In this document: positions 1 to 64,000 of the stretch, piece by piece
Layout of the letters: every line of letters begins with the position of its first letter
Numbering within the stretch: the stretch's first letter is position 1
From: Hymenobacter cellulosivorans
GTDB taxonomy: Bacteria; Bacteroidota; Bacteroidia; Cytophagales; Hymenobacteraceae
Length of the DNA: 64,000 nt
Assembly: GCF_022919135.1 (NCBI RefSeq)
Contig: NZ_CP095049.1
Span: 3,414,501 to 3,478,500, forward strand
Direction: 5' to 3'
Translations under genes and position numbers: made by a program
Notes under the pieces: model-generated
What the model was told of the DNA's origin: nothing
The model's input: the letters and a program-made list of their open reading frames with translations, nothing else
Database searches by the model: none

Positions 1-165
1 AAGGCTCAGGATGACGGGTAGGTTTTGCTGATTGCTGTGATAATGACAACGGATTGGCAGGTATGTAGTTATTGGTTGAAACTATTTTAATAAAAGGGGT
101 TTAATGTTGAATATTATATAAACAGCTCCCACTATATTACTAGCTCATCCTTAACCTCTTTACTT
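1..165. other. Upstream intergenic region of the HU-like gene
   Basis: No gene is seen. The first bases (about 3-17) contain GCTCAGGATGAC, the core of the dispersed palindromic repeat that recurs elsewhere in the window (for example around 18450), so the window probably begins at the end of such an element. The rest, about 60-160, is AT-rich and probably holds the promoter of the HU-like gene, but no single -33/-7 pair stands out. Confidence 0.4.
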
Positions 166-615
166 ATGCCTATCGAATATTCCCTGGCTGAGCGCCGCAA
201 CCCTGCCAAGCCCAACGAAGCCAAGAAGTTTTATCCCGTAGCCCGCTCCCAGGGCGAAACCAGTGTGCGCGACATGGCCGGCCGCATCAACGAAATGAGC
301 ACCGTCAGCACCGTCGACGTGATGGCCGTGCTCGAAGCCTTCTTCCAGACCGTGCCCCGCGAGCTAGCCGCCGGTCGCATCGTACGCTTCGGCGACTTCG
401 GCTCCTTTTCCGTGAGCCTGCAAGGCCAGGGAGCCGACTCCGAAAAGGAGTTCAGCTCCGCCCTCATCGACAATGTGAAAGTGGTATTCCGCCCCGGCAA
501 GCTCTTCGCCTCGGCCATGCAGGGCGCTCAACTCCGTCGGGTCGCGGCCCCCTCAGCCGACTCAGTCGCTCGTGCTGCCCGTCGTAAAGCCAGCGAGGCC
601 GATAGCCGGACATAG
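166..615 (+). CDS. HU/IHF-family DNA-binding protein (Bacteroidota HU-like)
   Basis: A 149-residue protein. Residues about 1-120 read as the Bacteroidota HU-HIG type of HU domain: a short N-terminal strand, helices around VRDMAGRINE and VDVMAVLEAFFQTVPREL, and the beta-arm entry RIVRFGDFGSFSVSL. The FGDFGSF turn corresponds to the GFGxF motif of HU proteins. The last ~28 residues are a basic Ala/Arg/Lys/Ser tail typical of HU variants with an added nucleic-acid-binding tail. It is presumably a nucleoid-associated protein. Its TAG stop (613-615) lies inside the first copy of a 20-bp repeat, and a terminator follows at 684-716. The family call is firm; a specific biological role is not visible. 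Confidence 0.85.
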   Translation: MPIEYSLAERRNPAKPNEAKKFYPVARSQGETSVRDMAGRINEMSTVSTVDVMAVLEAFFQTVPRELAAGRIVRFGDFGSFSVSLQGQGADSEKEFSSALIDNVKVVFRPGKLFASAMQGAQLRRVAAPSADSVARAARRKASEADSRT

Positions 616-669
616 TAATGTCCGGCGGCGGACATAGTAATGTCCGGGCCCGGACATTACTATGTCCGC
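606..669. repeat. Three copies of a GGACATAGTAATGTCC unit, including a 42-bp perfect palindrome
   Basis: Two direct copies of the 20-bp unit (606-625 and 628-647) are followed by an inverted copy (650-669). Copies two and three form a perfect 42-bp palindrome, 628-669, centred on GGG|CCC. Each unit is itself an inverted repeat, GGACAT-AGTA-ATGTCC. The array begins within the HU stop codon and ends about 90 bp before the Septu-like ATPase start. It could be an RNA hairpin, an operator array for a dimeric protein, or a mobile-element trace; the sequence does not decide between these. Confidence 0.9.
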
Positions 670-683
670 TTAAACTGCCCTGC

Positions 684-716
684 GGGCCTGCCGATTCCGG
701 CAGGCCCGTTATTTTT
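684..716 (+). terminator. Rho-independent terminator after the HU-like gene
   Basis: A perfect 10-bp GC-rich stem (684-693 with 698-707), an ATTC loop and a following T-rich tract (GTTATTTTT). It should end transcription coming from the HU-like gene before the defence module. Confidence 0.8.
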
Positions 717-761
717 GGGGCCGGGCCACTTCCCGCGCCCGGCATCCTTACCTTTCGTGCT

Positions 762-2099
762 ATGTCCAAGCAACCCGCCACCCCGCCGCCCGCCTATTTC
801 CTCTCCCTCAGCCTGGAAAATGTGCGCAGCTTCGGAGAGAAGCAGACGATTTCCTTTGCCCGAGAAGACGGAAGGCCCGCGCAGTGGACGATTATTCTCG
901 GGGATAATGGGGTAGGGAAGACGACGGTGTTGAAGGCGTTGGCGGGGATGATGGCACGTAAGGCATTATTTTCTTCCCAAGGAGAGGAGTATGCATACGC
1001 TCATCATATGATGTCTGACGAAGAATGGGCTCCTAAGCGAAATAACTTTCAAGACCTACTAATAGAAACGAACATACAATATAATGGGGTGCTTACTGAG
1101 CCTGCCCAAGAGAGTAAAGCTTATGCCGAGGAGAAGTGGGTAAGGCTCCATTCAGATGAACACGGCGATTATGAGTGTGATGGTACTTCCATCTTAAGAC
1201 AGGACTTAGGACTTATCTGTTACGGCTATGGGGCTGGTCGTAAAACAGGAAACTCAACCCTTAGTGATGTTTCCAAGACAATTGATACCTGTATTAGTCT
1301 CTTTGATGATAGAGCGGATTTACTTAATCCGGAAGAATGGTTTCTTCAGATGGAGTACAGCTCTCTTAAAGGAGATAAACAGGCAGAAAAGTCGTTGCAG
1401 CAAGTGCGCGATGTCTTACTTCAAGTTTTACCGGATGTGACAGATGTTAATATTGTCAGTAAAGGGTATCAGCAGCAGCTAGAGCTTCTTACGCCCTACG
1501 GCTGGGTACGCCTGCGCGACATGAGTTTAGGCTATCAAACCCTGGTCGTGTGGCTTACGGACTTTGCCAGCAAGCTCTTTATCCGCTACCCTGAGAGTAA
1601 GAACCCGCTGGAAGAGCCGGCCATTGTGCTCATTGATGAAATCGACCTGCACCTGCACCCGAGCTGGCAGCGCAAGCTCATTGGTTTCCTCAGCGGCATC
1701 TTCAAGAACACTCAGTTTATTGCCACCGCGCACAGCCCTCTGGTGGTGCAGGCGGCCGGGGACAAGGACGCCAATATCGTACTGCTCAAGCGTGAGAATG
1801 ATCAGACGGTAGTAGTCCAGAACCTGCCCGACGTGCGCCGCTGGCGGGTCGACCAGATTCTAAACAGTGAGCTATTCGAAGATGCCTCGTCCTTGTCGCC
1901 GCAAACGGAAACGGATTTGCAGCGCCGCAATGCCCTGTTGCTGAAGAAGCGCCTGACCGCGAAGGAAAAGGCGGAGCTGAAAGAGCTGGACGACAAGCTC
2001 ACGACCCAGCCCATCAGTGATACGCAGCCCGAGCGACGGGTAGAAAATCTGCTGGCCCGGCTGGCCCGCAACCTCAAGGATGAAGACTTCCTGGAGTAG
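762..2099 (+). CDS. ptuA: Septu-like defence ATPase (PtuA-type AAA/ABC-like ATPase)
   Basis: A 445-residue ATPase of the SMC/RecF-like AAA_21 class. It shows Walker A GDNGVGKTT (about residues 47-55), an ABC-like signature MSLGYQT (about 254), Walker B IVLIDEIDLHLHP (about 287-299) and the H-switch TAHSPLVV. The ATG at 762 is chosen because translation from there starts with the conserved FLSLSLENVRSFG strand; the frame is open further upstream but overlaps the palindrome and terminator. The HNH gene follows 6 bp downstream, which matches the PtuA-PtuB pair of Septu anti-phage systems and of retron-associated effectors; no reverse transcriptase is present. Bases about 960-1480 are clearly AT-richer than the flanking DNA and have different codon use, suggesting horizontal transfer. 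The symbol is by analogy to the family. Confidence 0.8.
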   Translation: MSKQPATPPPAYFLSLSLENVRSFGEKQTISFAREDGRPAQWTIILGDNGVGKTTVLKALAGMMARKALFSSQGEEYAYAHHMMSDEEWAPKRNNFQDLLIETNIQYNGVLTEPAQESKAYAEEKWVRLHSDEHGDYECDGTSILRQDLGLICYGYGAGRKTGNSTLSDVSKTIDTCISLFDDRADLLNPEEWFLQMEYSSLKGDKQAEKSLQQVRDVLLQVLPDVTDVNIVSKGYQQQLELLTPYGWVRLRDMSLGYQTLVVWLTDFASKLFIRYPESKNPLEEPAIVLIDEIDLHLHPSWQRKLIGFLSGIFKNTQFIATAHSPLVVQAAGDKDANIVLLKRENDQTVVVQNLPDVRRWRVDQILNSELFEDASSLSPQTETDLQRRNALLLKKRLTAKEKAELKELDDKLTTQPISDTQPERRVENLLARLARNLKDEDFLE

Positions 2100-2105
2100 C
2101 CCGTT

Positions 2106-2927
2106 ATGATTAAGGTTACCAAAAGTCAGCCCGCGCCGGCTATCCTGGCCCGGCGGGGCACCCGGCACGTGCGGCAATTGGAAAAGCTGCAAGAGGCCAA
2201 TCCCGCCGCCTGCCAGGCTCCCGATAACACGATCCTGCACTCCCGCGACGGTATCTATAACGATACGACCGTAAAAGACCAGCTCCGGAAAGATCAGCAC
2301 AAGAAGTGCTGCTACTGTGAATCCCTCTTTACTGCTACCAGCTACGGCGATGTGGAGCACTTCCGCCCCAAGGCTGGGTACCAGCAGGAGTGGGAGGGCC
2401 CCTTGCACAAACCAGGCTATTATTGGCTGGCTTACGAGTGGAGCAATCTGTTTTTCTCCTGCCAATTGTGTAATCAGGAGTACAAGGGCAACTACTTCCC
2501 CCTGCGAAACCAAGCCGCCCGCGCCCAGTCACACGCGGAGGTACTGTCGTTGGAGCAACCCCTGCTGCTGGACCCCACCCAGGACGACCCGGAAAAGCAC
2601 CTGACCTTCGTGCGGGATGCCATCAAAGGGCTCGATGACCGGGGCGAAGAAAGTATCCGCGCCTTTGGCCTCGACCGGCCCGATCTTATCAAAAGCCGTA
2701 TTGAGCATTTGAAGGGGCTGCGCCAGATGTACATGTTGGGCAGATTTACTTTTAACCTACCTCTAAGCAATCCGGAGCAGGAGTTTCTTGATGCATTAAA
2801 GCTTTCGGTTGCCGAGGGGCGGGAAGCTGCCGAGGAAGCCCGGCAAATTTGGCAAGAAGCCGCCCTCGACTCGGCCGAGTACGCTGGCATGGTCCGGGCC
2901 AACTTCGACTATCTGCCGCGTCACTAA
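2106..2927 (+). CDS. ptuB: HNH endonuclease of Septu type (PtuB-like)
   Basis: A 273-residue protein with a zinc-coordinating HNH nuclease core: KCCYCES (about residue 66), VEHFRPK (about 83, the catalytic His region), a YYWLAYEWSNL segment, then FSCQLCNQEYKGNYFP (about 118) supplying the second Cys pair and the Asn/His-type metal site. This arrangement is that of the putative HNH families next to AAA_21 ATPases in Septu and retron-Septu systems. It begins 6 bp after the ATPase stop, so the two are almost certainly one operon. The expected role is nucleic-acid cleavage on phage infection, controlled by the ATPase; that is inferred from the family, not visible here. Confidence 0.8.
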   Translation: MIKVTKSQPAPAILARRGTRHVRQLEKLQEANPAACQAPDNTILHSRDGIYNDTTVKDQLRKDQHKKCCYCESLFTATSYGDVEHFRPKAGYQQEWEGPLHKPGYYWLAYEWSNLFFSCQLCNQEYKGNYFPLRNQAARAQSHAEVLSLEQPLLLDPTQDDPEKHLTFVRDAIKGLDDRGEESIRAFGLDRPDLIKSRIEHLKGLRQMYMLGRFTFNLPLSNPEQEFLDALKLSVAEGREAAEEARQIWQEAALDSAEYAGMVRANFDYLPRH

Positions 2928-3001
2928 TCCCTAAGCTGGGCAACGGCCCCGCCGAATTCCCGTTATCTTGCCCAGCACCACACTGCCAACCTTTCGCCTC
3001 C

Positions 3002-4438
3002 ATGACCACCGTTTCTACTCCGTCGGCCGCCGCGCCCGATGCTTCTTTCAGCGACATTCCCAAGGACGACAAGCGCATCACCCGCGGCTGGACCTTCTAC
3101 GACTGGGCCAACTCGGTGTACCCGCTGGTCATTACCAGCTCCATCTTTCCCATCTACTGGGGCGCGATGGTGAAGCAGGTGACCGGTACCGACAGCGGCA
3201 AGAGCCCCGTCGACTTCCTAGGCTTCCAGGTGCCGGGCTCGTCGCTGCTGACCTACGCCATATCGGCCGCCTTCCTGCTTATTGCCCTTATCAGCCCGTT
3301 TCTGACGTCCTTGGCCGACTTCTCGGGGCGTAAGAAGCTCTTCATGCAGGTGTTCTGCTATCTGGGAGCCCTGTCCTGCGCGGCCCTGTTCTTCTTCACC
3401 CCGGATACTTTCACGGCCAGCACCTTTATCTTCATCTCGGCCACCATTGGCTTCTCGGGCTCCATCGTCTTCTACAACTCCTACCTGCCCCTGATTTCCT
3501 CGGAGGAAAAGTACGATTCGCTCTCGGCCCGGGGCTTTTCCATGGGCTATATCGGCTCGGTATTGCTGCTCGTTATCTGCCTGGGCCTGATTATGGGCCA
3601 CGATAAGCTGGGGCTGGAAGAAGGCTTTGCCACCCGCCTGGCTTTCCTGCTCACGGGCATCTGGTGGGCCGGCTTCGCCCAGATTCCCTTCTTCACCCTG
3701 CCTGCCGACCCTGGCCGTCCCGCCGGGGCCGCCGATGATTCGGGCTGGCTGCTCAACGGCTTCCGGGAGCTGGGCAAGGTGTGGGCTCAGCTTAAAGGCT
3801 TGCCCAACCTGAAGCGCTTCCTGCTGGCTTACTTCACCTACAACATGGGCGTGCAGACGGTGATGTACGTGGCCACCATCTTCGGCGACGAGGAGCTGAA
3901 GCTCGAAAGCTCGGCCCTTATCCTAACCATTCTGCTGCTCCAACTCGTGGGTATTCTGGGGGCCTGGCTGTTTTCCAAACTCTCGGAGCGCATCGGCAAC
4001 ACCCGGGCCCTGAGCTGGTCGGTGTTTATTTGGATGCTGATCTGCGTGGCTGGCTATTACGTGCAGGCTGGCTGGAGTTTCTACGCCCTGGCCTCGGTTA
4101 TCGGCCTCACGATGGGGGCCATTCAGAGCCTTTCGCGCAGCACCTACTCCAAGATTATCCCCGAAAACACGCCCAACACCGCCGCCTTCTTCAGCTTCTT
4201 CGACGTAACCGAGAAGCTCAGCATCGTCATCGGCACGGCCGTCTTCGGCATCATTGCCCAGATTACGGGCTCCATGCGCAATAGCATTCTGTCGCTCATC
4301 GTGTTCTTCGTGCTGGGCCTGGTGTTCCTGCTCACCCTGCGCGGCCGCAAGCTGCGCGATGAGCCGACTGATGCTCCGACCACCGTAGGCCCGCCGCCCG
4401 CCACGCCCAACATCGGGATGCCCGCGACGCCGAAGTAA
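3002..4438 (+). CDS. MFS permease, UMF1/Atg22-like family
   Basis: A 478-residue membrane protein with about 12 predicted transmembrane segments. It opens with GWTFYDWANSVYPLVITSSIFP, in which the FYDWANS motif is characteristic of the UMF1 (unknown major facilitator) / Atg22-like branch. LADFSGRKK after the second or third segment matches the MFS loop 2-3 motif. The ATG at 3002 is used because the frame upstream runs into the end of the HNH gene and lacks membrane-protein character. The substrate is unknown; a role in small-molecule export or uptake is only a family-level statement. A bidirectional terminator follows at 4511-4548. Confidence 0.85.
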   Translation: MTTVSTPSAAAPDASFSDIPKDDKRITRGWTFYDWANSVYPLVITSSIFPIYWGAMVKQVTGTDSGKSPVDFLGFQVPGSSLLTYAISAAFLLIALISPFLTSLADFSGRKKLFMQVFCYLGALSCAALFFFTPDTFTASTFIFISATIGFSGSIVFYNSYLPLISSEEKYDSLSARGFSMGYIGSVLLLVICLGLIMGHDKLGLEEGFATRLAFLLTGIWWAGFAQIPFFTLPADPGRPAGAADDSGWLLNGFRELGKVWAQLKGLPNLKRFLLAYFTYNMGVQTVMYVATIFGDEELKLESSALILTILLLQLVGILGAWLFSKLSERIGNTRALSWSVFIWMLICVAGYYVQAGWSFYALASVIGLTMGAIQSLSRSTYSKIIPENTPNTAAFFSFFDVTEKLSIVIGTAVFGIIAQITGSMRNSILSLIVFFVLGLVFLLTLRGRKLRDEPTDAPTTVGPPPATPNIGMPATPK

Positions 4439-4510
4439 GCACAGTCCGTCCTTGCGAGGACGCAGAACAAAGCAATACATCCTCCGCGCAGGTAGTTACT
4501 CTCTTCTACC

Positions 4511-4548
4511 AGAAAGCCCTTTCCCGTACCAACGAGAAAGGGCTTTCT
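4511..4548. terminator. Bidirectional terminator between convergent genes
   Basis: A 13-bp perfect stem, AGAAAGCCCTTTC with GAAAGGGCTTTCT, around a 12-nt loop. It can serve the MFS gene (plus strand) and the small ORF/amidohydrolase unit (minus strand). Confidence 0.8.
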
Positions 4549-4551
4549 ATG

Positions 4552-4770
4552 TCAAGCTACGTGCCCAACGGCTCCTAGTCGCTGCGCCTGCCACAACAGG
4601 TCAGTGGCGGCCGTAACGGAAGGAGCGGCTATTCTTAAAGACATTCCGGCTAAAAGCTGGTCGGCTGCCTCCTTGGCTTCTTTCAGCCTGTAGCCGGATG
4701 TCATTAAAAGCTTAGTAAAGGCTATGGCTTGGAAGCCGTACTGCCAACCCGTGAAGTGGATCGCCACCAC
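4552..4770 (-). CDS. Small protein resembling the L7/L12 C-terminal fold
   Basis: A 72-residue ORF starting with GTG-GTG three bases after the stop codon of the amidohydrolase, so it is probably translationally coupled. The sequence FTKLLMTSGYRLKEAKEAAD resembles the helix-loop-helix of the ribosomal protein L7/L12 C-terminal domain (compare the family pattern GLGLKEAKDLVD), followed by a second helix and a final hydrophobic strand (RLGAVGHVA). Similar short L7/L12-like ORFs are known as stand-alone proteins, but the function is not known. It ends just before the bidirectional terminator. The coding call rests on this resemblance and on its spacing; it could still be a chance open frame. Confidence 0.55.
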   Translation of the reverse strand: MVAIHFTGWQYGFQAIAFTKLLMTSGYRLKEAKEAADQLLAGMSLRIAAPSVTAATDLLWQAQRLGAVGHVA

Positions 4771-4772
4771 GG

Positions 4773-6428
4773 CTACTTGCGCTTGTACACCTGTTCGCCG
4801 GCAATCCAGGTCTGTTGCACCTGGGCCCCGCGCAGCTCGGTGGCGGGGGCTTTGAGCAAGTCCTTGTTCAGGACCACGAAGTCGGCGGCCATACCGGGCT
4901 TGATGCTGCCTTTCTGTTTGTCTTCAAAGGCGGCGTGGGCGGCCCAGGTGGTCATGCCGCGCAGGGCATCGGGGCGGCTCAGGGCGTTTTCCATCTGGAA
5001 GCCGCCGCTGGGGTAGTTCTTGGCATCCTGCCGGGCCACGGCCGAGTGGAAGCCAAACAGCGGGTTGATGTCTTCCACCGGGAAGTCGGAGCCGATGGCC
5101 ACCTGCCCGTACTGCTTGCGCAGCTCCTCGTAGGCGTAGGCCGTTTTCAGGCGGTCTTGCCCCAGCCGCTCCCCGGCCCAGTACATGTCCGAGGTAGCGT
5201 GCGTAGGCTGCACCGAGGGCACGATGCCGAACTGCCCGAATTTGGGCATATCGGCCGGGGTGATGACCTGGGCGTGCTCGATGCGCCAGCGCCGGTCTTT
5301 CTGGCCTTGCAGGGCCTCCCCGTAGATATTAAGGATGATGCGGTTGGCTGAGTCGCCGATGGCGTGGGTGTTCATCTGGAACTTGCTGGCCGCAATTTCC
5401 TTGGCCAGAGCGCGGTATTCCTTCTCCGTCGAGAGCAAAAAGCCGGTTTCCTTGGGCCGGTCGTGGTAAGGCTCGACCAGGCAGGCCCCGCGGGAGCCCA
5501 GGGCGCCATCGGCATACACCTTAAAGGAATTGACCGTGAGCCGGTCCTGGTATACGGGGCCGTTCTTGAAGTAGAACTCCTTGTTGGCCGCCGTTGGGTT
5601 GAGCATGGTGTAGAGGCGCAGCTTAAGCTTATTCTGCTTCTGCAACGCTTCCATCCGGTCGATGTTGGCTTTATCAAGACCGGCGTCAGCCAGGCTGGTC
5701 AGCCCTACCGCCAGGCATAGCTGCTGGGCCTGCAAGAGCAGGGTATTGGCTTCAGCGGGCGTCGGCTCGGGTATCTTCACCGATACCAAATCCACGGCGT
5801 TATCGACCAGCAAACCCGTCAGCTTGCCCTGGGCGTCGCGGGTGATGGTGCCGCCGCTGATGGGCGTGCTTGCCGTCACCGCGGCCAGGTCCAGGGCTTT
5901 CTGGTTGACCAGCGCGGCGTGCCCATCCACCCGGATAATGAATACGGGCACGTCGGGGAAGCGCTTATCCAGCTCGTCTTTGGTCGGAAACTGCTTGTCG
6001 GCCCAGTCGTTCTGGTCCCAGCCCCGGCCCGTGAGCCAGGCGGCCTGCGGGTACTGCTGCCGGTGCTGCTGCAGCTTTTGCAGCACGGCATCCCAGGAAG
6101 TAGTCCCGACCAAATCAGCATCGCGCAACCCCAGGGCGTAGCGGTAGAAGTGGCAGTGGGCATCGTAGAAGCCAGGGTAGATAAACTGCCCCTGGGCGTC
6201 TACTTCCTGCTTGGCCTGAAACTTCTGGCGCAACTCGTCGGCCGAGCCCACGGCTACAAACTTGCCGTCCTGCACGGCAAAGGCCTGGGCCTGGGAAAAG
6301 GTAGAGTCCACAGTATACACCGTGGCGTTGTAGACCAGCAGGTCGGCGGGCTGGCGGGAGGAGGTGGAGCAGGAAGCGGCTAGTGCGCCCAGCAAGGGCA
6401 ACAGCGCGAGGCGGCGGTAGGAAGTCAT
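4773..6428 (-). CDS. Amidohydrolase family lipoprotein (YtcJ-like, Amidohydro_3)
   Basis: A 551-residue metal-dependent hydrolase. The ATG at 6428 gives a lipoprotein signal, MTSYRRLALLPLLGALAASC, with lipobox LAAS-C. The mature protein has the N-terminal beta-sandwich strand DLLVYNATVYTVD, the metal-binding YPGFYDAHCHF (HxH), TGRGWDQNDW, a NTHAIGDSANR histidine segment, the RIEHAQVI motif, and GSDFPVEDINP near the C-terminus with the catalytic Asp. These are the Amidohydro_3/YtcJ hallmarks. Substrates of this group are amides or imides and usually cannot be predicted. Location is periplasmic or outer-membrane anchored. The small L7/L12-like ORF follows 2 bases after its stop. Confidence 0.88.
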   Translation of the reverse strand: MTSYRRLALLPLLGALAASCSTSSRQPADLLVYNATVYTVDSTFSQAQAFAVQDGKFVAVGSADELRQKFQAKQEVDAQGQFIYPGFYDAHCHFYRYALGLRDADLVGTTSWDAVLQKLQQHRQQYPQAAWLTGRGWDQNDWADKQFPTKDELDKRFPDVPVFIIRVDGHAALVNQKALDLAAVTASTPISGGTITRDAQGKLTGLLVDNAVDLVSVKIPEPTPAEANTLLLQAQQLCLAVGLTSLADAGLDKANIDRMEALQKQNKLKLRLYTMLNPTAANKEFYFKNGPVYQDRLTVNSFKVYADGALGSRGACLVEPYHDRPKETGFLLSTEKEYRALAKEIAASKFQMNTHAIGDSANRIILNIYGEALQGQKDRRWRIEHAQVITPADMPKFGQFGIVPSVQPTHATSDMYWAGERLGQDRLKTAYAYEELRKQYGQVAIGSDFPVEDINPLFGFHSAVARQDAKNYPSGGFQMENALSRPDALRGMTTWAAHAAFEDKQKGSIKPGMAADFVVLNKDLLKAPATELRGAQVQQTWIAGEQVYKRK

Positions 6429-6468
6429 GCGGCGAAGGTACGCAGCCGCTGCCTTTCGGTGGTTGGGT

Positions 6469-6900
6469 TTAGCGGGGCACAGTTTCCATGTGTTGGCACT
6501 GCTGCAGCCACTCCAGGGCTGGCTCCTCGTCCGTAAACCGCTCGTTGCGGTAGGGCCGGTTGTCGTAGTAAGTTGCGTCGGGCACCCGGCCATCCGACAG
6601 GTCGCCGGCCAGGTGGTGGGGCAGCATCAGGAAGGCCAGGTACGTCGTGCGCTTCAGGCGAGGATGCACCAGGGGCAAGAACTCGTTCAGGGTCCAGAGG
6701 ATATCGGCCGAGTCGATACCGGCGCGGCGGCGCACGTCCAGCAGCCAAAACCGGCAGTCGTGCTCCACGGCCGCCTCGAGCAAGGCGTGGTAGCCGCGGT
6801 GCAGCTCGAAGGGCATCACCCCGCGCAGCCATTTAGCCACGAGTACCTGCCGGGTGGTGTCGTAAGTTATTTCCAGGTAAGCGGTAGAAAACAAGGCCAT
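6469..6900 (-). CDS. STAS/SpoIIAA-like domain protein
   Basis: A 143-residue soluble protein without signal peptide. The order strand-strand-helix-strand is visible: YLEITYDTTRQVLVAKWLRG, then FELHRGYHALLEAAVEHDC, then RFWLLDVRRRAGIDSADILW. This is like the SpoIIAA-like/STAS proteins common in Cytophagales, which are thought to act as regulators or in lipid/membrane association. No catalytic motif is seen. It lies 40 bp upstream of the amidohydrolase on the same strand and may be co-transcribed. The fold assignment is tentative. Confidence 0.6.
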   Translation of the reverse strand: MALFSTAYLEITYDTTRQVLVAKWLRGVMPFELHRGYHALLEAAVEHDCRFWLLDVRRRAGIDSADILWTLNEFLPLVHPRLKRTTYLAFLMLPHHLAGDLSDGRVPDATYYDNRPYRNERFTDEEPALEWLQQCQHMETVPR

Positions 6901-6962
6901 AAGCGGGACAAAATAGTGTGGTTCGAGGTAGGTGGAGTGCAGGTTTGAAGCCGCAGATTACG

Positions 6963-7000
6963 AAAAATCCCCGGCACCATGGGTGGTGCCGGGGATTTTT
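6963..7000 (-). terminator. Terminator after AMP nucleosidase
   Basis: A perfect stem, AAAAATCCCCGGCACCA with its complement, separated by a very short loop, followed on the minus strand by T residues. It lies about 38 bp beyond the amn stop. Confidence 0.8.
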
Positions 7001-7037
7001 AAGTAGCTAGCTCAACCGTGCAAACGGTATATTCTGC

Positions 7038-7811
7038 CTACTCGAAGCGCATGTGCTTCACCGATTCGCCCGAGTTCTGCAGCTCAATCAGCGAATCGAT
7101 ACCGATTTGCAGGTGGGAGGTCACGTAGTCGGATGTAACCTTTTTGTCGCTCTCAGAAGTTTTCACGCCCTCGGGCGTCATCGGGTTGTCGCTCACCAGC
7201 AGCAGGGCGCCGTGGGGAATTTCATTGACAAAGCCCACGGTGAAAATCGTGGCCGTTTCCATATCTACGGCCATAGCCCGGATCTGGCGCAGGTAATCTT
7301 TGAAGTTCTCGTCATGCTCCCATACACGGCGGTTGGTGGTGTACACCGTGCCGGTCCAGTAGTCCTTCTCGTGCTTCTTGATCATGCTGCTCACGGCCCG
7401 CTGCAAGCGGAAGGAGGGCAGAGCCGGAATTTCGGCCGGCAGATAGTCGTCCGAAGTACCTTCGCCGCGAATGGCGGCGATGGGCAGGATGAGGTCGCCG
7501 AGCTTGGTCTTGTTTTTCAACCCGCCGCACTTGCCCAAAAACAGCGCCGCCTTGGGCTTAATGGCACCCAGCAAGTCCATCACGGTAGCGGCCATGGGGG
7601 AGCCCATGCCGAAGTTGATGATGGTGATGTTGTTGGCCGTAGCCGTTTGCATGGGCTTGTCGATGCCCCGAATTTCGACGCCGAACTGCTCGGCGAACAT
7701 CGTGACGTAGTTAATAAAGTTGGTCAGCAGAATATACTGGCCAAACTCGTTCAGGGGCACGCCGGTGTAGCGGGGCAGCCAGTTCTCGACAATGTCGGCT
7801 TTGGTTTTCAT
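7038..7811 (-). CDS. amn: AMP nucleosidase
   Basis: A 257-residue member of the nucleoside phosphorylase superfamily closely resembling Bacteroidota AMP nucleosidase, which hydrolyses AMP to adenine and ribose 5-phosphate and so controls the adenylate pool. Visible motifs are ITIINFGMGSPMAATVMDLL, the FLGKCGGL phosphate/base loop, and AMAVDMETATIF with the conserved Glu-containing purine-binding segment, then LLVSDNPMTPEGVK. The protein is shorter than E. coli Amn because the extra N-terminal domain is absent, as usual in this phylum. The ATG at 7811 is chosen; the open frame upstream runs through a simple-sequence repeat (7812-7850) that abuts the start codon. Confidence 0.88.
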   Translation of the reverse strand: MKTKADIVENWLPRYTGVPLNEFGQYILLTNFINYVTMFAEQFGVEIRGIDKPMQTATANNITIINFGMGSPMAATVMDLLGAIKPKAALFLGKCGGLKNKTKLGDLILPIAAIRGEGTSDDYLPAEIPALPSFRLQRAVSSMIKKHEKDYWTGTVYTTNRRVWEHDENFKDYLRQIRAMAVDMETATIFTVGFVNEIPHGALLLVSDNPMTPEGVKTSESDKKVTSDYVTSHLQIGIDSLIELQNSGESVKHMRFE

Positions 7812-7820
7812 GTGGGAAAG

Positions 7821-7914
7821 AGTGAATGAGTGAATGAGCGAATGAGTGAAGTAGGAGGGATAAAGCAAACGAGGAATTAGAGAAGAAACTCACTCATTCA
7901 CCATTTCACTCATG
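7821..7914. repeat. Inverted repeat with simple-sequence arms upstream of amn
   Basis: The first arm (7821-7850) consists of repeated GAGTGAAT-type words; the second (about 7889-7914) is roughly its complement, CTCACTCATTCACC and so on, with a 38-bp spacer. The first arm ends about 10 bases before the amn start codon. Elements of the same design occur at 20404-20495, 28893-29163 and 50586-50739. Confidence 0.75.
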
Positions 7915-7994
7915 CACCGCTCGGGTACAAAAAAACCGTCGAACAACTGTACGACGGTACCCGGACGAAAAGCTGTAGCAGAGGCTCCGGGCCG

Positions 7995-8002
7995 TACCTT
8001 TG
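7995..8002 (+). promoter_or_regulatory. Putative -7 promoter box TACCTTTG
   Basis: An exact match to the Bacteroidota -7 consensus TAnnTTTG, just 6 bases before the ATG at 8009. If transcription begins about 6-7 bases downstream, the mRNA would be leaderless or nearly so. No good -33 TTTG was seen at the expected distance. Confidence 0.45.
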
Positions 8003-8008
8003 TAGGTG

Positions 8009-8494
8009 ATGCAAGAACTGAATCTGCCGCCTTTCGGGTACAAAGTTACCCAATCCGGCGAAAATTTGCTAATCTGGGATATTCTGCGCCGCAAACAAGT
8101 GGTGCTCACGCCCGAGGAATGGGTCCGTCAGCACGTGGTACACTATCTGATTGACCACCTGGGGTATCCGAAAAGCCTGCTGAGCCTGGAACGGGGCCAC
8201 GCCTACAACAAGCGCCAGAAGCGCACCGACCTCTGCGCCTTTGATGCCAGCGGCAAACCGTTGCTGCTGGTCGAGTGCAAGGCCTCCTCGGTGGCCCTGA
8301 CGAGTGCCGTAGCCATGCAGATCGGTACCTATAACCAAACCATCGGGGCTCCGCTGCTGCTGGTCACGAACGGGGTGCAGCACTTCTGCTGGCGGGTCCA
8401 TTCCCTGAACCGTACCAATCAAGCCTTGTCTTTTATTCCCACCTACGCCGAGGCGCTGGAGCTACTGGCCCTGGCCCACCCCGACGCCTCATGA
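8009..8494 (+). CDS. HsdR N-terminal-like nuclease-domain protein
   Basis: A 161-residue protein matching the stand-alone HSDR_N (type I restriction enzyme R subunit N-terminal) proteins that are widespread in Bacteroidota. It shows the PD-(D/E)xK-like core: RTDLCAFDASGKPLLLVECKASS, where Asp of RTDLC and the ECK of LVECK are the metal/catalytic residues, followed by AVAMQIGTYNQTIGAPLLLVTNG. The ATG at 8009 is preferred over the GTG at 8006. There are no methylase, specificity or helicase genes nearby, so this is not an intact restriction system; a housekeeping DNA role is possible. The next gene overlaps its end by 4 bases (ATGA). Confidence 0.8.
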   Translation: MQELNLPPFGYKVTQSGENLLIWDILRRKQVVLTPEEWVRQHVVHYLIDHLGYPKSLLSLERGHAYNKRQKRTDLCAFDASGKPLLLVECKASSVALTSAVAMQIGTYNQTIGAPLLLVTNGVQHFCWRVHSLNRTNQALSFIPTYAEALELLALAHPDAS

Positions 8495-9093
8495 TACCGG
8501 TCTGCAAGGGACTGCGGTTCTGGCTGGGCAGTTTGTTACTACTAGGCTTGGCAGTTGGCTGTCATTCGCGCCCGCAGGTACTGTACCTCACTTCGTTTGA
8601 TGAGCTGCCCGCCGAGCGGGTGCAAATCGTGCGAGAGGCCGTGCAGAAATTCTATGGCCGCCCGGTGCACCTGCTACCCACCCAGCACCACACTGCAGCT
8701 ACCATTTGCCGGGTGCGCCACCGGCACCGGGCCGCCGCGGTGCTGGAGCACCTGCAATTACTGCTACCCGACAGCACCACCGGCAAAATTCTGGCCCTGA
8801 CGACTAAGGACGTAGAAATTGAGGACGGCACCCGCCGGCCGCACTGGGGCGTAATGGGCCTGGCCAATCATGCCGGGGGCAATGCCTGCGTGGTATCCTC
8901 CTTTCGGCTCGGGGGCCGGACCGACCGGCTGCGCAAAGTTAGTTTGCACGAAGTGGGGCACTTGCTCAGCTTGCCCCACTGCCAGTCGGGTACGGCCACG
9001 TGCTTTATGCAGGATGCCCGCGGCCGTGCCGCTACCGTCGACCGTGCCCGGGAGCAGCTTTGCCGGGAGTGCCGGGCGCGGCTGGCGTGGTAA
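8491..9093 (+). CDS. Archaemetzincin-like zinc metalloprotease, predicted lipoprotein
   Basis: A 200-residue protein with a lipoprotein-type signal (LLLLGLAVGC). The catalytic zinc site HEVGHLLSLPHC fits HExxHxxxxxHC, and it is followed by CFM and, 18 or so residues later, CREC. That is the archaemetzincin pattern of an extended HExxH with a structural zinc held by four cysteines; the usual Gly at position 8 of the motif is Ser here. The upstream part is shorter than in mammalian AMZ proteins but like bacterial ones. Substrates of this family are largely undefined. It overlaps the HsdR-N-like gene by 4 bp (translational coupling) and abuts the convergent sulfatase gene with no base between the stop codons. 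Confidence 0.8.
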   Translation: MIPVCKGLRFWLGSLLLLGLAVGCHSRPQVLYLTSFDELPAERVQIVREAVQKFYGRPVHLLPTQHHTAATICRVRHRHRAAAVLEHLQLLLPDSTTGKILALTTKDVEIEDGTRRPHWGVMGLANHAGGNACVVSSFRLGGRTDRLRKVSLHEVGHLLSLPHCQSGTATCFMQDARGRAATVDRAREQLCRECRARLAW

Positions 9094-10998
9094 TCAGCGC
9101 TTATACAGGGAGTTATCCAGCAAGCCGTTGGTGAAGAGCTGCAGGCAGGCTTTGAGCTCGTCGCCGTACTGTTTGAGCTTCTGCGGGTCGGGGTTTTTCA
9201 GCGGCTCGGCGGGCATGCTGTGCGTCTGGTAGGGGTAGAGCCGCACCTGGTTGGTGGCCGTCAGCTCCGTCACGAAGTCGCGGTGCACCAGGAAGTGGGA
9301 ATTGTCGCGCAGAAAGATGGCCCGGCCGCTGGTGCGGTTATCAAACACGGAGTAGCCAAAGGGCAGCAGCTGCTTCTCGGCCGCAATGCCCAGGTAGTCG
9401 ATGACGGTGGGCGTCACGTCGGCCTGCTGGGTGATGCGGTGCACGTCGGCGGCGGGCAGCGGGCCCCCGGGATGGTAGAGCAGCAGTGGCGTTTTGAAGG
9501 AACCCAGCACGTTCTGGTACTCGGGGCGTAGGGTCTGGGAAGTGTGGTCGGCCAGGATGATGAACAGCGTGCGGTTAAACCAAGGCTGCTTGCTGGCGGC
9601 TTTGAAGAACTGCTGCAGGGCAAAATCGGTGTAACCGATGGAAGCGTGAATCGGCAGCTCGCCGGGCGCGAATTTGCCCTTGTACTTGGCCGGTACCGGA
9701 AACGGCTCGTGCGAAGTCAGGGTGAACACCGTGGACAAAAACGGCTCCTTCTGCTGGCCCAGCTCCCGGGCAAAGTACTGCAGGTAGGGCTCGTCGAAGA
9801 TGCCCCAGTGGCCATCGTAATCCGGGCTTTTGGCCCCGCCGGGGTATTCGTTCAGCCCGTAGTAGCGCTGCATGCCGGCAATGCCACTGAAGGTATTGAA
9901 GCCCATGGTGCCGTTTTCGGCCCCGTGAAATACGGAAGTTGAATAGCCGTGGCGGCCCAGCAGCTCGCCCAGGCCGTGCAGCTCGTCGGTCTGGAAATTG
10001 GAGGTGATAAACGGGCTGTCCATCAGCCCGGGCAAACCCGCCAGCACCGCCGGCAACGACTCGATGGAGCGGCGGCCGTTGGCGTAGTGGTCCCGGAAAA
10101 ACAGGCCCTGCGTCGCCAACGAGTCGAAAAACGGGGTGTAGCCCTTGCCGCCGTTTTCGATGCCGTTGTACTCCGAGGCAAAGCTTTCGATGAGCAGAAT
10201 CACCACGTTGTCGCGCGGGGCACCGGAGCGGGGCAGGGGCTTGTGAATAGCCAGCGCCTGCTGCAAGGCTGCTGGCGTAGTAAAGTAGTTGCGCCGCTCT
10301 ACGGGCTCGTAGCCAAAGCTTTTCTGGAAGGTAAAGGTGCTGTTCAGCGTGACGTGGCCCAGAATCGGGGGCGAGGTCTGCATAAAGGCGTGGCCGGTGC
10401 GCAAGGGCTTGAGCTGCAGGCCACCCCGAATACCGAGCACGGTAAAAGCAGCCAGCACCACGATTTCCAGCGCCACGCGGCCAAAGCGGCGGATAGTGCG
10501 CGGCTCACGGGCATAGTACTCGGCATCCCGGACCGTAGGCATCGGGTAGAAATACCACAGCAGCCCAAACAGCAGACTAAAAGGAATCAGCAGGAACCAG
10601 TAATGGCCTACCAGCTGCCCGGCTTGCCGCTGAATGTCGCCGGTAATGGTAAACAACTCGTTGCTGGTGCGCCGCCCGATAAACTTAAAGTAGATAGTGT
10701 CAATCAGGTTGACGGCCAGCCCCAGTGCATTCAGCACCAAATACACTCCGCGCAGCGCCCGTTGCCAGCTGCGGCCAAAGCTAGGAACCAACGACAGCAG
10801 CAGGAAGGGAATATTCAGCAGTAGAATGGCCGAAATATCGAACCGGAAGCCGTGCAGAAAAGCCCAGAGCACCTGGTTGAGACTAGCTTCCTGAAATGCC
10901 GCATAGTTGGCCCAGTAAAAGCCCAAACGCAAGAACACGTAAGCGCCCATGAGCAACAGCAGGCGGCGCACCAGCAAACGCAACAGCGGGGAAATCAT
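9094..10998 (-). CDS. LTA synthase-family membrane sulfatase/phosphoglycerol transferase
   Basis: A 634-residue protein: about five transmembrane segments in residues 1-190 (FLRLGFYWANYAAF, AILLLNIPFLLLSLVPSF, FLLIPFSLLFGLLWYFYP and others), then a large extracytoplasmic alkaline-phosphatase-fold domain. Motifs are NVVILLIESFASEYNG (first metal ligand Glu), NGRRSIESLPAVLAG (Ser in place of the LtaS nucleophile Thr), TLTSHEPF and LFIILADHTSQT (Asp-His metal ligands). This is the LTA synthase/MdoB family, which in Gram-negative Bacteroidota transfers phospho-head groups to envelope glycans or lipids; the acceptor is unknown. The ATG at 10998 is used; a TTG lies 12 bases upstream. The SUKH-like gene ends 17 bp upstream and is probably in the same operon. 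Confidence 0.87.
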   Translation of the reverse strand: MISPLLRLLVRRLLLLMGAYVFLRLGFYWANYAAFQEASLNQVLWAFLHGFRFDISAILLLNIPFLLLSLVPSFGRSWQRALRGVYLVLNALGLAVNLIDTIYFKFIGRRTSNELFTITGDIQRQAGQLVGHYWFLLIPFSLLFGLLWYFYPMPTVRDAEYYAREPRTIRRFGRVALEIVVLAAFTVLGIRGGLQLKPLRTGHAFMQTSPPILGHVTLNSTFTFQKSFGYEPVERRNYFTTPAALQQALAIHKPLPRSGAPRDNVVILLIESFASEYNGIENGGKGYTPFFDSLATQGLFFRDHYANGRRSIESLPAVLAGLPGLMDSPFITSNFQTDELHGLGELLGRHGYSTSVFHGAENGTMGFNTFSGIAGMQRYYGLNEYPGGAKSPDYDGHWGIFDEPYLQYFARELGQQKEPFLSTVFTLTSHEPFPVPAKYKGKFAPGELPIHASIGYTDFALQQFFKAASKQPWFNRTLFIILADHTSQTLRPEYQNVLGSFKTPLLLYHPGGPLPAADVHRITQQADVTPTVIDYLGIAAEKQLLPFGYSVFDNRTSGRAIFLRDNSHFLVHRDFVTELTATNQVRLYPYQTHSMPAEPLKNPDPQKLKQYGDELKACLQLFTNGLLDNSLYKR

Positions 10999-11015
10999 GC
11001 GGGCAGTCAACGGCG

Positions 11016-11615
11016 TTAGTCCTGGCTGGGCTTAAGGTGAATATTCTGGCCGTCGGGCAAGTCTTTGATCTGCTTGTAAAAGCTGGCCAGAAAACTCAGC
11101 CGCTCAGCCACGGGTTCCGGCTTCAGCGTCGGTTTCACCGCCGATTTGATGCACAAGGGCGGCACAACGCTCAACAACTGACCGGGCTCCAGCTTGCCGC
11201 CCCGCTGCTGAAACGCGCGCAGCGGCTCCATGCCCAGGGCATCGAGCGGAAACTTCTCAACTCCGAATAGAAAGTGCTTGAAGTCGACTTCCAGATCGGC
11301 CAGCTCCCCGGTTTCGGTGTCCAGAAACAGCACCGCGTCGCCGCGCAGCAGAAACTGGTTGCCCACACAGTCCTGGGCAAAGGGAATGTCGGTTTCCAGC
11401 ACTTCCGCGTAGGTGTGCCAGAAAGCAGCTCCGCTTTGCCAGGCGGTGTGCAAGGAGTGCCAGGTGGGCTCCTGCACGCAGCCCCGGATGTGCAATCCAC
11501 CAAAGTAAGCCACCACGCCGTTTTGCTCGCGCAAAAAGGTCTGCAGATAGGAGGGAAGGCGGGCAAAGCTTACTAGGTCAGTCAACTCGCCGCCGGTATA
11601 CAGAATTCCTTTCAT
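11016..11615 (-). CDS. SUKH/T6-immunity-like protein of unknown function
   Basis: A 199-residue soluble protein without signal. Its layout, LPSYLQTFLREQNGVVAYFGG near the start, then DIPFAQDCVGNQFLLRGDAV with VLFLDTETGELAD, is like the SMI1/KNR4 (SUKH) and Tdi1/GAD-related immunity folds: a helix with NGxxxxxGG, followed by FAxDxxGNxFxL and a strand with DxExG. Such proteins may neutralise toxins or serve other binding roles. No toxin gene is adjacent. It is followed closely by the LTA-synthase-like gene. The superfamily assignment is by pattern only. Confidence 0.6.
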   Translation of the reverse strand: MKGILYTGGELTDLVSFARLPSYLQTFLREQNGVVAYFGGLHIRGCVQEPTWHSLHTAWQSGAAFWHTYAEVLETDIPFAQDCVGNQFLLRGDAVLFLDTETGELADLEVDFKHFLFGVEKFPLDALGMEPLRAFQQRGGKLEPGQLLSVVPPLCIKSAVKPTLKPEPVAERLSFLASFYKQIKDLPDGQNIHLKPSQD

Positions 11616-11716
11616 GAAAGTAGCGCGAAGCTCCAGCCCCGCGGGTCGTCAGGACCCAAACGGGGTGCCCGCGAAATTCGTGCAACGAAACACGCCGCTG
11701 GAGCGGCGCGCTACAG

Positions 11717-11757
11717 AAAAAAAGCCTTCCCGAGGATGAGTCGGGAAGGCTTTTTTT
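11717..11757 (-). terminator. Terminator after alanine dehydrogenase
   Basis: A perfect stem, AAAAAAAGCCTTCCCGA with TCGGGAAGGCTTTTTTT, around a short GGATGAG loop, with A and T tracts on both sides. It lies 15 bp beyond the ald stop and can act in either direction. Confidence 0.85.
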
Positions 11758-11771
11758 GGTACTTAAAAAGC

Positions 11772-12899
11772 TTAGGCGGTGGCGCCTTCCAGCACGGTAT
11801 CCACGCTTACCAGCGGCAGATTCCAGGCTTCGGCCACACCGGGGTACACCACTTCGCCGTGCACCACGTTCAGGCCCAGACGCAGCGAGGCGTCGCGGCG
11901 GCAGGCTTCCTGCCAGCCCAGGTTGGCCAGCTTCACGGCGTAAGGCAACGTGGCGTTGGTCAGCGCCAGAGTCGAAGTGTACGGTACGGCACCGGGCATG
12001 TTGGCCACGCAGTAATGCACGATGTCGTCGATGATGAAAGTAGGGTTTTCGTGGGTCGTGGGCACGCAGGTCTCGATGCAGCCACCCTGGTCCACGGCCA
12101 CGTCCACGAGCACCGTACCGGGGCGCATGGTCTTGAGCATTTCGCGGGTAATCAGGTGCGGAGCCTTGGCGCCGGGAATCAGGACGGCACCCACCACGAG
12201 GTCGGCGGTTTTGATGGCTTCGCGGATGTTGTACTCGTTCGAGTACTGGGTTACCACGTTCTTGGGCATGAAATCGTCCAATTCGCGCAGACGGTTCAGG
12301 CTGATGTCCATGATGGTTACCTGGGCGCCGAGGCCGGCGGCTACTTTAGCAGCCTGGGTACCAACGATACCGCCGCCGAGTACCAGCACGTGGGCGGGCT
12401 TTACGCCGGGTACGCCGCCGAGCAGAATGCCGCGGCCTTTCAGGGGTTTCTCCAGGTACTTGGCACCTTCCTGGGGGGCCATGCGGCCAGCCACCTCGCT
12501 CATCGGGATAAGCAAAGGCAGGGCGCGCGAGGGCAGTTCTACGGTTTCGTAGGCCAGGCACACCGCTTTGCGCTCAATCATAGCGTGGGTCAGTTCCTCG
12601 CCCGAGGCAAAGTGGAAGTAGGTGAACAGCAGCTGGCCTTCCTTAATCAGGTTGTATTCCTCCTTGATCGGCTCTTTTACCTTCACAATCATTTCGGCCT
12701 TCTCGTACACGGCCGCAATGGTAGGCAGGATGGTAGCGCCAGCCTGCTCGTACTCAGCGTCCTGAAAACCGCTGCCTTCACCGGCCGTGGCTTGCACATA
12801 CACGTCGTGGCCGTGCTTGCGGAATTCAGCCACACCAGCTGGGGTGAGGCCGACACGGTTTTCGTTGTTTTTGATTTCTTTCGGTACGCCGATGATCAT
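11772..12899 (-). CDS. ald: Alanine dehydrogenase
   Basis: A 375-residue NAD-dependent enzyme interconverting L-alanine with pyruvate and ammonia. It begins [20 protein letters not shown], the family N-terminus with the substrate-binding Arg and a catalytic Lys/His region (KVKEP, FTYFHFA). The Rossmann motif [14 protein letters not shown] lies near residue 170, and [12 protein letters not shown] and [17 protein letters not shown] are typical C-terminal signatures. The length matches family members (about 370). It is a single gene with its own terminator; the 347-bp space upstream should hold its promoter. Confidence 0.95.
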
Positions 12900-13246
12900 G
12901 GGAGGAACTGAAGAGTGGGTGGAGGGGAAATACTATCTGAAAACGGCCGCAAAGATACAAAAGAAGCCGGCTTCGTGGGTGTAAAATGCGGCTATTGACA
13001 AGGAAGGTTCCACCGGGTTGCACAAGAGGGCAAAGTAGCTCCGTACAAAAATCTCCAACCGGAGCGGGCATCTTGAGCCGGCGCGAAGCAAAGTGAAGGC
13101 GCTTGCTCATCTACCCCTACCAAATTACTGTTACAACAAAAAGCCCTTTGCCAACCGTTGGCAAAGGGCTTTTTGTTGTAACAGTAACCTTCTCATTCGG
13201 GCCAGAAAGGCCGGATGACAGATCCTACAAATGGGTCTGGCTAGAC
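12900..13246. other. Intergenic region between ald and the DUF1573 gene
   Basis: No gene is supported. The first ~130 bp should hold the ald promoter (minus strand), though I see no convincing -7/-33 pair. The only strong structure is the long palindrome at 13125-13187. Confidence 0.6.
13125..13187 (-). terminator. Long hairpin (31-bp perfect arms) after the DUF1573 gene
   Basis: Arms of 31 bp pair without mismatch around a single central C at 13156. The inner part, AAAAAGCCCTTTGCCAAC with its complement, is a standard terminator with U-tract; the outer part extends the stem with TTACTGTTACAAC. It lies about 60 bp beyond the DUF1573 stop and can act on both strands. Confidence 0.85.
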
Positions 13247-14029
13247 CTACTTGAATGGCACGGCCACGCCGCTTTCCTTTACCATGCTGGCCGCGTTCAG
13301 GTCGCGCACCACGTTGGCTTTCAGCGTCAGCTTGGCGTCGCCGTGCAGGTCGTTCGAGCCGATAGTGACTATGTCGCTCACGGTACCAACCTGGCGCTGG
13401 GCATAAATCAGTTCTACCGTAGCGCTCTGGCCCGCCTTAATCGGGGCCGGCGTAGCTTTGTAGCCCACACAGTTGCACGACGAAGTCAGGGCGCCGAGCT
13501 GTAGATCCTGCTTACCGGTATTGCGCACCGTAAACTTGGCCACGGGCTGCTGGCCGGCTTCCATCTTGCCAAAGTCGTGGCTGGTGCGGTCCAGCACCAG
13601 GCGGGGCGACTGTGCCAGCTGGGCCGGCGTGAGCGTAGCTTTCACCTCTTCCTTGTTCAGCACGTTACCCTTAATGCTGAGCACGGCGCTGGGCGTGCTG
13701 GCGTTGCTGGTCACGGTTACGGTTTTGTTGAAAATACCGGGCCGGCCGGCGCTGCTGTACATGGCCTTGATGATGCCGCTCTTGCCGGGCAAAACGGGCG
13801 TTTTGGTCCAGTCGGGAGTGGTGCAGCCGCAGCTGGCCTGCACGTTGGCAATAATGATGGGCTGATTACCGGTATTCTTGAACTTGAACTCGTGCGTAGC
13901 CATGGTGCCCTCAGCCACGTTGCCGAAGTCGTGGGCTTCTTTCTCGAACGTCATGACGCCCTGGGCGCGGGCTCCAAAGCTGGCGGCTCCCAGTACCAGA
14001 GCCAGGAAAAAGGAGGCGAGATTTTTCAT
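13247..14029 (-). CDS. DUF1573 secreted protein
   Basis: A 260-residue protein with signal peptide (MKNLASFFLALVLGAASFGARAQ in outline, cleavage after ARA). It contains two copies of the DUF1573 immunoglobulin-like domain: first HDFGNVAEGTMATHEFKFKNTG with ASCGCTTPDW, then HDFGKMEAGQQPVAKFTVRNTG with SSCNCVGY. The paired C-x-C in each repeat is the family hallmark. DUF1573 proteins are common exported proteins in Bacteroidota; function is not established. The ATG at 14029 precedes the signal peptide directly. Confidence 0.88.
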   Translation of the reverse strand: MKNLASFFLALVLGAASFGARAQGVMTFEKEAHDFGNVAEGTMATHEFKFKNTGNQPIIIANVQASCGCTTPDWTKTPVLPGKSGIIKAMYSSAGRPGIFNKTVTVTSNASTPSAVLSIKGNVLNKEEVKATLTPAQLAQSPRLVLDRTSHDFGKMEAGQQPVAKFTVRNTGKQDLQLGALTSSCNCVGYKATPAPIKAGQSATVELIYAQRQVGTVSDIVTIGSNDLHGDAKLTLKANVVRDLNAASMVKESGVAVPFK

Positions 14030-14166
14030 AAGTAAAGCAAGTAGAGGATAGACGAAGGCAAAACGGGCGGCCACCGGCGTGGCCTGTCAGCCAAAGATAG
14101 ACAAAAACGCGCCTGATTCGTAGGGGTGCCAGAAAGCCGCCTCGTGAAAGCTCGCGCCCAAATCCG

Positions 14167-14174
14167 TACTTTTG
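14167..14174 (+). promoter_or_regulatory. Putative -7 box TACTTTTG of the E1 gene
   Basis: It fits the Bacteroidota -7 pattern TAnnTTTG and would place the transcription start near 14181, giving a 5' UTR of about 66 bases before the ATG at 14247. A -33 element is not obvious. Confidence 0.4.
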
Positions 14175-14246
14175 TGCGCCTGCTCCGGCGGGCATTCGTT
14201 CCCACCCCGATTTTTTGCCTCCAATTCCCGCCTACTTCCTTTCGAT

Positions 14247-16661
14247 ATGCCCACTGCTGAACCCCTCGTAGCGGCCGCTGCCGCCCTAAGCAAAGAAGAA
14301 TTGCTCCGCGACTACCGCCTGGGCTGGGAAAGCCGGCAGGCCTCCCTGGCCGGCCGCAAGGAAGTATTCATGGGCAAAGCCAAATTCGGCATCTTCGGCG
14401 ACGGCAAAGAGCTGCCCCAGCTGGCCATGGCCCGCGCCTTCCAGCCCGGCGACTTCCGCTCCGGCTACTACCGCGACCAGACCTTTATGCTGGCCGCCGG
14501 CGAACTGACCCTGCAGCAGTACTTTGCCCAGCTCTACGCCACCCCCGACGCCGAAGCCGAGCCCGCCACCGCCGGCCGCGCCATGAACGGCCACTTCGCC
14601 ACCCGGCTGCTCGACGAAGACGGCAACTTCAAAAACCTGGCAGAACTCAAGAACTCCTCGGCCGATATTTCGCCCACTGCCGGCCAGATGCCCCGCCTCG
14701 TGGGCCTGGCCTATGCCTCCAAGCTCTACCGCCAAAACCCCGAACTGCACGAGTTGACGCAGTTTTCGGTGAATGGCAACGAGGTAGCCTTTGGTACGAT
14801 TGGCAACGCCAGCACCTCGGAAGGCATGTTCTTCGAGGCCATCAATGCGGCCGGCGTGCTCCAGATTCCGATGCTGATTTCGGTCTGGGATGACCACTAC
14901 GGCATTTCGGTGCCCGCCGAGTACCAGACCACCAAGCAGAGCATCAGCGAAATCCTGGCTGGCTTTCAGCGCAACGCGCCAGGCGAGCAGGGCTTCGAAA
15001 TTTTCGTGGTCAAGGGCTGGGACTACCCGGCGTTGGTCGATACCTACCTGCGGGCCGCTGAGGTCTGCCGCCGCGAGCATGTGCCCGTTCTGATTCACGT
15101 CACGGAAGTAACCCAGCCCCAGGGCCACTCCACCTCCGGCTCCCACGAGCGCTACAAGAGCAAGGAGCGCCTGAGCTGGGAAGAAGAGCACGACTGCCTG
15201 CGCAAAATGCGCGAGTGGCTGCTCAGCGAAGGCCACGCCTCAGCCGAGGAGCTCGACCAGATTGAGAGTGAAACCAAAGACGTGGTGAAAAAAGCCCGCG
15301 TGGCCGCCTGGGATTCGTTTTTCAACCCCATCAAGCAGGAGCGCGACGAGGCCGTGGCGCTGCTGGAAAAGCTGGTGGCTGAAACCGGGGAGGAAAACCG
15401 CCTCCACGAAATGGTGGAGCAGCTGCGCCACAACCCGACGCCCATCCGTGCCGACATTGTACGCACCATCAAGCGGGCCCTGCGCCTGGTGCGCGATACG
15501 CGTAGTGGTGCCCGCCGCAGCCTGCAAAACCATCTGGAGCAGGCCTTGGCCGAAAATTCGGACCGCTACAACTCCTACCTCTACAGCCAGAGCGAGCAGG
15601 CGGCGTTGAATATTGAGGTCGTGCCCGCCGAGTTTGCGGCCAACACGCCCCAAGTCGATGCCCGGGAAGTGCTGCAGGCTTGCTTCGAGGCCAACTTCCG
15701 CCGCGACCCGACCATCTTCGCCATCGGGGAGGACGTGGGTAAAATCGGGGACGTGAACCAGGCGTTTGCCGGCTTGCAGGACAAGTTTGGGGAGCTGCGC
15801 GTGACCGACACCGGTATCCGGGAATGCACCATCGTGGGGCAGGGGATTGGCGCTGCGCTGCGCGGCCTGCGGCCCATCACCGAAATCCAGTACCTGGACT
15901 ACCTGCTCTACGCTATCCAGATTCTGAGCGACGATGTGGCCTGCCTGCAGTACCGCACCAAGGGCGGGCAGAAAGCTCCGCTGATTGTACGCACCCGCGG
16001 CCACCGCTTGGAAGGCATCTGGCACTCCGGCTCTCCTATTGGGATGATTTTGAGCAGCATCCGCGGTATGCACGTACTGGTGCCCCGCGACATGACCCAG
16101 GCCGCCGGCTTCTATAACACGTTGCTGCGCTCCGACGAGCCGGCTCTCGTCATTGAGTGCCTGAACGGCTACCGCCTCAAGGAGCGGATTCCGCAGAACG
16201 TGGGCGAATTCACGGTACCTCTGGGCGTACCCGAAATCCTGCAGGAAGGCCAGGATATTACTATCGTGACCTACGGCTCGATGTGCCGCATCGTGCAGGA
16301 TGCCGCCCGGCAACTGGCCGAGGTGGGCATTTCGGTGGAAATCATCGACGTGCAGACCCTGCTGCCCTTTGATATTGACCACGTCATTGCCGACAGCCTG
16401 CGCAAAACCAACCGGGTACTGTTTGCCGACGAAGACGTGCCCGGCGGGGCCACGGCCTACATGATGCAGCACGTGCTCGACGAGCAACAGGGCTACCGCT
16501 TCCTCGATTCCCAGCCCCGCTGCCTTGCCGCCCAGGCTCACCGTCCGCCCTACGGCTCCGACGGTGACTATTTCTCCAAGCCCAACGCGGAGGACGTATT
16601 CGACGCCGTGTATGAGCTCATGCACGAAGCCGACCCCAAGCGTTTTCCGACCATTTACTAA
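14247..16661 (+). CDS. 2-oxoacid dehydrogenase E1, fused alpha and beta subunits
   Basis: An 804-residue thiamine-diphosphate enzyme. Residues about 15-400 are the E1 alpha half (SGYYRDQTFMLAAGELTLQQY; the ThDP/Mg site around NEVAFGTIGNASTSEGMFFEAIN), and about 480-804 the E1 beta half (FAIGEDVGKIGDVNQAF with the ThDP Glu, TEIQYLDYLLYA, RTRGHRLEGIWHSG, VTYGSM, EIIDVQTLLPFD). This natural fusion is usual for branched-chain-type E1 in Bacteroidota. It probably oxidatively decarboxylates branched-chain 2-oxoacids, passing the acyl group to an E2 lipoyl protein encoded elsewhere. The ATG at 14247 gives a normal N-terminus; the open frame upstream carries no conserved sequence. A terminator follows directly. 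Confidence 0.9.
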   Translation: MPTAEPLVAAAAALSKEELLRDYRLGWESRQASLAGRKEVFMGKAKFGIFGDGKELPQLAMARAFQPGDFRSGYYRDQTFMLAAGELTLQQYFAQLYATPDAEAEPATAGRAMNGHFATRLLDEDGNFKNLAELKNSSADISPTAGQMPRLVGLAYASKLYRQNPELHELTQFSVNGNEVAFGTIGNASTSEGMFFEAINAAGVLQIPMLISVWDDHYGISVPAEYQTTKQSISEILAGFQRNAPGEQGFEIFVVKGWDYPALVDTYLRAAEVCRREHVPVLIHVTEVTQPQGHSTSGSHERYKSKERLSWEEEHDCLRKMREWLLSEGHASAEELDQIESETKDVVKKARVAAWDSFFNPIKQERDEAVALLEKLVAETGEENRLHEMVEQLRHNPTPIRADIVRTIKRALRLVRDTRSGARRSLQNHLEQALAENSDRYNSYLYSQSEQAALNIEVVPAEFAANTPQVDAREVLQACFEANFRRDPTIFAIGEDVGKIGDVNQAFAGLQDKFGELRVTDTGIRECTIVGQGIGAALRGLRPITEIQYLDYLLYAIQILSDDVACLQYRTKGGQKAPLIVRTRGHRLEGIWHSGSPIGMILSSIRGMHVLVPRDMTQAAGFYNTLLRSDEPALVIECLNGYRLKERIPQNVGEFTVPLGVPEILQEGQDITIVTYGSMCRIVQDAARQLAEVGISVEIIDVQTLLPFDIDHVIADSLRKTNRVLFADEDVPGGATAYMMQHVLDEQQGYRFLDSQPRCLAAQAHRPPYGSDGDYFSKPNAEDVFDAVYELMHEADPKRFPTIY

Positions 16662-16674
16662 GGCTACTACAAGC

Positions 16675-16712
16675 AAAAGCCGGCCGGATGCTGAAACATC
16701 CGGCCGGCTTTT
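16675..16712 (+). terminator. Terminator after the E1 gene
   Basis: A 16-bp perfect stem, AAAAGCCGGCCGGATG with CATCCGGCCGGCTTTT, with loop CTGAAA, 13 bp after the stop codon. It may also serve the convergent lipoprotein gene. Confidence 0.85.
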
Positions 16713-16733
16713 ATATGGAATCAGAAGCGGCGC

Positions 16734-17315
16734 CTAACGGGGCTGTACGGTGTAGCTAGAGGTCGTAATCTTGTTGCTCTCGTGCAGGGCGCGGTCCATG
16801 ATGCTAACTTCGAAGCGAACTTCGTCGCCGGGGCGGAAGGGACTGCCTAAGGTTGTTACCACGTCCAGCGTAAGCGTACCTTTCAGGGGGCTAGGCTTGC
16901 CGCCTTCGACGTAGAGCTTTGGAAAGCGACTATTAAAACCCCCTTGCTCATTCAAGATAACTGGCGAGAACTCAGTCGCGGGGGGCCGCCGAACGTAGGG
17001 GGTAATGAAATAATTGTGCGTCGTGCGGTTATAGGTGCCGTCGGGGTTGGTGGGGTTATATGGCGCATTAATATCGCCTCCGGTTTCAGTAGAGAGGCCC
17101 AGGTCTCCGTCTCCGTCCGTGAAGTCAACCGTAACCTTGATGGTATCAGTCGGTATGAAGCCACCCCCGGGGCTGTAGCGCACTACCCGGAGTTCCTTGA
17201 AGTCGATGCGAGGCTCTATCGGGTAATCGGGTGCCTCCAAGCAAGATGTCAGTAGCCCGGCTGTAGCCACCAGCGCAGCGGCAGTACCGATTTTCAGAGT
17301 ACGAAACATGGTCAT
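16734..17315 (-). CDS. Bacteroidota lipoprotein with DGDGDLG motif
   Basis: A 193-residue predicted lipoprotein: signal MTMFRTLKIGTAAALVATAG followed by LLTSC. The mature part has a VTVDFTDGDGDLGLS stretch, a calcium-binding-like acidic loop that recurs in many uncharacterised Bacteroidota surface lipoproteins, and is otherwise predicted beta-rich. No enzyme motif is seen. A second possible start (ATG at 17309) would remove two residues without affecting the signal. It stands alone, converging on the E1 gene. Function unknown. Confidence 0.75.
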   Translation of the reverse strand: MTMFRTLKIGTAAALVATAGLLTSCLEAPDYPIEPRIDFKELRVVRYSPGGGFIPTDTIKVTVDFTDGDGDLGLSTETGGDINAPYNPTNPDGTYNRTTHNYFITPYVRRPPATEFSPVILNEQGGFNSRFPKLYVEGGKPSPLKGTLTLDVVTTLGSPFRPGDEVRFEVSIMDRALHESNKITTSSYTVQPR

Positions 17316-17430
17316 AGAAAGCAGCAGTAGAGGTAGAAAAACGGGGCCGCACCCAGAGGCGGAAGGTACAACTTCTCAACGAAGTGCCGCCGGGTTTGTT
17401 ATACTAATTCGCTAACCACGCCGCTGCCTA

Positions 17431-18438
17431 ATGAGTTTCCGCGACGAATTTCTCCGCACCCTTCCGGCCCTTACGCCTGCCACCTTCGAAGCGGCGGCGC
17501 TCCGCCTGTTTCGCCACCAGGCCCGGCATTGTCCGCCCTATCAGCAGTGGCTGCGGCTGCTGGGCTGCCAGGTAGAGCATATAGCACACCTGGAAGAAAT
17601 CCCTTTCCTGCCTATCGAGTTCTTCAAAACCCACGAGGTGCGCACCGAGCCCACGGAGTGGGAGCCGCAGGAAGTATTTCTGAGCAGTGGCACCACCCAG
17701 CAGCAGCGCAGCCGCCACCTCGTGCGCGACCCGCAGCTCTACCGCCAAAACGCGGCCCGTATCTTCGAGCAGGTATACGGCCGGCCGCTCACCCAGTGGA
17801 CCTTTCTGGCTCTTTTGCCGTCGTATCTGGATCAGGGCCAGTCGTCGTTGGTGGCTATGGTGGATTATTTCGCCACCGAGTCGGGCCAGGCGCAGCCTGC
17901 CTTCTTCCTGCACGACCATGCCGCGCTGCTGCAAGCCCTGGCCGAAGCCAAAAAAGACTCCACGCGCCGCGTTATGCTTATCGGCGTGTCGTATGCGCTG
18001 CTGGACTTAGTGGCCGAGTACGGGGCTGCGCCCGAGTTGCAAGGCCTCACCGTGCTCGAAACCGGCGGCATGAAGGGGCGGCGCCGCGAAATGATTCGGG
18101 AGGAACTGCACGCCGAGCTGCAGCAAGCCTTTGGGCCCGCCGGTATTCACTCCGAGTACGGCATGACCGAGCTACTATCTCAGGCCTATAGCCTGGGCGA
18201 CGGCCGTTTCCACTGCCCCGCGCCGCTACGCATCCTGCTGCGCGACCCAGCCGACCCATTCTCGGTATCTTCCACCCGGCCCGACGGCGCCATCAACGTC
18301 ATCGACCTGGCCAATATCGACTCCTGCGCCTTTATCGAAACCAAGGACCTGGCCCGCCAGTACCCGGATGGTTCGTTTGAAGTGCTGGGCCGCATGGATA
18401 ACTCCGATGTGCGCGGCTGCAATCAAATGGCCGGGTAG
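17431..18438 (+). CDS. LuxE-like acyl-protein synthetase / adenylate-forming enzyme
   Basis: A 335-residue protein of the LuxE/PaaK superfamily. FLSSGTTQQQRSRHLV at about residue 86-100 is the P-loop-like adenylate-forming motif (SSGTT), and GGMKGRRREMIREEL, HSEYGMTELLSQAY and ETKDLARQYPDGSFEVLGRMDNSDVRGCN are typical of LuxE-like acyl-protein synthetases, ending with the DxRGCN segment. The reaction would be ATP-dependent activation of a fatty acid or other acid and transfer to a Cys or thiol carrier. There is no luxC reductase or lux locus nearby, so the acyl donor and acceptor are unknown. It stands alone and is followed by a dispersed repeat and a terminator. Confidence 0.8.
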   Translation: MSFRDEFLRTLPALTPATFEAAALRLFRHQARHCPPYQQWLRLLGCQVEHIAHLEEIPFLPIEFFKTHEVRTEPTEWEPQEVFLSSGTTQQQRSRHLVRDPQLYRQNAARIFEQVYGRPLTQWTFLALLPSYLDQGQSSLVAMVDYFATESGQAQPAFFLHDHAALLQALAEAKKDSTRRVMLIGVSYALLDLVAEYGAAPELQGLTVLETGGMKGRRREMIREELHAELQQAFGPAGIHSEYGMTELLSQAYSLGDGRFHCPAPLRILLRDPADPFSVSSTRPDGAINVIDLANIDSCAFIETKDLARQYPDGSFEVLGRMDNSDVRGCNQMAG

Positions 18439-18446
18439 AATTTTTT

Positions 18447-18500
18447 GTCTGTCATCCTGAGCGCAACGAAGCGGAGCGACGGAGCTTCCTCTCTCAAGCG
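18447..18500. repeat. Dispersed palindromic intergenic repeat
   Basis: Contains GTCATCCTGAGCGCAACGAAG and a GGAGCTTCCTCTC end, the type of short dispersed repeat found in many Bacteroidota intergenic spaces. Related sequences in this window are at about 26605-26740, 27661-27757 and 44612-44765, and a remnant sits at 3-17. Confidence 0.65.
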
Positions 18501-18519
18501 ACCGGCCTTAATAAATATG

Positions 18520-18556
18520 AAAAGCCCTTTCTCGTTGCTACGGGAAAGGGCTTTTT
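18520..18556. terminator. Bidirectional terminator
   Basis: AAAAGCCCTTTC pairs with GGAAAGGGCTTTTT around a ~10-nt loop. It lies between the convergent LuxE-like and response-regulator genes and can serve both. Confidence 0.8.
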
Positions 18557-18628
18557 AAAGTAAAGGCCGTGTGTCGCTAACAGCAGACGGAATGCTTTGG
18601 CCTTCAGCCTTGCAAGGACATGGAGCTT

Positions 18629-19786
18629 TTACTTCCCGGCAAAAGCCTTGGCGTCGGCTTCGGTGATAGTGTCGTCGCTCATGATGATGAGGCGCTCGAC
18701 CACGTTGCGCAATTCGCGGATGTTGCCGCGCCAGTCGAGGCCTTTGAGGTACTCCAGGGCTTTGGGGTCGATGTTCTTGGGCTTGTCGCCGTAGTCGCGG
18801 GCAATATCCTGCAGGAAGCGCTGCACCAGGTCGCCGATGTCGTCGCGGCGGTCGTTCAGGGCCGGCACTTTGATTAGGATAACCGAGAGACGGTGGTAAA
18901 GGTCCTCGCGGAAGTTGCGGTCGGCAATCTCCTGCTGCAAGTCCTTGTTGGTGGCCGCAATGACGCGCACGTTCACCGAAATTTCCTTTTCGCCGCCCAC
19001 GCGGGTAATCTTGTTTTCCTGCAGGGCGCGCAGCACCTTGGCCTGGGCCGAGAGGCTCATGTCGCCGATTTCATCCAGGAAAAGAGTGCCGCCGTCGGCC
19101 TGCTCAAACTTGCCGATGCGCTGCTTCACCGCCGACGTGAACGAGCCTTTCTCGTGGCCAAACAGCTCGGATTCAATCAGCTCCGAAGGGATGGCGGCGC
19201 AGTTGACCTCAATCATGGGGCCGCCGGCACGGTTGCTGAGCTCGTGCAGCTGGCGGGCCACCATTTCCTTGCCCGCCCCGTTGGGCCCCGTGATGAGCAC
19301 GCGGGCGTCGGTGGGGGCTACTTTGGCAATCTGCTTGCGCACGGCTTCGAGCTCGGGCGAGGAGCCTATCATCTCGGAGCTCTTGGCAATCTTTTTCTTG
19401 AGCGTTTTGGTTTCGGTGACGAGCTTGGTGCGGTCCAGGGCGTTGCGCACCGTTACGAGCAGGCGGTTCAGGTCTGGCGGCTTCTGGATGAAGTCGAACG
19501 CGCCTTTTTTGGTGGCATCCACGGCCGTGTCGATGTTGCCGTGGGCCGACACCATGATAAAGGCCGCGTCAGGGGAGGCAATCTGGGCCCGCTCCAGCAC
19601 CTCGATGCCGTCCATCTTGGGCATTTTGATGTCGCAGAGCACCACGTCGTACTTGTTCTTGATGAGCATGTCGAGGCCGGTCGGGCCGTCCTCGGCCTGG
19701 TCGACGGTGTAGCTCTCGTACTCCAGAATCTCTTTCAGAGTGTTCCGGATGGCCTTTTCGTCGTCAATTATCAGGATTCTGGGCAT
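18629..19786 (-). CDS. NtrC-type sigma-54 response regulator lacking a DNA-binding domain
   Basis: A 385-residue protein. A receiver domain occupies residues 1-120 (ILIIDDEKAIR, phosphoacceptor Asp in VVLCDIKMPKMDG, Lys in FIQKPPD). An AAA+ sigma-54-activation domain follows, with Walker A GPNGAGKE, the GAFTGA loop present as GSFTSA, Walker B GGTLFLDEIGDM, and the RVIAATNKDL and FREDLYHRL sensor motifs. The protein ends soon after ELRNVVERLIIMSDD, so no Fis-type helix-turn-helix is present. It may act without binding DNA specifically, or bind through a partner. The ATG at 19786 is the natural start of the receiver domain. No histidine kinase gene is adjacent. Confidence 0.88.
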   Translation of the reverse strand: MPRILIIDDEKAIRNTLKEILEYESYTVDQAEDGPTGLDMLIKNKYDVVLCDIKMPKMDGIEVLERAQIASPDAAFIMVSAHGNIDTAVDATKKGAFDFIQKPPDLNRLLVTVRNALDRTKLVTETKTLKKKIAKSSEMIGSSPELEAVRKQIAKVAPTDARVLITGPNGAGKEMVARQLHELSNRAGGPMIEVNCAAIPSELIESELFGHEKGSFTSAVKQRIGKFEQADGGTLFLDEIGDMSLSAQAKVLRALQENKITRVGGEKEISVNVRVIAATNKDLQQEIADRNFREDLYHRLSVILIKVPALNDRRDDIGDLVQRFLQDIARDYGDKPKNIDPKALEYLKGLDWRGNIRELRNVVERLIIMSDDTITEADAKAFAGK

Positions 19787-20112
19787 GGGGTTGGAAGAGG
19801 AGTAGGGGAGCGAATGTAACGAAAAGAGTGAGCCGCGCAGTGTAGCCAGGCACGAAAAACCGGAGTTGGCGCGGTACGGCCGGATGGGCAAAGGCAAATT
19901 GGCGGCTCTCCCACGGGCTGCTCATTGCTTCTCAGAGCAAAAACAATCGTCGGAGAGCCGGTCTTGTCCCTCCCGGCTTCGAAACATCAGTTTGCATGCC
20001 GGGAGAGACAAAATGGAGAAAGAAACAATCGTTGGCGAACAGGGTCAACATGGTACCGGCTCTGCAACAATTATTTTTGCCTTGGTACTACTGTTACGGG
20101 CCGAGTGAGACT
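19787..20112. other. Intergenic region between the response regulator and rnpB terminator
   Basis: Short open frames cross this stretch, but none has coding character, conserved motif or good ribosome-binding context. About 19950-20015 contains a loose inverted repeat (GAGAGCCGGTCTTGTCCCTC and CCGGGAGAGACAAAATGG). The promoter of the response-regulator gene should lie in the first ~100 bp. I see no gene. Confidence 0.5.
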
Positions 20113-20155
20113 ACGCAAAACGGCCGCCGCACTCGGGGAGTTGCGGCGGCCGTCT
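20113..20155 (-). terminator. Terminator of rnpB
   Basis: GGCCGCCGCA pairs with TGCGGCGGCC, and on the minus strand the stem is followed by TTTTGC. It lies just 3' of the RNase P RNA end. Confidence 0.75.
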
Positions 20156-20162
20156 GTAGAGC

Positions 20163-20643
20163 TGGTGATGAGTCTGTAAGCCGGGTTTTGTCCGTGTTGC
20201 CACGGCCCCACCATTTATCTAGGCCAGTCCTCGCGGAAAGGCTCCATCAACCTACCCGCTGGCGCCGGACGAGCCGCCCGGTGCACTTCCCGAAGGACGT
20301 GCGTGCCAGCTTATTTGGTCTTTCAACCCCTGAGGTTTACCCAGCCGGCCTGGTCACCCAGCCGCTGGTGCGCTCTTACCGCACCTTTTCACCCTTACCA
20401 AAAGGTGAGATGGTGAATTAGTGAAATGGTGAGTTTTTCGTTCTGCTTGCGCAGATTGAACAGCAACTCACTAGTTCACCATCTCACCACTCACCGCCTG
20501 GCGGTACTTTTCTGTGGCACTGGCTGTCCTGGTTTGCTTTACGCGTGCCAGTCCTTCCCGTTAGGAAGCAGGGTGCTCTGCGTTGCCCGGACTTTCCTCG
20601 TCGCCGGAGTTGCCTCCCTTGCCGCGGTGGGGCGACCCATCAC
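20163..20643 (-). ncRNA. rnpB: RNase P RNA (type A) with an enlarged P9-region helix
   Basis: Minus-strand RNA containing the conserved P4-side sequence GAGGAAAGTCCGGGC (20599-20585), the core GGTAAGGGTGAAAAGGTGCG and GGTAAGAGCGCACC, and the 3' P4 partner with AACCCGGCTTACAGACTCAT. Helix P1 is exact: GTGATGGGTC (20643-20634) pairs with GACTCATCAC (20174-20165), with a few G-U pairs, which fixes both ends. It is the RNA subunit of RNase P, maturing tRNA 5' ends. A long simple-sequence hairpin (20404-20495) replaces the short helix usually found just before GGTAAGGGTG. Transcription probably starts at 20643 from the TACCTTTG box at 20657-20650. Confidence 0.95.
20404..20495. repeat. Simple-sequence inverted repeat inside rnpB
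   Basis: Arms 20404-20433 and 20467-20495 share the core GGTGAGATGGTGAAYTAGTGA as inverted copies, separated by a 33-nt spacer. The element lies between the conserved CAGAAAAGTACCGCC and GGTAAGGGTG segments of RNase P RNA, where type A RNAs normally have the short P9 helix. It resembles the element next to amn (7821-7914). Confidence 0.85.
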
Positions 20644-20649
20644 TGCGGG

Positions 20650-20657
20650 CAAAGGTA
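20650..20657 (-). promoter_or_regulatory. -7 promoter box TACCTTTG of rnpB
   Basis: On the minus strand TACCTTTG ends 6 bases before the first base of the P1 helix (20643), which is the spacing expected for the Bacteroidota -7 box TAnnTTTG. It sits just after the stop codon of the upstream NTR-like gene. Confidence 0.7.
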
Positions 20658-20663
20658 CTAGTT

Positions 20664-21092
20664 TCACGTTTGTAATTGCTGAAAACGCCGGCGGCGGAAA
20701 AGTTTGTCCAGCTTTTGCGTCTTAGTCGGCAGGTTGGTGCTGCTCATTCGATGGCAGGAGGAAAGACCCTGCTTGGGGTCGGTGAAGAGCAGGTAGCTTT
20801 TACCAGGCTCCAGGCCAACACTCATGCCTAAGCCGCAGTTGCCGGGGTCGGTGAGCAGGGTAATGGTATCGGGCCGGGCCCCGCGCCAGGTGCGGGTAAC
20901 CACAAACTGATATACAGTCGTTGCTGGCTGGTCGGCGGGATGAATTACCCGAACCAGACGGCCGGCAAAAATCAACGGGTAATGAGCCGCGGCCTGCCTA
21001 AAGGATAGTCGTGCACACTTGCAGCTAACCCCGGCTCTGGGCAGCAGTATGACCATTAATAGTAGGAGGGCTGCTCTAGGTACCGTCTTCAT
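20664..21092 (-). CDS. NTR/TIMP-like secreted protein
   Basis: A 142-residue protein with a signal peptide ending near GVSCKC. The mature N-terminus begins with Cys-Lys-Cys, like the CxC start of netrin-module (NTR) and TIMP domains. It continues FAGRLVRV, YQFVVTRTWRG, TITLLTDPGNCGLG, EPGKSYLLFTD and SSCHRMSST, the strand order and cysteines expected for the OB-like NTR barrel. Such bacterial proteins are described as TIMP-like or netrin-like of unknown function; inhibition of a metalloprotease is only a possibility. The rnpB promoter begins just beyond its stop. Confidence 0.68.
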   Translation of the reverse strand: MKTVPRAALLLLMVILLPRAGVSCKCARLSFRQAAAHYPLIFAGRLVRVIHPADQPATTVYQFVVTRTWRGARPDTITLLTDPGNCGLGMSVGLEPGKSYLLFTDPKQGLSSCHRMSSTNLPTKTQKLDKLFRRRRFQQLQT

Positions 21093-21520
21093 TATAGCAG
21101 GGGTGGGTGAGGCAATCGGCTGGGTTATAAAAAGTTGAAGGCCTGCCTGTATAAGAGTTTAAAGGAACATATTAAAATATGAATAAAACATTTAGTGCGT
21201 ATGCTGGGTGCTGCTGAGCTATACCATTCTATTATATAATTACTCCTATTATCAAAATTATATTCAAGGCTGTTTAACGCTGCGTTTATAGCGGATAATT
21301 AGCTGTTTAGTTGATATATGTATGCACTTATGTGGTAAAAATTGAAATAATATCAATGAACGGTGGAATTCTTTGTGACAAAAGCTAGTTAGGTCCGTAC
21401 AATGCTTCAGCAGCCAGGGCGGGTGTGAAATATAACTTACCCGAGGTTCGGCTCACCGTGAGTCGGAGTTTATCGCAACTGCTTAGCCTTCTTTCTTTTC
21501 CACCCTTTACCCCCAGTAGA
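21093..21520. other. AT-rich intergenic region upstream of the subtilisin-like protease
   Basis: No gene is supported. The stretch 21150-21370 is strikingly AT-rich compared with the rest of the window and lies between divergent genes, so it should hold promoters for both the NTR-like gene (minus) and the protease (plus). No clear TAnnTTTG with a -33 partner was found; TTCTTTG near 21370 is the nearest candidate. Confidence 0.5.
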
Positions 21521-22762
21521 ATGCAGAAGAAACAACACAATGCTCGGTTTGCTTGGTTAGTGAGTGCTTCGGCCATTGCGGCCAGCACGATGTTCAGTGC
21601 CTGTTCGAAAGAGGAAGCCCAACCCGCCGACGCAGGCGTGGCCCAGAGCAGCAGCAGCGAAGCCAAATCGGAAGAAGGGGGTATTCCGGGTCAGTACATC
21701 GTGGTGCTCAAGGATGACGCGGTGGCCACTAGCGCCAGTGAGTCCTACTCGGAGAAAGTAAAGAAGGTAAAGGAAGTAGGACAGGGTATTCTTAAGTCGC
21801 GGGGAGCCCGCGCCGAGGCCCTGGGCTATGCCTACGGCCACGCCCTGAAAGGCTTCTCGGCCACGCTGTCGGCAGCTGAAGCCAACGAGCTGCGGGCCGA
21901 TGCGCGGGTAGCCTACGTGGAGCAGGACCAGATTATTTCCCTGGGTAAGCCCGGCGCCACGGCTGGCGGGGGCGGCACCGCTGCCCAGCCCGCCCAGGTA
22001 ACGCCCTACGGCATCAACCGCGTGGGAACGGCCGATGGCACCGGCCGCACCGCCTGGATTATCGACAGCGGCATCGACCTGACGCACCCCGACCTGAACG
22101 TAGACGTGGCCCGCAGCAAGTCGTTCTTGACCAGCGGCGCCGATTATACCAACCCCAACGACGGTAACGGGCACGGCACGCACGTAGCCGGTACCATTGC
22201 GGCCAAGAACAACACGATTGGTGTGGTAGGCGTGGCTGCCAATGCAACGGTAGTAGCCGTGCGGGTGCTCAACTCCCGTGGCAGCGGCTCCAACTCCGGG
22301 GTTATTGCCGGTGTGGATTACGTAGGTGCCAATGGCAAGGCCGGCGACGTGGCCAATATGAGCCTGGGCGGGGGCGTGTCGCAGGCTTTGGATGATGCCG
22401 TGCTGCGGGCTTCGGCCGGGGGCGTGCTTTTCGCCCTGGCCGCCGGCAACGAAACCGACAACGCCAACAACCACTCCCCAGCCCGGGTGAATGGAGCCAA
22501 CATCTACACCATCTCGGCCATGAACAGCACCGACAGCTGGGCTTCGTTCTCCAACTTCGGCAACCCGCCCGTGGACTACTGCATGCCCGGCGTCAGCATC
22601 CAGTCGACCTGGCTGAGCGGGGGCTACAACACCATTAGCGGCACTTCCATGGCCGCGCCCCACATGGCCGGCGTGTTATTGCTGAAGGGCAAAGCCTTCA
22701 CGACCAGCGGCAACGTGAAAAATGACCCCGACGGCTCAGCCGACCCCATTGCCCACCTGTAA
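21521..22762 (+). CDS. Subtilisin-like S8 serine protease, predicted lipoprotein
   Basis: A 413-residue protease. The signal ends at TMFSACSKE, a lipobox-like site. An inhibitor-I9-type propeptide occupies about 50-140 (GQYIVVLKDDAVA ... ARVAYVEQDQIIS). The catalytic domain carries Asp182 in AWIIDSGIDLTHPD, His218 in DGNGHGTHVAGTIAA and Ser376 in SGTSMAAPHMAGVLLL. There is no T9SS tail; the protein stops about 37 residues after the Ser. The ATG at 21521 is chosen for its signal peptide; the frame is open 96 bases further upstream without coding character. A secreted or surface-anchored endoprotease with broad specificity is likely. Confidence 0.9.
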   Translation: MQKKQHNARFAWLVSASAIAASTMFSACSKEEAQPADAGVAQSSSSEAKSEEGGIPGQYIVVLKDDAVATSASESYSEKVKKVKEVGQGILKSRGARAEALGYAYGHALKGFSATLSAAEANELRADARVAYVEQDQIISLGKPGATAGGGGTAAQPAQVTPYGINRVGTADGTGRTAWIIDSGIDLTHPDLNVDVARSKSFLTSGADYTNPNDGNGHGTHVAGTIAAKNNTIGVVGVAANATVVAVRVLNSRGSGSNSGVIAGVDYVGANGKAGDVANMSLGGGVSQALDDAVLRASAGGVLFALAAGNETDNANNHSPARVNGANIYTISAMNSTDSWASFSNFGNPPVDYCMPGVSIQSTWLSGGYNTISGTSMAAPHMAGVLLLKGKAFTTSGNVKNDPDGSADPIAHL

Positions 22763-22772
22763 GAGACAAAGT

Positions 22773-22834
22773 AGCTTCCTTCCATAGAAAAGGCCCGCTG
22801 GATATCCGGCGGGCCTTTTCTATGGAAGGAAGCT
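22773..22834 (+). terminator. Long hairpin terminator after the S8 protease
   Basis: Arms of 26 bp (22773-22798 and 22809-22834) pair perfectly. The inner AAAAGGCCCGC / GCGGGCCTTTT is the terminator core. The 3' arm runs into GCTCTGCGTTGCCCG at 22832-22846, which resembles the 5' part of rnpB. Confidence 0.8.
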
Positions 22835-22921
22835 CTGCGTTGCCCGAGCTTTCCTCATTTCCAAACTAGCCCTACTCGCCGCCGTAGGCTTACTCATCAT
22901 CATGATAATGGAATAAAGGCA

Positions 22922-23575
22922 CTAAGCTGATTTCTCGAATTCTGCCAGCAGCGTCTCATTGAGAGGCAGGATAAGCCGGGCCAACTCATGGACCGGAGCA
23001 AACGCCCTGACGGCGCCGATAGTAGTTTGGCGCAGCGCCGCAAAATCAATGGGGATGGGCAGGCGGTAGGTGCTTACGCCCCGTGGGTCACCGGTTACAT
23101 GCTCTTTGAATACCGCTTGAGCTTCCTTCAGCTGCTGGTGGTACAGGGCAACGTTTTCAGTTGCCAGCAGCTGGGTACACAGCGCCACCATCCGTGGATA
23201 ATCGGGGGTGGCGGCATACACGTCCAGTCGGTCCTCGTCCTGTATCTGCATTATTCTGGAAATGATACGGCGATACACGGAGCCCTTCATGGTGAAGCCG
23301 CCATCTAAATTTCCCACCGCCGCCTGCGTTTCTGCCCAATTTTTATTGGGTTTATGGTACCGGGCAAAGCTGCTGAAGTCATGAGCAATAATGCCTGACT
23401 CCACTCCAAGCAGGTGGATCAGCGTCCCGGTTATGCGGAAAAGGATAGTGAATACCGGCTGCGGATCTACGGCCAGCAGTGCCTCCAGCCGGTCTTGCTG
23501 CGAGTAGAACTGCCTTCTCAGCTCGTCTGCCTCAACCCGGGTAGCTTCCAGGCTGCTGTTCTCTTCGGGCGCCAT
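22922..23575 (-). CDS. Hypothetical soluble protein
   Basis: A 217-residue protein without signal peptide or membrane segment. I do not recognise it. It is predicted mostly alpha-helical (residues 1-60 rich in charged helices, FTILFRITGTLIHLLG, RRIISRIMQIQDED, PVHELARLILPLNETLLAEF). The gene starts 9 bases after the stop of the M1 peptidase gene and is likely to be in the same transcript. No catalytic motif was seen. Confidence 0.65.
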   Translation of the reverse strand: MAPEENSSLEATRVEADELRRQFYSQQDRLEALLAVDPQPVFTILFRITGTLIHLLGVESGIIAHDFSSFARYHKPNKNWAETQAAVGNLDGGFTMKGSVYRRIISRIMQIQDEDRLDVYAATPDYPRMVALCTQLLATENVALYHQQLKEAQAVFKEHVTGDPRGVSTYRLPIPIDFAALRQTTIGAVRAFAPVHELARLILPLNETLLAEFEKSA

Positions 23576-23584
23576 ACGCTTGTT

Positions 23585-25453
23585 TTACTTCGCCTCCCAT
23601 ACGTTGTTTGCCTTGCTATTATCCGGGGTGTAGGTGTGGCCTAGCACCACTTTCTTCACGGCCTTTTTGCCATCCAGCGGTATCGTGACGGTCTTGCTGC
23701 CGTCCTGCCACACGGCAATGGTGCGGTGCAGCTTCTGGGTGGAGTTATCGGCGTAGGTGACGGTCAGATCCACGGGCATGGGCTTGCTGCCTTTGGCTTC
23801 CACGATGATGCTTTCCTTGCTCACGCTCTGCAGGGCCAGGTCGGGGTAGCCGCCGTCGAAAAACCAGCGCTGCCAGAACCAGTTCAGGTTTTGCCCCGCG
23901 CCCTCGTTCATGGAGTTGAAGAAGTCGTAGGGCATGGGGTGCTTGCCGTTCCAGGTGCGGATGTAGTTGTGCAGGGCCTTGGTAAAGAGCTCCTCGCCCA
24001 GCAAATCCCGCACATAGTAGTAACCCAGGGCGGGCTTGGGGTAGGAGTTCAGGAAGAAGGGCGTGCCGTTTTGCTGGGTGCTAAGCGTGACGATGGGCAG
24101 GTCGTTTTCCGAATCGGCGGCCCGGGCGTAGGGCTCCACGCCGTACTCGTCCACCAGCTTAGGGTCAATAATGTTGCTGATAATCCACTCGCCGATGGTG
24201 GCCCAGCCCTCGTCCATCCAGCCGTACTTGGTTTCGTTGATGCCCAGGTAGAACGGGAACATCGTGTGAAAAATCTCGTGGTCGGTGAGGGTAATGGCGT
24301 CCTCCCGGGAGTCCACGGGGTTGTCGTTCACCATCATCGGGTACTCCATCTGGTCGAGGCCGTCGAAGATGGTTTCGTGGGCGTAGGGGAAAGGCCACTT
24401 GGGGAAGCTGTAGCTCATGGCCTCCACCGTTTTGCGGGCGAAGTGCACCACTTCCTGGTAGTCCTTGTGCTTGGTGTTGTACACGGCGTCCACGCGGGTG
24501 CGGCGCTTGGTGGCCGGATCTACCACCAAGCTCGTAGACTGCCACACGTAGTGGTCGGCGGTGGCAAAGACGAAGTCCGTCACGTTCTGGGCCTCAAAGC
24601 GCCAGGTGTTCTGGGCATTGGCGGCCGTAATGTCCTGGCGCTTGAGGTCACTCTCGTTGATGATGTGGACCACGGCATCTTTCTGCTCGGCATCGGCCAG
24701 GCGCTTGGCGTACTTTTTCGTCAGCACCTGGTCGGCATTTTTCAGGTCGCCGGTAGCCCACACCACGAAGTTGCGGGGCACGGTAATGGCGGCTTTGAAG
24801 TTGCAGAAGTCGTTGTAGAACTCCTGGCTGCCGTTGTAGGCGAAGCGGTTCCAGCCGTCAATATCATCATACACGGCAATGCGGGGAAAGAAGTAGGCTA
24901 CAAAGTCGGCGCCGGGCTCAATCTCGCCGGTGCGCATGTGGGAGCCTTTGTTGAGCGTGTAGGAGTAGGCAATGGTCACCTTAGCCGTTTGCTTGGGGCC
25001 AATGGCTTTGCTGACTGGCACGGGCATGTTGGTGGCATCGATGCGCAGTTTCTGCACATCGAACGTCTGGCCATTGATGGCCAGGGCCGAAATCTTCACT
25101 CCGTCGTGAATATCCTCGGGCTTGAAGGTACTGGAGCGAGGCGCGCCTTTCTGGTAGAGGTTGGGGTAGAGCTTAAACCAGAGCTGTTGCAGCGAATCGG
25201 GGCTGTTGTTGACGTAGCTGATGCTGACCGTGCCGGCTACCAGGCGGGTTTTAGGGTCGAAGCTGATTTTGAGGTCGTAGTCGGCCGTATTCTGCCAGTA
25301 CTTGGGGCCGGGCTGCCCGTTCTGGGCGCGGGTGCCGCGGGCGTAGGTTTTCTGCAGATTCAGCGGCACGGGCAGGGTGGGTTGGGCCGCGGCCAGCAGG
25401 GAAACGAGCAACAGGCCGGCCGTAGCCAGCAAACGGGAAAGCGGAAGGGGCAT
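23585..25453 (-). CDS. M1-family metallopeptidase
   Basis: A 622-residue secreted peptidase with signal peptide (ending near SLLAAAQ). The M1 active site is HEIFH at about residues 392-396, followed by the third zinc ligand Glu in YGWMDEGWATIGE (HExxH-x18-E). The usual exopeptidase GxMEN motif is represented by FDGLDQMEYPMMV. The N-terminal domain has the beta-sandwich typical of M1 enzymes. It probably removes N-terminal residues from peptides in the periplasm. The ATG at 25453 gives the signal peptide; the open frame continues upstream without conserved content. A hypothetical gene follows in probable operon. Confidence 0.9.
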   Translation of the reverse strand: MPLPLSRLLATAGLLLVSLLAAAQPTLPVPLNLQKTYARGTRAQNGQPGPKYWQNTADYDLKISFDPKTRLVAGTVSISYVNNSPDSLQQLWFKLYPNLYQKGAPRSSTFKPEDIHDGVKISALAINGQTFDVQKLRIDATNMPVPVSKAIGPKQTAKVTIAYSYTLNKGSHMRTGEIEPGADFVAYFFPRIAVYDDIDGWNRFAYNGSQEFYNDFCNFKAAITVPRNFVVWATGDLKNADQVLTKKYAKRLADAEQKDAVVHIINESDLKRQDITAANAQNTWRFEAQNVTDFVFATADHYVWQSTSLVVDPATKRRTRVDAVYNTKHKDYQEVVHFARKTVEAMSYSFPKWPFPYAHETIFDGLDQMEYPMMVNDNPVDSREDAITLTDHEIFHTMFPFYLGINETKYGWMDEGWATIGEWIISNIIDPKLVDEYGVEPYARAADSENDLPIVTLSTQQNGTPFFLNSYPKPALGYYYVRDLLGEELFTKALHNYIRTWNGKHPMPYDFFNSMNEGAGQNLNWFWQRWFFDGGYPDLALQSVSKESIIVEAKGSKPMPVDLTVTYADNSTQKLHRTIAVWQDGSKTVTIPLDGKKAVKKVVLGHTYTPDNSKANNVWEAK

Positions 25454-25584
25454 AGAAGAGCAATAGGTTACTGCAAAGTAACGAGGTTCGGGTCGGGGCT
25501 GCGTGAAACGAAGATGAGGGCCGGGCTTTTTCTGCCCCATTGCAAGCTGCCCAAGGCAGGCGTGAGTAAAACGCACCCGAAGCT

Positions 25585-25635
25585 GTACCCAAACAGGCTG
25601 TACCAAAAATACTTTGGTACAGCCTGTGTGGGTAC
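25585..25635. terminator. Hairpin between the phosphoesterase and M1 peptidase genes
   Basis: Arms 25585-25607 and 25613-25635 pair in 22 of 23 positions (GTACCC...TACCAAA with TTTGGTA...GGGTAC). It may terminate the phosphoesterase transcript, or be a dispersed repeat; there is no long U-tract. Confidence 0.55.
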
Positions 25636-25663
25636 AACATCACTGACGACGAGAAGCCAGGCC

Positions 25664-26581
25664 TTAAGCCGTTACCAGGTTTTCGGCCCGCAATACCTGT
25701 TCGCCGCTCCAGCGGTAGGCTACCAGCTGCCCGCCCCGGGCCACGCTATAATCGAGGCAGACGGCGTGGGGGCGCAGAATCTGGGGGGTGCCACGCAGCC
25801 AGTAATGTCCGAAAAAGACCGGGGTTTCCTCGGCGTAGTGGTAGGCATCGGGCAGGGCCGCGTGGTCCACCGGGTGGGCGTCCAAGGTTGGAATGCTTTC
25901 CAGGTAGTAGTCGGCGTAGGTGCAGCCCTGGGGGTTGCACCACCAGCGGATGCGCATTTTGGTGCGCTCGTTCCGGTCTTTGTCGTAGAAGCTCAGGCCG
26001 GGCGGCAGCGTTATTTCCTTGCCTTTCAGGGTTTCTTCGATAGCCAGGTACTCGGGCGTGCTGCGGTCGGCAGCGCGGAGCAGCACGTCGGCGGTAAGCC
26101 GGTCATCGGTCAGCTCGGAGCGCAGCAGCTCGATGTGGCGCGGGTCCCAGCAGGCGTGCACTACTCGCAGCTGGCCCAGGTCCAGAAAAAGGGGCAGGGT
26201 CTTGAACCACTGGATGTAGTCGTGCCACTCTTGGTACAACTCCCGGCCGTTGAATTCCTCCAGGGTGCGCACATGCTGCAGGATGTTGCGCGGGGTGTGG
26301 GGCCGCAGGTGGCCGCCCTGCGGGTGCTGTTCATAGAAGCAGATGGCGTTGTACTCGTGGTTGCCCATCACGGCCAGGGCTGCGCCACCGTCAACCATAG
26401 CCCGCACAATCTGCAGCGTTTCCCGGATGCTAGGGCCCCGGTCCACGAAGTCACCTACAAAGATGACTTGGCGGGTAGGGTGGCGGTACACACCGTTTTG
26501 TAGGGTATAATCAAGCTTGGTGAGTAGCCGGCGCAGCTCGTCGGCGTGGCCGTGGATATCACCAATTAAGTCGTAGTGCAT
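25664..26581 (-). CDS. Calcineurin-like metallophosphoesterase (PrpE/ApaH-type)
   Basis: A 305-residue soluble enzyme with the full metallophosphoesterase set: LIGDIHGHADEL (DxH), VFVGDFVDRGP (GDxxDRG), AVMGNHEYN (GNHE), VVHACWD and PVFFGHYWLRG (GHYxxxG). These place it among the ApaH/PrpE-like and serine/threonine phosphatase-like phosphoesterases. Substrates could be phosphoproteins or diadenosine polyphosphates; the sequence does not discriminate. It appears monocistronic or first of a unit running into the M1 peptidase, with a hairpin between them. Confidence 0.85.
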   Translation of the reverse strand: MHYDLIGDIHGHADELRRLLTKLDYTLQNGVYRHPTRQVIFVGDFVDRGPSIRETLQIVRAMVDGGAALAVMGNHEYNAICFYEQHPQGGHLRPHTPRNILQHVRTLEEFNGRELYQEWHDYIQWFKTLPLFLDLGQLRVVHACWDPRHIELLRSELTDDRLTADVLLRAADRSTPEYLAIEETLKGKEITLPPGLSFYDKDRNERTKMRIRWWCNPQGCTYADYYLESIPTLDAHPVDHAALPDAYHYAEETPVFFGHYWLRGTPQILRPHAVCLDYSVARGGQLVAYRWSGEQVLRAENLVTA

Positions 26582-26604
26582 AGGGTAGGAATAGAAGGAA
26601 ATAC

Positions 26605-26740
26605 AAGATCGTCATTGCGAGCGAAGCCGAGGAACCTCGCTGTCAGTCATTGTTAGTCGTTGTTGGAAAAAGAACGTCGTGCTTGATCTGGCAACGGCAG
26701 CACGCAAGATGTCTCGCTGTGCTCGATATGACGTTCGGCT
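26605..26740. repeat. Dispersed intergenic repeat
   Basis: GTCATTGCGAGCGAAGCCGAG at the left and GATGTCTCGCTGTGCTCGATATGACG at the right (first 20 bases ATGTCTCGCTGTGCTCGATA) form the ends of an imperfect palindrome separating the alpha/beta hydrolase and phosphoesterase genes. Related ends occur at 44612-44765. Confidence 0.6.
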
Positions 26741-26754
26741 TTTTAACCACTCCG

Positions 26755-27642
26755 CTAGCTCAACTCACTACGCACCTGTTGCAGAATCTGGCGCCAGTAC
26801 CTGAGAAACAGCATGTGGCCCTCGTCGGGGAGCATGCGCAGGGTGGCGTGGGGCAGGCGGGTGGAGAGGTAGTGAATCGGCGCGGGGTGCCAGATGAAGT
26901 CGGCGGTGCCGTGCCAGATAGTGGTGGGGGCCCGGATGGCAGCCAGCGTAAATTCGGGGCGGCGGCACAGCGCTTGGCCGTCGTAGTACACGCCCTGGCC
27001 CTGGTGGGTGAAGGCGTGCTGGGCCGCGTCGCGCAGAACCATGCGCGAGACGGGGTTGCCGGCTTCCTCCTGCTCAGCGGGCCCCAGCATGTTCATAAAC
27101 CGGTCAATCATCCGGTCAGGCTCCCGGGTCCACTGCTGGCTGAGGCGGCGGAAAACCGGTTTGGCCAGGCCTGCGGCATAGTCGTTGAGAAACTTGATGG
27201 TTTTCCAGCGGGGCGGCAGGGCCCGGTAGGTTTCGGGCTCCCCCAGCGGCAGGCAGGTACTGAGCAGGTGCAGGGCCGTGACGCGGCTGATATACAGAGC
27301 CGCCTGAGCCTGAGCATACAAGCCGCCCGCCGACCAGCCCAGCACCGGCAGCGGCCCACGGATGCCCAGCGCGTCGAGAGCAAAAAACACGTCTTCGGCA
27401 AAGGACTCCAGTGTCAGGTGGCGGTGCACATCTGAGTTGCCGGAGCCGGGGCGGTTGGGGGCAAGTATTTGCAGCTCCAGTTGGGCTAGCAGTTCGGCGT
27501 TGGGCGGAATGCTTAGGCCCGAGGAGGCGTAGCCGTGGTGAAACAGGACTGGCTGGTGCGTAGGGTCGCCGTGGCGGATTATTTCCAGGCGGCGCTGGTC
27601 GGGCAGGGTGACGAGCGTGGGTTGGGCAAACACGCTGGGCAT
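26755..27642 (-). CDS. Alpha/beta hydrolase
   Basis: A 295-residue alpha/beta-fold hydrolase. The oxyanion-hole segment PVLFHHGYASSG (HG motif), the nucleophile elbow LGWSAGGLYA (Ser in GWSAGG), the acid region TTIWHGTADFIWHPAP and the catalytic His in LPDEGHMLFLRYW are all visible. The ATG at 27642 gives MPSVFAQPTLV; the longer frame upstream overlaps a dispersed inverted repeat. No signal peptide is evident. Substrate is unknown; epoxide hydrolase, esterase or lactonase activities all occur in this group. Confidence 0.82.
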   Translation of the reverse strand: MPSVFAQPTLVTLPDQRRLEIIRHGDPTHQPVLFHHGYASSGLSIPPNAELLAQLELQILAPNRPGSGNSDVHRHLTLESFAEDVFFALDALGIRGPLPVLGWSAGGLYAQAQAALYISRVTALHLLSTCLPLGEPETYRALPPRWKTIKFLNDYAAGLAKPVFRRLSQQWTREPDRMIDRFMNMLGPAEQEEAGNPVSRMVLRDAAQHAFTHQGQGVYYDGQALCRRPEFTLAAIRAPTTIWHGTADFIWHPAPIHYLSTRLPHATLRMLPDEGHMLFLRYWRQILQQVRSELS

Positions 27643-27660
27643 AAGAGGCGGAAAAAAGAA

Positions 27661-27757
27661 CGTCATTCCGAGCGAAGTCAAGGAATCTGGCGGGCTGACG
27701 GTTGATTAGTAATCAAACGATACCACGCCAGATTCCTTGACTTTGCTCGGAATGACG
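27661..27757. repeat. Inverted repeat with 32-bp arms
   Basis: Arms 27661-27692 and 27726-27757 are inverted copies with one mismatch (31/32), starting CGTCATTCCGAGC and separated by 33 bp. It is the cleanest copy of the dispersed palindromic repeat family in the window, lying between the DUF2027-Smr and alpha/beta-hydrolase genes. Confidence 0.85.
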
Positions 27758-27772
27758 ACCAATGGTGAAAAT

Positions 27773-28882
27773 TTACTTCAGCCGCACCAGCGTGGCGCCG
27801 TAGCCGAACTTCTCTTTCTGGGAGTCCTCGAAGAACTTGATGTCCTTGTTGCGGCTTAGCAGCTTATGGAGCTCCTTGCGTAGGGTGCCATTGCCGGAGC
27901 CGTGGATGTAGATGATTTCGTGCATGTTGGTCGCCAGGGCCCGGCTCAGCGTATCCTCGAAGGCTTCGAGCTGAAGCTTGAGAATGGCCGTGTTGCTGAG
28001 CGGGGGCTCGGCTTTGGCGGCCTCGGGGTCCAGGGCTTCCAGGTGCAGGTCTACTTCGTGGGGCGGGGCTACCAGGGCCTTGGCGGGCTCGGGCGCCGGG
28101 GCTACGGCAGCGGGCTTGGCCGGGGCATTGCCGCTAAGCTGCTGCTGCAGGGTTTCGGCCAGCTTCTCGGGCGCCACGGCTACCGGAACCGGAGGCTTTT
28201 CGTCGAGCTGAAACAAATACGCCTCGCGCTGCAGCACCGGCACGTTGGCCTGTCGGCTGGTGTAGAAGCTGTTGGCCTTGAACTGCACGCGCTTGGTGAG
28301 CAGCTCGTAGGCGGTGGTGTCGTTCAGCAAGTGGGGCAGCAACTGAATCACCGGGGCGGGCCACTTGTCGAAATCCTTGAGGTGCCAGTGGCCCAGCGGC
28401 GCACTCACCGACTTGGCCTTGAGCTTGTCGGCATACAGGGCGCGGTACTTGCCGGCCGTCTCCTCGCCGTAGGTGAAGAGCACGTCCCGGTCGGTGTGGT
28501 TGATGATGTGCAACGCCAGCAGCTCGGGCGACTGGTGTACCAGGGCCAGATACAGGCCTTTCTGTACCGGTGGGGCCTTGGGGGCCGGCGGCGCCGCAGG
28601 CCCTGCGGCAGCCTTGGCGGGGGCGGCCGGGGCGGCTACACCGGCCGCCTTGGCCGCGCGGGAAGCGCCCGACGAGGCGGCTTTCTTTTCGGCAGCGGCG
28701 GCGCTGGCGCTTAGCCCGAAGGTTTTGGTTTCCTCGGCGGCTACCACCACAACTTCGCGGCGCAGCACAGGAATAGTAAAGTCGTTGTCAATGGCTACTT
28801 CCACCAGCTCACTGTCGAGCAGGCGGGTGATAATGCCTTCTTCGCGGCCGGTTAGTAAACGGACCCGGTCTCCTACGTTCAT
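27773..28882 (-). CDS. DUF2027/Smr-domain protein (MutS2-like C-terminus)
   Basis: A 369-residue protein. Residues 1-60 form a small beta-barrel (VGDRVRLLTGREEGIITRL), followed by an Ala/Pro/Lys-rich linker (about 70-130), a DUF2027 domain (LALVHQSPELLALHIINHTDRDVLFTYG, and HLKDFDKWPAPVIQLLPHL), a second Ala/Pro linker and a C-terminal Smr domain (EVDLHLEAL, IYIHGSGNGTLRKELHKLL). The HGxGxGxLR motif is the Smr nuclease/DNA-interaction hallmark. Its function, possibly nucleic-acid cleavage or binding, is not established. The ATG at 28882 directly precedes the first domain. A simple-sequence repeat arm (28893-28922) begins about 10 bases upstream of the start. Confidence 0.88.
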   Translation of the reverse strand: MNVGDRVRLLTGREEGIITRLLDSELVEVAIDNDFTIPVLRREVVVVAAEETKTFGLSASAAAAEKKAASSGASRAAKAAGVAAPAAPAKAAAGPAAPPAPKAPPVQKGLYLALVHQSPELLALHIINHTDRDVLFTYGEETAGKYRALYADKLKAKSVSAPLGHWHLKDFDKWPAPVIQLLPHLLNDTTAYELLTKRVQFKANSFYTSRQANVPVLQREAYLFQLDEKPPVPVAVAPEKLAETLQQQLSGNAPAKPAAVAPAPEPAKALVAPPHEVDLHLEALDPEAAKAEPPLSNTAILKLQLEAFEDTLSRALATNMHEIIYIHGSGNGTLRKELHKLLSRNKDIKFFEDSQKEKFGYGATLVRLK

Positions 28883-28892
28883 ATCGGAAAGG

Positions 28893-29163
28893 TTAGTTGC
28901 TGGGTGGGTGGTTGATGGTTGGACGCTGCTTGTTGCGGGGGTGGGGCAGAGCAACAACGTGCAATCTACGAGAGGCGTTGATTGGGAGCAGAGCTGCAAG
29001 GTACGTACAATTGGCCCGCAAGCCTTTTACGGCGCAACCACCCCCTCCGATATCCTTTATCCTTCAATCAGCAGCAGGCCTTTGCTAGGCCTAACGCTAC
29101 CGCCCGGCGTGTTGGTTGCAGCCGCGTTGGCCTACCAACAAACAACTACCAACCAGCAACTAA
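28893..29163. repeat. Degenerate inverted repeat spanning an intergenic space
   Basis: Left arm 28893-28922 (TTAGTTGCTGG then GTTG/GGTT words) and right arm 29131-29163 (CCAAC/CAACTA words ending AACCAGCAACTAAAA) are degenerate inverted copies, separated by about 208 bp. The left arm abuts the DUF2027-Smr start; the right arm overlaps the stop of the DUF2279 gene. It belongs to the simple-sequence element type also seen at 7821-7914, 20404-20495 and 50586-50739. Confidence 0.6.
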
Positions 29164-30128
29164 AAATACAGCCCGTGCAGTACCACCCCGCGGCGGGCGT
29201 TGTATTCCAGGGCCGGGGCGGGCAGGTGGAATATGCTGGCCACGTAGAACACCCGTTTGAGCAGCTTGCTGCGCGTCGGGATTCGGCGCAGATTCACGTC
29301 GAGGCTGAGGTAGTACTGCCGGTAGGGGTACAGGCCCAAGGCAGCGTTGGCGTCGGGGTCGTTGTACACCATTTCCTGGGCCCCGTAGCCCACGGCGGGC
29401 TGCAGCCACTTGGGCCACTTGCTTTCGGGCCGGAGCCAGGCGGCCAGGTCGGCGCAGAGCCAGTAGGTTTGGCCGTTGTAGTCTTTTAGGTGTTGCTCGG
29501 CCAGGGACTTGCCCAGCACGTTGGGCCGCAGCCGGGCGTAGCGCGTGGTGTGAAACGAGTACTTGGGCATGATGCGCACTTCATTCCAGGCCAGCTGCTG
29601 GCCAATCAGGGCCGCTGAGCCCAGAAAGTTGGCCGCCAAATCGGTAGCGGAGGCCCCGTAGGCCGGGTCGCGCCCGTCGAGCAACTCGATGGGGCTTTGC
29701 AGCAGAAATCCCACGAAGCCGCCGTACCAGGTGGCGGTGCGGTCCGGCACCTTGGCCCAGCGCAGCATATCTACCGCGCCCCGGCTTTCGTGAAACGCGC
29801 CCCAGAAATGCCCGGCCTTGTCCATCTGCTGCCACTCGGGCAAATCGTTGAACCAGTGGAAGTCGCTGCGGGGACCGGTATACCAACCCTGGTCGAGCAG
29901 ATACAGCAGGCCGGTGTAGCTCACCACCAGCCCCCCGGCCAAAATCGGTAGGCGGTGGGAGCGGGGCGTCGAGACAAGAGTGGAATCGGGCGGCGGGGCG
30001 GCAGGAGGCAGACTGGTAGGCGCGGCCGGCTGCTGGGCCTGCACGGCTAAACCCGCGCCCAGTACCAAGCCCGGCAGCAGCAGGAACCGGGCGCAAAACA
30101 AAGCCAACGGGCGGGAAAATGTACTCAT
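29160..30128 (-). CDS. DUF2279 (YfiM-like) family membrane/secreted protein
   Basis: A 322-residue protein with N-terminal signal (ending near GLAVQAQ), a Pro/Ala-rich spacer, a hydrophobic segment (LPILAGGLVVSYTGLLYLLD) and the DUF2279 features FHWFNDLPEWQQMDKAGHFWGAF, YGGFVGFLLQSPIELLDG, DLAANFLGSAALIGQQ. YfiM-like proteins are small outer-membrane or periplasmic proteins of unknown function. It is on the same strand as the DUF2027-Smr gene, upstream of it, with the long inverted repeat between. Confidence 0.82.
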   Translation of the reverse strand: MSTFSRPLALFCARFLLLPGLVLGAGLAVQAQQPAAPTSLPPAAPPPDSTLVSTPRSHRLPILAGGLVVSYTGLLYLLDQGWYTGPRSDFHWFNDLPEWQQMDKAGHFWGAFHESRGAVDMLRWAKVPDRTATWYGGFVGFLLQSPIELLDGRDPAYGASATDLAANFLGSAALIGQQLAWNEVRIMPKYSFHTTRYARLRPNVLGKSLAEQHLKDYNGQTYWLCADLAAWLRPESKWPKWLQPAVGYGAQEMVYNDPDANAALGLYPYRQYYLSLDVNLRRIPTRSKLLKRVFYVASIFHLPAPALEYNARRGVVLHGLYF

Positions 30129-30317
30129 TCAGAAAGAAGCCGGCAGACTGCCAAAGCAGGGCCGTAAAGCTACGCACAAAAGCCCGGAGCGGCCTTCAAG
30201 CAGGGGCGGGGTGAGTATAATTGGAAAGCCCTTTGACCACGGCAGTCGGGTGTTTAACTTGCGTAATATTTTCATCTTTCTCCGACTCAAAATCTTCCAC
30301 CAATTCCCACAGTTTCA

Positions 30318-33140
30318 ATGAAAACACTTCGACTATTGCTGGGGCTGCTTTTGCTCCTGAGTGGCGGAATTACGACGGCCCAGGCCCAGGTCGTAACCGC
30401 GCAGCCGACTTTCTTCCGCGACACCGACCAGGTCACGCTCACTTTCAACGCTACCCAGGGCAACGGCGCACTGGCGAACTTCACCGGCCCGGTTTACATC
30501 TGGACCGGCGTCATCACCGACAAGAGCACTTCGAACTCGGATTGGAAGTACGTAAAGAGCCCCTCGTTCAGCACGCCCGACCCGGCCGCCCAGCTCACGC
30601 GCAGCACCACCAACCCCAACCTGTACACCATCACCTTCACGCCCCGCACGTTTTACGGCGTGCCCGCCACCGACCAGATCCTGAAGCTGGCCATGATTTT
30701 CAAAAACGGGGACGGCTCGATTGTAGGCCGGGCTACCGGTGGTGGCGACATCTTTGTGGACGTAACCCAGGGCTCGGCCTTGTCGGTGCGCATCACGACG
30801 CCCGTGGCACCCGGCGGCGGCAACCCGCTGTTCGTGGCCGCTAATACGGCTTTGAGCGTGAGCGGCACGGCTTCGGCCGCGGCCAACCTGGCGCTGTACC
30901 TGAATAAGACCCTGGTAACCCAGCAAAGCAACTCGACCTCGCTCACCGGCTCGGTAACGCCCACGCAGGCCGGCCGCAACGTAATTCGCCTGACGGCCAC
31001 CAGCGGCACCACCTCGGTTTCCGACTCGATTATCGTCGTCATCCGGCCTACGGTAACGGTAGCGGCGCTGCCCGCTGGCGCTAAGGACGGCATTACCTAC
31101 CTCAACGGCGGCACTTCGGTGATTCTGAAGCTGACGGCTCCAGGCAAGCAGTTCGCCTACGTGCTTGGCGAGTTCAACAACTTCCAGCCCACCGAGGCCG
31201 GCTACATGAACAAGACGCCTGACGGCAACCACTGGTGGGCTCAAATCAACGGCCTGACGCCCGGCCAGGAATACGCCTACCAGTATTTGGTAGATGGCAA
31301 CCTGCGCGTGGCGGACCCTTACTCGGAAAAGGTTCTGGACCCCAGCAACGACCGGTTTATTCCCGTAGCCACCTACCCCAACCTGAAGGCCTACCCCTCG
31401 GCCCTGACCACGGGCATCGTCTCGGTGCTGCAAACCAACCAGCCGGCCTATCAGTGGCAAACTACGACCTTCGCCCGCCCGGCCCGCACCGATATGGTGG
31501 TGTATGAGCTGCACCTGCGCGACTTCCTGCGGGACCACGACTACAAAAACCTGCGCGACACGCTCAACTACCTGAGTCGCCTGGGCGTGAATACCATCGA
31601 GCTGATGCCCATCAACGAGTTTGAGGGCAACGAAAGCTGGGGCTACAACCCGTCGTTCTACTTCGCCCCCGACAAGTATTACGGTACCAAAGACGAACTG
31701 AAGCGCCTCATCGACGAGTGCCACCGCCGCGGTATTGCCGTGGTCCTGGACATGGTGCTGAACCACTCCTTCGGCCAGTCGCCGATGGTGCAGCTTTACT
31801 TCCAGAACGACAAGCCCGCCGCCAATAGCCCCTGGTTTAACCCGGATGCTACCCATCCCTTCAACGTGGGCTACGACTTCAACCATGAAAGCGCCTTCAC
31901 CAAGTACTTCTCCAAGCGCGTGATGGAGTTCTGGCTGCAGGAATACAAGATTGACGGCTACCGCTTCGACCTGAGCAAGGGTTTTACCCAGCGTACCAAT
32001 ACCGACGTGGGTGCCTGGGGTAACTACGACCAGTCGCGCATCGACATCTGGAAGGATTACTACGACTTTATGAAGACCGTGGACCCCAGCGTGTACTGCA
32101 TCCTGGAGCACTTCGCCGACAATTCCGAGGAGAAGGTGCTGGCCGACTACGGCATGATGCTGTGGGGCAACATGAGCCATGCCTACAACGAAGCCACTAT
32201 GGGCTACGTGACTACCTCCGACTTCAGCGGCGTTTATCATGGGGCCCGCGGCTGGAACAGCCCGAACCTGGTGAGCTACATGGAAAGCCACGATGAGGAG
32301 CGCCTCATGTTCAAGAACCTGACCTACGGGAACCAGACCAACCCCGCCCACAACGTGCGTGACCTGAATACGGCCCTGGCCCGCAACGAAGCCGCCGCGG
32401 CCTTCTTCTTTACCGTGCCCGGCCCCAAGATGATCTGGCAGTTTGGCGAAGTGGGCTACGACGTGAGCATCGACGAAAACGGCCGTGTGGGCAACAAGCC
32501 GATTCGCTGGAATTACTACCAGGATGCCAACCGCCGCAAGCTCTACAACACGTACCGGGAGCTGATTGCCCTGAAGAAAACCCAGCCCGTGTTCAAAACC
32601 GGCACCTACACCCAGAAGCTGAGCGGCGCTGCCAAGTCGATTCACCTGAGCGACGCCAACCTGAAAGTAACCGTGCTCGGCAACTTCGACGTGACGGCCC
32701 AGCCTGTCAACCCCGAGTTCCAGCAAACCGGCAAGTGGTACAACTACATGACCGGCGACTCCATTACCGTGTCGAGCACCACGGCGCCCCTCACGCTGCA
32801 GCCCGGCCAGTACGCGGTGTATACTTCCAAGCTGCTCAAGAAGGCCACCGTGCTCAGCAACAAGGCCCGTGCTACCGACGCCCTGCGCCTGACGGCTGCC
32901 CCGAACCCGACCAGCAGCACGGCCCAGGTCCGCTACGAGCTGGCTACGCCTGCCACCGTCACCGTGACGGTACAGAACCTGCTGGGCGCCACCGTGCGCA
33001 CCGTAAGCTCGGGCGTTAAGCAGCCCACCGGTACTTACCAGCTCAGCCTGCCCGTGCAGGATCTGGCCAACGGTGTTTACCTGATTCGCCTGAATACCGG
33101 TGCCCTGACCCAGACCACGCGTTTGGTAGTGCAGCACTAA
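30318..33140 (+). CDS. Secreted GH13 alpha-amylase-family enzyme with T9SS sorting domain
   Basis: A 940-residue protein with signal peptide (MKTLRLLLGLLLLLSGG..., cleavage near TAQAQ). Residues about 25-250 are beta-rich E-set-like domains, and 255-330 a CBM48-like domain (FAYVLGEFNNFQP, YAYQYLVDGNLRVADPYSEKV). The GH13 catalytic domain (about 390-770) shows the conserved regions DMVLNHS, GYRFDLSKG (nucleophile Asp551), CILEHFAD (acid/base Glu597) and YMESHDEE (Asp659). The last ~75 residues (AAPNPTSSTAQVRYEL ... LTQTTRLVVQH) are a T9SS C-terminal sorting domain, so it should be exported across the outer membrane. It likely acts on starch or glycogen. Convergent to the sus gene set, separated by a strong terminator. 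Confidence 0.93.
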   Translation: MKTLRLLLGLLLLLSGGITTAQAQVVTAQPTFFRDTDQVTLTFNATQGNGALANFTGPVYIWTGVITDKSTSNSDWKYVKSPSFSTPDPAAQLTRSTTNPNLYTITFTPRTFYGVPATDQILKLAMIFKNGDGSIVGRATGGGDIFVDVTQGSALSVRITTPVAPGGGNPLFVAANTALSVSGTASAAANLALYLNKTLVTQQSNSTSLTGSVTPTQAGRNVIRLTATSGTTSVSDSIIVVIRPTVTVAALPAGAKDGITYLNGGTSVILKLTAPGKQFAYVLGEFNNFQPTEAGYMNKTPDGNHWWAQINGLTPGQEYAYQYLVDGNLRVADPYSEKVLDPSNDRFIPVATYPNLKAYPSALTTGIVSVLQTNQPAYQWQTTTFARPARTDMVVYELHLRDFLRDHDYKNLRDTLNYLSRLGVNTIELMPINEFEGNESWGYNPSFYFAPDKYYGTKDELKRLIDECHRRGIAVVLDMVLNHSFGQSPMVQLYFQNDKPAANSPWFNPDATHPFNVGYDFNHESAFTKYFSKRVMEFWLQEYKIDGYRFDLSKGFTQRTNTDVGAWGNYDQSRIDIWKDYYDFMKTVDPSVYCILEHFADNSEEKVLADYGMMLWGNMSHAYNEATMGYVTTSDFSGVYHGARGWNSPNLVSYMESHDEERLMFKNLTYGNQTNPAHNVRDLNTALARNEAAAAFFFTVPGPKMIWQFGEVGYDVSIDENGRVGNKPIRWNYYQDANRRKLYNTYRELIALKKTQPVFKTGTYTQKLSGAAKSIHLSDANLKVTVLGNFDVTAQPVNPEFQQTGKWYNYMTGDSITVSSTTAPLTLQPGQYAVYTSKLLKKATVLSNKARATDALRLTAAPNPTSSTAQVRYELATPATVTVTVQNLLGATVRTVSSGVKQPTGTYQLSLPVQDLANGVYLIRLNTGALTQTTRLVVQH

Positions 33141-33169
33141 GGGTAAACCTCAGAAGATAAACTGAGTAA

Positions 33170-33213
33170 CAACAAAAGAGGCCCATTCCGTAAGGAATGG
33201 GCCTCTTTTGTTG
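33170..33213. terminator. Bidirectional terminator between GH13 and kinase genes
   Basis: A 20-bp perfect stem: CAACAAAAGAGGCCCATTCC pairs with its complement around GTAA. A and T tracts on both sides fit a bidirectional terminator for convergent genes. Confidence 0.9.
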
Positions 33214-33245
33214 TCTTGGCTGGTGTGCTGGTGGCAAGTGTCATG

Positions 33246-33285
33246 AAGGACAGCTCACCACCTTACCATTTTACTAGCCCACCGC
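33246..33285. repeat. Single simple-sequence arm (CTCACCACCTTACC type)
   Basis: GCTCACCACCTTACCATTTT and the following CTAGCCCACC resemble one arm of the simple-sequence inverted repeats (compare rnpB insert, CTCACTAGTTCACCATCTCACC in outline). No second arm was found close by. It borders the stop codon of the kinase gene. Confidence 0.4.
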
Positions 33286-34130
33286 TACGCTTCCTGCTCG
33301 TGGTAGCTTACCAGGTCATCGATGGGGGAGCGGATGATTTTGCCGACTTCCATGCCGTGGCTGCGGGCCACCTGAAACAGCGCGTCGCGAAAGTTGTAGG
33401 CCACCGAGCCCACGCAGTTGAAGGAGTAGTCCTGGTAGTTGGGGTAGTGCAGCACGATGTTCTCGAAGAACGTCTCAAAGCCCTGCAGTACGATTTCGCG
33501 GCAGTAGCTGATGTTGTTGTGGTCGTAGGCAAACTTGCCGAAGCTGGCCAGAAACCGGTTGGGCAGGGGCTGGTTGTAGAGCCGGTCCAGGATATCCTCG
33601 CGGGTCAGCTTGTACTCCTCCCGGAAAATGTCCTGCAGGCCGTCGGGTAGCAAGCCGCGCAGGTAGTCGCGCATCAGGCGCTTGCCAATGAAGGAGCCCG
33701 AGCCTTCATCACCGAGGAAATACCCCAGCGAATCCACGTTGTAGGTGATTTTCTCGCCGTCGTAAAGGCAGGAGTTGGTACCCGTGCCCAGAATGGCCGC
33801 AAAGCCTGGCTTGCGGCCCAGCAGGGCACGGGCCGCGGCCAGCAGGTCGTGGTCGACGTCGACGTTGGCGTTGGGAAAAATCTGCCGCATGGCCTGGGCA
33901 ATGACATCAGCTTTCTTCGAGGACGACACCCCGGCGCCGTAGTAATGCACTTCGCGCACGGTTTCGCGCGCTAGTGTCTCGGGCAGGTTTTTATCGAGCG
34001 AAGCGGCAATAGCGGCCGTTTGCATGAAGTCCGGGTTATAGCCCTCAGTGTTGAAGTACACCCGGTTGCCAGTCTCGTCGAGCTGACACCAGCTGCTCTT
34101 GGTTGAGCCGCCGTCGGCAATGAGAATCAT
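33285..34130 (-). CDS. BadF/BadG-family kinase, N-acetylglucosamine-kinase-like
   Basis: A 281-residue ASKHA-fold kinase. It starts with the phosphate-1 motif MILIADGGSTKSSW, has ILGTGTNSCLYDG (phosphate-2) and GYFLGDEGSGSFIGKRLM (sugar/adenosine motif), typical of the BadF/BadG/BcrA/BcrD-ATPase family and especially of the N-acetylglucosamine or glucosamine kinase branch. It would phosphorylate a sugar, possibly GlcNAc from cell-wall turnover or a hexose produced by the neighbouring starch genes. The ATG at 34130 sits immediately before the first strand; the open frame upstream has no conserved content. Confidence 0.85.
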   Translation of the reverse strand: MILIADGGSTKSSWCQLDETGNRVYFNTEGYNPDFMQTAAIAASLDKNLPETLARETVREVHYYGAGVSSSKKADVIAQAMRQIFPNANVDVDHDLLAAARALLGRKPGFAAILGTGTNSCLYDGEKITYNVDSLGYFLGDEGSGSFIGKRLMRDYLRGLLPDGLQDIFREEYKLTREDILDRLYNQPLPNRFLASFGKFAYDHNNISYCREIVLQGFETFFENIVLHYPNYQDYSFNCVGSVAYNFRDALFQVARSHGMEVGKIIRSPIDDLVSYHEQEA

Positions 34131-34585
34131 ACGGTAGGTAGTAATGGTAGGGAAGAAAGAATCCTGAATCCGGAGCCTGCCCCGCGGCCGGACCATACGC
34201 CCGGCCCAAAGCGGCACACCCCGATTTCAGCCAATAGCCGCCCCCGTGGCCCAAACCACGCGCAAGCTATTCAGTTGCGAAGCTAGCAGGTTAGCCGAAA
34301 CGTACGGCAGTGGCGATGCACATAATCGGCGGCGCGGCGCGGGCTTGAGGTCCTGTAGCGGCCCGCTGAACGGCTCAAAAGGTCGGTTTTGAGCCAAAAT
34401 AAGGCTTTTTGGGATTGAATACGAGTGAGTAGTAAGCAATGACTCACACCGGCTATATTTTATAAGTTGCGCAGTATTTTTAGATCAAACCGCCTGGGAC
34501 AGTACCGTTACTACCCGGTGTAAGGACGCTGGCGGCATTATTTGCCAGTAGGCGAAGCCTGATGGCGGGTGCACATCAACTGTCA
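34131..34585. other. Intergenic region between the kinase and the SusE terminator
   Basis: No supported gene. The kinase promoter should lie in the first ~150 bases. Short open frames here (for example toward 34439 on the minus strand) have no signal peptide, motif or ribosome-binding context. The region contains a few AT-rich stretches around 34400-34500. Confidence 0.55.
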
Positions 34586-34627
34586 GAAAAACGAAAAGCC
34601 GCTAGGATCTAGCGGCTTTTCGTTTTT
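34586..34627 (-). terminator. Terminator after susE
   Basis: AAAAACGAAAAGCCGCTAG pairs perfectly with CTAGCGGCTTTTCGTTTTT around a very short centre. It lies 19 bp beyond the SusE stop and ends the susCDE unit. Confidence 0.9.
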
Positions 34628-34646
34628 GATTCTCTTACCCTAGGGA

Positions 34647-35447
34647 CTATTTAAGCGAAAGCTTAAAGATGGGGTTCGGGGTTGCGTTGATATCTAACGT
34701 AATCAGGTAGGTACCAGCCGTAGCCAATTTAATGTTCGAAGGATTGGGAGTTGGAGCAACGTTGTACACCAGCTTGCGACCTGTGGTCATAGGATCACCG
34801 GTGCCCTCATCACCCAGGTTCTTGTCCCAGCCATTATTAGCCCGAAACTTAAACTCCCCGGCTTTCAGGGGTAGGGTCACACTCCAAACGCGGCTGCAGT
34901 AGTCATACGACATCCGGGTTTCCGTATTCCAGCCGTTTGGCGTTGCCTCACCGATAATAGCCCAGCTATCAGCAGGAGCCGATTGCGCCTGGAAGGGAGT
35001 GGCCTCGATGCTGGTCAGGGAGGAATAGATTGGCTCAACAGTCCCGCCCAGCGTAGCTTTCACGCGCACATCAAGGGTGGTAGCTACTGGGGCCGTAATA
35101 TTGCAGTCCAGGCCATTGTAGACGCTGTTCAGCTCATTTACAGTGAATGATTTGGTCAAGCTAGAACCCATTTCAAACTCTTGCATCGGCTTGAAGTTGG
35201 TGCCCTTCTTGGCAAACTGCAGGGTGTAGCTCACCGCTGCCTGGTAGCCGAAATCAGGATTTGTCCAGGTATAAGTCACCGCTGGTTGGGAGCCAGTGGT
35301 AGGCGAAATGGTTGCCTTGGCAGTAGTAGCCGTGAGCTGGGGAGCAGAGTTTGTGTTGAGCACAGCCTTGGTTTCATCCTTTTCGCAGGATGTCACTACG
35401 ACCACGGCGGCACACAGCCCCACAATGCGGGTAAGCCAGTTATTCAT
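34647..35447 (-). CDS. susE: SusE/SusF-type outer-membrane starch-binding lipoprotein
   Basis: A 266-residue lipoprotein with lipobox VVVTSC. The N-terminal region (SAPQLTATTAKATISPTT) is the SusE immunoglobulin-like domain with the typical VTYTWTNPDFGYQAAVSYTLQFA run; the C-terminal region (SWAIIGEATPNGWN, VWSVTLPLKAGEFKFRANNGWDKNLGDEG) is a starch-binding module of the CBM family found in SusE/SusF. It is located 76 bp downstream of susD on the same strand and would help bind alpha-glucans at the cell surface. The protein is shorter than SusE of Bacteroides thetaiotaomicron (one rather than two CBM-like modules). Confidence 0.85.
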   Translation of the reverse strand: MNNWLTRIVGLCAAVVVVTSCEKDETKAVLNTNSAPQLTATTAKATISPTTGSQPAVTYTWTNPDFGYQAAVSYTLQFAKKGTNFKPMQEFEMGSSLTKSFTVNELNSVYNGLDCNITAPVATTLDVRVKATLGGTVEPIYSSLTSIEATPFQAQSAPADSWAIIGEATPNGWNTETRMSYDYCSRVWSVTLPLKAGEFKFRANNGWDKNLGDEGTGDPMTTGRKLVYNVAPTPNPSNIKLATAGTYLITLDINATPNPIFKLSLK

Positions 35448-35523
35448 GGGAATTTTGTTGAGTTAAGTGACTTTAAAGCGGCGGGAACCAGCAGAAGATT
35501 CCCGCCGCCAAAAAAGGCTTGTC

Positions 35524-37140
35524 TTAGTAGCCCGTGTTCTGGGTCAGGTTGGGGTTAGCCACCAGATCCGTCGACGGAATCGGGAAGACGTTCAGGTTGT
35601 CGGACACTGCCCGGCCTTCCTTCACGCCACCTTTCCAAGGCCACAGGTAAGCATTCGTGGTAAACTTCTTGAAGCGGATCAAGTCGGTCCGGCGGTGACC
35701 TTCCCAGTGCAGTTCACGGCCGCGCTCATCCAGGATGAAGTCCAGCGTCAGTTGAGCGTCGCTGATGTTGCCGCTGGTGCTGCCGGCGTAGGCCCGCGTA
35801 CGCAGCTCATTCACGTATTCCAGCGCCTTGCTCCGGCTGCCACCCGTGCCGCCACGCAGTACGGCCTCGGCATACATCAGGTAGGCATCAGCCAAACGGA
35901 ACATAGGGAAGTCGGTGTCGGGGAACACGAGGTCCTTGCCCACAACACCATCCGACTTCACGTTCTTGAACTTGACCACGCCTATACCATCCTTAAACTC
36001 GGTCAGGTTGTCGATATCCAGCTTCTGGCCCTTGGTGAAGAACCGGCCCCGGCGGTCAGCCGCGGTATCGGGAAACAGGTTGAACAACGCGCGCGTGGTC
36101 CGCGTGCCGCCCCAGCCGCCGTCGATGCCGAAAGCCGCCGCTGGCATGTCGCCACCCACGCCGGCGTGGATGATGAAGGTAGTGCCACCGTAGCCCTTGG
36201 TCGATACCCCGTCGAAAGCGACGGGGAAGATCAGCTCGGGCGAGGTGTTGTTGTCAGCCAGAAAGTTGCGGCCGTACGCCGACGACTTAGCCGTCGCCGC
36301 CGTCTGCAGCGTGTAACCAGCGCCGATAACCTTGCTGGCGTACGTCACTGCGTCGGTGTAGCGGGAAGTGCCCGTGTATACTTCAGCGTTCAGGTACAGC
36401 TTGGCCAGCAGCATCCAGGCAGCCGCTTTGTCGACGCGGGCGTACTCGTTCTGCCGGGCATTTACTAGCTCCGCGTCGATGGCCAGCAGTTCCTTCTCCA
36501 CGTAGGAGAACAGCTCGGCGCGCGAAATCTGGCGGGGCGTGAAGTTGCCAATCTGTTCGTTCTCGTCGGCAAACGGGGGCCGGCCGAACAAATCCAGGGC
36601 GTGGAAGTAGCTCAGCGCGCGCAGGAAGCGGGCTTCGGCGCGGTAGTGCTTGATGTTCTCCAGGCTAGCCCCGGTGATGTTGCGGCTGCTGAGCTTGTCA
36701 TCCTTGGTTTCGCGGATGTACTCGTTGCAGGCGGTAATCTGGTAGAAAATCCGGTTGTACATCGACCGGATGAACGGGTTGTTGGCCGTCCAGTTCATCA
36801 GGTGGTAATCCTGCAGGCCATCGTCGCCCCAGGCAATAACGGCCTCGTCGGTGGGCAGCTCCTGAATCGACCAGTACTGGCGGATATAGTTCGAGAAGCC
36901 TTCATCCACGCCCGACAGGTCGGGCTTGCCCGAAGGACCCGTCTGGCCGCTCAGGGCCAGGCCCGCGTAGAGCTTGGCCAGGATGGGCTTGTAGTTGGCC
37001 GGATCAGAATATACTACGTCGGAGGTAACTTCATTAAACGGGTTGCGGTCGAGGTCTCCTACGCAGGAAGTCGTCGCAGCGCCGAGTAGAGAGCTGGCAA
37101 CCGCTAGGGTCGCGAAGCGTCTTACAAACGTCTTTTTCAT
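35524..37140 (-). CDS. susD: SusD-family nutrient-binding outer-membrane lipoprotein
   Basis: A 538-residue lipoprotein (lipobox AATTSC). SusD features are DLDRNPFNEVTSDVVYSDPANY at the N-terminus, the TPR-like helices including KHYRAEARFLRALSYFHALDLFG (the RFLRA segment is the family signature), ARVDKAAAWMLLAKLYLNAEV and the C-terminal RGRELHWEGHRRTDLIRFKKF. It caps the SusC channel and binds the oligosaccharide. It lies 23 bp after susC and 76 bp before susE, in one operon. Confidence 0.95.
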   Translation of the reverse strand: MKKTFVRRFATLAVASSLLGAATTSCVGDLDRNPFNEVTSDVVYSDPANYKPILAKLYAGLALSGQTGPSGKPDLSGVDEGFSNYIRQYWSIQELPTDEAVIAWGDDGLQDYHLMNWTANNPFIRSMYNRIFYQITACNEYIRETKDDKLSSRNITGASLENIKHYRAEARFLRALSYFHALDLFGRPPFADENEQIGNFTPRQISRAELFSYVEKELLAIDAELVNARQNEYARVDKAAAWMLLAKLYLNAEVYTGTSRYTDAVTYASKVIGAGYTLQTAATAKSSAYGRNFLADNNTSPELIFPVAFDGVSTKGYGGTTFIIHAGVGGDMPAAAFGIDGGWGGTRTTRALFNLFPDTAADRRGRFFTKGQKLDIDNLTEFKDGIGVVKFKNVKSDGVVGKDLVFPDTDFPMFRLADAYLMYAEAVLRGGTGGSRSKALEYVNELRTRAYAGSTSGNISDAQLTLDFILDERGRELHWEGHRRTDLIRFKKFTTNAYLWPWKGGVKEGRAVSDNLNVFPIPSTDLVANPNLTQNTGY

Positions 37141-37163
37141 GTTTTGCAGTACGTACGTACGAT

Positions 37164-40139
37164 TTAGAAACCTAGATTGAGACCGAGCGTGAAGGTGCGG
37201 GGGCGGGGGTAGAAGTTGTTATCGATACCGTCGCGGATTTCCGGATCAAGACCCGAGTACTTCGTGATGGTAAAGATGTTCTGCACCGCGGCCGTTACCC
37301 GAATGCTAGGCTTGCTGTCAGCAGCGCTGCGCAAGTTGTAGCCCAGCGTCACGTTATCCATGCGCAGGAACGAGGCATTCTCGATGTAGTAATCGGAGAA
37401 TTTCTGGTAGTTGCGGAAGTTCGTGTTGTTGAAGTCGGGCGTCAGGTTCTGCAGGAAGCCGTTGGTAGAGATGCCCGCCAACGCTGCTTGCTGGGAGTTG
37501 ATGTTATTGTACACGTAGTTGCCCAGGTTGGCCCGCAGTGTGAAAGCCAAGTCGAACTGCTTGTAGGTAGCGTTGGAGCCGAAGCCCAAGGTCACTTTAG
37601 GAGCGGGCGACTTGTAGCGGTACCGGTCGTCGGCAGCCGTGCTCTTGCCGTCACCGTTCTCGTCGGCATACAGGCCTTCGAGTGGCCGGCCGTTGGCGTC
37701 GTACACCTGCTTCAGCACGTAGAACGAGTTGGCTGGGTAGCCCACCGAGTTGTTCTGAATGTTGTCGCCAACACCACCACCGATACCACCCACGGCGTAG
37801 CCCTGGAAGCCGGGCAGGGTTTTGCCCAGATCCGTGATTTTGTTCTCGTTATAGGTCGCGTTGAAGTTCAGGTTCAGGTTCAGGTCATTGGTCCGAACCG
37901 GGTTGGTGTTGATGGCAAACTCGATACCCTTGTTTTCGAGGCTGCCAATGTTGTAGGCAAACTCGTTGGTCAGGTTGGTCAGGGCAGCAGGAGCAATCTT
38001 GGCCAGCAGGTCATCCGAGCGACGCAGGTATACGTCGATGGTACCGGTGATGCGGTTGTCGAGGAAGCCGTAGTCGATACCGGCGTTGTAGGTCGTGGTT
38101 TCTTCCCACTTCAGGGCCGTGTTGTAGCCTTCAGCGCGCAGCGTGTTCTCGAACGTGTTGCCGAACTGGTAAGAAGCCGAGTTTTCGCCCCGGGTGTAAC
38201 GGCCCAGGTAAGGGTAGTTGCCTACGATGCTCTCAATGTCCTGCTGACCCGTGACGCCGTAGCCCACGCGCAGTTTCAGGTCGGAGAACAGGCTGGAAGA
38301 TTTCAGGAAGTCTTCTTCCTTGATGCGCCAGGCTAAACCGATTGCGGGGAAGGTGCCGAACTGCTGGCCGTCTAGGAAGCGCGACGAACCGTCGCGGCGA
38401 ATCGTGGCCGTCAGCGAGTAGCGGTCCTTGAAGTTGTAGTTCAAGCGGCCGAAAAACGACACCAGCGTGTACTGAGTCTTGAAGGGGAACGCCGGCCGGA
38501 TTTCGGTGCCATCAGCCGAGGCCTGGTACGAGTCCAGGGGCTGGTCGCGGATAAAGTCCTGATAGGAATAGCCGCCCAGTACGGTCACGCGGCTCTCGCC
38601 AAACTGCTTGGCATACTCCAAGTAGAAATCCAGCAGCTTGTTGTCCTTCTTCTGCGAGTAGATGTTGTTGGCGCCTTTGTTGCCAAATTCGATGGCCGCC
38701 AGAGCGGGCACGAAGGTCGAACCGTTGCTGCGCAGCATGTCGTAGCCCAGGTTCAGGTTGGCCCGCAGCTCGGGCAGGAAGTGGAATTTGTAGTCGAACT
38801 GAATGTTACCGATAGCCCGCTTGGCGGTGCTGCGGTCACGCTTCTGGTTCAGCTGAGCCACCGGGTTCTTGGTGCCGTTCGTGTTCAGGGTCTTGTCGCC
38901 GTTGAGCCACTCGAAGTAGCCCCCGAAGCGGCTATCGTCGCCGCTCGTAATCGATTGCGTAGGATCAAAACGAGCCGCGTTGCCGATGGCTGCCGCGTCG
39001 GCAAAGGTGTTATCCACCCAGCTGCCCTTAGCGTTGATGTCGATGCGCAGGTGGTTGTCGAGCAGGGTAGGAGTGAGGCTGATCGAACCGGTGTTACGCA
39101 CCAACTTGTTGGTCAGCAGAATGCCTTCCTGTACCGTGTTGCCCACGGAAGCGCGGATCGGCAGCTTGCCCACCGAGCCAATCAGGCTCAGGTTGTTGTC
39201 GAACGTCTTGGCGGTGCGGAAGATTTCTTCCTGCCAGTTGGTGCTGCTGTTACCCAGCAACGCTTTCTGGGAAGCATTGCCGTAGGTGTTGACTACGTTG
39301 CGAAACTCATCGGCCGAGAGGACGTCGATGGTCTTGGTTTTCATCGAAACCGAAGCCTGCGAGTTCAACGTCACGCGCAGCTTCTCGCCCGACAGGCCCT
39401 TCTTGGTGGTAATCAGGATAACGCCGTTGGAAGCGCGCGAGCCGTAGATGGCCGTGGCCGAAGCGTCCTTGAGAACCGTAAAGGTTTCAATGTCATTGGG
39501 GTTAACCAGCGTGAGCGGGTTGGAAACACCTTTGTTCTCGGAGTTGTCAACCGGTACGCCGTCGATTACGATCAGTGGGTCGTTGTTGGCGTTCAGCGAG
39601 GAGCCGCCGCGGATGCGAATCTGGGACGAAGCGCCGGGAGCACCGCCGCCCGAGGTGATTTGCACACCCGCTACCTTACCCTGAATCAGCTGCTCGGGGT
39701 TGGTAACCTGACCTTGCACAAACTGCTTTTCGGAGATGGTAGCAATAGAGCCCGTCACGTCCTGCCGACGCTGGGTACCATAACCTACTACAACGGCTTC
39801 GCTCAGCAGCGTCGTGTTTTCGGCCAGGGCAATGTCGGGCAGATTGGTGGTCTGGCCAGCCGTTACGGTTACAGGCTGGCGCTTGGCGTTGTAGCCCACA
39901 AACGAGGTTACCAGGGTCTGGGCACCGGCCGGTACATTCTGAATCAGATAGGTACCGTCGGCATTGGTCGAGCTACCCAGCGTGGTGCCTTCAATCAGCA
40001 CGGTGGCGCCAGGTACTCCTTGGCTCTTTTCGTCCAAGACGCGGCCACTCACGGCCCCGTTTTGGGCGAAAGCGCTGGTGAAGCCAGCACAAACGAACAG
40101 TAGCAGAAACAGTAGTTTCGCTAGGTAAGTGTGTTTCAT
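37164..40139 (-). CDS. susC: SusC-type TonB-dependent outer-membrane transporter
   Basis: A 991-residue transporter. After the signal peptide comes a carboxypeptidase-regulatory-like CNA domain (VSGRVLDEKSQGVPGATVLI), a TonB box-like region (EAVVVGYGTQRR), the plug domain (LIQGKVAGVQITSGGG, IRIRGGSSL, NPLIVIDGVPVDNS, ASNGVILITTKKG) and a 22-stranded barrel ending FTLGLNLGF, with the terminal Phe that aids outer-membrane assembly. With SusD it imports alpha-gluco-oligosaccharides, given the starch-related neighbours; the substrate is inferred from context. It is first in the susCDE unit. Confidence 0.95.
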   Translation of the reverse strand: MKHTYLAKLLFLLLFVCAGFTSAFAQNGAVSGRVLDEKSQGVPGATVLIEGTTLGSSTNADGTYLIQNVPAGAQTLVTSFVGYNAKRQPVTVTAGQTTNLPDIALAENTTLLSEAVVVGYGTQRRQDVTGSIATISEKQFVQGQVTNPEQLIQGKVAGVQITSGGGAPGASSQIRIRGGSSLNANNDPLIVIDGVPVDNSENKGVSNPLTLVNPNDIETFTVLKDASATAIYGSRASNGVILITTKKGLSGEKLRVTLNSQASVSMKTKTIDVLSADEFRNVVNTYGNASQKALLGNSSTNWQEEIFRTAKTFDNNLSLIGSVGKLPIRASVGNTVQEGILLTNKLVRNTGSISLTPTLLDNHLRIDINAKGSWVDNTFADAAAIGNAARFDPTQSITSGDDSRFGGYFEWLNGDKTLNTNGTKNPVAQLNQKRDRSTAKRAIGNIQFDYKFHFLPELRANLNLGYDMLRSNGSTFVPALAAIEFGNKGANNIYSQKKDNKLLDFYLEYAKQFGESRVTVLGGYSYQDFIRDQPLDSYQASADGTEIRPAFPFKTQYTLVSFFGRLNYNFKDRYSLTATIRRDGSSRFLDGQQFGTFPAIGLAWRIKEEDFLKSSSLFSDLKLRVGYGVTGQQDIESIVGNYPYLGRYTRGENSASYQFGNTFENTLRAEGYNTALKWEETTTYNAGIDYGFLDNRITGTIDVYLRRSDDLLAKIAPAALTNLTNEFAYNIGSLENKGIEFAINTNPVRTNDLNLNLNFNATYNENKITDLGKTLPGFQGYAVGGIGGGVGDNIQNNSVGYPANSFYVLKQVYDANGRPLEGLYADENGDGKSTAADDRYRYKSPAPKVTLGFGSNATYKQFDLAFTLRANLGNYVYNNINSQQAALAGISTNGFLQNLTPDFNNTNFRNYQKFSDYYIENASFLRMDNVTLGYNLRSAADSKPSIRVTAAVQNIFTITKYSGLDPEIRDGIDNNFYPRPRTFTLGLNLGF

Positions 40140-40768
40140 TGAAAATGGGTTAGGAGAGGGAATTTTTTAACTGGCCAGGCCAGCGGCGGGCTGAGGTAGG
40201 GCCGGGATAATCCAGAACGAAGTCGTGATGGTTCAACACGGTTTCGTCTAGTTTTATCTTCGCCCAACATCACCTTTCTCGTTAATAAACTACGCAAGAT
40301 AAAGTTTTGAAAGCAAGAAATACAAGGTGACGTAACCTTGCGGTAAAAATAGTTTTCAGCCTATTTCTAGTGCAAAGGTTTGCGCAAGGCCAAAACGCTC
40401 ATTTCGCGGTCCTTTATCAGGGTCAAAACCTAGAAATAAGGCGTATTCATTTTCTTTAGACCTTATCAAAAGCCTAGGCAAAGTGAGTGCGTAGTCACCA
40501 ACTAACTCGCTTGAAGCCGGAAATACGAAATCGGTTGACTTGAATTTGTCCTAAATTTTAACCGGGTTCTGTTGGTTAGAAACCCCAGAAATGAACCTTC
40601 GGTAATTGCCCAGACGGGCGGGATGGGAAATACAATTCGACACAAAGAATTTCTTGCGTAGATAAATCATCAACCTATTTGTAAGCAGGCTAGGCTTTTA
40701 TCAGTACACCAGCGGCTTTGTGGCCGCCAGCAAGCAGCTCTCGGACGGTAATTCTGGTACTTTGGGGC
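40140..40768. other. Long intergenic region between susC and the CBM20-like esterase
   Basis: 629 bp without a supported gene, AT-rich, between divergent genes. On the minus strand TATCTTG (40301-40295) with TTG about 21 bases upstream (40325-40323) resembles the trp promoter arrangement and may drive susC, giving a 5' UTR of about 150 bases. Near the right end TTGGGG follows TAC at 40758-40764 just before the esterase start. No repeat or RNA gene was identified. Confidence 0.5.
40294..40325 (-). promoter_or_regulatory. Tentative susC promoter
   Basis: Minus strand: TATCTTG at 40301-40295 as -7 box (consensus TAnnTTTG, one base short) and TTG at 40325-40323, 21 bases apart, equal to the spacing of the trp promoter in this window. 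The match is weak. Confidence 0.3.
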
Positions 40769-42184
40769 ATGAAATATTTCCTTGCTTTCGGTGCTCTGCT
40801 GGCCGCCGGGGCCGCCCACGCCCAGGTTACGCTTAAGCTGACTAGTGTGCCGGCTAACACCCCGGCCAGCGCCACCTTATATGTAGCCGGCAGCTTCAAC
40901 AGCTGGAACCCCGGCAATGCGGCCCATGCCCTGACCAAAAACGCCGACGGCAGCTACCAGATTACCCTGCCACAAGCCACGGGTACGATGGAGTATAAGT
41001 TTACCCGCGGGGCGTGGTCGTCGGTGGAAACCAACGCTGCCAACGGCTCGGTGCCCAACCGCACCTACACGTTTGGTAGCGGCCCGGCTACCGTGACGCA
41101 CACCGTGTTGAACTGGGAGGACCTGGCCGGGGGTAGCAGCTGCCAGTCATCGGCGCTGAGCCCCAACGTGCGGGTCATGGCTACGAACTTTGCCATCCCG
41201 CAGCTGGGGCGCACCCGGCGGGTGTGGCTGTATTTGCCCAACGACTACGCCAGCAATACCACCAAGCGCTACCCCGTGCTTTATATGCACGATGGACAGA
41301 ATGTATTCGACAACTGCACCAGCTTCTCGGGCGAGTGGGGTGTGGATGAAACCCTAAGCCAGCTCCAGCAGCAGGGCCTCGACGCTACTGGCAGCATCGT
41401 AGTAGCCGTGGATAACGACGGGGCCCAGCGCCTGAATGAATACTCGCCCTGGAACAACCCGCAGTACGGCGGCGGACAAGGCGACCAGTACGTGGACTTT
41501 CTGGTGCAAACTCTGAAGCCGTATATCGACTCGAACTACCGCACCTTAACCGGCCGGGAGTATACCAGCATTGCCGGCAGCAGCATGGGCGGCCTGATTT
41601 CGGTGTATGCGGCTCTGAAGTACCCCAACGTCTACAGCAAGGTGGGCGTGTTCTCGCCGGCCTTCTGGTTTGCCGAGCAGTCCTTGTTCCAATACGTGCA
41701 GCAGCACCCGGCTAACCCGGCCACCCGCTTTTACTTCGTGAGCGGTGCCCAGGAAAGCCAGACCATGGTGCCCCTGATCCAGCAGATGCACGACGCCCTG
41801 CGGAGCGGGGGCGTACCGGCGGCCAATCTGAGTTTCAATGCCCGCCCCGACGGACAGCACGCCGAGTGGTTCTGGAAACGAGAGTTTTCGGCGGCCTACC
41901 AGTGGCTGCTGGCTCCGGCTACGGTAACTGCAGCGAAGAATCCACAGGCGGCTCTGGCCTTCAGCGTTTACCCGGTGCCGGCTAAGGATGCCGTGACCGT
42001 GCAGCTGCCCGAAACGGTAAAGGAAGCCCGGCTGGAAGTGCTGGACTCAACGGGCCAAGTGGTGCTCAAAAGCAAGGTCCGCGCCGGGCAACGCGTAGAG
42101 GTGAGCAAGCTGGGGAAAGGGGCCTATTTCATGCGCCTGAGCAGTGGCAAACAGTCGGGCAGCCAAACCCTACTCAAGGAGTAA
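40769..42184 (+). CDS. Secreted esterase with N-terminal starch-binding-like domain and T9SS tail
   Basis: A 471-residue protein with signal peptide (MKYFLAFGALLAAGAAHAQ). Residues about 20-115 resemble a CBM20/CBM48-like module (ATLYVAGSFNSWNPGN, GTMEYKFTRGAWSSVE). The catalytic domain is an esterase-D/putative-esterase alpha/beta hydrolase (YPVLYMHDGQNVFD, IVVAVDNDGAQR, the nucleophile in IAGSSMGGLISVYAAL, GQHAEWFWKREF with the catalytic His). The last ~75 residues (FSVYPVPAKDAVTVQLPE ... YFMRLSSGKQSG) form a T9SS C-terminal sorting domain. It lies divergent to susC and likely acts outside the cell on acylated glycans, or in starch handling. The ATG at 40769 starts the signal peptide. Confidence 0.87.
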   Translation: MKYFLAFGALLAAGAAHAQVTLKLTSVPANTPASATLYVAGSFNSWNPGNAAHALTKNADGSYQITLPQATGTMEYKFTRGAWSSVETNAANGSVPNRTYTFGSGPATVTHTVLNWEDLAGGSSCQSSALSPNVRVMATNFAIPQLGRTRRVWLYLPNDYASNTTKRYPVLYMHDGQNVFDNCTSFSGEWGVDETLSQLQQQGLDATGSIVVAVDNDGAQRLNEYSPWNNPQYGGGQGDQYVDFLVQTLKPYIDSNYRTLTGREYTSIAGSSMGGLISVYAALKYPNVYSKVGVFSPAFWFAEQSLFQYVQQHPANPATRFYFVSGAQESQTMVPLIQQMHDALRSGGVPAANLSFNARPDGQHAEWFWKREFSAAYQWLLAPATVTAAKNPQAALAFSVYPVPAKDAVTVQLPETVKEARLEVLDSTGQVVLKSKVRAGQRVEVSKLGKGAYFMRLSSGKQSGSQTLLKE

Positions 42185-42272
42185 ACTTGCTAACAACCCA
42201 GCTGGTTTACTGCGAATTTGGTGAGTCTGGCTTACCACCCTTGCGGATTCGATAAGAGAAAAACCAAAAAGT

Positions 42273-42306
42273 TGTTGCTGAATTCCGAAAACCGCTTCTA
42301 TCTTTG
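42273..42306 (+). promoter_or_regulatory. Promoter of the trp operon
   Basis: -7 box TATCTTTG at 42299-42306 (exact TAnnTTTG) and a TTGTTG -33 region at about 42273-42278, spaced by 20-21 bases. Transcription should begin near 42313, about 34 bases before the leader-peptide ATG. Confidence 0.65.
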
Positions 42307-42346
42307 CAGCGTTGGAGCCCGACAACAAGGCTCAACAATTTTAACA

Positions 42347-42424
42347 ATGACCTTTCACGTAACCCAGCAAGCATGGTGGTGGCCTCTCCGAAACTCCGGA
42401 CGGGAAAACCTGTGCGTGCGGTAA
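42347..42424 (+). CDS. trpL: trp operon leader peptide (three consecutive Trp codons)
   Basis: A 25-residue ORF, MTFHVTQQAWWWPLRNSGRE followed by NLCVR. TGG TGG TGG at 42374-42382 gives Trp-Trp-Trp, which is not expected by chance. It lies about 34 bases after the predicted start of transcription and ends 40 bases before the terminator (42465-42493). A ribosome stalled at the Trp codons would cover TCCG (42387-42390), which otherwise pairs with CGGA (42397-42400). This fits control of the downstream trp genes by Trp-tRNA level. Confidence 0.82.
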   Translation: MTFHVTQQAWWWPLRNSGRENLCVR

Positions 42425-42493
42425 GGTCGTAGTCAACTCAACCTCGCATCAAGCATATTAAAGGAAAGCCCGGCCGCCCGCCGGGCTTTTTTT
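42387..42493 (+). promoter_or_regulatory. trp attenuator: alternative hairpins and intrinsic terminator
   Basis: Segment 1 TCCG (42387-42390) pairs with segment 2 start CGGA (42397-42400). Segment 2 CGGACGGG (42397-42404) can instead pair with CCCGGCCG (42469-42476), 7 pairs plus one A-G mismatch, which takes the 5' arm of the terminator. The terminator is a perfect 10-bp stem AAAGCCCGGC / GCCGGGCTTT (42465-42474, 42480-42489) with a 7-T run. The order matches classical ribosome-mediated attenuation. Pairings were drawn by eye; energies were not computed. Confidence 0.75.
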
Positions 42494-42561
42494 ATTTCCG
42501 CCCGCGTCAGCCGCTTCTACTTCACCTCTCACAACCTAGCCCGCCGCCGCGGGAACCGCTG

Positions 42562-44001
42562 ATGAACCCAGTACACCTTAAAACCCGCCACGTCCGCCTG
42601 CTTGCCGATACCGTGACGCCCGTGGGCCTGTACCTGCGCCTGCGCGACCAGTACACCAACTGCCTGCTGCTGGAAAGCTCCGACTACCACGGTCAGCAAA
42701 ACGCCTTCAGCTACCTGGCCTTTGAGCCCCTGGCCCGCTTCGAGGTGAGCCGCGGGGAGTTGCGCCAGACTCTGGTCGACGGCTCGGTAATCACCGAAAC
42801 GCTGGTCCAGCCCCGCCTCGCGCTGACCCGCCTGCAGGAGTTTGCCGACTCGTTTCAGGCTGAGAAGGTGGAGTTCGACTTCATTACCGGCGGCTTGTTT
42901 GGCTACATCGGCTATGAGGGCGTGCAGTACTTCGAGGATTTGACGCTGAACGAGGAAAAGGTAGCAGCCGGCCAGATTCCGGACATCATCTACGGCACGT
43001 ATCGGTACGTCATTGCCATCAACCACTTCCGCAACGAGCTGTTCGTCTTTGAGCACACGCTCGTCGGGGAGCCCACCGACCACGACGGCCTGACCCGGCT
43101 GGTAAATTTGATCCGTAACCCGAGCCTGCCCGAGTTTGGCTTTGGGCTGGTAGGGGAGGAGCAAACCAACCAGACCGACGAGGAATTCCTGACCCGACTG
43201 GCGGCCGGGCAGCAGCACTGCCGCCGCGGCGACGTGTTCCAGATTGTGTTGTCGCGCCGCTTTCAGCAAGGATTTGTCGGCGACGAGTTCAACGTGTACC
43301 GGGCTCTGCGCTCGGTGAATCCTTCGCCTTACCTGTTTTACTTCGACTACGGCAACTTCAAAATCTTCGGCTCCTCGCCCGAGACCCAGCTGCTGATCAA
43401 GGGGCGGCAGGCCAGCTTATTTCCCATCGCCGGCACTTTCCGTCGCACTGGCCACGATGCCCAGGACGCCGAACTGGCCCAGAAGCTGGCCGCCGACCCC
43501 AAGGAAAACGCTGAGCACGTGATGCTGGTAGACCTGGCCCGAAACGACCTGGCCCGCCACGGCGACGAGGTGAAAGTCAAGGTGTTCCGCGAAATTCAGT
43601 TCTATTCCCACGTCATTCACCTCGTGAGCGAGGTCAATGCCAAGCTGGCGCCGAATGCGGACTCCCTGCAAGTCGTGGCCGATACCTTCCCGGCTGGTAC
43701 ACTCTCGGGAGCGCCCAAGCACCGGGCCATGCAGCTCATCGATGAGCTCGAACCAACGGGCCGCGGCTACTACGGCGGCTGCCTGGGCCACCTGGGCTTC
43801 AACGGCGACTTCAACCACGCCATCATGATTCGCTCCTTTTTGAGTACCGGCAACCAACTCTACTACCAGGCCGGCGCCGGCGTCGTGGCCGCCTCAGACA
43901 TTAACTCTGAGCTTAATGAGGTGCACCACAAGCTGGCGGCCCTGCGCAAGGCGCTGGAAGCGGCCGAAGCAGTAGGAGAGAAGCTCACCGCCACGGTTTA
44001 A
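42562..44001 (+). CDS. trpE: Anthranilate synthase component I
   Basis: A 479-residue enzyme that converts chorismate to anthranilate using ammonia supplied by the TrpG subunit. The N-terminal half contains the feedback-binding LLESSDYHGQQNAFSYLAF (LLES motif, where tryptophan binds in TrpE). The chorismate-binding half has the FQIVLSRRFQ, SPYLFYFDYGNFKIFGSSPE, PIAGTFRRTG, VDLARNDLARHG, PAGTLSGAPK and YYGGCLGHLGFNGDFNHAIMIRS signatures. Length is normal. It is the first structural gene after the attenuator and is followed by trpG 19 bp downstream. Confidence 0.96.
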   Translation: MNPVHLKTRHVRLLADTVTPVGLYLRLRDQYTNCLLLESSDYHGQQNAFSYLAFEPLARFEVSRGELRQTLVDGSVITETLVQPRLALTRLQEFADSFQAEKVEFDFITGGLFGYIGYEGVQYFEDLTLNEEKVAAGQIPDIIYGTYRYVIAINHFRNELFVFEHTLVGEPTDHDGLTRLVNLIRNPSLPEFGFGLVGEEQTNQTDEEFLTRLAAGQQHCRRGDVFQIVLSRRFQQGFVGDEFNVYRALRSVNPSPYLFYFDYGNFKIFGSSPETQLLIKGRQASLFPIAGTFRRTGHDAQDAELAQKLAADPKENAEHVMLVDLARNDLARHGDEVKVKVFREIQFYSHVIHLVSEVNAKLAPNADSLQVVADTFPAGTLSGAPKHRAMQLIDELEPTGRGYYGGCLGHLGFNGDFNHAIMIRSFLSTGNQLYYQAGAGVVAASDINSELNEVHHKLAALRKALEAAEAVGEKLTATV

Positions 44002-44020
44002 ACGGAAAACACCAACAGCC

Positions 44021-44596
44021 ATGAAAATCCTAGTTCTCGATAATTACGACTCCTTTACCTACAACCTCGTGCAGTTGCTGCGGGAGCTAGGCTATGGGGA
44101 TAGCACCGACGTGGTGCGCAACGACAAAATCAACCTCGACGACATCGAGCAGTACGACGCCATCATGTTGTCGCCGGGGCCGGGCGTGCCCTCGGAGGCC
44201 GGGCTGATGCCAGAGGTAATCCGGCGTTACGCGCCTACCAAACGCATGCTGGGTGTGTGCCTGGGCCACCAGGGCATTGCCGAGTCGTTTGGCGGGCAGC
44301 TCTACAACCTGCCGGCCGTGCTCCACGGCATTGCCACCGACGCCGACATCGTGGCCGGCGAGGACCGGCTCTTCAACGGGCTGCCCGAGCGGTTCAAAGT
44401 CGGGCGCTACCACTCCTGGGTGGTGACGCCGGAAGGCTTTCCCGAAGAGTTGGAAATAACGGCCCGGGACCTGAACGGGCAGATTCTGGCCTTTCGCCAC
44501 CGCCAGTATGATGTGCGCGGCGTACAGTTTCACCCCGAGTCCATCCTGACCGAGCACGGCCACCAGATGCTGCGCAACTGGCTCGAGGGCGAGTAA
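44021..44596 (+). CDS. trpG: Anthranilate synthase component II (glutamine amidotransferase)
   Basis: A 191-residue class I glutamine amidotransferase. It has NYDSFTYNLVQ at the N-terminus, the LSPGPGVPSEAG oxyanion strand, the nucleophile Cys in LGVCLGHQGIAESFGG, and the His-Glu pair in VQFHPESILTEHG. It releases ammonia from glutamine for TrpE. The length is that of the unfused subunit. A 209-bp gap containing a dispersed repeat separates it from trpD. Confidence 0.96.
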   Translation: MKILVLDNYDSFTYNLVQLLRELGYGDSTDVVRNDKINLDDIEQYDAIMLSPGPGVPSEAGLMPEVIRRYAPTKRMLGVCLGHQGIAESFGGQLYNLPAVLHGIATDADIVAGEDRLFNGLPERFKVGRYHSWVVTPEGFPEELEITARDLNGQILAFRHRQYDVRGVQFHPESILTEHGHQMLRNWLEGE

Positions 44597-44611
44597 TCAA
44601 ACAAGTAAGAA

Positions 44612-44765
44612 TGTCATGTCGCCCGACGGGAGACATCTCGCTTGCAATGGTAATTAACTGTTGATGAGGAAGAAATGCTTCGAGTAGAGGCAAGCAGGCC
44701 ACGCCTGGTTCTTTTTCCAGCAACACCAGCACGCGGGATTCCTCGGCAAGCTCGGAATGACGTTC
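44612..44765. repeat. Dispersed repeat between trpG and trpD
   Basis: GTCATGTCGCCCGACGGGAG at the left end (about 44613) and CTCGGCAAGCTCGGAATGACG at the right (its first 20 bases near 44741) are degenerate ends of the dispersed palindromic repeat family. Its presence inside an operon whose other gaps are 2-134 bp suggests insertion; whether it affects transcription is not visible. Confidence 0.6.
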
Positions 44766-44805
44766 CGGATTGATTTACTGCCTCACTTTTACCTAAGTCT
44801 TTCCT

Positions 44806-45792
44806 TTGAAAAAGTTTCTCACTACCCTGTTTGAGCAGCAGACCCTGAGCCGGGACCAAGCCCACGAGGCCTTGTCGCAGCTGGGGCAGGGAGCGGCCAA
44901 TCCGGCCGAAACCGCCGCTTTCATGACCGTGTACCGCATGCGGCCCATCACGGTGCCCGAGCTGGCTGGCTTCCGCGACGCCTTGCTCGACCTCTGCCGC
45001 GACCCGCAGCTGGGCACCCGTGAGGTGCTCGACATCGTGGGTACCGGCGGCGACGGCAAAGACACGTTCAATATCTCCACGTTGGCTTGCTTCGTGGTAG
45101 CCGGGGCGGGCTACAAGGTGGCCAAGCACGGCAACATCGGCGTGTCGAGCATCTGCGGCTCGTCCAACATCCTGGCTCACTTCGGCTACGACTTCGAGGC
45201 CTCCTCCGACGCGTTGCGGCGGCAATTGGAGGAAGCCAATATCTGCTTTCTACACGCCCCGGCCTTTCACCCGGCCATGCGCCACGCCGGGCCGGTGCGC
45301 CGGGAGCTGGGCGTGCGGACCTTCTTCAACATTCTGGGCCCCTTGGTAAACCCGGCCCGGCCCACGGCCCAGCTGGCGGGCGTGTTCAGCCTGGAGCTGC
45401 TGCGCCTTTACAATTATCTGTTTCAGCAAACCGGCACGAGCTACGCCGTGGTCCACGCCCTGGATGGCTACGACGAGCTGAGTCTGACCGGCGCGGCCAA
45501 GCTGAGCTCCGGGCGCGGTGAGCAGTTTGTGACAGCCGAAGACCTGGGCCTGACCACCTACGACCCCCAGGAACTGGCCGGCGGCCGCACCGTGGCTGAG
45601 TCGGCCGCGCTGTTCCGGAGCATCCTCGACGGGCAGGCCACCGCCGCCCAGCGCGACGTGGTGACGGCCAATGCGGCCCTGGGTATTCAGTGTCTGCGGC
45701 CTGAACTGAGCTTTGCCGAAGCCCTGGCCGAAGCCCGCGAGTCACTGGACTCGGGCCGTGCCCGGCAGGCGTTCGGCAAGCTGCTGGGATAG
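44806..45792 (+). CDS. trpD: Anthranilate phosphoribosyltransferase
   Basis: A 328-residue enzyme that joins anthranilate and PRPP. Motifs are DIVGTGGDGKDTFNISTLACFVVAGAGYKVAKHGN in pieces (PRPP-binding GTGGDG and the following NIST), HGN, SSICGSSNILAHFGY, FLHAPAFHPAMRHAGPVRRELGVRTFFNILGPLVNP, and a typical C-terminus. The start is TTG at 44806, giving MKKFLTTLFEQQTLSRDQAH, which matches the family N-terminus; the first in-frame ATG would remove about 40 residues of the helical domain. It is followed by trpC after 134 bp. Confidence 0.94.
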   Translation: MKKFLTTLFEQQTLSRDQAHEALSQLGQGAANPAETAAFMTVYRMRPITVPELAGFRDALLDLCRDPQLGTREVLDIVGTGGDGKDTFNISTLACFVVAGAGYKVAKHGNIGVSSICGSSNILAHFGYDFEASSDALRRQLEEANICFLHAPAFHPAMRHAGPVRRELGVRTFFNILGPLVNPARPTAQLAGVFSLELLRLYNYLFQQTGTSYAVVHALDGYDELSLTGAAKLSSGRGEQFVTAEDLGLTTYDPQELAGGRTVAESAALFRSILDGQATAAQRDVVTANAALGIQCLRPELSFAEALAEARESLDSGRARQAFGKLLG

Positions 45793-45926
45793 CAGTAGCG
45801 CGAGGCCCCAGCTTCCCGCTACTGCCAAAATTGCCTAAAACATTGCCGCCGGGTACCTTTTTCACTGCTTGACGGTTTTACTTCCTGATTCACTTTTGGC
45901 CGCGTAATCATCGGCGCCCTTATCCT

Positions 45927-46760
45927 ATGAGTACTTCCCCCACGACCGGCACCATTCTCGACAAAATTGTGGCCCACAAGCGCCGCGAGGTGGCTGAGCG
46001 CCAGAGCCTGGTGCCCGCCACGCTGCTTGAGCGTAGCCTGTACTTCCAGAACCAGCCTTTGTCGCTGCGCAAATACCTGCTGCGCGACGACTTGAGCGGC
46101 ATCATTGCCGAGTTCAAGCGCAAGTCGCCGAGCAAGGGCTGGATCAACCAGCACGCCCCGGTGGAGCGTACTACGCTGGGCTACATGCAGGCCGGGGCCT
46201 CGGCCTTGTCGGTGCTGACGGACGGGGAGTTTTTCGGCGGCAAGAACGAGGATCTGACCATTGCCCGGCGCTTCAACTACTGCCCCATTCTGCGCAAGGA
46301 CTTCGTGGTCGACGAGTACCAGATTCTGGAAGCCAAGAGCATCGGTGCCGACGTTATCCTGCTGATTGCCGCCGTGCTGACGGCCGAGGAAGTACTGCGC
46401 TTCGGGCAGCTGGCCCGGAGCCTGGGCTTGGAAGTGCTGCTGGAAGTACACAGCGCCGAGGAGCTGACCCGCACCCTGCACCCCGACGCGGTGAGCCTAG
46501 TGGGCGTCAACAACCGCAACCTGCACGATTTCAGCCTCAGCCTCGACACGTCCAAAGAGCTGGCCGCCCAGATTCCGGCGGAGTTTGTAAAAGTGACGGA
46601 AAGTGGCCTGCACTCGGCCGCCGACATTCAGATGCTGCGCGAGGCCGGCTACCGGGGCTTCCTCATCGGCGAAGCCTTCATGCGCAGCAGCCGGCCCGAA
46701 AAAGCCTGCTACAGCCTGGTGCAGGAACTGCATGCCACCGAGCCGATTACGCTGATTTAA
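45927..46760 (+). CDS. trpC: Indole-3-glycerol phosphate synthase
   Basis: A 277-residue (beta/alpha)8 enzyme converting CdRP to indole-3-glycerol phosphate. It shows ILDKIVAHKRREVAERQ at the start, IIAEFKRKSPSKGWI (catalytic Glu/Lys), SVLTDGEFFGG, ILRKDFVVDEYQI, VLLEVHSAEEL, LVGVNNRNLHDF and ESGLHSAADIQ. Length is typical. The trpF gene follows 13 bp downstream. Confidence 0.95.
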   Translation: MSTSPTTGTILDKIVAHKRREVAERQSLVPATLLERSLYFQNQPLSLRKYLLRDDLSGIIAEFKRKSPSKGWINQHAPVERTTLGYMQAGASALSVLTDGEFFGGKNEDLTIARRFNYCPILRKDFVVDEYQILEAKSIGADVILLIAAVLTAEEVLRFGQLARSLGLEVLLEVHSAEELTRTLHPDAVSLVGVNNRNLHDFSLSLDTSKELAAQIPAEFVKVTESGLHSAADIQMLREAGYRGFLIGEAFMRSSRPEKACYSLVQELHATEPITLI

Positions 46761-46773
46761 GCTGCCACCGGTC

Positions 46774-47475
46774 ATGACCACGCCCACCTCCACCACCTCC
46801 TCGTTCAAACCGTCCCCCGGGCTGCGCATCAAAGTGTGCGGTATGCGGGAGGCGGCCAACGTGGCAGCTGTGGCGGCTTTGCAGCCCGACTTTCTGGGTT
46901 TTATCTTCTACCCGAAATCGAAGCGCTTCGTGGCCGATACCCTAGACGCGGAGCTGCTTAGGCAACTGCCCGACGGCTGCCGCAAGGTGGGCGTGTTCGT
47001 GGATGAAACCCCGGCCGTGGTACAGCAGCAAGTGGCCCGCTACGGCCTGGACTTGGTGCAACTGCACGGCCACGAAACGCCGGAGCAGTGCGCCGAGCTG
47101 CAGGCCGCAGGCATTTCGGTTATCAAGGCCTTTGCCTTTGATGCCGGCTTTGACTTCGACACCCTGCGACCCTACGCACCTTACTGCACGTATTTTCTCT
47201 TCGACACGAAAGGGGAACAGCCCGGCGGCAATGGCACCACCTTCGACTGGCAGCTGCTGCAAGACTATCCGTTCGACGTGCCTTACTTCCTGGCCGGTGG
47301 CCTCGATGAGCAGCATGCCGGGTCCTTGGCAACGTTGCAACTACCTGGTCTCTTCGCCGTGGACTTAAACAGCCGGTTTGAGCTGCAGCCCGGCCTGAAA
47401 GACGACCTCAGGCTGGCTCGCATGTTCCGAAGCCTGCGGCCCATATTTCCTTCTCCAGCTTCACCCGCGGCCTAA
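46774..47475 (+). CDS. trpF: Phosphoribosylanthranilate isomerase
   Basis: A 233-residue isomerase converting PRA to CdRP. The catalytic Cys is in [10 protein letters not shown] and the Asp near the C-terminus in [18 protein letters not shown] and [11 protein letters not shown] are family motifs. A short Thr/Ser-rich N-terminal extension precedes the KVCGM strand. It lies 13 bp after trpC and 23 bp before trpB. Confidence 0.94.
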
Positions 47476-47498
47476 GGCTGCGTCATCCCGACAATACC

Positions 47499-48704
47499 GT
47501 GAATACGACCACCACTTCCCAGTTTCAGCCCAACGCCCGCGGCTACTACGGCGAGTTCGGCGGGGCCTTTATTCCCGAAATGCTCTACCCTAACGTGGAA
47601 GAGCTGCGCGAACAATACCTGCAGATCCTGGCCGACCCCGCGTTTCAGGCCGAGTATCAGCAGCTCTTGCGCGACTACGTGGGCCGGCCCACCCCGCTGT
47701 TTGAGGCCAAACGGCTGTCGGCCCGCTATAACACCCGCATCTACCTCAAGCGCGAGGACCTCTGCCACACCGGTGCCCACAAAGTGAACAATACAGTAGG
47801 GCAGATTTTGCTAGCCAAGCGCCTGGGCAAAACCCGCATCATTGCCGAAACCGGCGCCGGGCAGCACGGCGTGGCCACGGCCACCGTCTGCGCCCTGATG
47901 GGCATGGAGTGCATCGTGTACATGGGCAAAACCGATACCGAGCGGCAAAAGCCCAACGTAGAGCGCATGCGCCTGCTGGGCGCCAAAGTGGTGGCCGTCA
48001 CCAGCGGCAGCCAGACCCTGAAAGACGCTACCAACGAAGCCATCCGCGACTGGATCAGCAACCCGGTGGACACGCACTACATCATCGGCTCGGTGGTGGG
48101 CCCGCACCCGTACCCCGATCTGGTAGCCCGGCTGCAGTCGGTTATCAGCGAGGAAATGCGCAAGCAGCTGCTGGAGAAAGTCGGCCGGGAACTGCCCGAC
48201 TACGTGGTGGCCTGCGTGGGCGGCGGCTCGAATGCGGCCGGCGCGTTTTACCACTTCCTGGATGAGCCTTCGGTGCAACTAGTAGCGGTAGAAGCCGCGG
48301 GCCACGGCATTCACTCGGGTCACTCGGCCGCTACCTCGGTGCTGGGCACGCCGGGCATCATTCACGGCTCCCGCACCCTGCTCATGCAGGACGAGCACGG
48401 GCAGATTACCGAGCCCTACTCCATTTCTGCCGGCCTCGACTACCCCGGTATCGGTCCGCTGCACGCGTATTTGGGCGCTTCGGGTCGGGCCCGGTTTATC
48501 AGCATCAAGGACGAGGACGCGCTGACGGCCGTGGCCGAGTGCAGCCGCCTCGAAGGCATTATTCCGGCCCTGGAAACGGCCCACGCCCTGGCTGCCCTGG
48601 GGCAGCTGGGTGCCGGCCCCGACGACGTGGTGGTCATCAACCTCTCCGGCCGCGGCGACAAGGACCTGGAAACCTACATGAAGTACGCCGACAAGCTTAA
48701 GTAA
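47499..48704 (+). CDS. trpB: Tryptophan synthase beta chain
   Basis: A 401-residue PLP enzyme condensing indole with serine. It starts with GTG. Motifs are [30 protein letters not shown] (PLP Lys in HK), [20 protein letters not shown]-like [23 protein letters not shown] and HSATSVL-like region, then [13 protein letters not shown]. It forms the alpha2-beta2 complex with TrpA, which follows after only 2 bases. Confidence 0.96.
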
Positions 48705-48706
48705 TC

Positions 48707-49489
48707 ATGCCCAACCGTATTCAAGAAGCCTTTGCCAAAAAAGGCCAGAACCTGCTCAACGTCTACTTCACGGCTGGCTACCCCAAGCTGCACGACACCA
48801 TTCCGCTGATTGAGGCTCTGACTGAAGCCGGCGCCGACCTTATCGAAATCGGGATGCCATTCTCCGACCCGTTGGCCGATGGCCCGGTGATTCAGCAGAG
48901 CAGCTCGGTGGCGCTGGCCAACGGCATGAACCTTTATGTGCTGTTTGACCAGCTCAAGGAAGTGCGCGCCAAGGTGCCTGATACCCCGCTGCTGCTCATG
49001 GGCTACCTCAACCCGATTATGCAGTTTGGTATGGAGAAATTCTGCCAAGCCGCGGCCGAAGCCGGCGTCGACGGCCTGATTTTGCCCGACCTGCCGCTGG
49101 TGGAGTACGAGCAGGAGTACCAGTCGATTTTCAAGAAGTACAACCTGCAGCCCGTCTTCCTGATTACGCCCCAGACCGCGCCGCAGCGAATCCAGCACAT
49201 GGACACGCTCACCGACGCTTTCCTGTACTTGGTGTCGGGTCCCGGTACCACAGGTGGGGCCAACACTCAGGCTGAGGGCGTGCAGGAAGCCTATTTCGAG
49301 CGGATTGCCGGTATGAACCTGCGCAATCCCCGTCTCATCGGCTTCGGCATCGGCGACAAAGCCTCGTTCAAGCGGGCTGCCAGCCACGCCCACGGCGCCA
49401 TTATCGGCTCGGCCTTTATCCGGGCCCTGGAAGATGCCCCCGATGCCCCCGCTGCGGCTAAGCAGTTCGTTTCTTCTATTCTCCACTGA
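48707..49489 (+). CDS. trpA: Tryptophan synthase alpha chain
   Basis: A 260-residue TIM-barrel enzyme cleaving indole-3-glycerol phosphate. It shows FTAGYPKLHDTIPL, the catalytic Glu in LIEIGMPFSDPLADGPVIQ, LMGYLNPIMQFG, the catalytic Asp in DGLILPDLPL, and GFGIGDKASFKRA with the phosphate-binding GIG. It is translationally close to trpB (2-bp gap). DAHP synthase follows after 82 bp. Confidence 0.96.
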   Translation: MPNRIQEAFAKKGQNLLNVYFTAGYPKLHDTIPLIEALTEAGADLIEIGMPFSDPLADGPVIQQSSSVALANGMNLYVLFDQLKEVRAKVPDTPLLLMGYLNPIMQFGMEKFCQAAAEAGVDGLILPDLPLVEYEQEYQSIFKKYNLQPVFLITPQTAPQRIQHMDTLTDAFLYLVSGPGTTGGANTQAEGVQEAYFERIAGMNLRNPRLIGFGIGDKASFKRAASHAHGAIIGSAFIRALEDAPDAPAAAKQFVSSILH

Positions 49490-49571
49490 TTTCGCTGCCC
49501 TAGCGAAATAAACTCTCGCCTGTCTTTTCTCAACCAAAGATGACAGAACCAAACAACCCGCCCTTGCCCTC

Positions 49572-50585
49572 ATGATAATTCAACTCGAAAAGAACATTTC
49601 GGCCGAACAGAAAGCCGACATCATTGCCCGCGTCAAGGACGCCAAGTTCAAGGTTACCGAAGTCGACACCCAGCGGGCCAGCTACCTGGTGGGCACCGGC
49701 AAGGCCGAGGTGGACCTACGCACCCTGGGCCAGCTGCCCGGCATCCTGGACATTCACCGCGTGTCGGACGAGTACAAGCTGGTGAGCCGCAAGTGGCGGG
49801 TGCGCCCCACCGTGCTCGACCTCGGTGACGGAGTCCGCATCGGGGAGGGGAGCCTGAGCATTGCCGCCGGCCCCTGCAGCATCGAGAGTGAGGCCCAGAT
49901 GGAGAAAATCATGCAGCACCTCGTCGACAACGACGTGCGCCTGATGCGCGGGGGGGTGTTCAAGCCCCGCTCGTCGCCCTACTCGTTTCGCGGCCTGGGC
50001 ATGGAAGGGCTGAAGCTGTTTCACCAGATGGCCCGGGCCCGCGGCATCAAAATCGTGACTGAGGTTATGCAGGTGTCGCAGGTGGAGGAAATGCACGACT
50101 ACGTGGACGTGTTCCAAGTGGGCGCCCGCAACACCCAGAACTTCAACCTGCTCGACGCCCTAGGCGGGGTAGATAAGCCCGTGCTCATCAAGCGCGGCAT
50201 TTCGGGCACGATTGAGGAGCTCTTGTCGTCGGCGGAGTACGTGTTTTCGGGCGGCAACGAGAAGCTGATCCTCTGCGAACGGGGCATCCGCACCTTCGAA
50301 ACGGCTTCGCGCAATACCCTCGACCTGAACGCCGTACCCATTCTGAAGGAGAAAACCCACCTGCCCGTGGTAGTCGACCCCTCCCACGGCATCGGCATCC
50401 GCGACTATGTACCCACCATGGCGTTGGCCGGGGTAATGGCCGGCGCCGACGGCATCCTCTACGAAGCCCACGAAAAGCCCGAGGAAGCCGCGTCCGACGG
50501 GGCCCAGACCCTGAACTTCCAGGAGTCGGAGCGCCTGATCCGCAACCTGCGCAAAGTATACGCCCTGCGCCAGGAGCTGGAGTAG
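49572..50585 (+). CDS. aroF: 3-deoxy-7-phosphoheptulonate synthase, type I beta with N-terminal FL/ACT-like domain
   Basis: A 337-residue DAHP synthase, the first step of the shikimate pathway. Residues 1-70 form a small ferredoxin-like regulatory domain (QLEKNISAEQKADIIARVKD); the catalytic barrel has LSIAAGPCSIESEAQM, MRGGVFKPRSSPYSFRG, IVTEVMQVSQVEEM, VGARNTQNFNLL, KRGISGTIEELL, LCERGIRTFE and VVVDPSHGIG. This is the type I-beta subfamily, which includes the Thermotoga-like and chorismate-mutase-linked enzymes. It stands at the end of the trp operon, feeding chorismate to it. A terminator lies at 50610-50643. Confidence 0.94.
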   Translation: MIIQLEKNISAEQKADIIARVKDAKFKVTEVDTQRASYLVGTGKAEVDLRTLGQLPGILDIHRVSDEYKLVSRKWRVRPTVLDLGDGVRIGEGSLSIAAGPCSIESEAQMEKIMQHLVDNDVRLMRGGVFKPRSSPYSFRGLGMEGLKLFHQMARARGIKIVTEVMQVSQVEEMHDYVDVFQVGARNTQNFNLLDALGGVDKPVLIKRGISGTIEELLSSAEYVFSGGNEKLILCERGIRTFETASRNTLDLNAVPILKEKTHLPVVVDPSHGIGIRDYVPTMALAGVMAGADGILYEAHEKPEEAASDGAQTLNFQESERLIRNLRKVYALRQELE

Positions 50586-50739
50586 TTTAGTTGTTCGTTG
50601 TCAGTTGTTAGAAGGGCGCAAAGATTTGCGCCCTTCTTTTTTGGCCTGAAGAATTTCAGTAAGTGGGCCTGTGGGCTGTTACCTTTAAGCACAGCGCTAG
50701 CACGACCTAACAACTGAAAACTACCAACTGACAACTAAC
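50586..50739. repeat. Simple-sequence inverted repeat flanking the aroF terminator
   Basis: Arm 50586-50611 (TTTAGTTGTTCGTTGTCAGT then TGTTAG) and arm 50707-50739 (CTAACAACTG, CCAACTGACAACTAAC) are inverted near-copies, the left one starting at the aroF stop and the right one ending 2 bases before the start codon of the AraC-type gene. The standard terminator at 50610-50643 lies between the arms. Confidence 0.75.
50610..50643 (+). terminator. Terminator at the end of the trp-aroF operon
   Basis: AGAAGGGCGCAAA pairs with TTTGCGCCCTTCT, followed by a run of T. It lies 24 bp after the aroF stop. Confidence 0.9.
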
Positions 50740-50741
50740 GC

Positions 50742-52046
50742 ATGCCCTTCACTTTCAGCGTCTACAGTGGATTGCTGCTGCCGTTTTTCGTGCAGGGCGT
50801 GGTGGTAAGCGGGGTGCTGCTCAGGCGCAGGCGGCGCTACGGCAGCGCGGCCGATGCTTGGCTGGCCGTGCTGCTGCTGCTACACACGTTGCGGCTGGCC
50901 CAGTGGATGTTGGGCTTCGCGGGTTGGTACGACTCGCACGACGCCTTTTCCACCTTTATGTTTTACTTCCCATTCAGCAACCGGCTGGCGGTGGGGCCGG
51001 TGCTGTACTTCTATTTCCGCAGCCTGACCAATCAGGAATTCCGATTCTCGCGGCGGCAGTGGTGGCATCTGGCCCCGGCTCTGGCGTATCTGGCGCTGCG
51101 GCTTGGGGTGTTGCTCTACGACATTGGCCTGTGGCATGGCTTGCGGGGGCAGCCGCTGCCGGCTCACTTCGGCACCAAAGGCCCTCTGGCCCAGCAGCTC
51201 GACGAAGTACCGCTGGAGTACGTTGTTGAGGTTGGTGCGTACCTGCTCATCGGCGCTTATGCCCTGCGGACCCTGCGCGAGTACCGCGCCTACGCCCGCT
51301 ACCTCAACGACAACTTCTCCGACACCGATCAGATCCGGTTCCGTTGGCTGCGCAACGTACTGGTGGCCGTGCTAATTGGTACCGGCGTAAGCCTGGCCTT
51401 TGCCATTACCAATAGCTTCGTAACTCCGCTCAGCTACTACCAGGCCTGGTACGACTACTTTTTCACCGGCTTGCTGATTTATTACCTCAGCATTGCCGGC
51501 CTGCTCACCGGCCACCAACTGGCCGGCCTCCACTTTCAGCCCCCCGCCGAAACCTCGGTTCTACTACCAAAATCGGAACCTGAGGCAGTCCCTGAGCCGG
51601 TGCTGATTGCGCCACCCCAGCAGCTGGTGGTAACCGAAAATCCCGAACGGGCCGCTACCGCTACTACTGTTGCCCCCAAAGCAGCCGTAACGCCCGGGGC
51701 CGATGCTGAGCTGACCCGCTGGACCACCCGCCTGTTGGCTCACATGGCTGAGGCCCGGCCATATCTGGCGCCCGAGCTGACGTTGGGCGAGCTGGCGGCT
51801 CAGTTGCGGACCAATACCTCCTGGTTGTCGCGGGTCATTAACGCCGGCTGTGGGCAGAACTTCAACGACTTCATCAACGAGTACCGGGTGCGGGAGGCAG
51901 AAGCCCGGCTGCAGGACCCGCGCTTCCGCCATTATACCTTACTGGCCGTAGCCCTGGAAGCCGGGTTTAACTCGAAGTCAACGTTTAACCGCGTGTTCAA
52001 AAAGCTGCGCGGCATTACCCCCGGCGAGGTGGCGCGGCCGGAATAG
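50742..52046 (+). CDS. AraC-family regulator with N-terminal membrane domain
   Basis: A 434-residue protein. Residues about 1-260 contain seven to eight hydrophobic segments (LLLPFFVQGVVVSGVLL, AWLAVLLLLHTLRLAQWMLGF, LAVGPVLYFYFRSL, LLIGAYALRTL, VLVAVLIGTGVSLAFAI, FFTGLLIYYLSIAGLLTG), then an Ala/Pro/Val-rich linker and a C-terminal AraC helix-turn-helix (LTLGELAAQLRTNTSWLSRVIN, YTLLAVALEAGFNSKSTFNRVFKKLRG). Such membrane-anchored AraC regulators are common in Bacteroidota. Possible targets are the two unknown genes downstream; a 12-bp palindrome TGGGACGTCCCA lies at 52072-52083. Confidence 0.87.
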   Translation: MPFTFSVYSGLLLPFFVQGVVVSGVLLRRRRRYGSAADAWLAVLLLLHTLRLAQWMLGFAGWYDSHDAFSTFMFYFPFSNRLAVGPVLYFYFRSLTNQEFRFSRRQWWHLAPALAYLALRLGVLLYDIGLWHGLRGQPLPAHFGTKGPLAQQLDEVPLEYVVEVGAYLLIGAYALRTLREYRAYARYLNDNFSDTDQIRFRWLRNVLVAVLIGTGVSLAFAITNSFVTPLSYYQAWYDYFFTGLLIYYLSIAGLLTGHQLAGLHFQPPAETSVLLPKSEPEAVPEPVLIAPPQQLVVTENPERAATATTVAPKAAVTPGADAELTRWTTRLLAHMAEARPYLAPELTLGELAAQLRTNTSWLSRVINAGCGQNFNDFINEYRVREAEARLQDPRFRHYTLLAVALEAGFNSKSTFNRVFKKLRGITPGEVARPE

Positions 52047-52071
52047 GCGCGGGTGGTGCCAAACTATACGT

Positions 52072-52083
52072 TGGGACGTCCCA
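52072..52083. promoter_or_regulatory. Palindrome TGGGACGTCCCA
   Basis: A perfect 12-bp palindrome 26 bases beyond the AraC-type regulator stop and about 76 bases before the next gene. It could be an operator; there is no further evidence. Confidence 0.3.
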
Positions 52084-52158
52084 GACCGTAAGTCGGAGCG
52101 TTTGGGGCAGTTGCAGCGGGTTGCTTTGAGGCATCGTTTCATTTCAACCCCCTCTGCT

Positions 52159-52551
52159 ATGCGTTACCAATTCATCCTGCGGCCCGTTTCTGTGCTGGGC
52201 CTGCTACTGACCTTAGGCGCCTCGTATTCCCTGTGCTGGGCCAGTCTCAACTCCGACTTATTCATTCAGCCCGGCAAGCAGTTCGCCCTGGGTGGGGGGC
52301 AGCCCGGGGCCTTTCGAGTAGTGGCCCGCAACGTAGGCAAGGTGGCCGTAGAGTTCAGGGAGCGGCCCCGCGGTGGTGGCATTTTCGGGCGCGCCACCCT
52401 GCAGCCCGGCCAAGCCGCCACGCTCCGCTACATGGCGGGCTCCACGGCCGTGCTGCTCAACGGCTCCCCGGCGCAAACAGCCAACGTGAAGTTGCGCGTC
52501 ACCGGCGACACGAACCTGCGCATGAACTACGAGCCCAACGGCCAGCAGTAA
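52159..52551 (+). CDS. Hypothetical exported protein
   Basis: A 130-residue protein with signal peptide (MRYQFILRPVSVLGLLLTLG then AASYSL-type end near CWASL). The mature part is predicted beta-rich (FRVVARNVGKVAVEFRERPRGGG, GQAATLRYMAGSTAVLLNGSP, KLRVTGDTNLRMNYEP), perhaps a small immunoglobulin-like or envelope protein. The ATG at 52159 is chosen because the signal peptide begins there. The unknown gene at 52572 follows 20 bp later. I do not recognise a family. Confidence 0.7.
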   Translation: MRYQFILRPVSVLGLLLTLGASYSLCWASLNSDLFIQPGKQFALGGGQPGAFRVVARNVGKVAVEFRERPRGGGIFGRATLQPGQAATLRYMAGSTAVLLNGSPAQTANVKLRVTGDTNLRMNYEPNGQQ

Positions 52552-52571
52552 CCTGATTACGCTTTCTGGTT

Positions 52572-53306
52572 ATGAAAAAGGTACTGTTTTACGCCCGGGC
52601 TCTGCCCATGCGCGCCGCTGCTGTGGCCTGGCGGCTGTTTCGTTTGCACCTGGGCCTGTCCATGGCCATTGGCTGGTCGAAGCTGGTAAGTCTGTACACG
52701 GCTACCGAGGCCGCCAAGCTTACGGCCGTGGGGCGCTATTTTCCGGAGTACTGGCTGAACCGCTTCGCGCAGCCCGTTCCCCGGCCGTGGGCCGTAGCGG
52801 CTGCTGCTTTTACTATCCTGCTGCTGCTGACCACTGGTCAAGCGCCAGCTCAAAACCCACCGGAACCCCTGACCTGGCTCCAGCTGCAGCGCTTGGCCCA
52901 GCCCTGGCATGGCACGCTGACTTACCTAGACTACCGCTCCCAGCAGCCCGTCACGCTGCCTACCAAGCTGGTTGGAAGGGCATCAGCGGCCGGCCAACTG
53001 ACGCTGGATTTCATCTACCAGGAACCCAGTGGCCGGCAAGTCACGGGGGCCGACCAAGTGGAGCTGTCGGCCGACGGACGAACCCTGACCTGGGACGCCG
53101 TGGTACTACGGATAAACCAGAACGCAGTGTCGCCCAATCAAGATTGGCTGCTTGTGCTGGAAGGAGAGGGGCAAGACGATGGCAAAGCTTGCCTGGTTCG
53201 TAAGACGGTGCTGCTATGCGCTGGGCAACTATCTGTCAACAAAGAGGTTAGGTATGCCAGGGTGCCGACTTTTGTAACCAGAAATACTTATTTCTTTTCA
53301 AAGTAA
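52572..53306 (+). CDS. Hypothetical membrane-anchored protein
   Basis: A 244-residue protein. Residues 1-80 hold amphipathic and hydrophobic segments; the clearest membrane segment is AVAAAAFTILLLLTTGQAPA (about 75-94). The remainder looks like a soluble periplasmic beta-domain (HGTLTYLDYRSQQPVTLPTK, LTLDFIYQEPSGRQVTGADQ, VLEGEGQDDGKACLVRKTVLLC). No known family was recognised. It follows the small exported gene by 20 bp and may share its transcript with the AraC-type regulator upstream. Confidence 0.65.
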   Translation: MKKVLFYARALPMRAAAVAWRLFRLHLGLSMAIGWSKLVSLYTATEAAKLTAVGRYFPEYWLNRFAQPVPRPWAVAAAAFTILLLLTTGQAPAQNPPEPLTWLQLQRLAQPWHGTLTYLDYRSQQPVTLPTKLVGRASAAGQLTLDFIYQEPSGRQVTGADQVELSADGRTLTWDAVVLRINQNAVSPNQDWLLVLEGEGQDDGKACLVRKTVLLCAGQLSVNKEVRYARVPTFVTRNTYFFSK

Positions 53307-53536
53307 GGCCCCTGGTACGACAAGGGGTAGTTGATAGCTAAACTCAGTTATTTTGCAATATTATGCCTATAAATATATGGGTGCTTTCTCTATAAATAAG
53401 GATGTTTTGATAAAAAGCCCTTCTAATTAGAGGGTGCATTTTGATAAATATACTTGTCTTGATAAAAAAGGGCTGTTAAAAATATGGCTCATCGGTATAC
53501 AAGTTATTTTTATTCTTGTATATATTTGCATTCAGT
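53307..53536. other. AT-rich region upstream of the phhA leader
   Basis: No gene is supported. The region is AT-rich and leads into the TATATTTG box. No -33 box is convincing. An open frame that starts at 53434 on the plus strand runs across the leader and terminator and is rejected as coding. Confidence 0.5.
53521..53528 (+). promoter_or_regulatory. -7 promoter box TATATTTG of phhA
   Basis: An exact match to TAnnTTTG. Transcription would start near 53535, just before the tandem ATG codons of the leader ORF (53537), which would therefore be translated from an almost leaderless transcript. The -33 side (TTATTTTTATTCTTG) is only suggestive. Confidence 0.55.
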
Positions 53537-53623
53537 ATGATGAACCAACCCGCGAAATGCTTCTGCCTAAATATTCGTCCTGTGATGGACGAAGTCGGGC
53601 CATTTTGCCGGTACGGAAGCTAG
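53537..53623 (+). CDS. Leader ORF upstream of phhA (28 residues)
   Basis: Starts with two ATG codons and encodes MMNQPAKCFCLNIRPVMDEV then GPFCRYGS, followed by TAG. Codons for Cys (three), Phe (two) and Tyr (one) are notable, but there is no run. The antiterminator strand AGTCGGGCC (53593-53601) is inside the ORF. It may be a ribosome-sensing leader peptide, or an untranslated structured RNA by coincidence. Its coding status is inferred only from position and start context. Confidence 0.55.
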   Translation: MMNQPAKCFCLNIRPVMDEVGPFCRYGS

Positions 53624-53689
53624 AAGCTCATGCTACTAACCCTCTGAAAACGTCAAGGCCCGACTCCTCCCAGGAGCCGGGCTTTTTTT
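53574..53689 (+). promoter_or_regulatory. phhA attenuator: antiterminator/terminator pair
   Basis: Hairpin TTCGTCC / GGACGAA (53574-53580 with 53587-53593) is followed directly by AGTCGGGCC (53593-53601), which is an exact 9-base complement of GGCCCGACT (53657-53665), the 5' arm of the terminator. The terminator pairs 53655-53668 with about 53672-53684 and has a T-run ending at the phhA start codon. The two structures exclude each other, which is the hallmark of a transcription attenuator. Confidence 0.72.
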
Positions 53690-54433
53690 ATGTCTCTTGC
53701 CATGGTAACCCAGCACTACGACCGGTACACCACCCAGGACCACTTGGTTTGGAAAGTATTGTTTGACCGTCAGACGGCTTTGCTGCACAAACGCGCTGCC
53801 CAGGTTTTCGAGCGGGGCTTGGCCAAGGCTGGCCTGCACCGTAATGCCTTGCCGCGGTTTGAGGAAGTCAGCAAGCGGTTGCAGAAGGCCACCGGCTGGC
53901 AACTGGAGCCCGTCAGCGGCCTGCTCGACGACGCTGCGTTCTTCGGGTTATTGGCCGAGCGTAAGTTTCCGGCTACGGTCTGGATCCGGTCTATGGCCCA
54001 GTTCGACTTCGTGCAGGAACCTGACTTGTTTCACGGGGTCTTCGGCCACGTGCCCTTGCTGATGGACCAGGCCTTTGCCGATTTTCTGCACTTTTTGGGT
54101 CGGGTAGCGGCTCAGCACCTGCACGATGCCCCCGCATTGACCCGCCTGGAGCGGCTCTACGGCTTTACGGTGCAGTTTGGGTTGGTAGAGGAGGAAGGCG
54201 CCACCCGCATGTACGGGGCCGGTTTGCTGTCCTCATCGGGTGAAATACACCATTGTATTGCCGATGAGAGTACCCGCCGCCCTTTTGAACTGGCCACCGC
54301 CTTGCACACGCCCTACAGCGAAGCGCAGCTGCAAGACCAGTACTTCGTGCTCAAAGGCTGGGAGCAGCTCACTGAAAGCGTCGCCGAACTGGCCGCTGTA
54401 CTGTCGAGTGGCTGGGAGCTGCAGCCTGCGTAG
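53690..54433 (+). CDS. phhA: Phenylalanine 4-hydroxylase
   Basis: A 247-residue member of the bacterial aromatic amino acid hydroxylases, converting phenylalanine to tyrosine with tetrahydropterin and O2. The non-haem iron site is FHGVFGHVPLLMDQAFADF (His-x4-His within the HxxxGHxPLL motif) plus the Glu in FTVQFGLVEEEGATRMYGAGL. GEIHHCI near the C-terminus is also conserved. Length matches bacterial PhhA. The start is taken as ATG at 53690, right after the terminator T-run; the ATG at 53702 is a possible alternative. Confidence 0.93.
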   Translation: MSLAMVTQHYDRYTTQDHLVWKVLFDRQTALLHKRAAQVFERGLAKAGLHRNALPRFEEVSKRLQKATGWQLEPVSGLLDDAAFFGLLAERKFPATVWIRSMAQFDFVQEPDLFHGVFGHVPLLMDQAFADFLHFLGRVAAQHLHDAPALTRLERLYGFTVQFGLVEEEGATRMYGAGLLSSSGEIHHCIADESTRRPFELATALHTPYSEAQLQDQYFVLKGWEQLTESVAELAAVLSSGWELQPA

Positions 54434-54458
54434 CGCCGCTTGGTATTCTATTTTCAAC

Positions 54459-54490
54459 AAAAAAGCCACTCCCTCGGGAGTGGCTTTTTT
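54459..54490. terminator. Bidirectional terminator after phhA
   Basis: AAAAAAGCCACTCCC pairs with GGGAGTGGCTTTTTT around TC. It serves both phhA (plus) and the convergent dienelactone-hydrolase gene (minus). Confidence 0.88.
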
Positions 54491-54517
54491 ACTTATATCA
54501 GGTAGTTAAGAAGCGGG

Positions 54518-55399
54518 TTATCCTTTGAGCTTGAAGTTCTTGCGCAGGTATTCCAGGGCCGCAGCATGGGCATCGGCCGAATACTTCTGGCTGTACTTGG
54601 GGTTGGAGGGGTTGGCAAAGGCGTGGTCGGCGTCGTAGCTCTTGATGGTCACCTTTTTCTTGGCAGCGGCCATGTCCTTCTGGAACTGGGCTACTACTTC
54701 GGGGTTAATCCACTTGTCCTGGCTGGCAAAAATGCCCAGTACGTCGGTGTTCAGGGTTTTGAGCTTGGCTACTTCCTTTTCGGGCATGCCGTAGTACATC
54801 ACGCAACCCACGGCTTTGGGGCCGGCGAGCAGGGCCGTCTGCAACGACCAACCGCCGCCGAAGCACCAGCCGATGGAGGACACCTTAGCGTTAGGCCCGG
54901 CGTAGAGCAGCGCCCCTTTGATAATGGCCTCGGCGCGTTCGGTTTTCACACCCTGCATCAGCTTGCCGGCTTCATCGGGGGTGGAGGCTACCTGACCGTC
55001 GTAGAGGTCGAGGGCAATGATGTTGACACCCTTAAGCTCGTTGGCGTAGGTGGCTGCTTCCTTTTTGATGTAGTCGTTAAGGCCCCACCACTCGTGAATC
55101 ACGAACAGGTATTTGTCGGAGCGCACGTTGCTCTTGATTTCAAAGGCCTTGGCCGATTGGCCGTCGGTGGTCTTGAACTCAATCATTTCACCCTGGCCCT
55201 CATACGTGTAGGGTAGGGGCGCGTCGTGGCCGCCAGAGAAGTCCTCGTTGGTAGCCAGCATGGCAAAAACCTCCGTGGCATTGGCACCGGCCGTGGGCCG
55301 CGCGCAGCAGCTCATTTTGGGCGGGCTGGTGCTTACCTGGGCCGAGGCCACGGATACGACGCTGAGTAGAGCAGCGCACAGAGTCCAGAGTTTTTTCAT
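54518..55399 (-). CDS. Dienelactone hydrolase family protein, exported
   Basis: A 293-residue alpha/beta-fold hydrolase with signal peptide (MKKLWTLCAALLSVVSVASA). The dienelactone-hydrolase (Pfam DLH) pattern is present: VIHEWWGLNDYIKKEA, IALDLYDGQVAST, the nucleophile Cys in SIGWCFGGGWSLQTAL (C-F-G-G), ILGIFASQDKWI-like VLGIFASQDKWINPE for the acid Asp, and the His in SYDADHAFANP. Periplasmic location is expected. Substrate unknown; a broad carboxylesterase role is likely. Confidence 0.88.
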   Translation of the reverse strand: MKKLWTLCAALLSVVSVASAQVSTSPPKMSCCARPTAGANATEVFAMLATNEDFSGGHDAPLPYTYEGQGEMIEFKTTDGQSAKAFEIKSNVRSDKYLFVIHEWWGLNDYIKKEAATYANELKGVNIIALDLYDGQVASTPDEAGKLMQGVKTERAEAIIKGALLYAGPNAKVSSIGWCFGGGWSLQTALLAGPKAVGCVMYYGMPEKEVAKLKTLNTDVLGIFASQDKWINPEVVAQFQKDMAAAKKKVTIKSYDADHAFANPSNPKYSQKYSADAHAAALEYLRKNFKLKG

Positions 55400-55626
55400 G
55401 AAACAGAACGGTAGGGGAAGTGTGGAGGATAAAAAGTGGGTTTGTGGGCCTATACAGCCTTAAAAGCCACTGTGGAGGCTAAAAACTACCGGACTGATAA
55501 ATAGTTTGCTGGCATATGCTTCCTCACTACGCTCTGGGCCGGTTACCCCGTCACCCAAGGTAGCGTGTCACCGACTGGCTCAGCGGTAAAGTGATGAGTT
55601 GGCAGGGTACGGGGTAAAGAGAGGAA

Positions 55627-56130
55627 CTACGGTTGCTGGGCCGCAACAAATTCGAGCGGGGCACCGATTAACTTTTCCAGGTCAGCCTGACGTACGCGGG
55701 CATAAAAGTGCTCCATCGACACAGACTGGTCATAGAAGTAGAGGGTTATGCCGGAAGTGGCGTCATTTCCGAGCACGCCAATGACGTTGCGCGGGGGTAA
55801 CAGCATTACACCGTCGTCGCGCAATTCTCCGTCTTTCGTTTGCTCCAAAACCAATCCGTGAACCTGCCGGCCCCGGGGTAGGGCGGTGGCTGCAAGGGGC
55901 TTGTTGTCGGTGTCGTAGGCTGGAATAGAACCCCGCTCCAGGCGGGCAATCAGTGAGTCGCTCCACGCCGGTTGCCACGCTTTGCTGCCTTTGAAGTCCA
56001 GGGTCTTTTCACCCTCTTTTATAGTGTAAGCCACCTGAACTTTCTTTTCGGCAACCTTCGAATCCGGTATGGTGCAGCCGGCCAGCAAAGCAGCTACGCC
56101 GAAACAGGCAAAAAAACGTGGGTAAAGCAT
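55627..56130 (-). CDS. Hypothetical lipoprotein
   Basis: A 167-residue protein starting MLYPRFFACFGVAALLAGC, with lipobox LLAGC. The mature domain (KKVQVAYTIKEGEKTLDFKG, KDGELRDDGVMLLPPRNVIGV, ITLYFYDQSVSMEHFYARVRQ) is predicted alpha/beta and carries no motif I recognise. The ATG at 56130 is preferred over one 30 bases upstream because it directly opens the lipoprotein signal. Function unknown. Confidence 0.72.
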   Translation of the reverse strand: MLYPRFFACFGVAALLAGCTIPDSKVAEKKVQVAYTIKEGEKTLDFKGSKAWQPAWSDSLIARLERGSIPAYDTDNKPLAATALPRGRQVHGLVLEQTKDGELRDDGVMLLPPRNVIGVLGNDATSGITLYFYDQSVSMEHFYARVRQADLEKLIGAPLEFVAAQQP

Positions 56131-56453
56131 CTGGTGAGAAATGATGTTGACTTTGAGCAAGATGAGCGTGCATTAGAGAAGGCACCTGGCGGCAGCTTCC
56201 TTTCTGAACCGGCCGCTACGTCCCGGCGCATGTACCCCAACCTAATCAGCGCATCAAGTACCAGAGAAATTGCGGGTAGTACTATACCTGCTTCTGGGTA
56301 TTTTAGGGGTAAGGGGCGGGGCTTCGACTTCCTGGTTATACCTTCATGCCACCGTTCTGACCCACTTTGGGGCAGAGTAGGGGCCGGGTGCTACAGTTCT
56401 TGCTACTCCTGGCTTCTGGCCCGCGCTACCTTTGCCAGCTCACCGTTTTGCCT
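56131..56453. other. Divergent promoter region upstream of the HTTM gene
   Basis: No gene is seen. TACCTTTG at 56427-56434 matches the Bacteroidota -7 box and is 20 bases before the proposed GTG start at 56454. Upstream frames extend the HTTM reading frame to 56367 but do not look coding. Confidence 0.5.
56427..56434 (+). promoter_or_regulatory. -7 box TACCTTTG upstream of the HTTM gene
   Basis: Matches TAnnTTTG; transcription would begin near 56441, 13 bases before the GTG at 56454, supporting that start over the more upstream ATG at 56367. Confidence 0.45.
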
Positions 56454-57986
56454 GTGGAATCTTCTCGTCCCGCCCCGGCGTCGCTTCCTTTTCTCACTTT
56501 TCTGGGTCGTCCGTTTACCCTCGATTTACGGGCTCTGGCCTTGCTGCGGGCGGCTGTAGCCGGCGTAGTCCTGCTCGACCTGGGTATTCGCAGCACCGAC
56601 CTGGAAGCGCACTATTCCAACCAGGGAGTGCTGCCCGTGGCGGCGCTCTATGACCACCTCTGGACGCCCTACCAGTTTTCCCTGCACGCTGCCACCGGCC
56701 TGTGGCAGCTGCAGGCCCTGCTCTTCGGCTTGGCGGCCGGGTGCGCCGTGGCGCTGTTGCTAGGCTACCACACCCGGCTGGCCACGCTGTTGTCCTGGAT
56801 TTTGCTGGTGTCGGTGCAGAACCGCAACCCGATGATCGGGCAGGGCGGCGATGATTTGCTGCGTATGCTGCTCTTCTGGGGTCTGTTTCTGCCCTGGGGC
56901 CGGGTGTGGTCACGGGATGCCCGGCAGCGGGGCCCGGTCCTATCGTATGCCTACTGCAGCGCGGCCACCGTGGCCTACGTGGTGCAGCTGGCTTTGCTGT
57001 ACTGGTGTACCGCCCTGCTCAAGTTTGGGCCCGAGTGGACTCAGCAGGGCACCGCGCTGTACTACGCGCTTAGTCTCGACCAGCTGGTGCTGCCCCTGGG
57101 CAAGGTGCTGTATCCTTATCCTGCGCTGCTGCGAATTCTCACGCTGGGTACCTGGTATGGCGAGTTGCTAGTACCGTTTCTGCTGTTTCTGCCGTTTGGG
57201 GTACGCAGAGCCCGTCTGGCTTTTCTGTTCCTGACGCTGAGCTTCCACCTAGGCGTGAGCCTGACGCTATTTGTTGGGCTTTTCTTCATTATCTGCTCCG
57301 TAGCTGGTCTGGGACTGTTGCCCGCCTCCACTCTGAGCTGGCTGCAAACTCAGGCCTTGCGGCTCTGGGCATACTGGCAGCAGCACGCGGCAAAGACCAG
57401 GCAGTTCGCTTTGCACTGGCCCCGGCTTCCCTGGCGGCTTGAGCAGCAGCCCACCGGGCTTGGGCCGGCTACCCGGGTATTGCTGCGGGGTGCGCGCGAG
57501 GCTGTGGTGGGCGTGCTGCTGCTCTACGTATGCTGGTGGAACCTCGACGGTATTGCTACCACCCCCAGCCTGCTGATGAGCGAGCCGCTACGCTGGCTGG
57601 GCTATGCCTTTCGGGTTGACCAGCACTGGGGCATGTTTGCCCCCACGGTATTTAAAGACGACGGCTGGTATATTCTGGAAGGTAGCACCCCGGATGGCCG
57701 CCTGCTGGACCTGAACCGGGGCGGGCAGCCGGCTTCGTACGGCAAGCCCGCGGCCGTGGTCAGTCTGTTTTCGAATGACCGGTGGCGCAAGTATTCGGAG
57801 AATTATCTGTTTGTCTCCAACGAATGGATGCGGCCTTATTACTGCAACTACCTGCTGCGGAAGTGGCGGGAAAATCCGGCCAACCCGCCTTTAAGTCATC
57901 TGGTGGTCGTGTATATGAAGGAAGTGTCCTTGCCCGATTATCAGGTAGCCGAACCCACGCGCGAGGTGCTCTGTGAGTGCCAGTGA
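56454..57986 (+). CDS. HTTM-domain membrane protein (vitamin K-dependent carboxylase-like)
   Basis: A 510-residue protein with about eight to ten transmembrane segments (LRALALLRAAVAGVVLLDLG, GLWQLQALLFGLAAGCAVALLLGY, WILLVSVQNRNPMIGQGGDDLLRMLLFWGLFLPWG, LALLYWCTALLKFG and others), followed by a hydrophilic C-terminal part. The QNRNPMIGQGGDDLLR stretch with the RxxxILxGGDxxxR pattern is the HTTM hallmark. HTTM proteins are membrane proteins related to vitamin K-dependent gamma-carboxylase; catalytic function in bacteria is unknown. A GTG at 56454 is preferred as start, since the ATG at 56367 lies upstream of the likely promoter. Confidence 0.8.
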   Translation: MESSRPAPASLPFLTFLGRPFTLDLRALALLRAAVAGVVLLDLGIRSTDLEAHYSNQGVLPVAALYDHLWTPYQFSLHAATGLWQLQALLFGLAAGCAVALLLGYHTRLATLLSWILLVSVQNRNPMIGQGGDDLLRMLLFWGLFLPWGRVWSRDARQRGPVLSYAYCSAATVAYVVQLALLYWCTALLKFGPEWTQQGTALYYALSLDQLVLPLGKVLYPYPALLRILTLGTWYGELLVPFLLFLPFGVRRARLAFLFLTLSFHLGVSLTLFVGLFFIICSVAGLGLLPASTLSWLQTQALRLWAYWQQHAAKTRQFALHWPRLPWRLEQQPTGLGPATRVLLRGAREAVVGVLLLYVCWWNLDGIATTPSLLMSEPLRWLGYAFRVDQHWGMFAPTVFKDDGWYILEGSTPDGRLLDLNRGGQPASYGKPAAVVSLFSNDRWRKYSENYLFVSNEWMRPYYCNYLLRKWRENPANPPLSHLVVVYMKEVSLPDYQVAEPTREVLCECQ

Positions 57987-58002
57987 GCCTTGGCCGCAAT
58001 GA

Positions 58003-58036
58003 AACAGCCCGGTAGCAAAGAGCTGCCGGGCTGTGG
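58003..58036. terminator. Hairpin between HTTM and repeat-protein genes
   Basis: CAGCCCGG pairs with CCGGGCTG around a central GCAAAGAGC region. It lies shortly after the HTTM stop and before the stop of the convergent secreted-repeat gene; weak U-tract, so a terminator is likely but not certain. Confidence 0.6.
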
Positions 58037-58086
58037 GGTGGTGAAAGCCGGGGATGATTCGTGCGCCGCTCAGGTGGTAGCGCCGC

Positions 58087-59307
58087 TTAGGGGCAAGATA
58101 GTTTGCAGCCGTTCTTCTGCCGGTCGGCGTAAGCCACTGAGCGAATAACAATTTTACCGGTTGAGGTGCAGCTGCTATTAGTCAGCTTCTCTCCTGGGGC
58201 CAGACTTAGCGCACCGGCGCACTTGTAGCTGCCGTCGGTGCGCTCAATGCCGAGCTGAATGCTGACGGCCTGACTGCTGTTGTTGCGCACGGTTACCGTC
58301 CGGCCCCCAGGTGTGCCGCAGACCGAATTGCTCTCGTTGCTAACGATTTCAATAAAGTCGTTCATCGATACGCACTTGTCGCCGCTGCTGCCGCCGGTGG
58401 TGCCGGGCTTACCCGTGGTGCTGCCGTTGCCGGAGGTGCTAGTGGTGTTGCCCGGGGTGCTGGTACTGCTGCCGCTGGTGGTGCCGGAGGTCGTGCCAGT
58501 GCCCGAGGTGGTGCCGGGCGTGCCACCGCCGGAAGTCGTGCTGCCCGTGGAGGTGCTGCCCCGGGTTGTGCCGCTCGTGCTGCCTGACGTTGTTGGCAGT
58601 ATACCGGTGGTTCCGCCAGACCCCGACGTGGTACCGGAACTGGTGGTGCCGAGGGTCAGCCGCTGAGTGACGCAGGTAGCCGGAATAATGTTGATAGTTC
58701 CACTGGATGGAGTGGTGCCGGAGGAGGTGTAGCGGTACGCGCCCGGCTCTAGTTCCATGAAGGTTGCCGTCCCGACCGTATTGCACAAGGGCTGAGCGGT
58801 GAAGGAAATGCTCAGGTGGCGGGTTGCCGGCGTTGCTCCGGTCAGCGTTACGGGTGGGGAAGGCGCCAGTAAGGCCGATTTGCTGGCTCCGACCCAGAAC
58901 ATGACGCTGCCCTTAGCGTTGGTGCTGCCATTCACGGTGACCTGCTGGCTGGTGCGCTTACCCGCTACCACCGTCAGGGTGCCTTGTATAGGGGGCGTCT
59001 GGCCCGTGGTAGCAACCCATTCGTAGCGGCCGGGGCGCAGACCAGTAAACGTGTTTTCCGGTGTGGAGGCGCAGGAAGCAGCATTGGGGCAAGACTTGGT
59101 AAGAGTACGCTGCTGGGCATGGTCAGCGTCGAACAAATCCACGGAAATCGGCAGCTTCAGCGTAGTGCCCGGCCCGTACACCCACACCATCACGCTACCC
59201 GTTGCTTGGATGGGGCCCTGCTTTGCAGCAACCACTGTTGCCGAGGGAAGAGCAAGCAGTATAAAAACAAGCAGAGAAAGTACGCGGAGCCTAAAACAGA
59301 ATCTCAT
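58087..59307 (-). CDS. Secreted protein with two ~80-residue repeat domains, Ser/Thr/Gly linker and Cys-rich C-terminal domain
   Basis: A 406-residue protein. Signal peptide at the start (VFILLALPSATVVAA). Two repeat domains follow, each beginning GSVM[VF]W and ending in a strand with TLTVVAGKR or INIIPATC; each contains a PG[RA]Y motif and a Cys pair. A Ser/Thr/Gly/Pro-rich linker (about 225-330) separates them from a C-terminal domain (DKCVSMNDFIEIVSNESNSV, VRNNSSQAVSIQLGIERTDG, ending NGCKLSCP). The same architecture occurs in the gene immediately upstream. It is likely a surface or extracellular protein; I know no function. Gene order on the minus strand: 61963-62346, 59437-61935, then this one. 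Confidence 0.7.
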   Translation of the reverse strand: MRFCFRLRVLSLLVFILLALPSATVVAAKQGPIQATGSVMVWVYGPGTTLKLPISVDLFDADHAQQRTLTKSCPNAASCASTPENTFTGLRPGRYEWVATTGQTPPIQGTLTVVAGKRTSQQVTVNGSTNAKGSVMFWVGASKSALLAPSPPVTLTGATPATRHLSISFTAQPLCNTVGTATFMELEPGAYRYTSSGTTPSSGTINIIPATCVTQRLTLGTTSSGTTSGSGGTTGILPTTSGSTSGTTRGSTSTGSTTSGGGTPGTTSGTGTTSGTTSGSSTSTPGNTTSTSGNGSTTGKPGTTGGSSGDKCVSMNDFIEIVSNESNSVCGTPGGRTVTVRNNSSQAVSIQLGIERTDGSYKCAGALSLAPGEKLTNSSCTSTGKIVIRSVAYADRQKNGCKLSCP

Positions 59308-59436
59308 AGTACAAAATGATTAAAGGCTACAAAGGCGAGGAAGAGGTTTGTCATACCACATACCAAAACGACCCAGCAGCAAGTACGCTGCCGGGTCGGA
59401 GAGTGGAATATTAGACAACTGGAATCTCCAGCCGAA

Positions 59437-61935
59437 TTAAGGACACGCCGAGAAATTACATTTGCTTGCTGCCCAGTCTGAACTCAGCAGGGATTGTACC
59501 TGATATACACGTGAGGCATCAGGGGAGCAGATATCAGCAGAGAAACTCTGACCTGGTGCTATACCCCCTGAGGTATAACCGGCCCACTTTCCATTAGCTT
59601 GTTTCAAGCAAATTCGAATAGCCAGTGTTTGGTTACTATTGTTTTTAGCTGTCACCTTTAAGGCTCCAGCACCACACAGGGGAGAGGTATTAGCGGTGGT
59701 AATAAGTAGGGACCCATTGTACGATGCACACGCTCCCCCACCCGTAGTGGTGCCACTAGTCGTGCTCGTTGTGGTACCACTAGTCGTGCTGCTGGTTGTT
59801 GAGCCGCCCGTAGTGGTGCCACCCGACAAGGGGACGCGAGTACAGTTACCACTTGATACGACCAGATTTCCACTACCGGCGCTAGGTGAAGTTGAATAGG
59901 TGTAAGAGCCGGCAGGTAGGGTAATTGTGGCTGCTCCAGCATCGCCACAATTACCAGCACTGGTACGAGAGACGGTACCCGTCTGGCCGTAGATGCTAAC
60001 TGTGATAGGCGTGCTTAAGGTTGCCCCGCCCCCTGGTACGTAGAAGACTACCTGCCCAGTAGTAGGCGCGGTTGAGTATGTTATCTGAGTGGCAACACAG
60101 CCACCAGCTGGTACGGTTATGCTGCCCGAGTTCCAGGTTTGCCCACTGCCACTAATAGTATATCTGTAGGTACCGGGGGCTAAGTTGTTTATAGCAGCCG
60201 TTCCTGTGCAATTTGGTGGTGATGGGAGGGTACTACTTACAGAAGCCGTCCGACCATTATCGAGCGTAACGGTAGCACTACCACTCAGTGGTTGGCTGGT
60301 CCAGAACACGGCATTCCCCTGGGGCACGAGTTCCTGCACAATACAGCTGTTCGGGGTAACAGTTAAAGTGCCAGACGATGGTGAAACCCCGGAAGCAGAA
60401 GTAGCAGAGAATTGATATGTGCCCGGAGCGAGTCCACGAAAATTGGCTCCGCCAGTGGTGGTTGACGAACAGTCTATTGCCGCTGGCGTCGCAGTAGTTA
60501 TGGTGGACCTCGCATACGTCTGCCCAACCGGTGAAACTATCAGCGTTATAGGGTTTTGTAAGAGTCCATTCCCACGCACCCAAAAAGCAAGACCACCAGA
60601 GGTAGAGTTAGCTGTTGACAGTTGATAAGCAGAGCAGGAATTCGCAGTCACCTGAACTGTACCCGACCAATGGAGGGTGTTCGCATCATTCCGTGCCGTG
60701 AAACTGTAAGTGCCAGGAGGAAGGGCAGTGAATGTGGCAGTATTGTAGGCTCCACAGCTAGGCATGCTCAAACTTGGAGATGTTATAGTCTTTACTTCCT
60801 GTGATAGACCTTGACCTGTAAGCGTCACAAATACAGTATTATTAATCACGCTGCCTAACCAGAACATTACGTTGCCCGGCGCACCGCTGGTTGCATTAGC
60901 AAGAGTAAGTTCAATAGGCCTGCAACCTCCTGTTCCAACACTCACTGACGGAATAGACCATGTGATAGTACGGGGAGGGGCCGAGTAGCTTGTGCCCGGA
61001 TAGTAAGTCGTGCTGGCCGTCAGATTGTATGAGCCTCCAGCTGTTGGCCAAGTAAACGTGGCAGCTCCTACGTCACCGCATTCCGGTGTTGTATACAGTT
61101 TAGAGGTTATAGTTTTAGTTTGCGGGCCCATGGTAACAGTAATGGGCATATTTAAAAAATCCAGCCTCGTCCAAATTACTGTCGGCGTTGGGCCTGAGCC
61201 GCCGGTCGTAGTGCCCGCAGTAGTGCCCGCTGTGGTTCCACTAGTCGTAGTGCCTGAGGTTGTGCCCGAAGTAGTACCTCCGCTGGTGGTTCCACCTGCT
61301 GCGGTAAATGTCAATTGTTGGGGCGTGCAGGTACCGTTGGTCACTACCACGCTACCGCTAAGTGCCGTGAAGCCGTTAGCAGTAGCGGTATAGGTATACG
61401 TACCCGCCGGCAAGCTGCCAAAAGTAGCCGCGCCAGCTGCGCCGCAACCGGGAGCCGTAGTAAAAGAGGAAGTAATCGAAGCTGTACTTCTGCCACTCAG
61501 TGTTACGGAAACGGTCGGTACTGTGCTTTGGTTATTCCAGAACACGATACTACCGTTGCTGGTTGAAGGCGCACTGCTGGGCAGCAAGGCACTCACGCAC
61601 CGGTCGGCAACGACGGTAATGGCCTTGCTCCAGGTTTGGCCGGCGCAGTTACTGGCCGTGGCTGTGTAGGTGCCCGGAGCCAGGCTCACGGTATAGCCGC
61701 CGGCCGCGCCGCAGTCAGGGGCGGTGGTGGGGAAGGCGCCGGTTACGGTGCCGGTTTGGCCCTCAATGGTTACGGTAATTGGCCCGCAGGTAGCGGCCTT
61801 ATCCGTCCAGAACAAGACTTGGCCCTTCGCAGTAGGGGTAGCGGTTTCGCCTTCTTTTTTGCAGGCTACGACAATGCCAATGACAAACAGCAGGCCACAC
61901 AGCCAGCGTCCTATACGCAGTATAGACTGATTCAT
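59437..61935 (-). CDS. Lipoprotein with seven ~80-residue repeat domains, Thr/Ser/Gly linkers and Cys-rich C-terminal domain
   Basis: An 832-residue protein with lipobox GIVVAC. About seven repeat domains follow the pattern G-x-[VI]-x-[FV]-W ... PITVT ... PxCGxxGAATF ... LxPGTY[TS][YF]T ... SGxxxVxxxxCxxxxL. After repeat 2 comes a Thr/Ser/Gly linker made of GTTSGTT-type units, and a second linker precedes the C-terminal domain, which ends KCNFSACP like the neighbour at 58087-59307. Repeats carry two to four cysteines each, probably disulfide-bonded in the periplasm or outside. Related to prealbumin/CNA-B-like bacterial surface repeats by general look only. Function unknown, probably adhesion or matrix. 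Confidence 0.7.
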   Translation of the reverse strand: MNQSILRIGRWLCGLLFVIGIVVACKKEGETATPTAKGQVLFWTDKAATCGPITVTIEGQTGTVTGAFPTTAPDCGAAGGYTVSLAPGTYTATASNCAGQTWSKAITVVADRCVSALLPSSAPSTSNGSIVFWNNQSTVPTVSVTLSGRSTASITSSFTTAPGCGAAGAATFGSLPAGTYTYTATANGFTALSGSVVVTNGTCTPQQLTFTAAGGTTSGGTTSGTTSGTTTSGTTAGTTAGTTTGGSGPTPTVIWTRLDFLNMPITVTMGPQTKTITSKLYTTPECGDVGAATFTWPTAGGSYNLTASTTYYPGTSYSAPPRTITWSIPSVSVGTGGCRPIELTLANATSGAPGNVMFWLGSVINNTVFVTLTGQGLSQEVKTITSPSLSMPSCGAYNTATFTALPPGTYSFTARNDANTLHWSGTVQVTANSCSAYQLSTANSTSGGLAFWVRGNGLLQNPITLIVSPVGQTYARSTITTATPAAIDCSSTTTGGANFRGLAPGTYQFSATSASGVSPSSGTLTVTPNSCIVQELVPQGNAVFWTSQPLSGSATVTLDNGRTASVSSTLPSPPNCTGTAAINNLAPGTYRYTISGSGQTWNSGSITVPAGGCVATQITYSTAPTTGQVVFYVPGGGATLSTPITVSIYGQTGTVSRTSAGNCGDAGAATITLPAGSYTYSTSPSAGSGNLVVSSGNCTRVPLSGGTTTGGSTTSSTTSGTTTSTTSGTTTGGGACASYNGSLLITTANTSPLCGAGALKVTAKNNSNQTLAIRICLKQANGKWAGYTSGGIAPGQSFSADICSPDASRVYQVQSLLSSDWAASKCNFSACP

Positions 61936-61962
61936 TTTCAGGAAAATACGGGTGTTGAAAGC

Positions 61963-62346
61963 CTAGCGGGGCTTGTTTTGCAGGCGGGCACGTCGGCTCA
62001 GCGGGTCCAGGGCGGCGCCTTCAGCCGGAAGGGCCTGGAAGGTGCCGGCATCCACGGCCGGAGGCAGCCCATTTAAGGCTTTTTGTGCTTGAGCCTCGGG
62101 GCTACCGGCTTTCGGTATTCCCACGGCGGGTGCCGTAGCCGGACCCGAGTCCATGGTAATGTTGATGGTGTGGGCGTCGGTGCGGCGTTGCACGGGAGCG
62201 GCAGGAGCCTCGCTCACGGACGGGGCTACTTCCTGAACAGCTTCCTGGGAAACTGATTTGGGAGCCTGAGCACGGGCGGCGGAGCTAATACCGAGTAGCA
62301 GCAGGCCGCTGAGCAGGGCTGGGGCAAGGGTAGAGCGTTGAGTCAA
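61963..62346 (-). CDS. Small exported hypothetical protein
   Basis: A 127-residue protein with signal peptide (MTQRSTLAPALLSGLLLLGI ... SSAARAQ). The mature part is Ala/Pro/Val-rich and probably flexible, with no recognisable domain. Its stop is 27 bp upstream of the seven-repeat lipoprotein start, so the two are likely co-transcribed. Function unknown; it could be a small periplasmic partner of the secreted repeat proteins. Confidence 0.65.
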   Translation of the reverse strand: MTQRSTLAPALLSGLLLLGISSAARAQAPKSVSQEAVQEVAPSVSEAPAAPVQRRTDAHTINITMDSGPATAPAVGIPKAGSPEAQAQKALNGLPPAVDAGTFQALPAEGAALDPLSRRARLQNKPR

Positions 62347-62488
62347 AGCGGGTGCAATAAGGTAGGGGAGGGGTAGCGCTCAAACCTGTTGAAAAAGAAC
62401 AGGGGAGCGGGGAAGACGCAATGGGGTATACTCGACAAAGGTAGGGGCCCTTATTAGGCCCGACAATACCTACTTGTAGGTATTCTAG

Positions 62489-63632
62489 GTGCGCTTTCTT
62501 CCCCTCTTGCCTCCTTATTACTCGCTACAAAAGCATCTGGCCCTGCTTCTATTACCTCGTGTGCTTAACGCTCGCTGGGTTCGTCCAACAGCCCAAATCC
62601 GTCAATCACGCCGTCGATGCTTTCATCGGGCAGCAAATGAAAGCCCTCAGTATTCCCGGGCTGGCGGTAGCCGTGATTAAGAACGGCAAACGAGTAAAAG
62701 TCAGCGCGTACGGTACTGCCAATCTTGAATGGAATTGTCCGGTCACAATCCACACCAACTTTCAGATTGCGTCGTGTACCAAGTTGCTGACTTCCACGCT
62801 CGTGCTCAAAGCCATTCATGCCGGCAAGCTGCGCCTGGAGGACCCCATCGGCAAGTACCTGGACTCCATTCCCACCAGCTGGCAACCCCTCCGCGTCCAG
62901 CACCTGCTCTCGCATACGAGCGGGCTCCGCGAATTTCGGGGAGAGACGTATGCGTCAACTGCCACCGTCGTGCGGGCCCTCAAGGACTCCACCTTGGAGT
63001 ACGAACCGGTTACCAGGCAGCACTATGCACAGGCGGATTTTATGCTTGCGGGCCACATCCTGGAAAAGATCTACGGCAAACCTTTTCCACAAATTCTGCG
63101 CGAGGGGGTCTTGCTCCCACTGCACATGACGGATAGGGCCTACGACATGGAACGGCGCGTGGGCTCAATTATGCGCACGGACCTGATTCCGCAAAAGGCC
63201 ACCACGTACTACGACTGGGAAAAGCAGCTGCGAGCCTATAAATTTATCTACCCCCAGTACTCTTACACGGCGGGGGGATATTTTTCCTCCATCGACGACC
63301 TAGCCAACTGGGCCATTGGGCTGGATCAGAACGTGCTCTTCCCGGCTTCCTTTGCTAACCCCCTGCTGTATACGCGCGGCTCCGTTGGCGGGAAACCTTC
63401 AGCTTTCAGTGCCGCCGGCTGGGGTTTGCCGGAGGAGGAAACGAGCATTACGTATGCGGGCCACAGCGGCGGGCCGGGACTGGGGGATGTCTGGCGTTTC
63501 CCCGAGGAAGGCTACACGGTTGTAGTGGTCACCAACGACGGCGAACTGTTGCCGGGCCTGGCGCGCGCCATTGCCGCCTTTTACGTCCCCGGATTAGCTC
63601 GCACCACGGCGCTTAAGAAGTTTGAGCGCTAG
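62489..63632 (+). pseudogene. Serine hydrolase (class C beta-lactamase-like) with apparent frameshift in the signal peptide
   Basis: From 62559 (GTG) a 357-residue frame encodes a complete beta-lactamase/serine-hydrolase domain: SxxK in IASCTKLLTS (Ser72, Lys75), the YxN-like YAQADFMLAG, VQHLLSHTSGLREF and the HSGGPG motif near residue 323. The signal peptide is not intact in this frame. In the frame 1 base off, GTG at 62489 starts MRFLPLLPPYYSLQKHLALL, a good N-terminal region, and joins VCLTLAGFVQQ of the main frame if one base is gained or lost near 62545-62560. So either this is a recent frameshift, a sequencing error, or translation starts at 62559 without an exported signal. Likely a periplasmic esterase or peptidase. 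Confidence 0.55.
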
Positions 63633-63752
63633 AACTGAACACTTCGTCATTTGCCCTTCGATGAGGCGTGCACAAATTAGAAAATTTGAACAAGGGCAGG
63701 CCAATGAGGTCAGGCTTTCAGTAGCTTGTGAGAGGCACATAGGCAGTGCCGG

Positions 63753-64000
63753 CTAGCCCACAGCCGCAGCGCCAGTTTGCACCGAGGCGCGCAACTCCGT
63801 GAGCAGAGCATACAGTCCTACATAGGTGCGGTTCAGGTAAATAAAGTGCTCGGAGCCCCGGGGCTCCCGCTGCTGCCGAAGCTCGGGCTGCTGCATTAGG
63901 TCGTCGCCGAGCTGATAGAGAGCTGCCATATAAGCCGGGTCGCCGAAGTCGAAGGCAGCCTGGCGGAAAGGGCGGCCTACAAGTTCGAGCGAGGCCTGCA
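63753..64000 (-). CDS. AarF/UbiB (ABC1) kinase-like protein, C-terminal part only
   Basis: The 3' part of a gene running off the right end of the window, about 82 codons to the TAG at 63753-63755. The residues ASLELVGRPFRQAAFDFGDP lead into RGSEHFIYLNRTYVGLYALL and TELRASV, which match the C-terminus of AarF/UbiB (ABC1) atypical kinases, where GSEHFxxLNRTxxGLYxLL is conserved in Bacteroidota members. It was recognised from the six-frame reading of the end of the window, not from a complete frame. Function in the family: quinone biosynthesis or membrane lipid-related ATPase. Confidence 0.72.
   Translation of the reverse strand, partial: QASLELVGRPFRQAAFDFGDPAYMAALYQLGDDLMQQPELRQQREPRGSEHFIYLNRTYVGLYALLTELRASVQTGAAAVG

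Follow-up and report, generated by a model that had tools for sequence, protein, structure and literature searches.

The gene for phenylalanine 4-hydroxylase (phhA) in Hymenobacter cellulosivorans is preceded by an attenuator-like leader, which raises the question of whether this short segment is a conserved regulatory RNA and, if so, which signal it would read. The window (i.e. the whole stretch of 64,000 nucleotides that was analysed) carries the following elements at this locus:

53521-53528, + strand: -7 box TATATTTG, read in the sequence, which we take to be of the Bacteroidota type (consensus TAnnTTTG)
53537-53623, + strand: ORF1 (MMNQPAKCFCLNIRPVMDEVGPFCRYGS*), 28 codons, near-leaderless, ATGATG start, TAG stop
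53574-53580 with 53587-53593, + strand: hairpin P2 (TTCGTCC/GGACGAA), within ORF1, supported by pairing and covariation
53593-53601, + strand: antiterminator 5' strand AGTCGGGCC, within ORF1, pairs with the terminator 5' arm
53630-53647, + strand: ORF2, a mini-ORF encoding MLLTL* (ATG CTA CTA ACC CTC TGA), its stop directly before the terminator arm
53657-53668, + strand: terminator 5' arm, which is also the antiterminator 3' strand (GGCCCGACT part at 53657-53665)
53672-53682, + strand: terminator 3' arm AGGAGCCGGGC, followed by a T-run (53683-53689)
53690-54433, + strand: phhA, phenylalanine 4-hydroxylase (PF00351 Biopterin_H, E 4e-48)

An earlier note, made from the letters of this DNA, had described the -7 box, a 28-codon ORF with tandem ATG, a 7-bp hairpin and a segment AGTCGGGCC complementing the terminator arm; all of these are present as described, and just after ORF1 we found the second mini-ORF (ORF2), which that note did not contain. 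Its placement of the end of the T-run at the phhA start holds for the in-frame ATG at 53690, which the run abuts, but an alignment with relatives, made by eye, points to 53702 as the probable start; likewise, the tandem ATG of ORF1 is found in the window leader but is not general among the leaders of relatives. The terminator has an energy of -18.2 kcal/mol in the window species, the leader as a whole folds with a z of -4.27 (0/200 shuffles as good), and the best helix between ORF1 and the arm in leader L001 reaches a p of 0.01, the minimum attainable with 100 shuffles. Antiterminator and terminator are mutually exclusive, whereas hairpin P2 and the antiterminator arm, which have a single base in common (53593), may coexist.

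Two further structures were recorded in the window. By eye alone, as it was absent from the output of the pattern scan, we noticed at 54450-54495 a strong hairpin flanked by A and T runs (GCCACTCCC TC GGGAGTGGC), which sits between the convergent phhA and a dienelactone-hydrolase-like gene and is likely a two-way terminator. A class A RNase P RNA lies on the minus strand at 20161-20643 (240 bits).

Conserved pairing and spread of the leader

For 50 phhA loci of Hymenobacter (L001-L029 and L031-L051) the sequence 5' of the gene was read, and after prior removal of 5 duplicates or near-duplicates the remaining 45 distinct leaders formed alignment A1. The -7 box recurs in the same alignment column region in these 45 leaders, a recurrence that is not independent since the box was part of the pattern by which leaders were selected. 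Hairpin P2 is paired in 89.3% of cells (slid controls 36.0-57.8%), with 29 cells changed on both sides and two-sided change in 4 of the 5 counted pairs; the antiterminator is paired in 90.4% (slid controls 17.8-46.7%), with 13 cells changed on both sides, and the terminator in 87.3%. None of 500 shuffles matched the paired percentages or covariation scores of hairpin and antiterminator, but their two-sided pair counts were reached by 45 and 86 of the 500, respectively. Together with the common arm, the pairing of the antiterminator bears out the claim that antiterminator and terminator are mutually exclusive. Judged from base changes, column 161 of this common arm tracks the antiterminator rather than the terminator: its pairing with the antiterminator arm is standard in 39/45 leaders (35 T-A, 4 G-C), that with the terminator 3' arm in just 14/45 (an A.C mismatch stands there in 26/45). 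The 4 G-C rows belong to a single group (L017-L020), and thus probably reflect one event.

A wider set of 121 distinct leaders passed a leader pattern (which required ORF1 to be 20-42 codons long) that missed at least 4 true leaders, these showing ORF1 plus, by eye, an ATG mini-ORF. The ORF1-arm helix has at least 6 bp in 111/121 leaders, at an almost constant position (median distance to the start of ORF1 58 nt, 5-95% range 49-62), and several clusters show matched arm changes (GGGTC/GACCC, GAATC/GATTC, AGCGGGC/GCCCGCT). It is shorter than 6 bp in 10/121, and only 67/121 leaders reach p 0.05 singly against shuffles; the helix spans just 5-6 bp in L024-L028, L139, L173 and L197, and one of 6 bp is seen in L022, L050 and L108.

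For the search of further genomes, covariance model R1 was derived from 32 leaders of alignment A1 (the other 13 being left out as >93% identical). In its own genome R1 finds one strong copy (113 bits), the next match reaching 37 bits (matches of 37 bits or less were not read one by one). Among 204 family genomes, 102 of the 120 same-genus ones match at E 3e-12 or better, a count to be read in the light of R1 having been built partly from the same-genus genomes that it then searched. Sixteen further same-genus genomes carry a divergent-clade phhA (PhhA 35-38% identical to the window protein; G105 without a listed value) with a leader recognised by inspection or pattern (that of L201, missed in the printed stretch, was recovered by pattern). 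Overall, the leader is present in 118/120 Hymenobacter genomes; of the remaining two, G028 has a contig that ends near the gene start and G036 has no phhA match. Furthermore, the same leader type occurs in 8/8 genomes of a second genus, g27 (L116, L117, L118, L127, L181-L184). Seven weak matches in the family (L119, L120, L122-L126) were rejected, being by eye ordinary terminators past coding or tRNA ends.

The leader is followed by phhA in frame in 117/121 distinct leaders; in 3 of the other 4, PhhA lies within 75 nt of the R1 match, and for L178 there was none among the matches listed. In 108 of these 117 leaders fewer than 35 nt separate the T-run from the first in-frame ATG of phhA, and in 96 this holds for the last in-frame ATG, so that a promoter would hardly fit in between; transcripts from the conserved -7 box, lying 5' of the terminator, must cross the latter to reach phhA. 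Both points, along with the covarying antiterminator and the repetition of the arrangement in a second genus, weigh against a plain terminator of the upstream gene (an ORF on the same strand does end at 53306) with phhA transcribed unregulated from its own promoter, an explanation to which we give almost no credence. Comparison of sequences confirms the leader as a real and conserved element upstream of Hymenobacter phhA.

Some loci departed from this layout. In G008 a second, decayed leader copy (G008:C87:148378-148500; about 1770-2100 in L115) is followed by an apparent phhA remnant with an early stop, and the intact leader lies approximately 2.5 kb further downstream; in L025 and in the G118 locus the phhA match contains one in-frame TAG; and in L004, L009 and L015 a long intergenic palindrome (TCATCCTGAGC...GCTCAGGATGA or a close variant, as read on the opposite strand), possibly a mobile repeat, lies 3' of the first phhA.

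Two reading frames and the amino acids they encode

ORF1 was present as a candidate short leader ORF in the 121 distinct leaders and in the 4 missed by pattern. ORF1 has a pN/pS of 0.67 in frame as compared to 1.09 and 1.04 in the other frames (83 pairs); for ORF2 the values are 0.58 in frame and 1.58 and 1.43 in the shifted frames (64 pairs). The neighbour pairs compared are not fully independent. These lower in-frame values indicate that both frames are probably read, with peptides that are only mildly constrained. The reading as an attenuator, with its three stems and leader ORF, passed the tests of covariation and frame conservation that had been proposed beforehand.

ORF2 takes an ATG form in 97/121 leaders and starts with TTG, CTG or GTG in 7 (L017-L020, L168, L170, L175), while a convincing ORF2 is missing from 17. 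Within the 97, its start overlaps the ORF1 stop (ATGA) in 34 and follows it after a gap of 0-11 nt in 62; it spans 4-11 codons, ends in TGA (56), TAA (22) or TAG (19), and its stop lies 2-15 nt from the terminator arm (8-14 nt in 92/97). Frames +1 and +2 from the ORF2 ATG reach a stop in this pre-arm zone in only 25 and 17 of the 97, the frame 0 stop being there by construction of the ORF2 definition. In L040, L041 and L044 ORF2 is one codon shorter than in related rows, and in L015 a start at the ORF2 position has no nearby stop, its frame crossing the terminator into phhA. A link between ORF2 loss and a broken antiterminator, suggested by L022 and L050, was dropped: L140 lacks ORF2 yet has an intact 9-bp antiterminator (L015 likewise), and those leaders of clade 3 and g27 that are mismatched at the base in question mostly retain ORF2.

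With regard to the sensed residue, no run of codons for it was found in the window-type ORF1s. The earlier note had considered sensing of Phe or Tyr codons, and this is not upheld, as neither residue exceeds its share in the 25 long ORFs of the window (Tyr 29 vs 31.6 expected, Phe 25 vs 35.7, in 29 cluster representatives). A classical Tyr (or Phe) attenuator, in which scattered codons would suffice and the loss of a run would be merely a weakening, is therefore disfavoured by this comparison, and also by the position of Tyr, which falls within residues 2-16 in only 11/29 representatives and at codon 26 in L001, where a stall would, in the folding model, favour termination. It draws support from whole-ORF1 Tyr above dinucleotide shuffles (29 vs 18.4, sd 3.7; Phe slightly up, 25 vs 19.1, sd 3.5), from the fact that PhhA makes Tyr, from the proposal of a role in Tyr synthesis for the Echinicola vietnamensis enzyme (encoded beside prephenate dehydrogenase, according to PMC7311316), and from Tyr-rich ORFs on phhA in other genera and at nine second-copy Hymenobacter loci (see below). 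On balance we regard it as unlikely.

The third residue that had been named, Cys, fared ambiguously: it occurs in 119/121 ORF1s, looks strongly enriched relative to the long ORFs of the window and is above dinucleotide shuffles (43 observed vs 27.1, sd 4.4, maximum 41 in 300), but in the cluster representatives frame +1 gives an equal Cys share (5.1% vs 5.2%), so that the enrichment is not decisive. Moreover, in whole ORF1s Asn (58 observed/32.5 expected) and Met (30/14.8) are also above dinucleotide shuffles, and in codons 2-13 Met (z 8.3), Gln (4.9), Asn (4.5) and Cys (4.0) exceed base shuffles, with Phe mildly up (2.3) and Tyr not (-1.1), all z values being inflated by the shared ancestry of the leaders. 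As the Cys enrichment is accompanied by that of Met, Asn and Gln, Cys sensing is not claimed; going by codon content, no single amino acid stands out in the window-type ORF1. The absence of a Tyr run suggests that the signal would be the overall flow of ribosomes, a scarcity of several amino acids, or another one.

A further explanation is a peptide that arrests the ribosome upon sensing a ligand (TnaC-like): ORF1 or ORF2 would stall the ribosome at high levels of a small molecule such as Phe, which would suit a catabolic enzyme, and the domain HgmA_N (homogentisate pathway) was found in 23/23 Hymenobacter genomes checked. The mild coding constraint on both ORFs accords with this explanation; the constraint is nevertheless weak, the ORF2 peptides vary, the ORF1 C-termini diverge widely (CRYGS, CGYER, GRCNR, ALTEDEA, RVLSN), and by eye no conserved C-terminal leader-peptide residues were found in the 121-leader list. 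We accordingly hold an arrest peptide to be very unlikely.

Ribosome position as the putative switch

The RNA was folded up to the terminator 3' arm with a masked ribosome footprint of generally known size, at equilibrium and not kinetically. In leader L001 the modelled probability that the arm is sequestered in the antiterminator is 0.87 without a ribosome, 0.9-1.0 with one on codons 2-15 and 0.0-0.1 on codons 17-27; it returns to 0.9 at the ORF1 stop and declines from 0.6 to 0.2 along ORF2, where some of the drop arises because the mask reaches into the terminator arm. Across 114 leaders (7/121 were left out, having no hairpin call) the predicted means are 0.57 with none, 0.73 early, 0.20 in the middle, 0.56 at the ORF1 stop and 0.36 at the ORF2 stop; exceptions are L006, which varies little over ORF1, and L025, unchanged on ORF2.

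ORF1 is open in frame, its arm can pair with the terminator 5' arm, and the mini-ORF stops beside that arm. From this sequence and conservation basis we consider it rather likely that the ribosome controls transcription of phhA by attenuation at this leader, in a variant of the classical scheme that has two ORFs. Several results count against this: the lack of a codon run, the 17 leaders with no convincing ORF2, the short antiterminators of some leaders, the shuffles that equal the two-sided pair counts, the behaviour of L006 and L025 in the folding model, and the mixed outcome with the Tyr-rich leaders. In the model, a ribosome held at approximately codons 2-15 of ORF1, or no ribosome at all, would leave the ORF1 arm free to form the antiterminator, and phhA would be transcribed; a ribosome on codons 17-27 would cover the arm. 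Since the arm lies approximately 20 nt before the ORF1 stop, a ribosome at that stop is predicted to leave it uncovered. We infer that a ribosome re-starting on ORF2 would then sit between both arms, so that the terminator would win and phhA would be switched off; ORF2 would, in such a relay, retain the ribosome between the arms once ORF1 is left. This scheme presupposes that ribosome and polymerase are coupled in this phylum.

Against this attenuator stands a riboswitch binding phenylalanine, tyrosine or pterin, in keeping with the ligand-binding RNA that the earlier note had considered. The strong leader structure and the single target gene in the leaders checked would fit it; a search with the Rfam leader, riboswitch and T-box covariance models, on the other hand, gave no match at gathering score (weak sub-threshold ones alone), the conserved non-stem bases differ by eye among clades, such that no loop core is common to them, and the reading frames of two ORFs are conserved. 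No covariation was found in the long-range helices (P1 variants) that the minimum-energy fold contains and that were tried as a riboswitch core. A riboswitch is hence disfavoured, and we deem it highly improbable.

Tyrosine-rich leaders and known attenuators

Short ORFs with several Tyr codons lie 5' of phhA in the related genera g25 (L185, L186, L190) and g26 (L187-L189, L192-L194), before the second phhA of g27 (L206-L209), and before the second phhA copy at 9/9 Hymenobacter loci read (L004, L005, L011, L016-L021; further copies exist). Examples are MQAQHLTICNYYYYRPESLGRKEVACVQG (L185), SYCLSVYSYYSYYYRYYRNRS closing L187, MSRFRQSFYYYYPTCQPSGFG... (L206) and MTRFTSRYYAYAYYAPQGSGAAAACRNQE (second copy, L019). 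These ORFs are followed by a terminator, called in 8/9 second-copy loci (none for L021), and the second-copy Hymenobacter leaders are, from their codons and layout, likely classical tyrosine attenuators. Similar ORFs occur in further families (L223 and L244, the latter with no terminator called in the folding run), and L221 has one without a called terminator. Leader ORFs without a Tyr run were found in L204, L205 and L210 (g25), the script found no Tyr-rich ORF in L191, and in the 21 loci of family f11 it found neither a terminator nor an ORF with more than 3 Tyr. As a control, 22/24 Tyr-rich leaders were folded (2 had no hairpin call; L191, L221 and L246 were not included), giving modelled values of 0.54 with no ribosome, 0.63 on the Tyr codons and 0.45 at the stop, and 0.41 when the ribosome occupies the final six codons; the outcome was mixed, with a clear effect in L206 and L223 and none in L185 and L189.

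As such leaders occur both in other genera and at the second copy of phhA, Tyr attenuation of phhA may be ancestral, and the window device probably descends from the Tyr-codon attenuator still visible there. That this attenuator was rebuilt in Hymenobacter as a two-ORF relay (with a mini-ORF of 4-11 codons) that does not read one amino acid is a tentative proposal, which we put forward with more doubt than conviction; if true, the relay would report general ribosome flow or that several amino acids of high cost (Cys, Met, Asn, Gln) are running short. The window enzyme may serve either Tyr synthesis or Phe breakdown: genome G000 has a prephenate dehydrogenase domain as well as HgmA. PF02153 is found in 21/23 Hymenobacter genomes, the two without it (G007, G016) having a second phhA with a Tyr-rich leader.

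Leader-peptide transcription attenuators regulate amino-acid operons (trp, his, phe type). With these classical systems the window leader shares a short leader ORF, alternative antiterminator and terminator, and ribosome position as the proposed switch; it differs in having no run of cognate codons, in the added second mini-ORF, and in an antiterminator arm that lies inside ORF1. The Bacteroid-trp RNA lies at trp genes. It is listed as a candidate structured RNA of Bacteroidota (RF01692) in PMC2864571; neither the window, searched at Rfam thresholds, nor the leader, searched with lax settings, has a match to it. In the same phylum, a table of tyrA attenuators in PMC1173090 includes a putative attenuator before a pheA-containing cluster of Bacteroides thetaiotaomicron, which is alike in predicted attenuation and in its connection to aromatic synthesis, and differs in its gene and in being a database prediction. 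The ermB region (PMC8274638) likewise contains the ORFs of two leader peptides in one regulatory region, but there a different gene is controlled by erythromycin-induced translational attenuation. An attenuator of phhA was not found among the matches listed in the open-licence literature. The leader adds a conserved regulatory RNA of a phenylalanine hydroxylase gene in Bacteroidota that can be put to the test, and bears on ribosome-polymerase coupling in a phylum with near-leaderless leader ORFs. Among its closest counterparts are the Tyr-rich phhA leaders (L185-L190, L192-L194, L206-L209, L223, L244 and the second copies), which have the same target family, a short ORF and a terminator; they contain several Tyr codons and, by eye in those read, no second ORF, the window type being the opposite in both respects. 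With Tyr-rich, classical-looking leaders and run-less two-ORF ones attached to one gene family, it can be asked how attenuators switch their signal.
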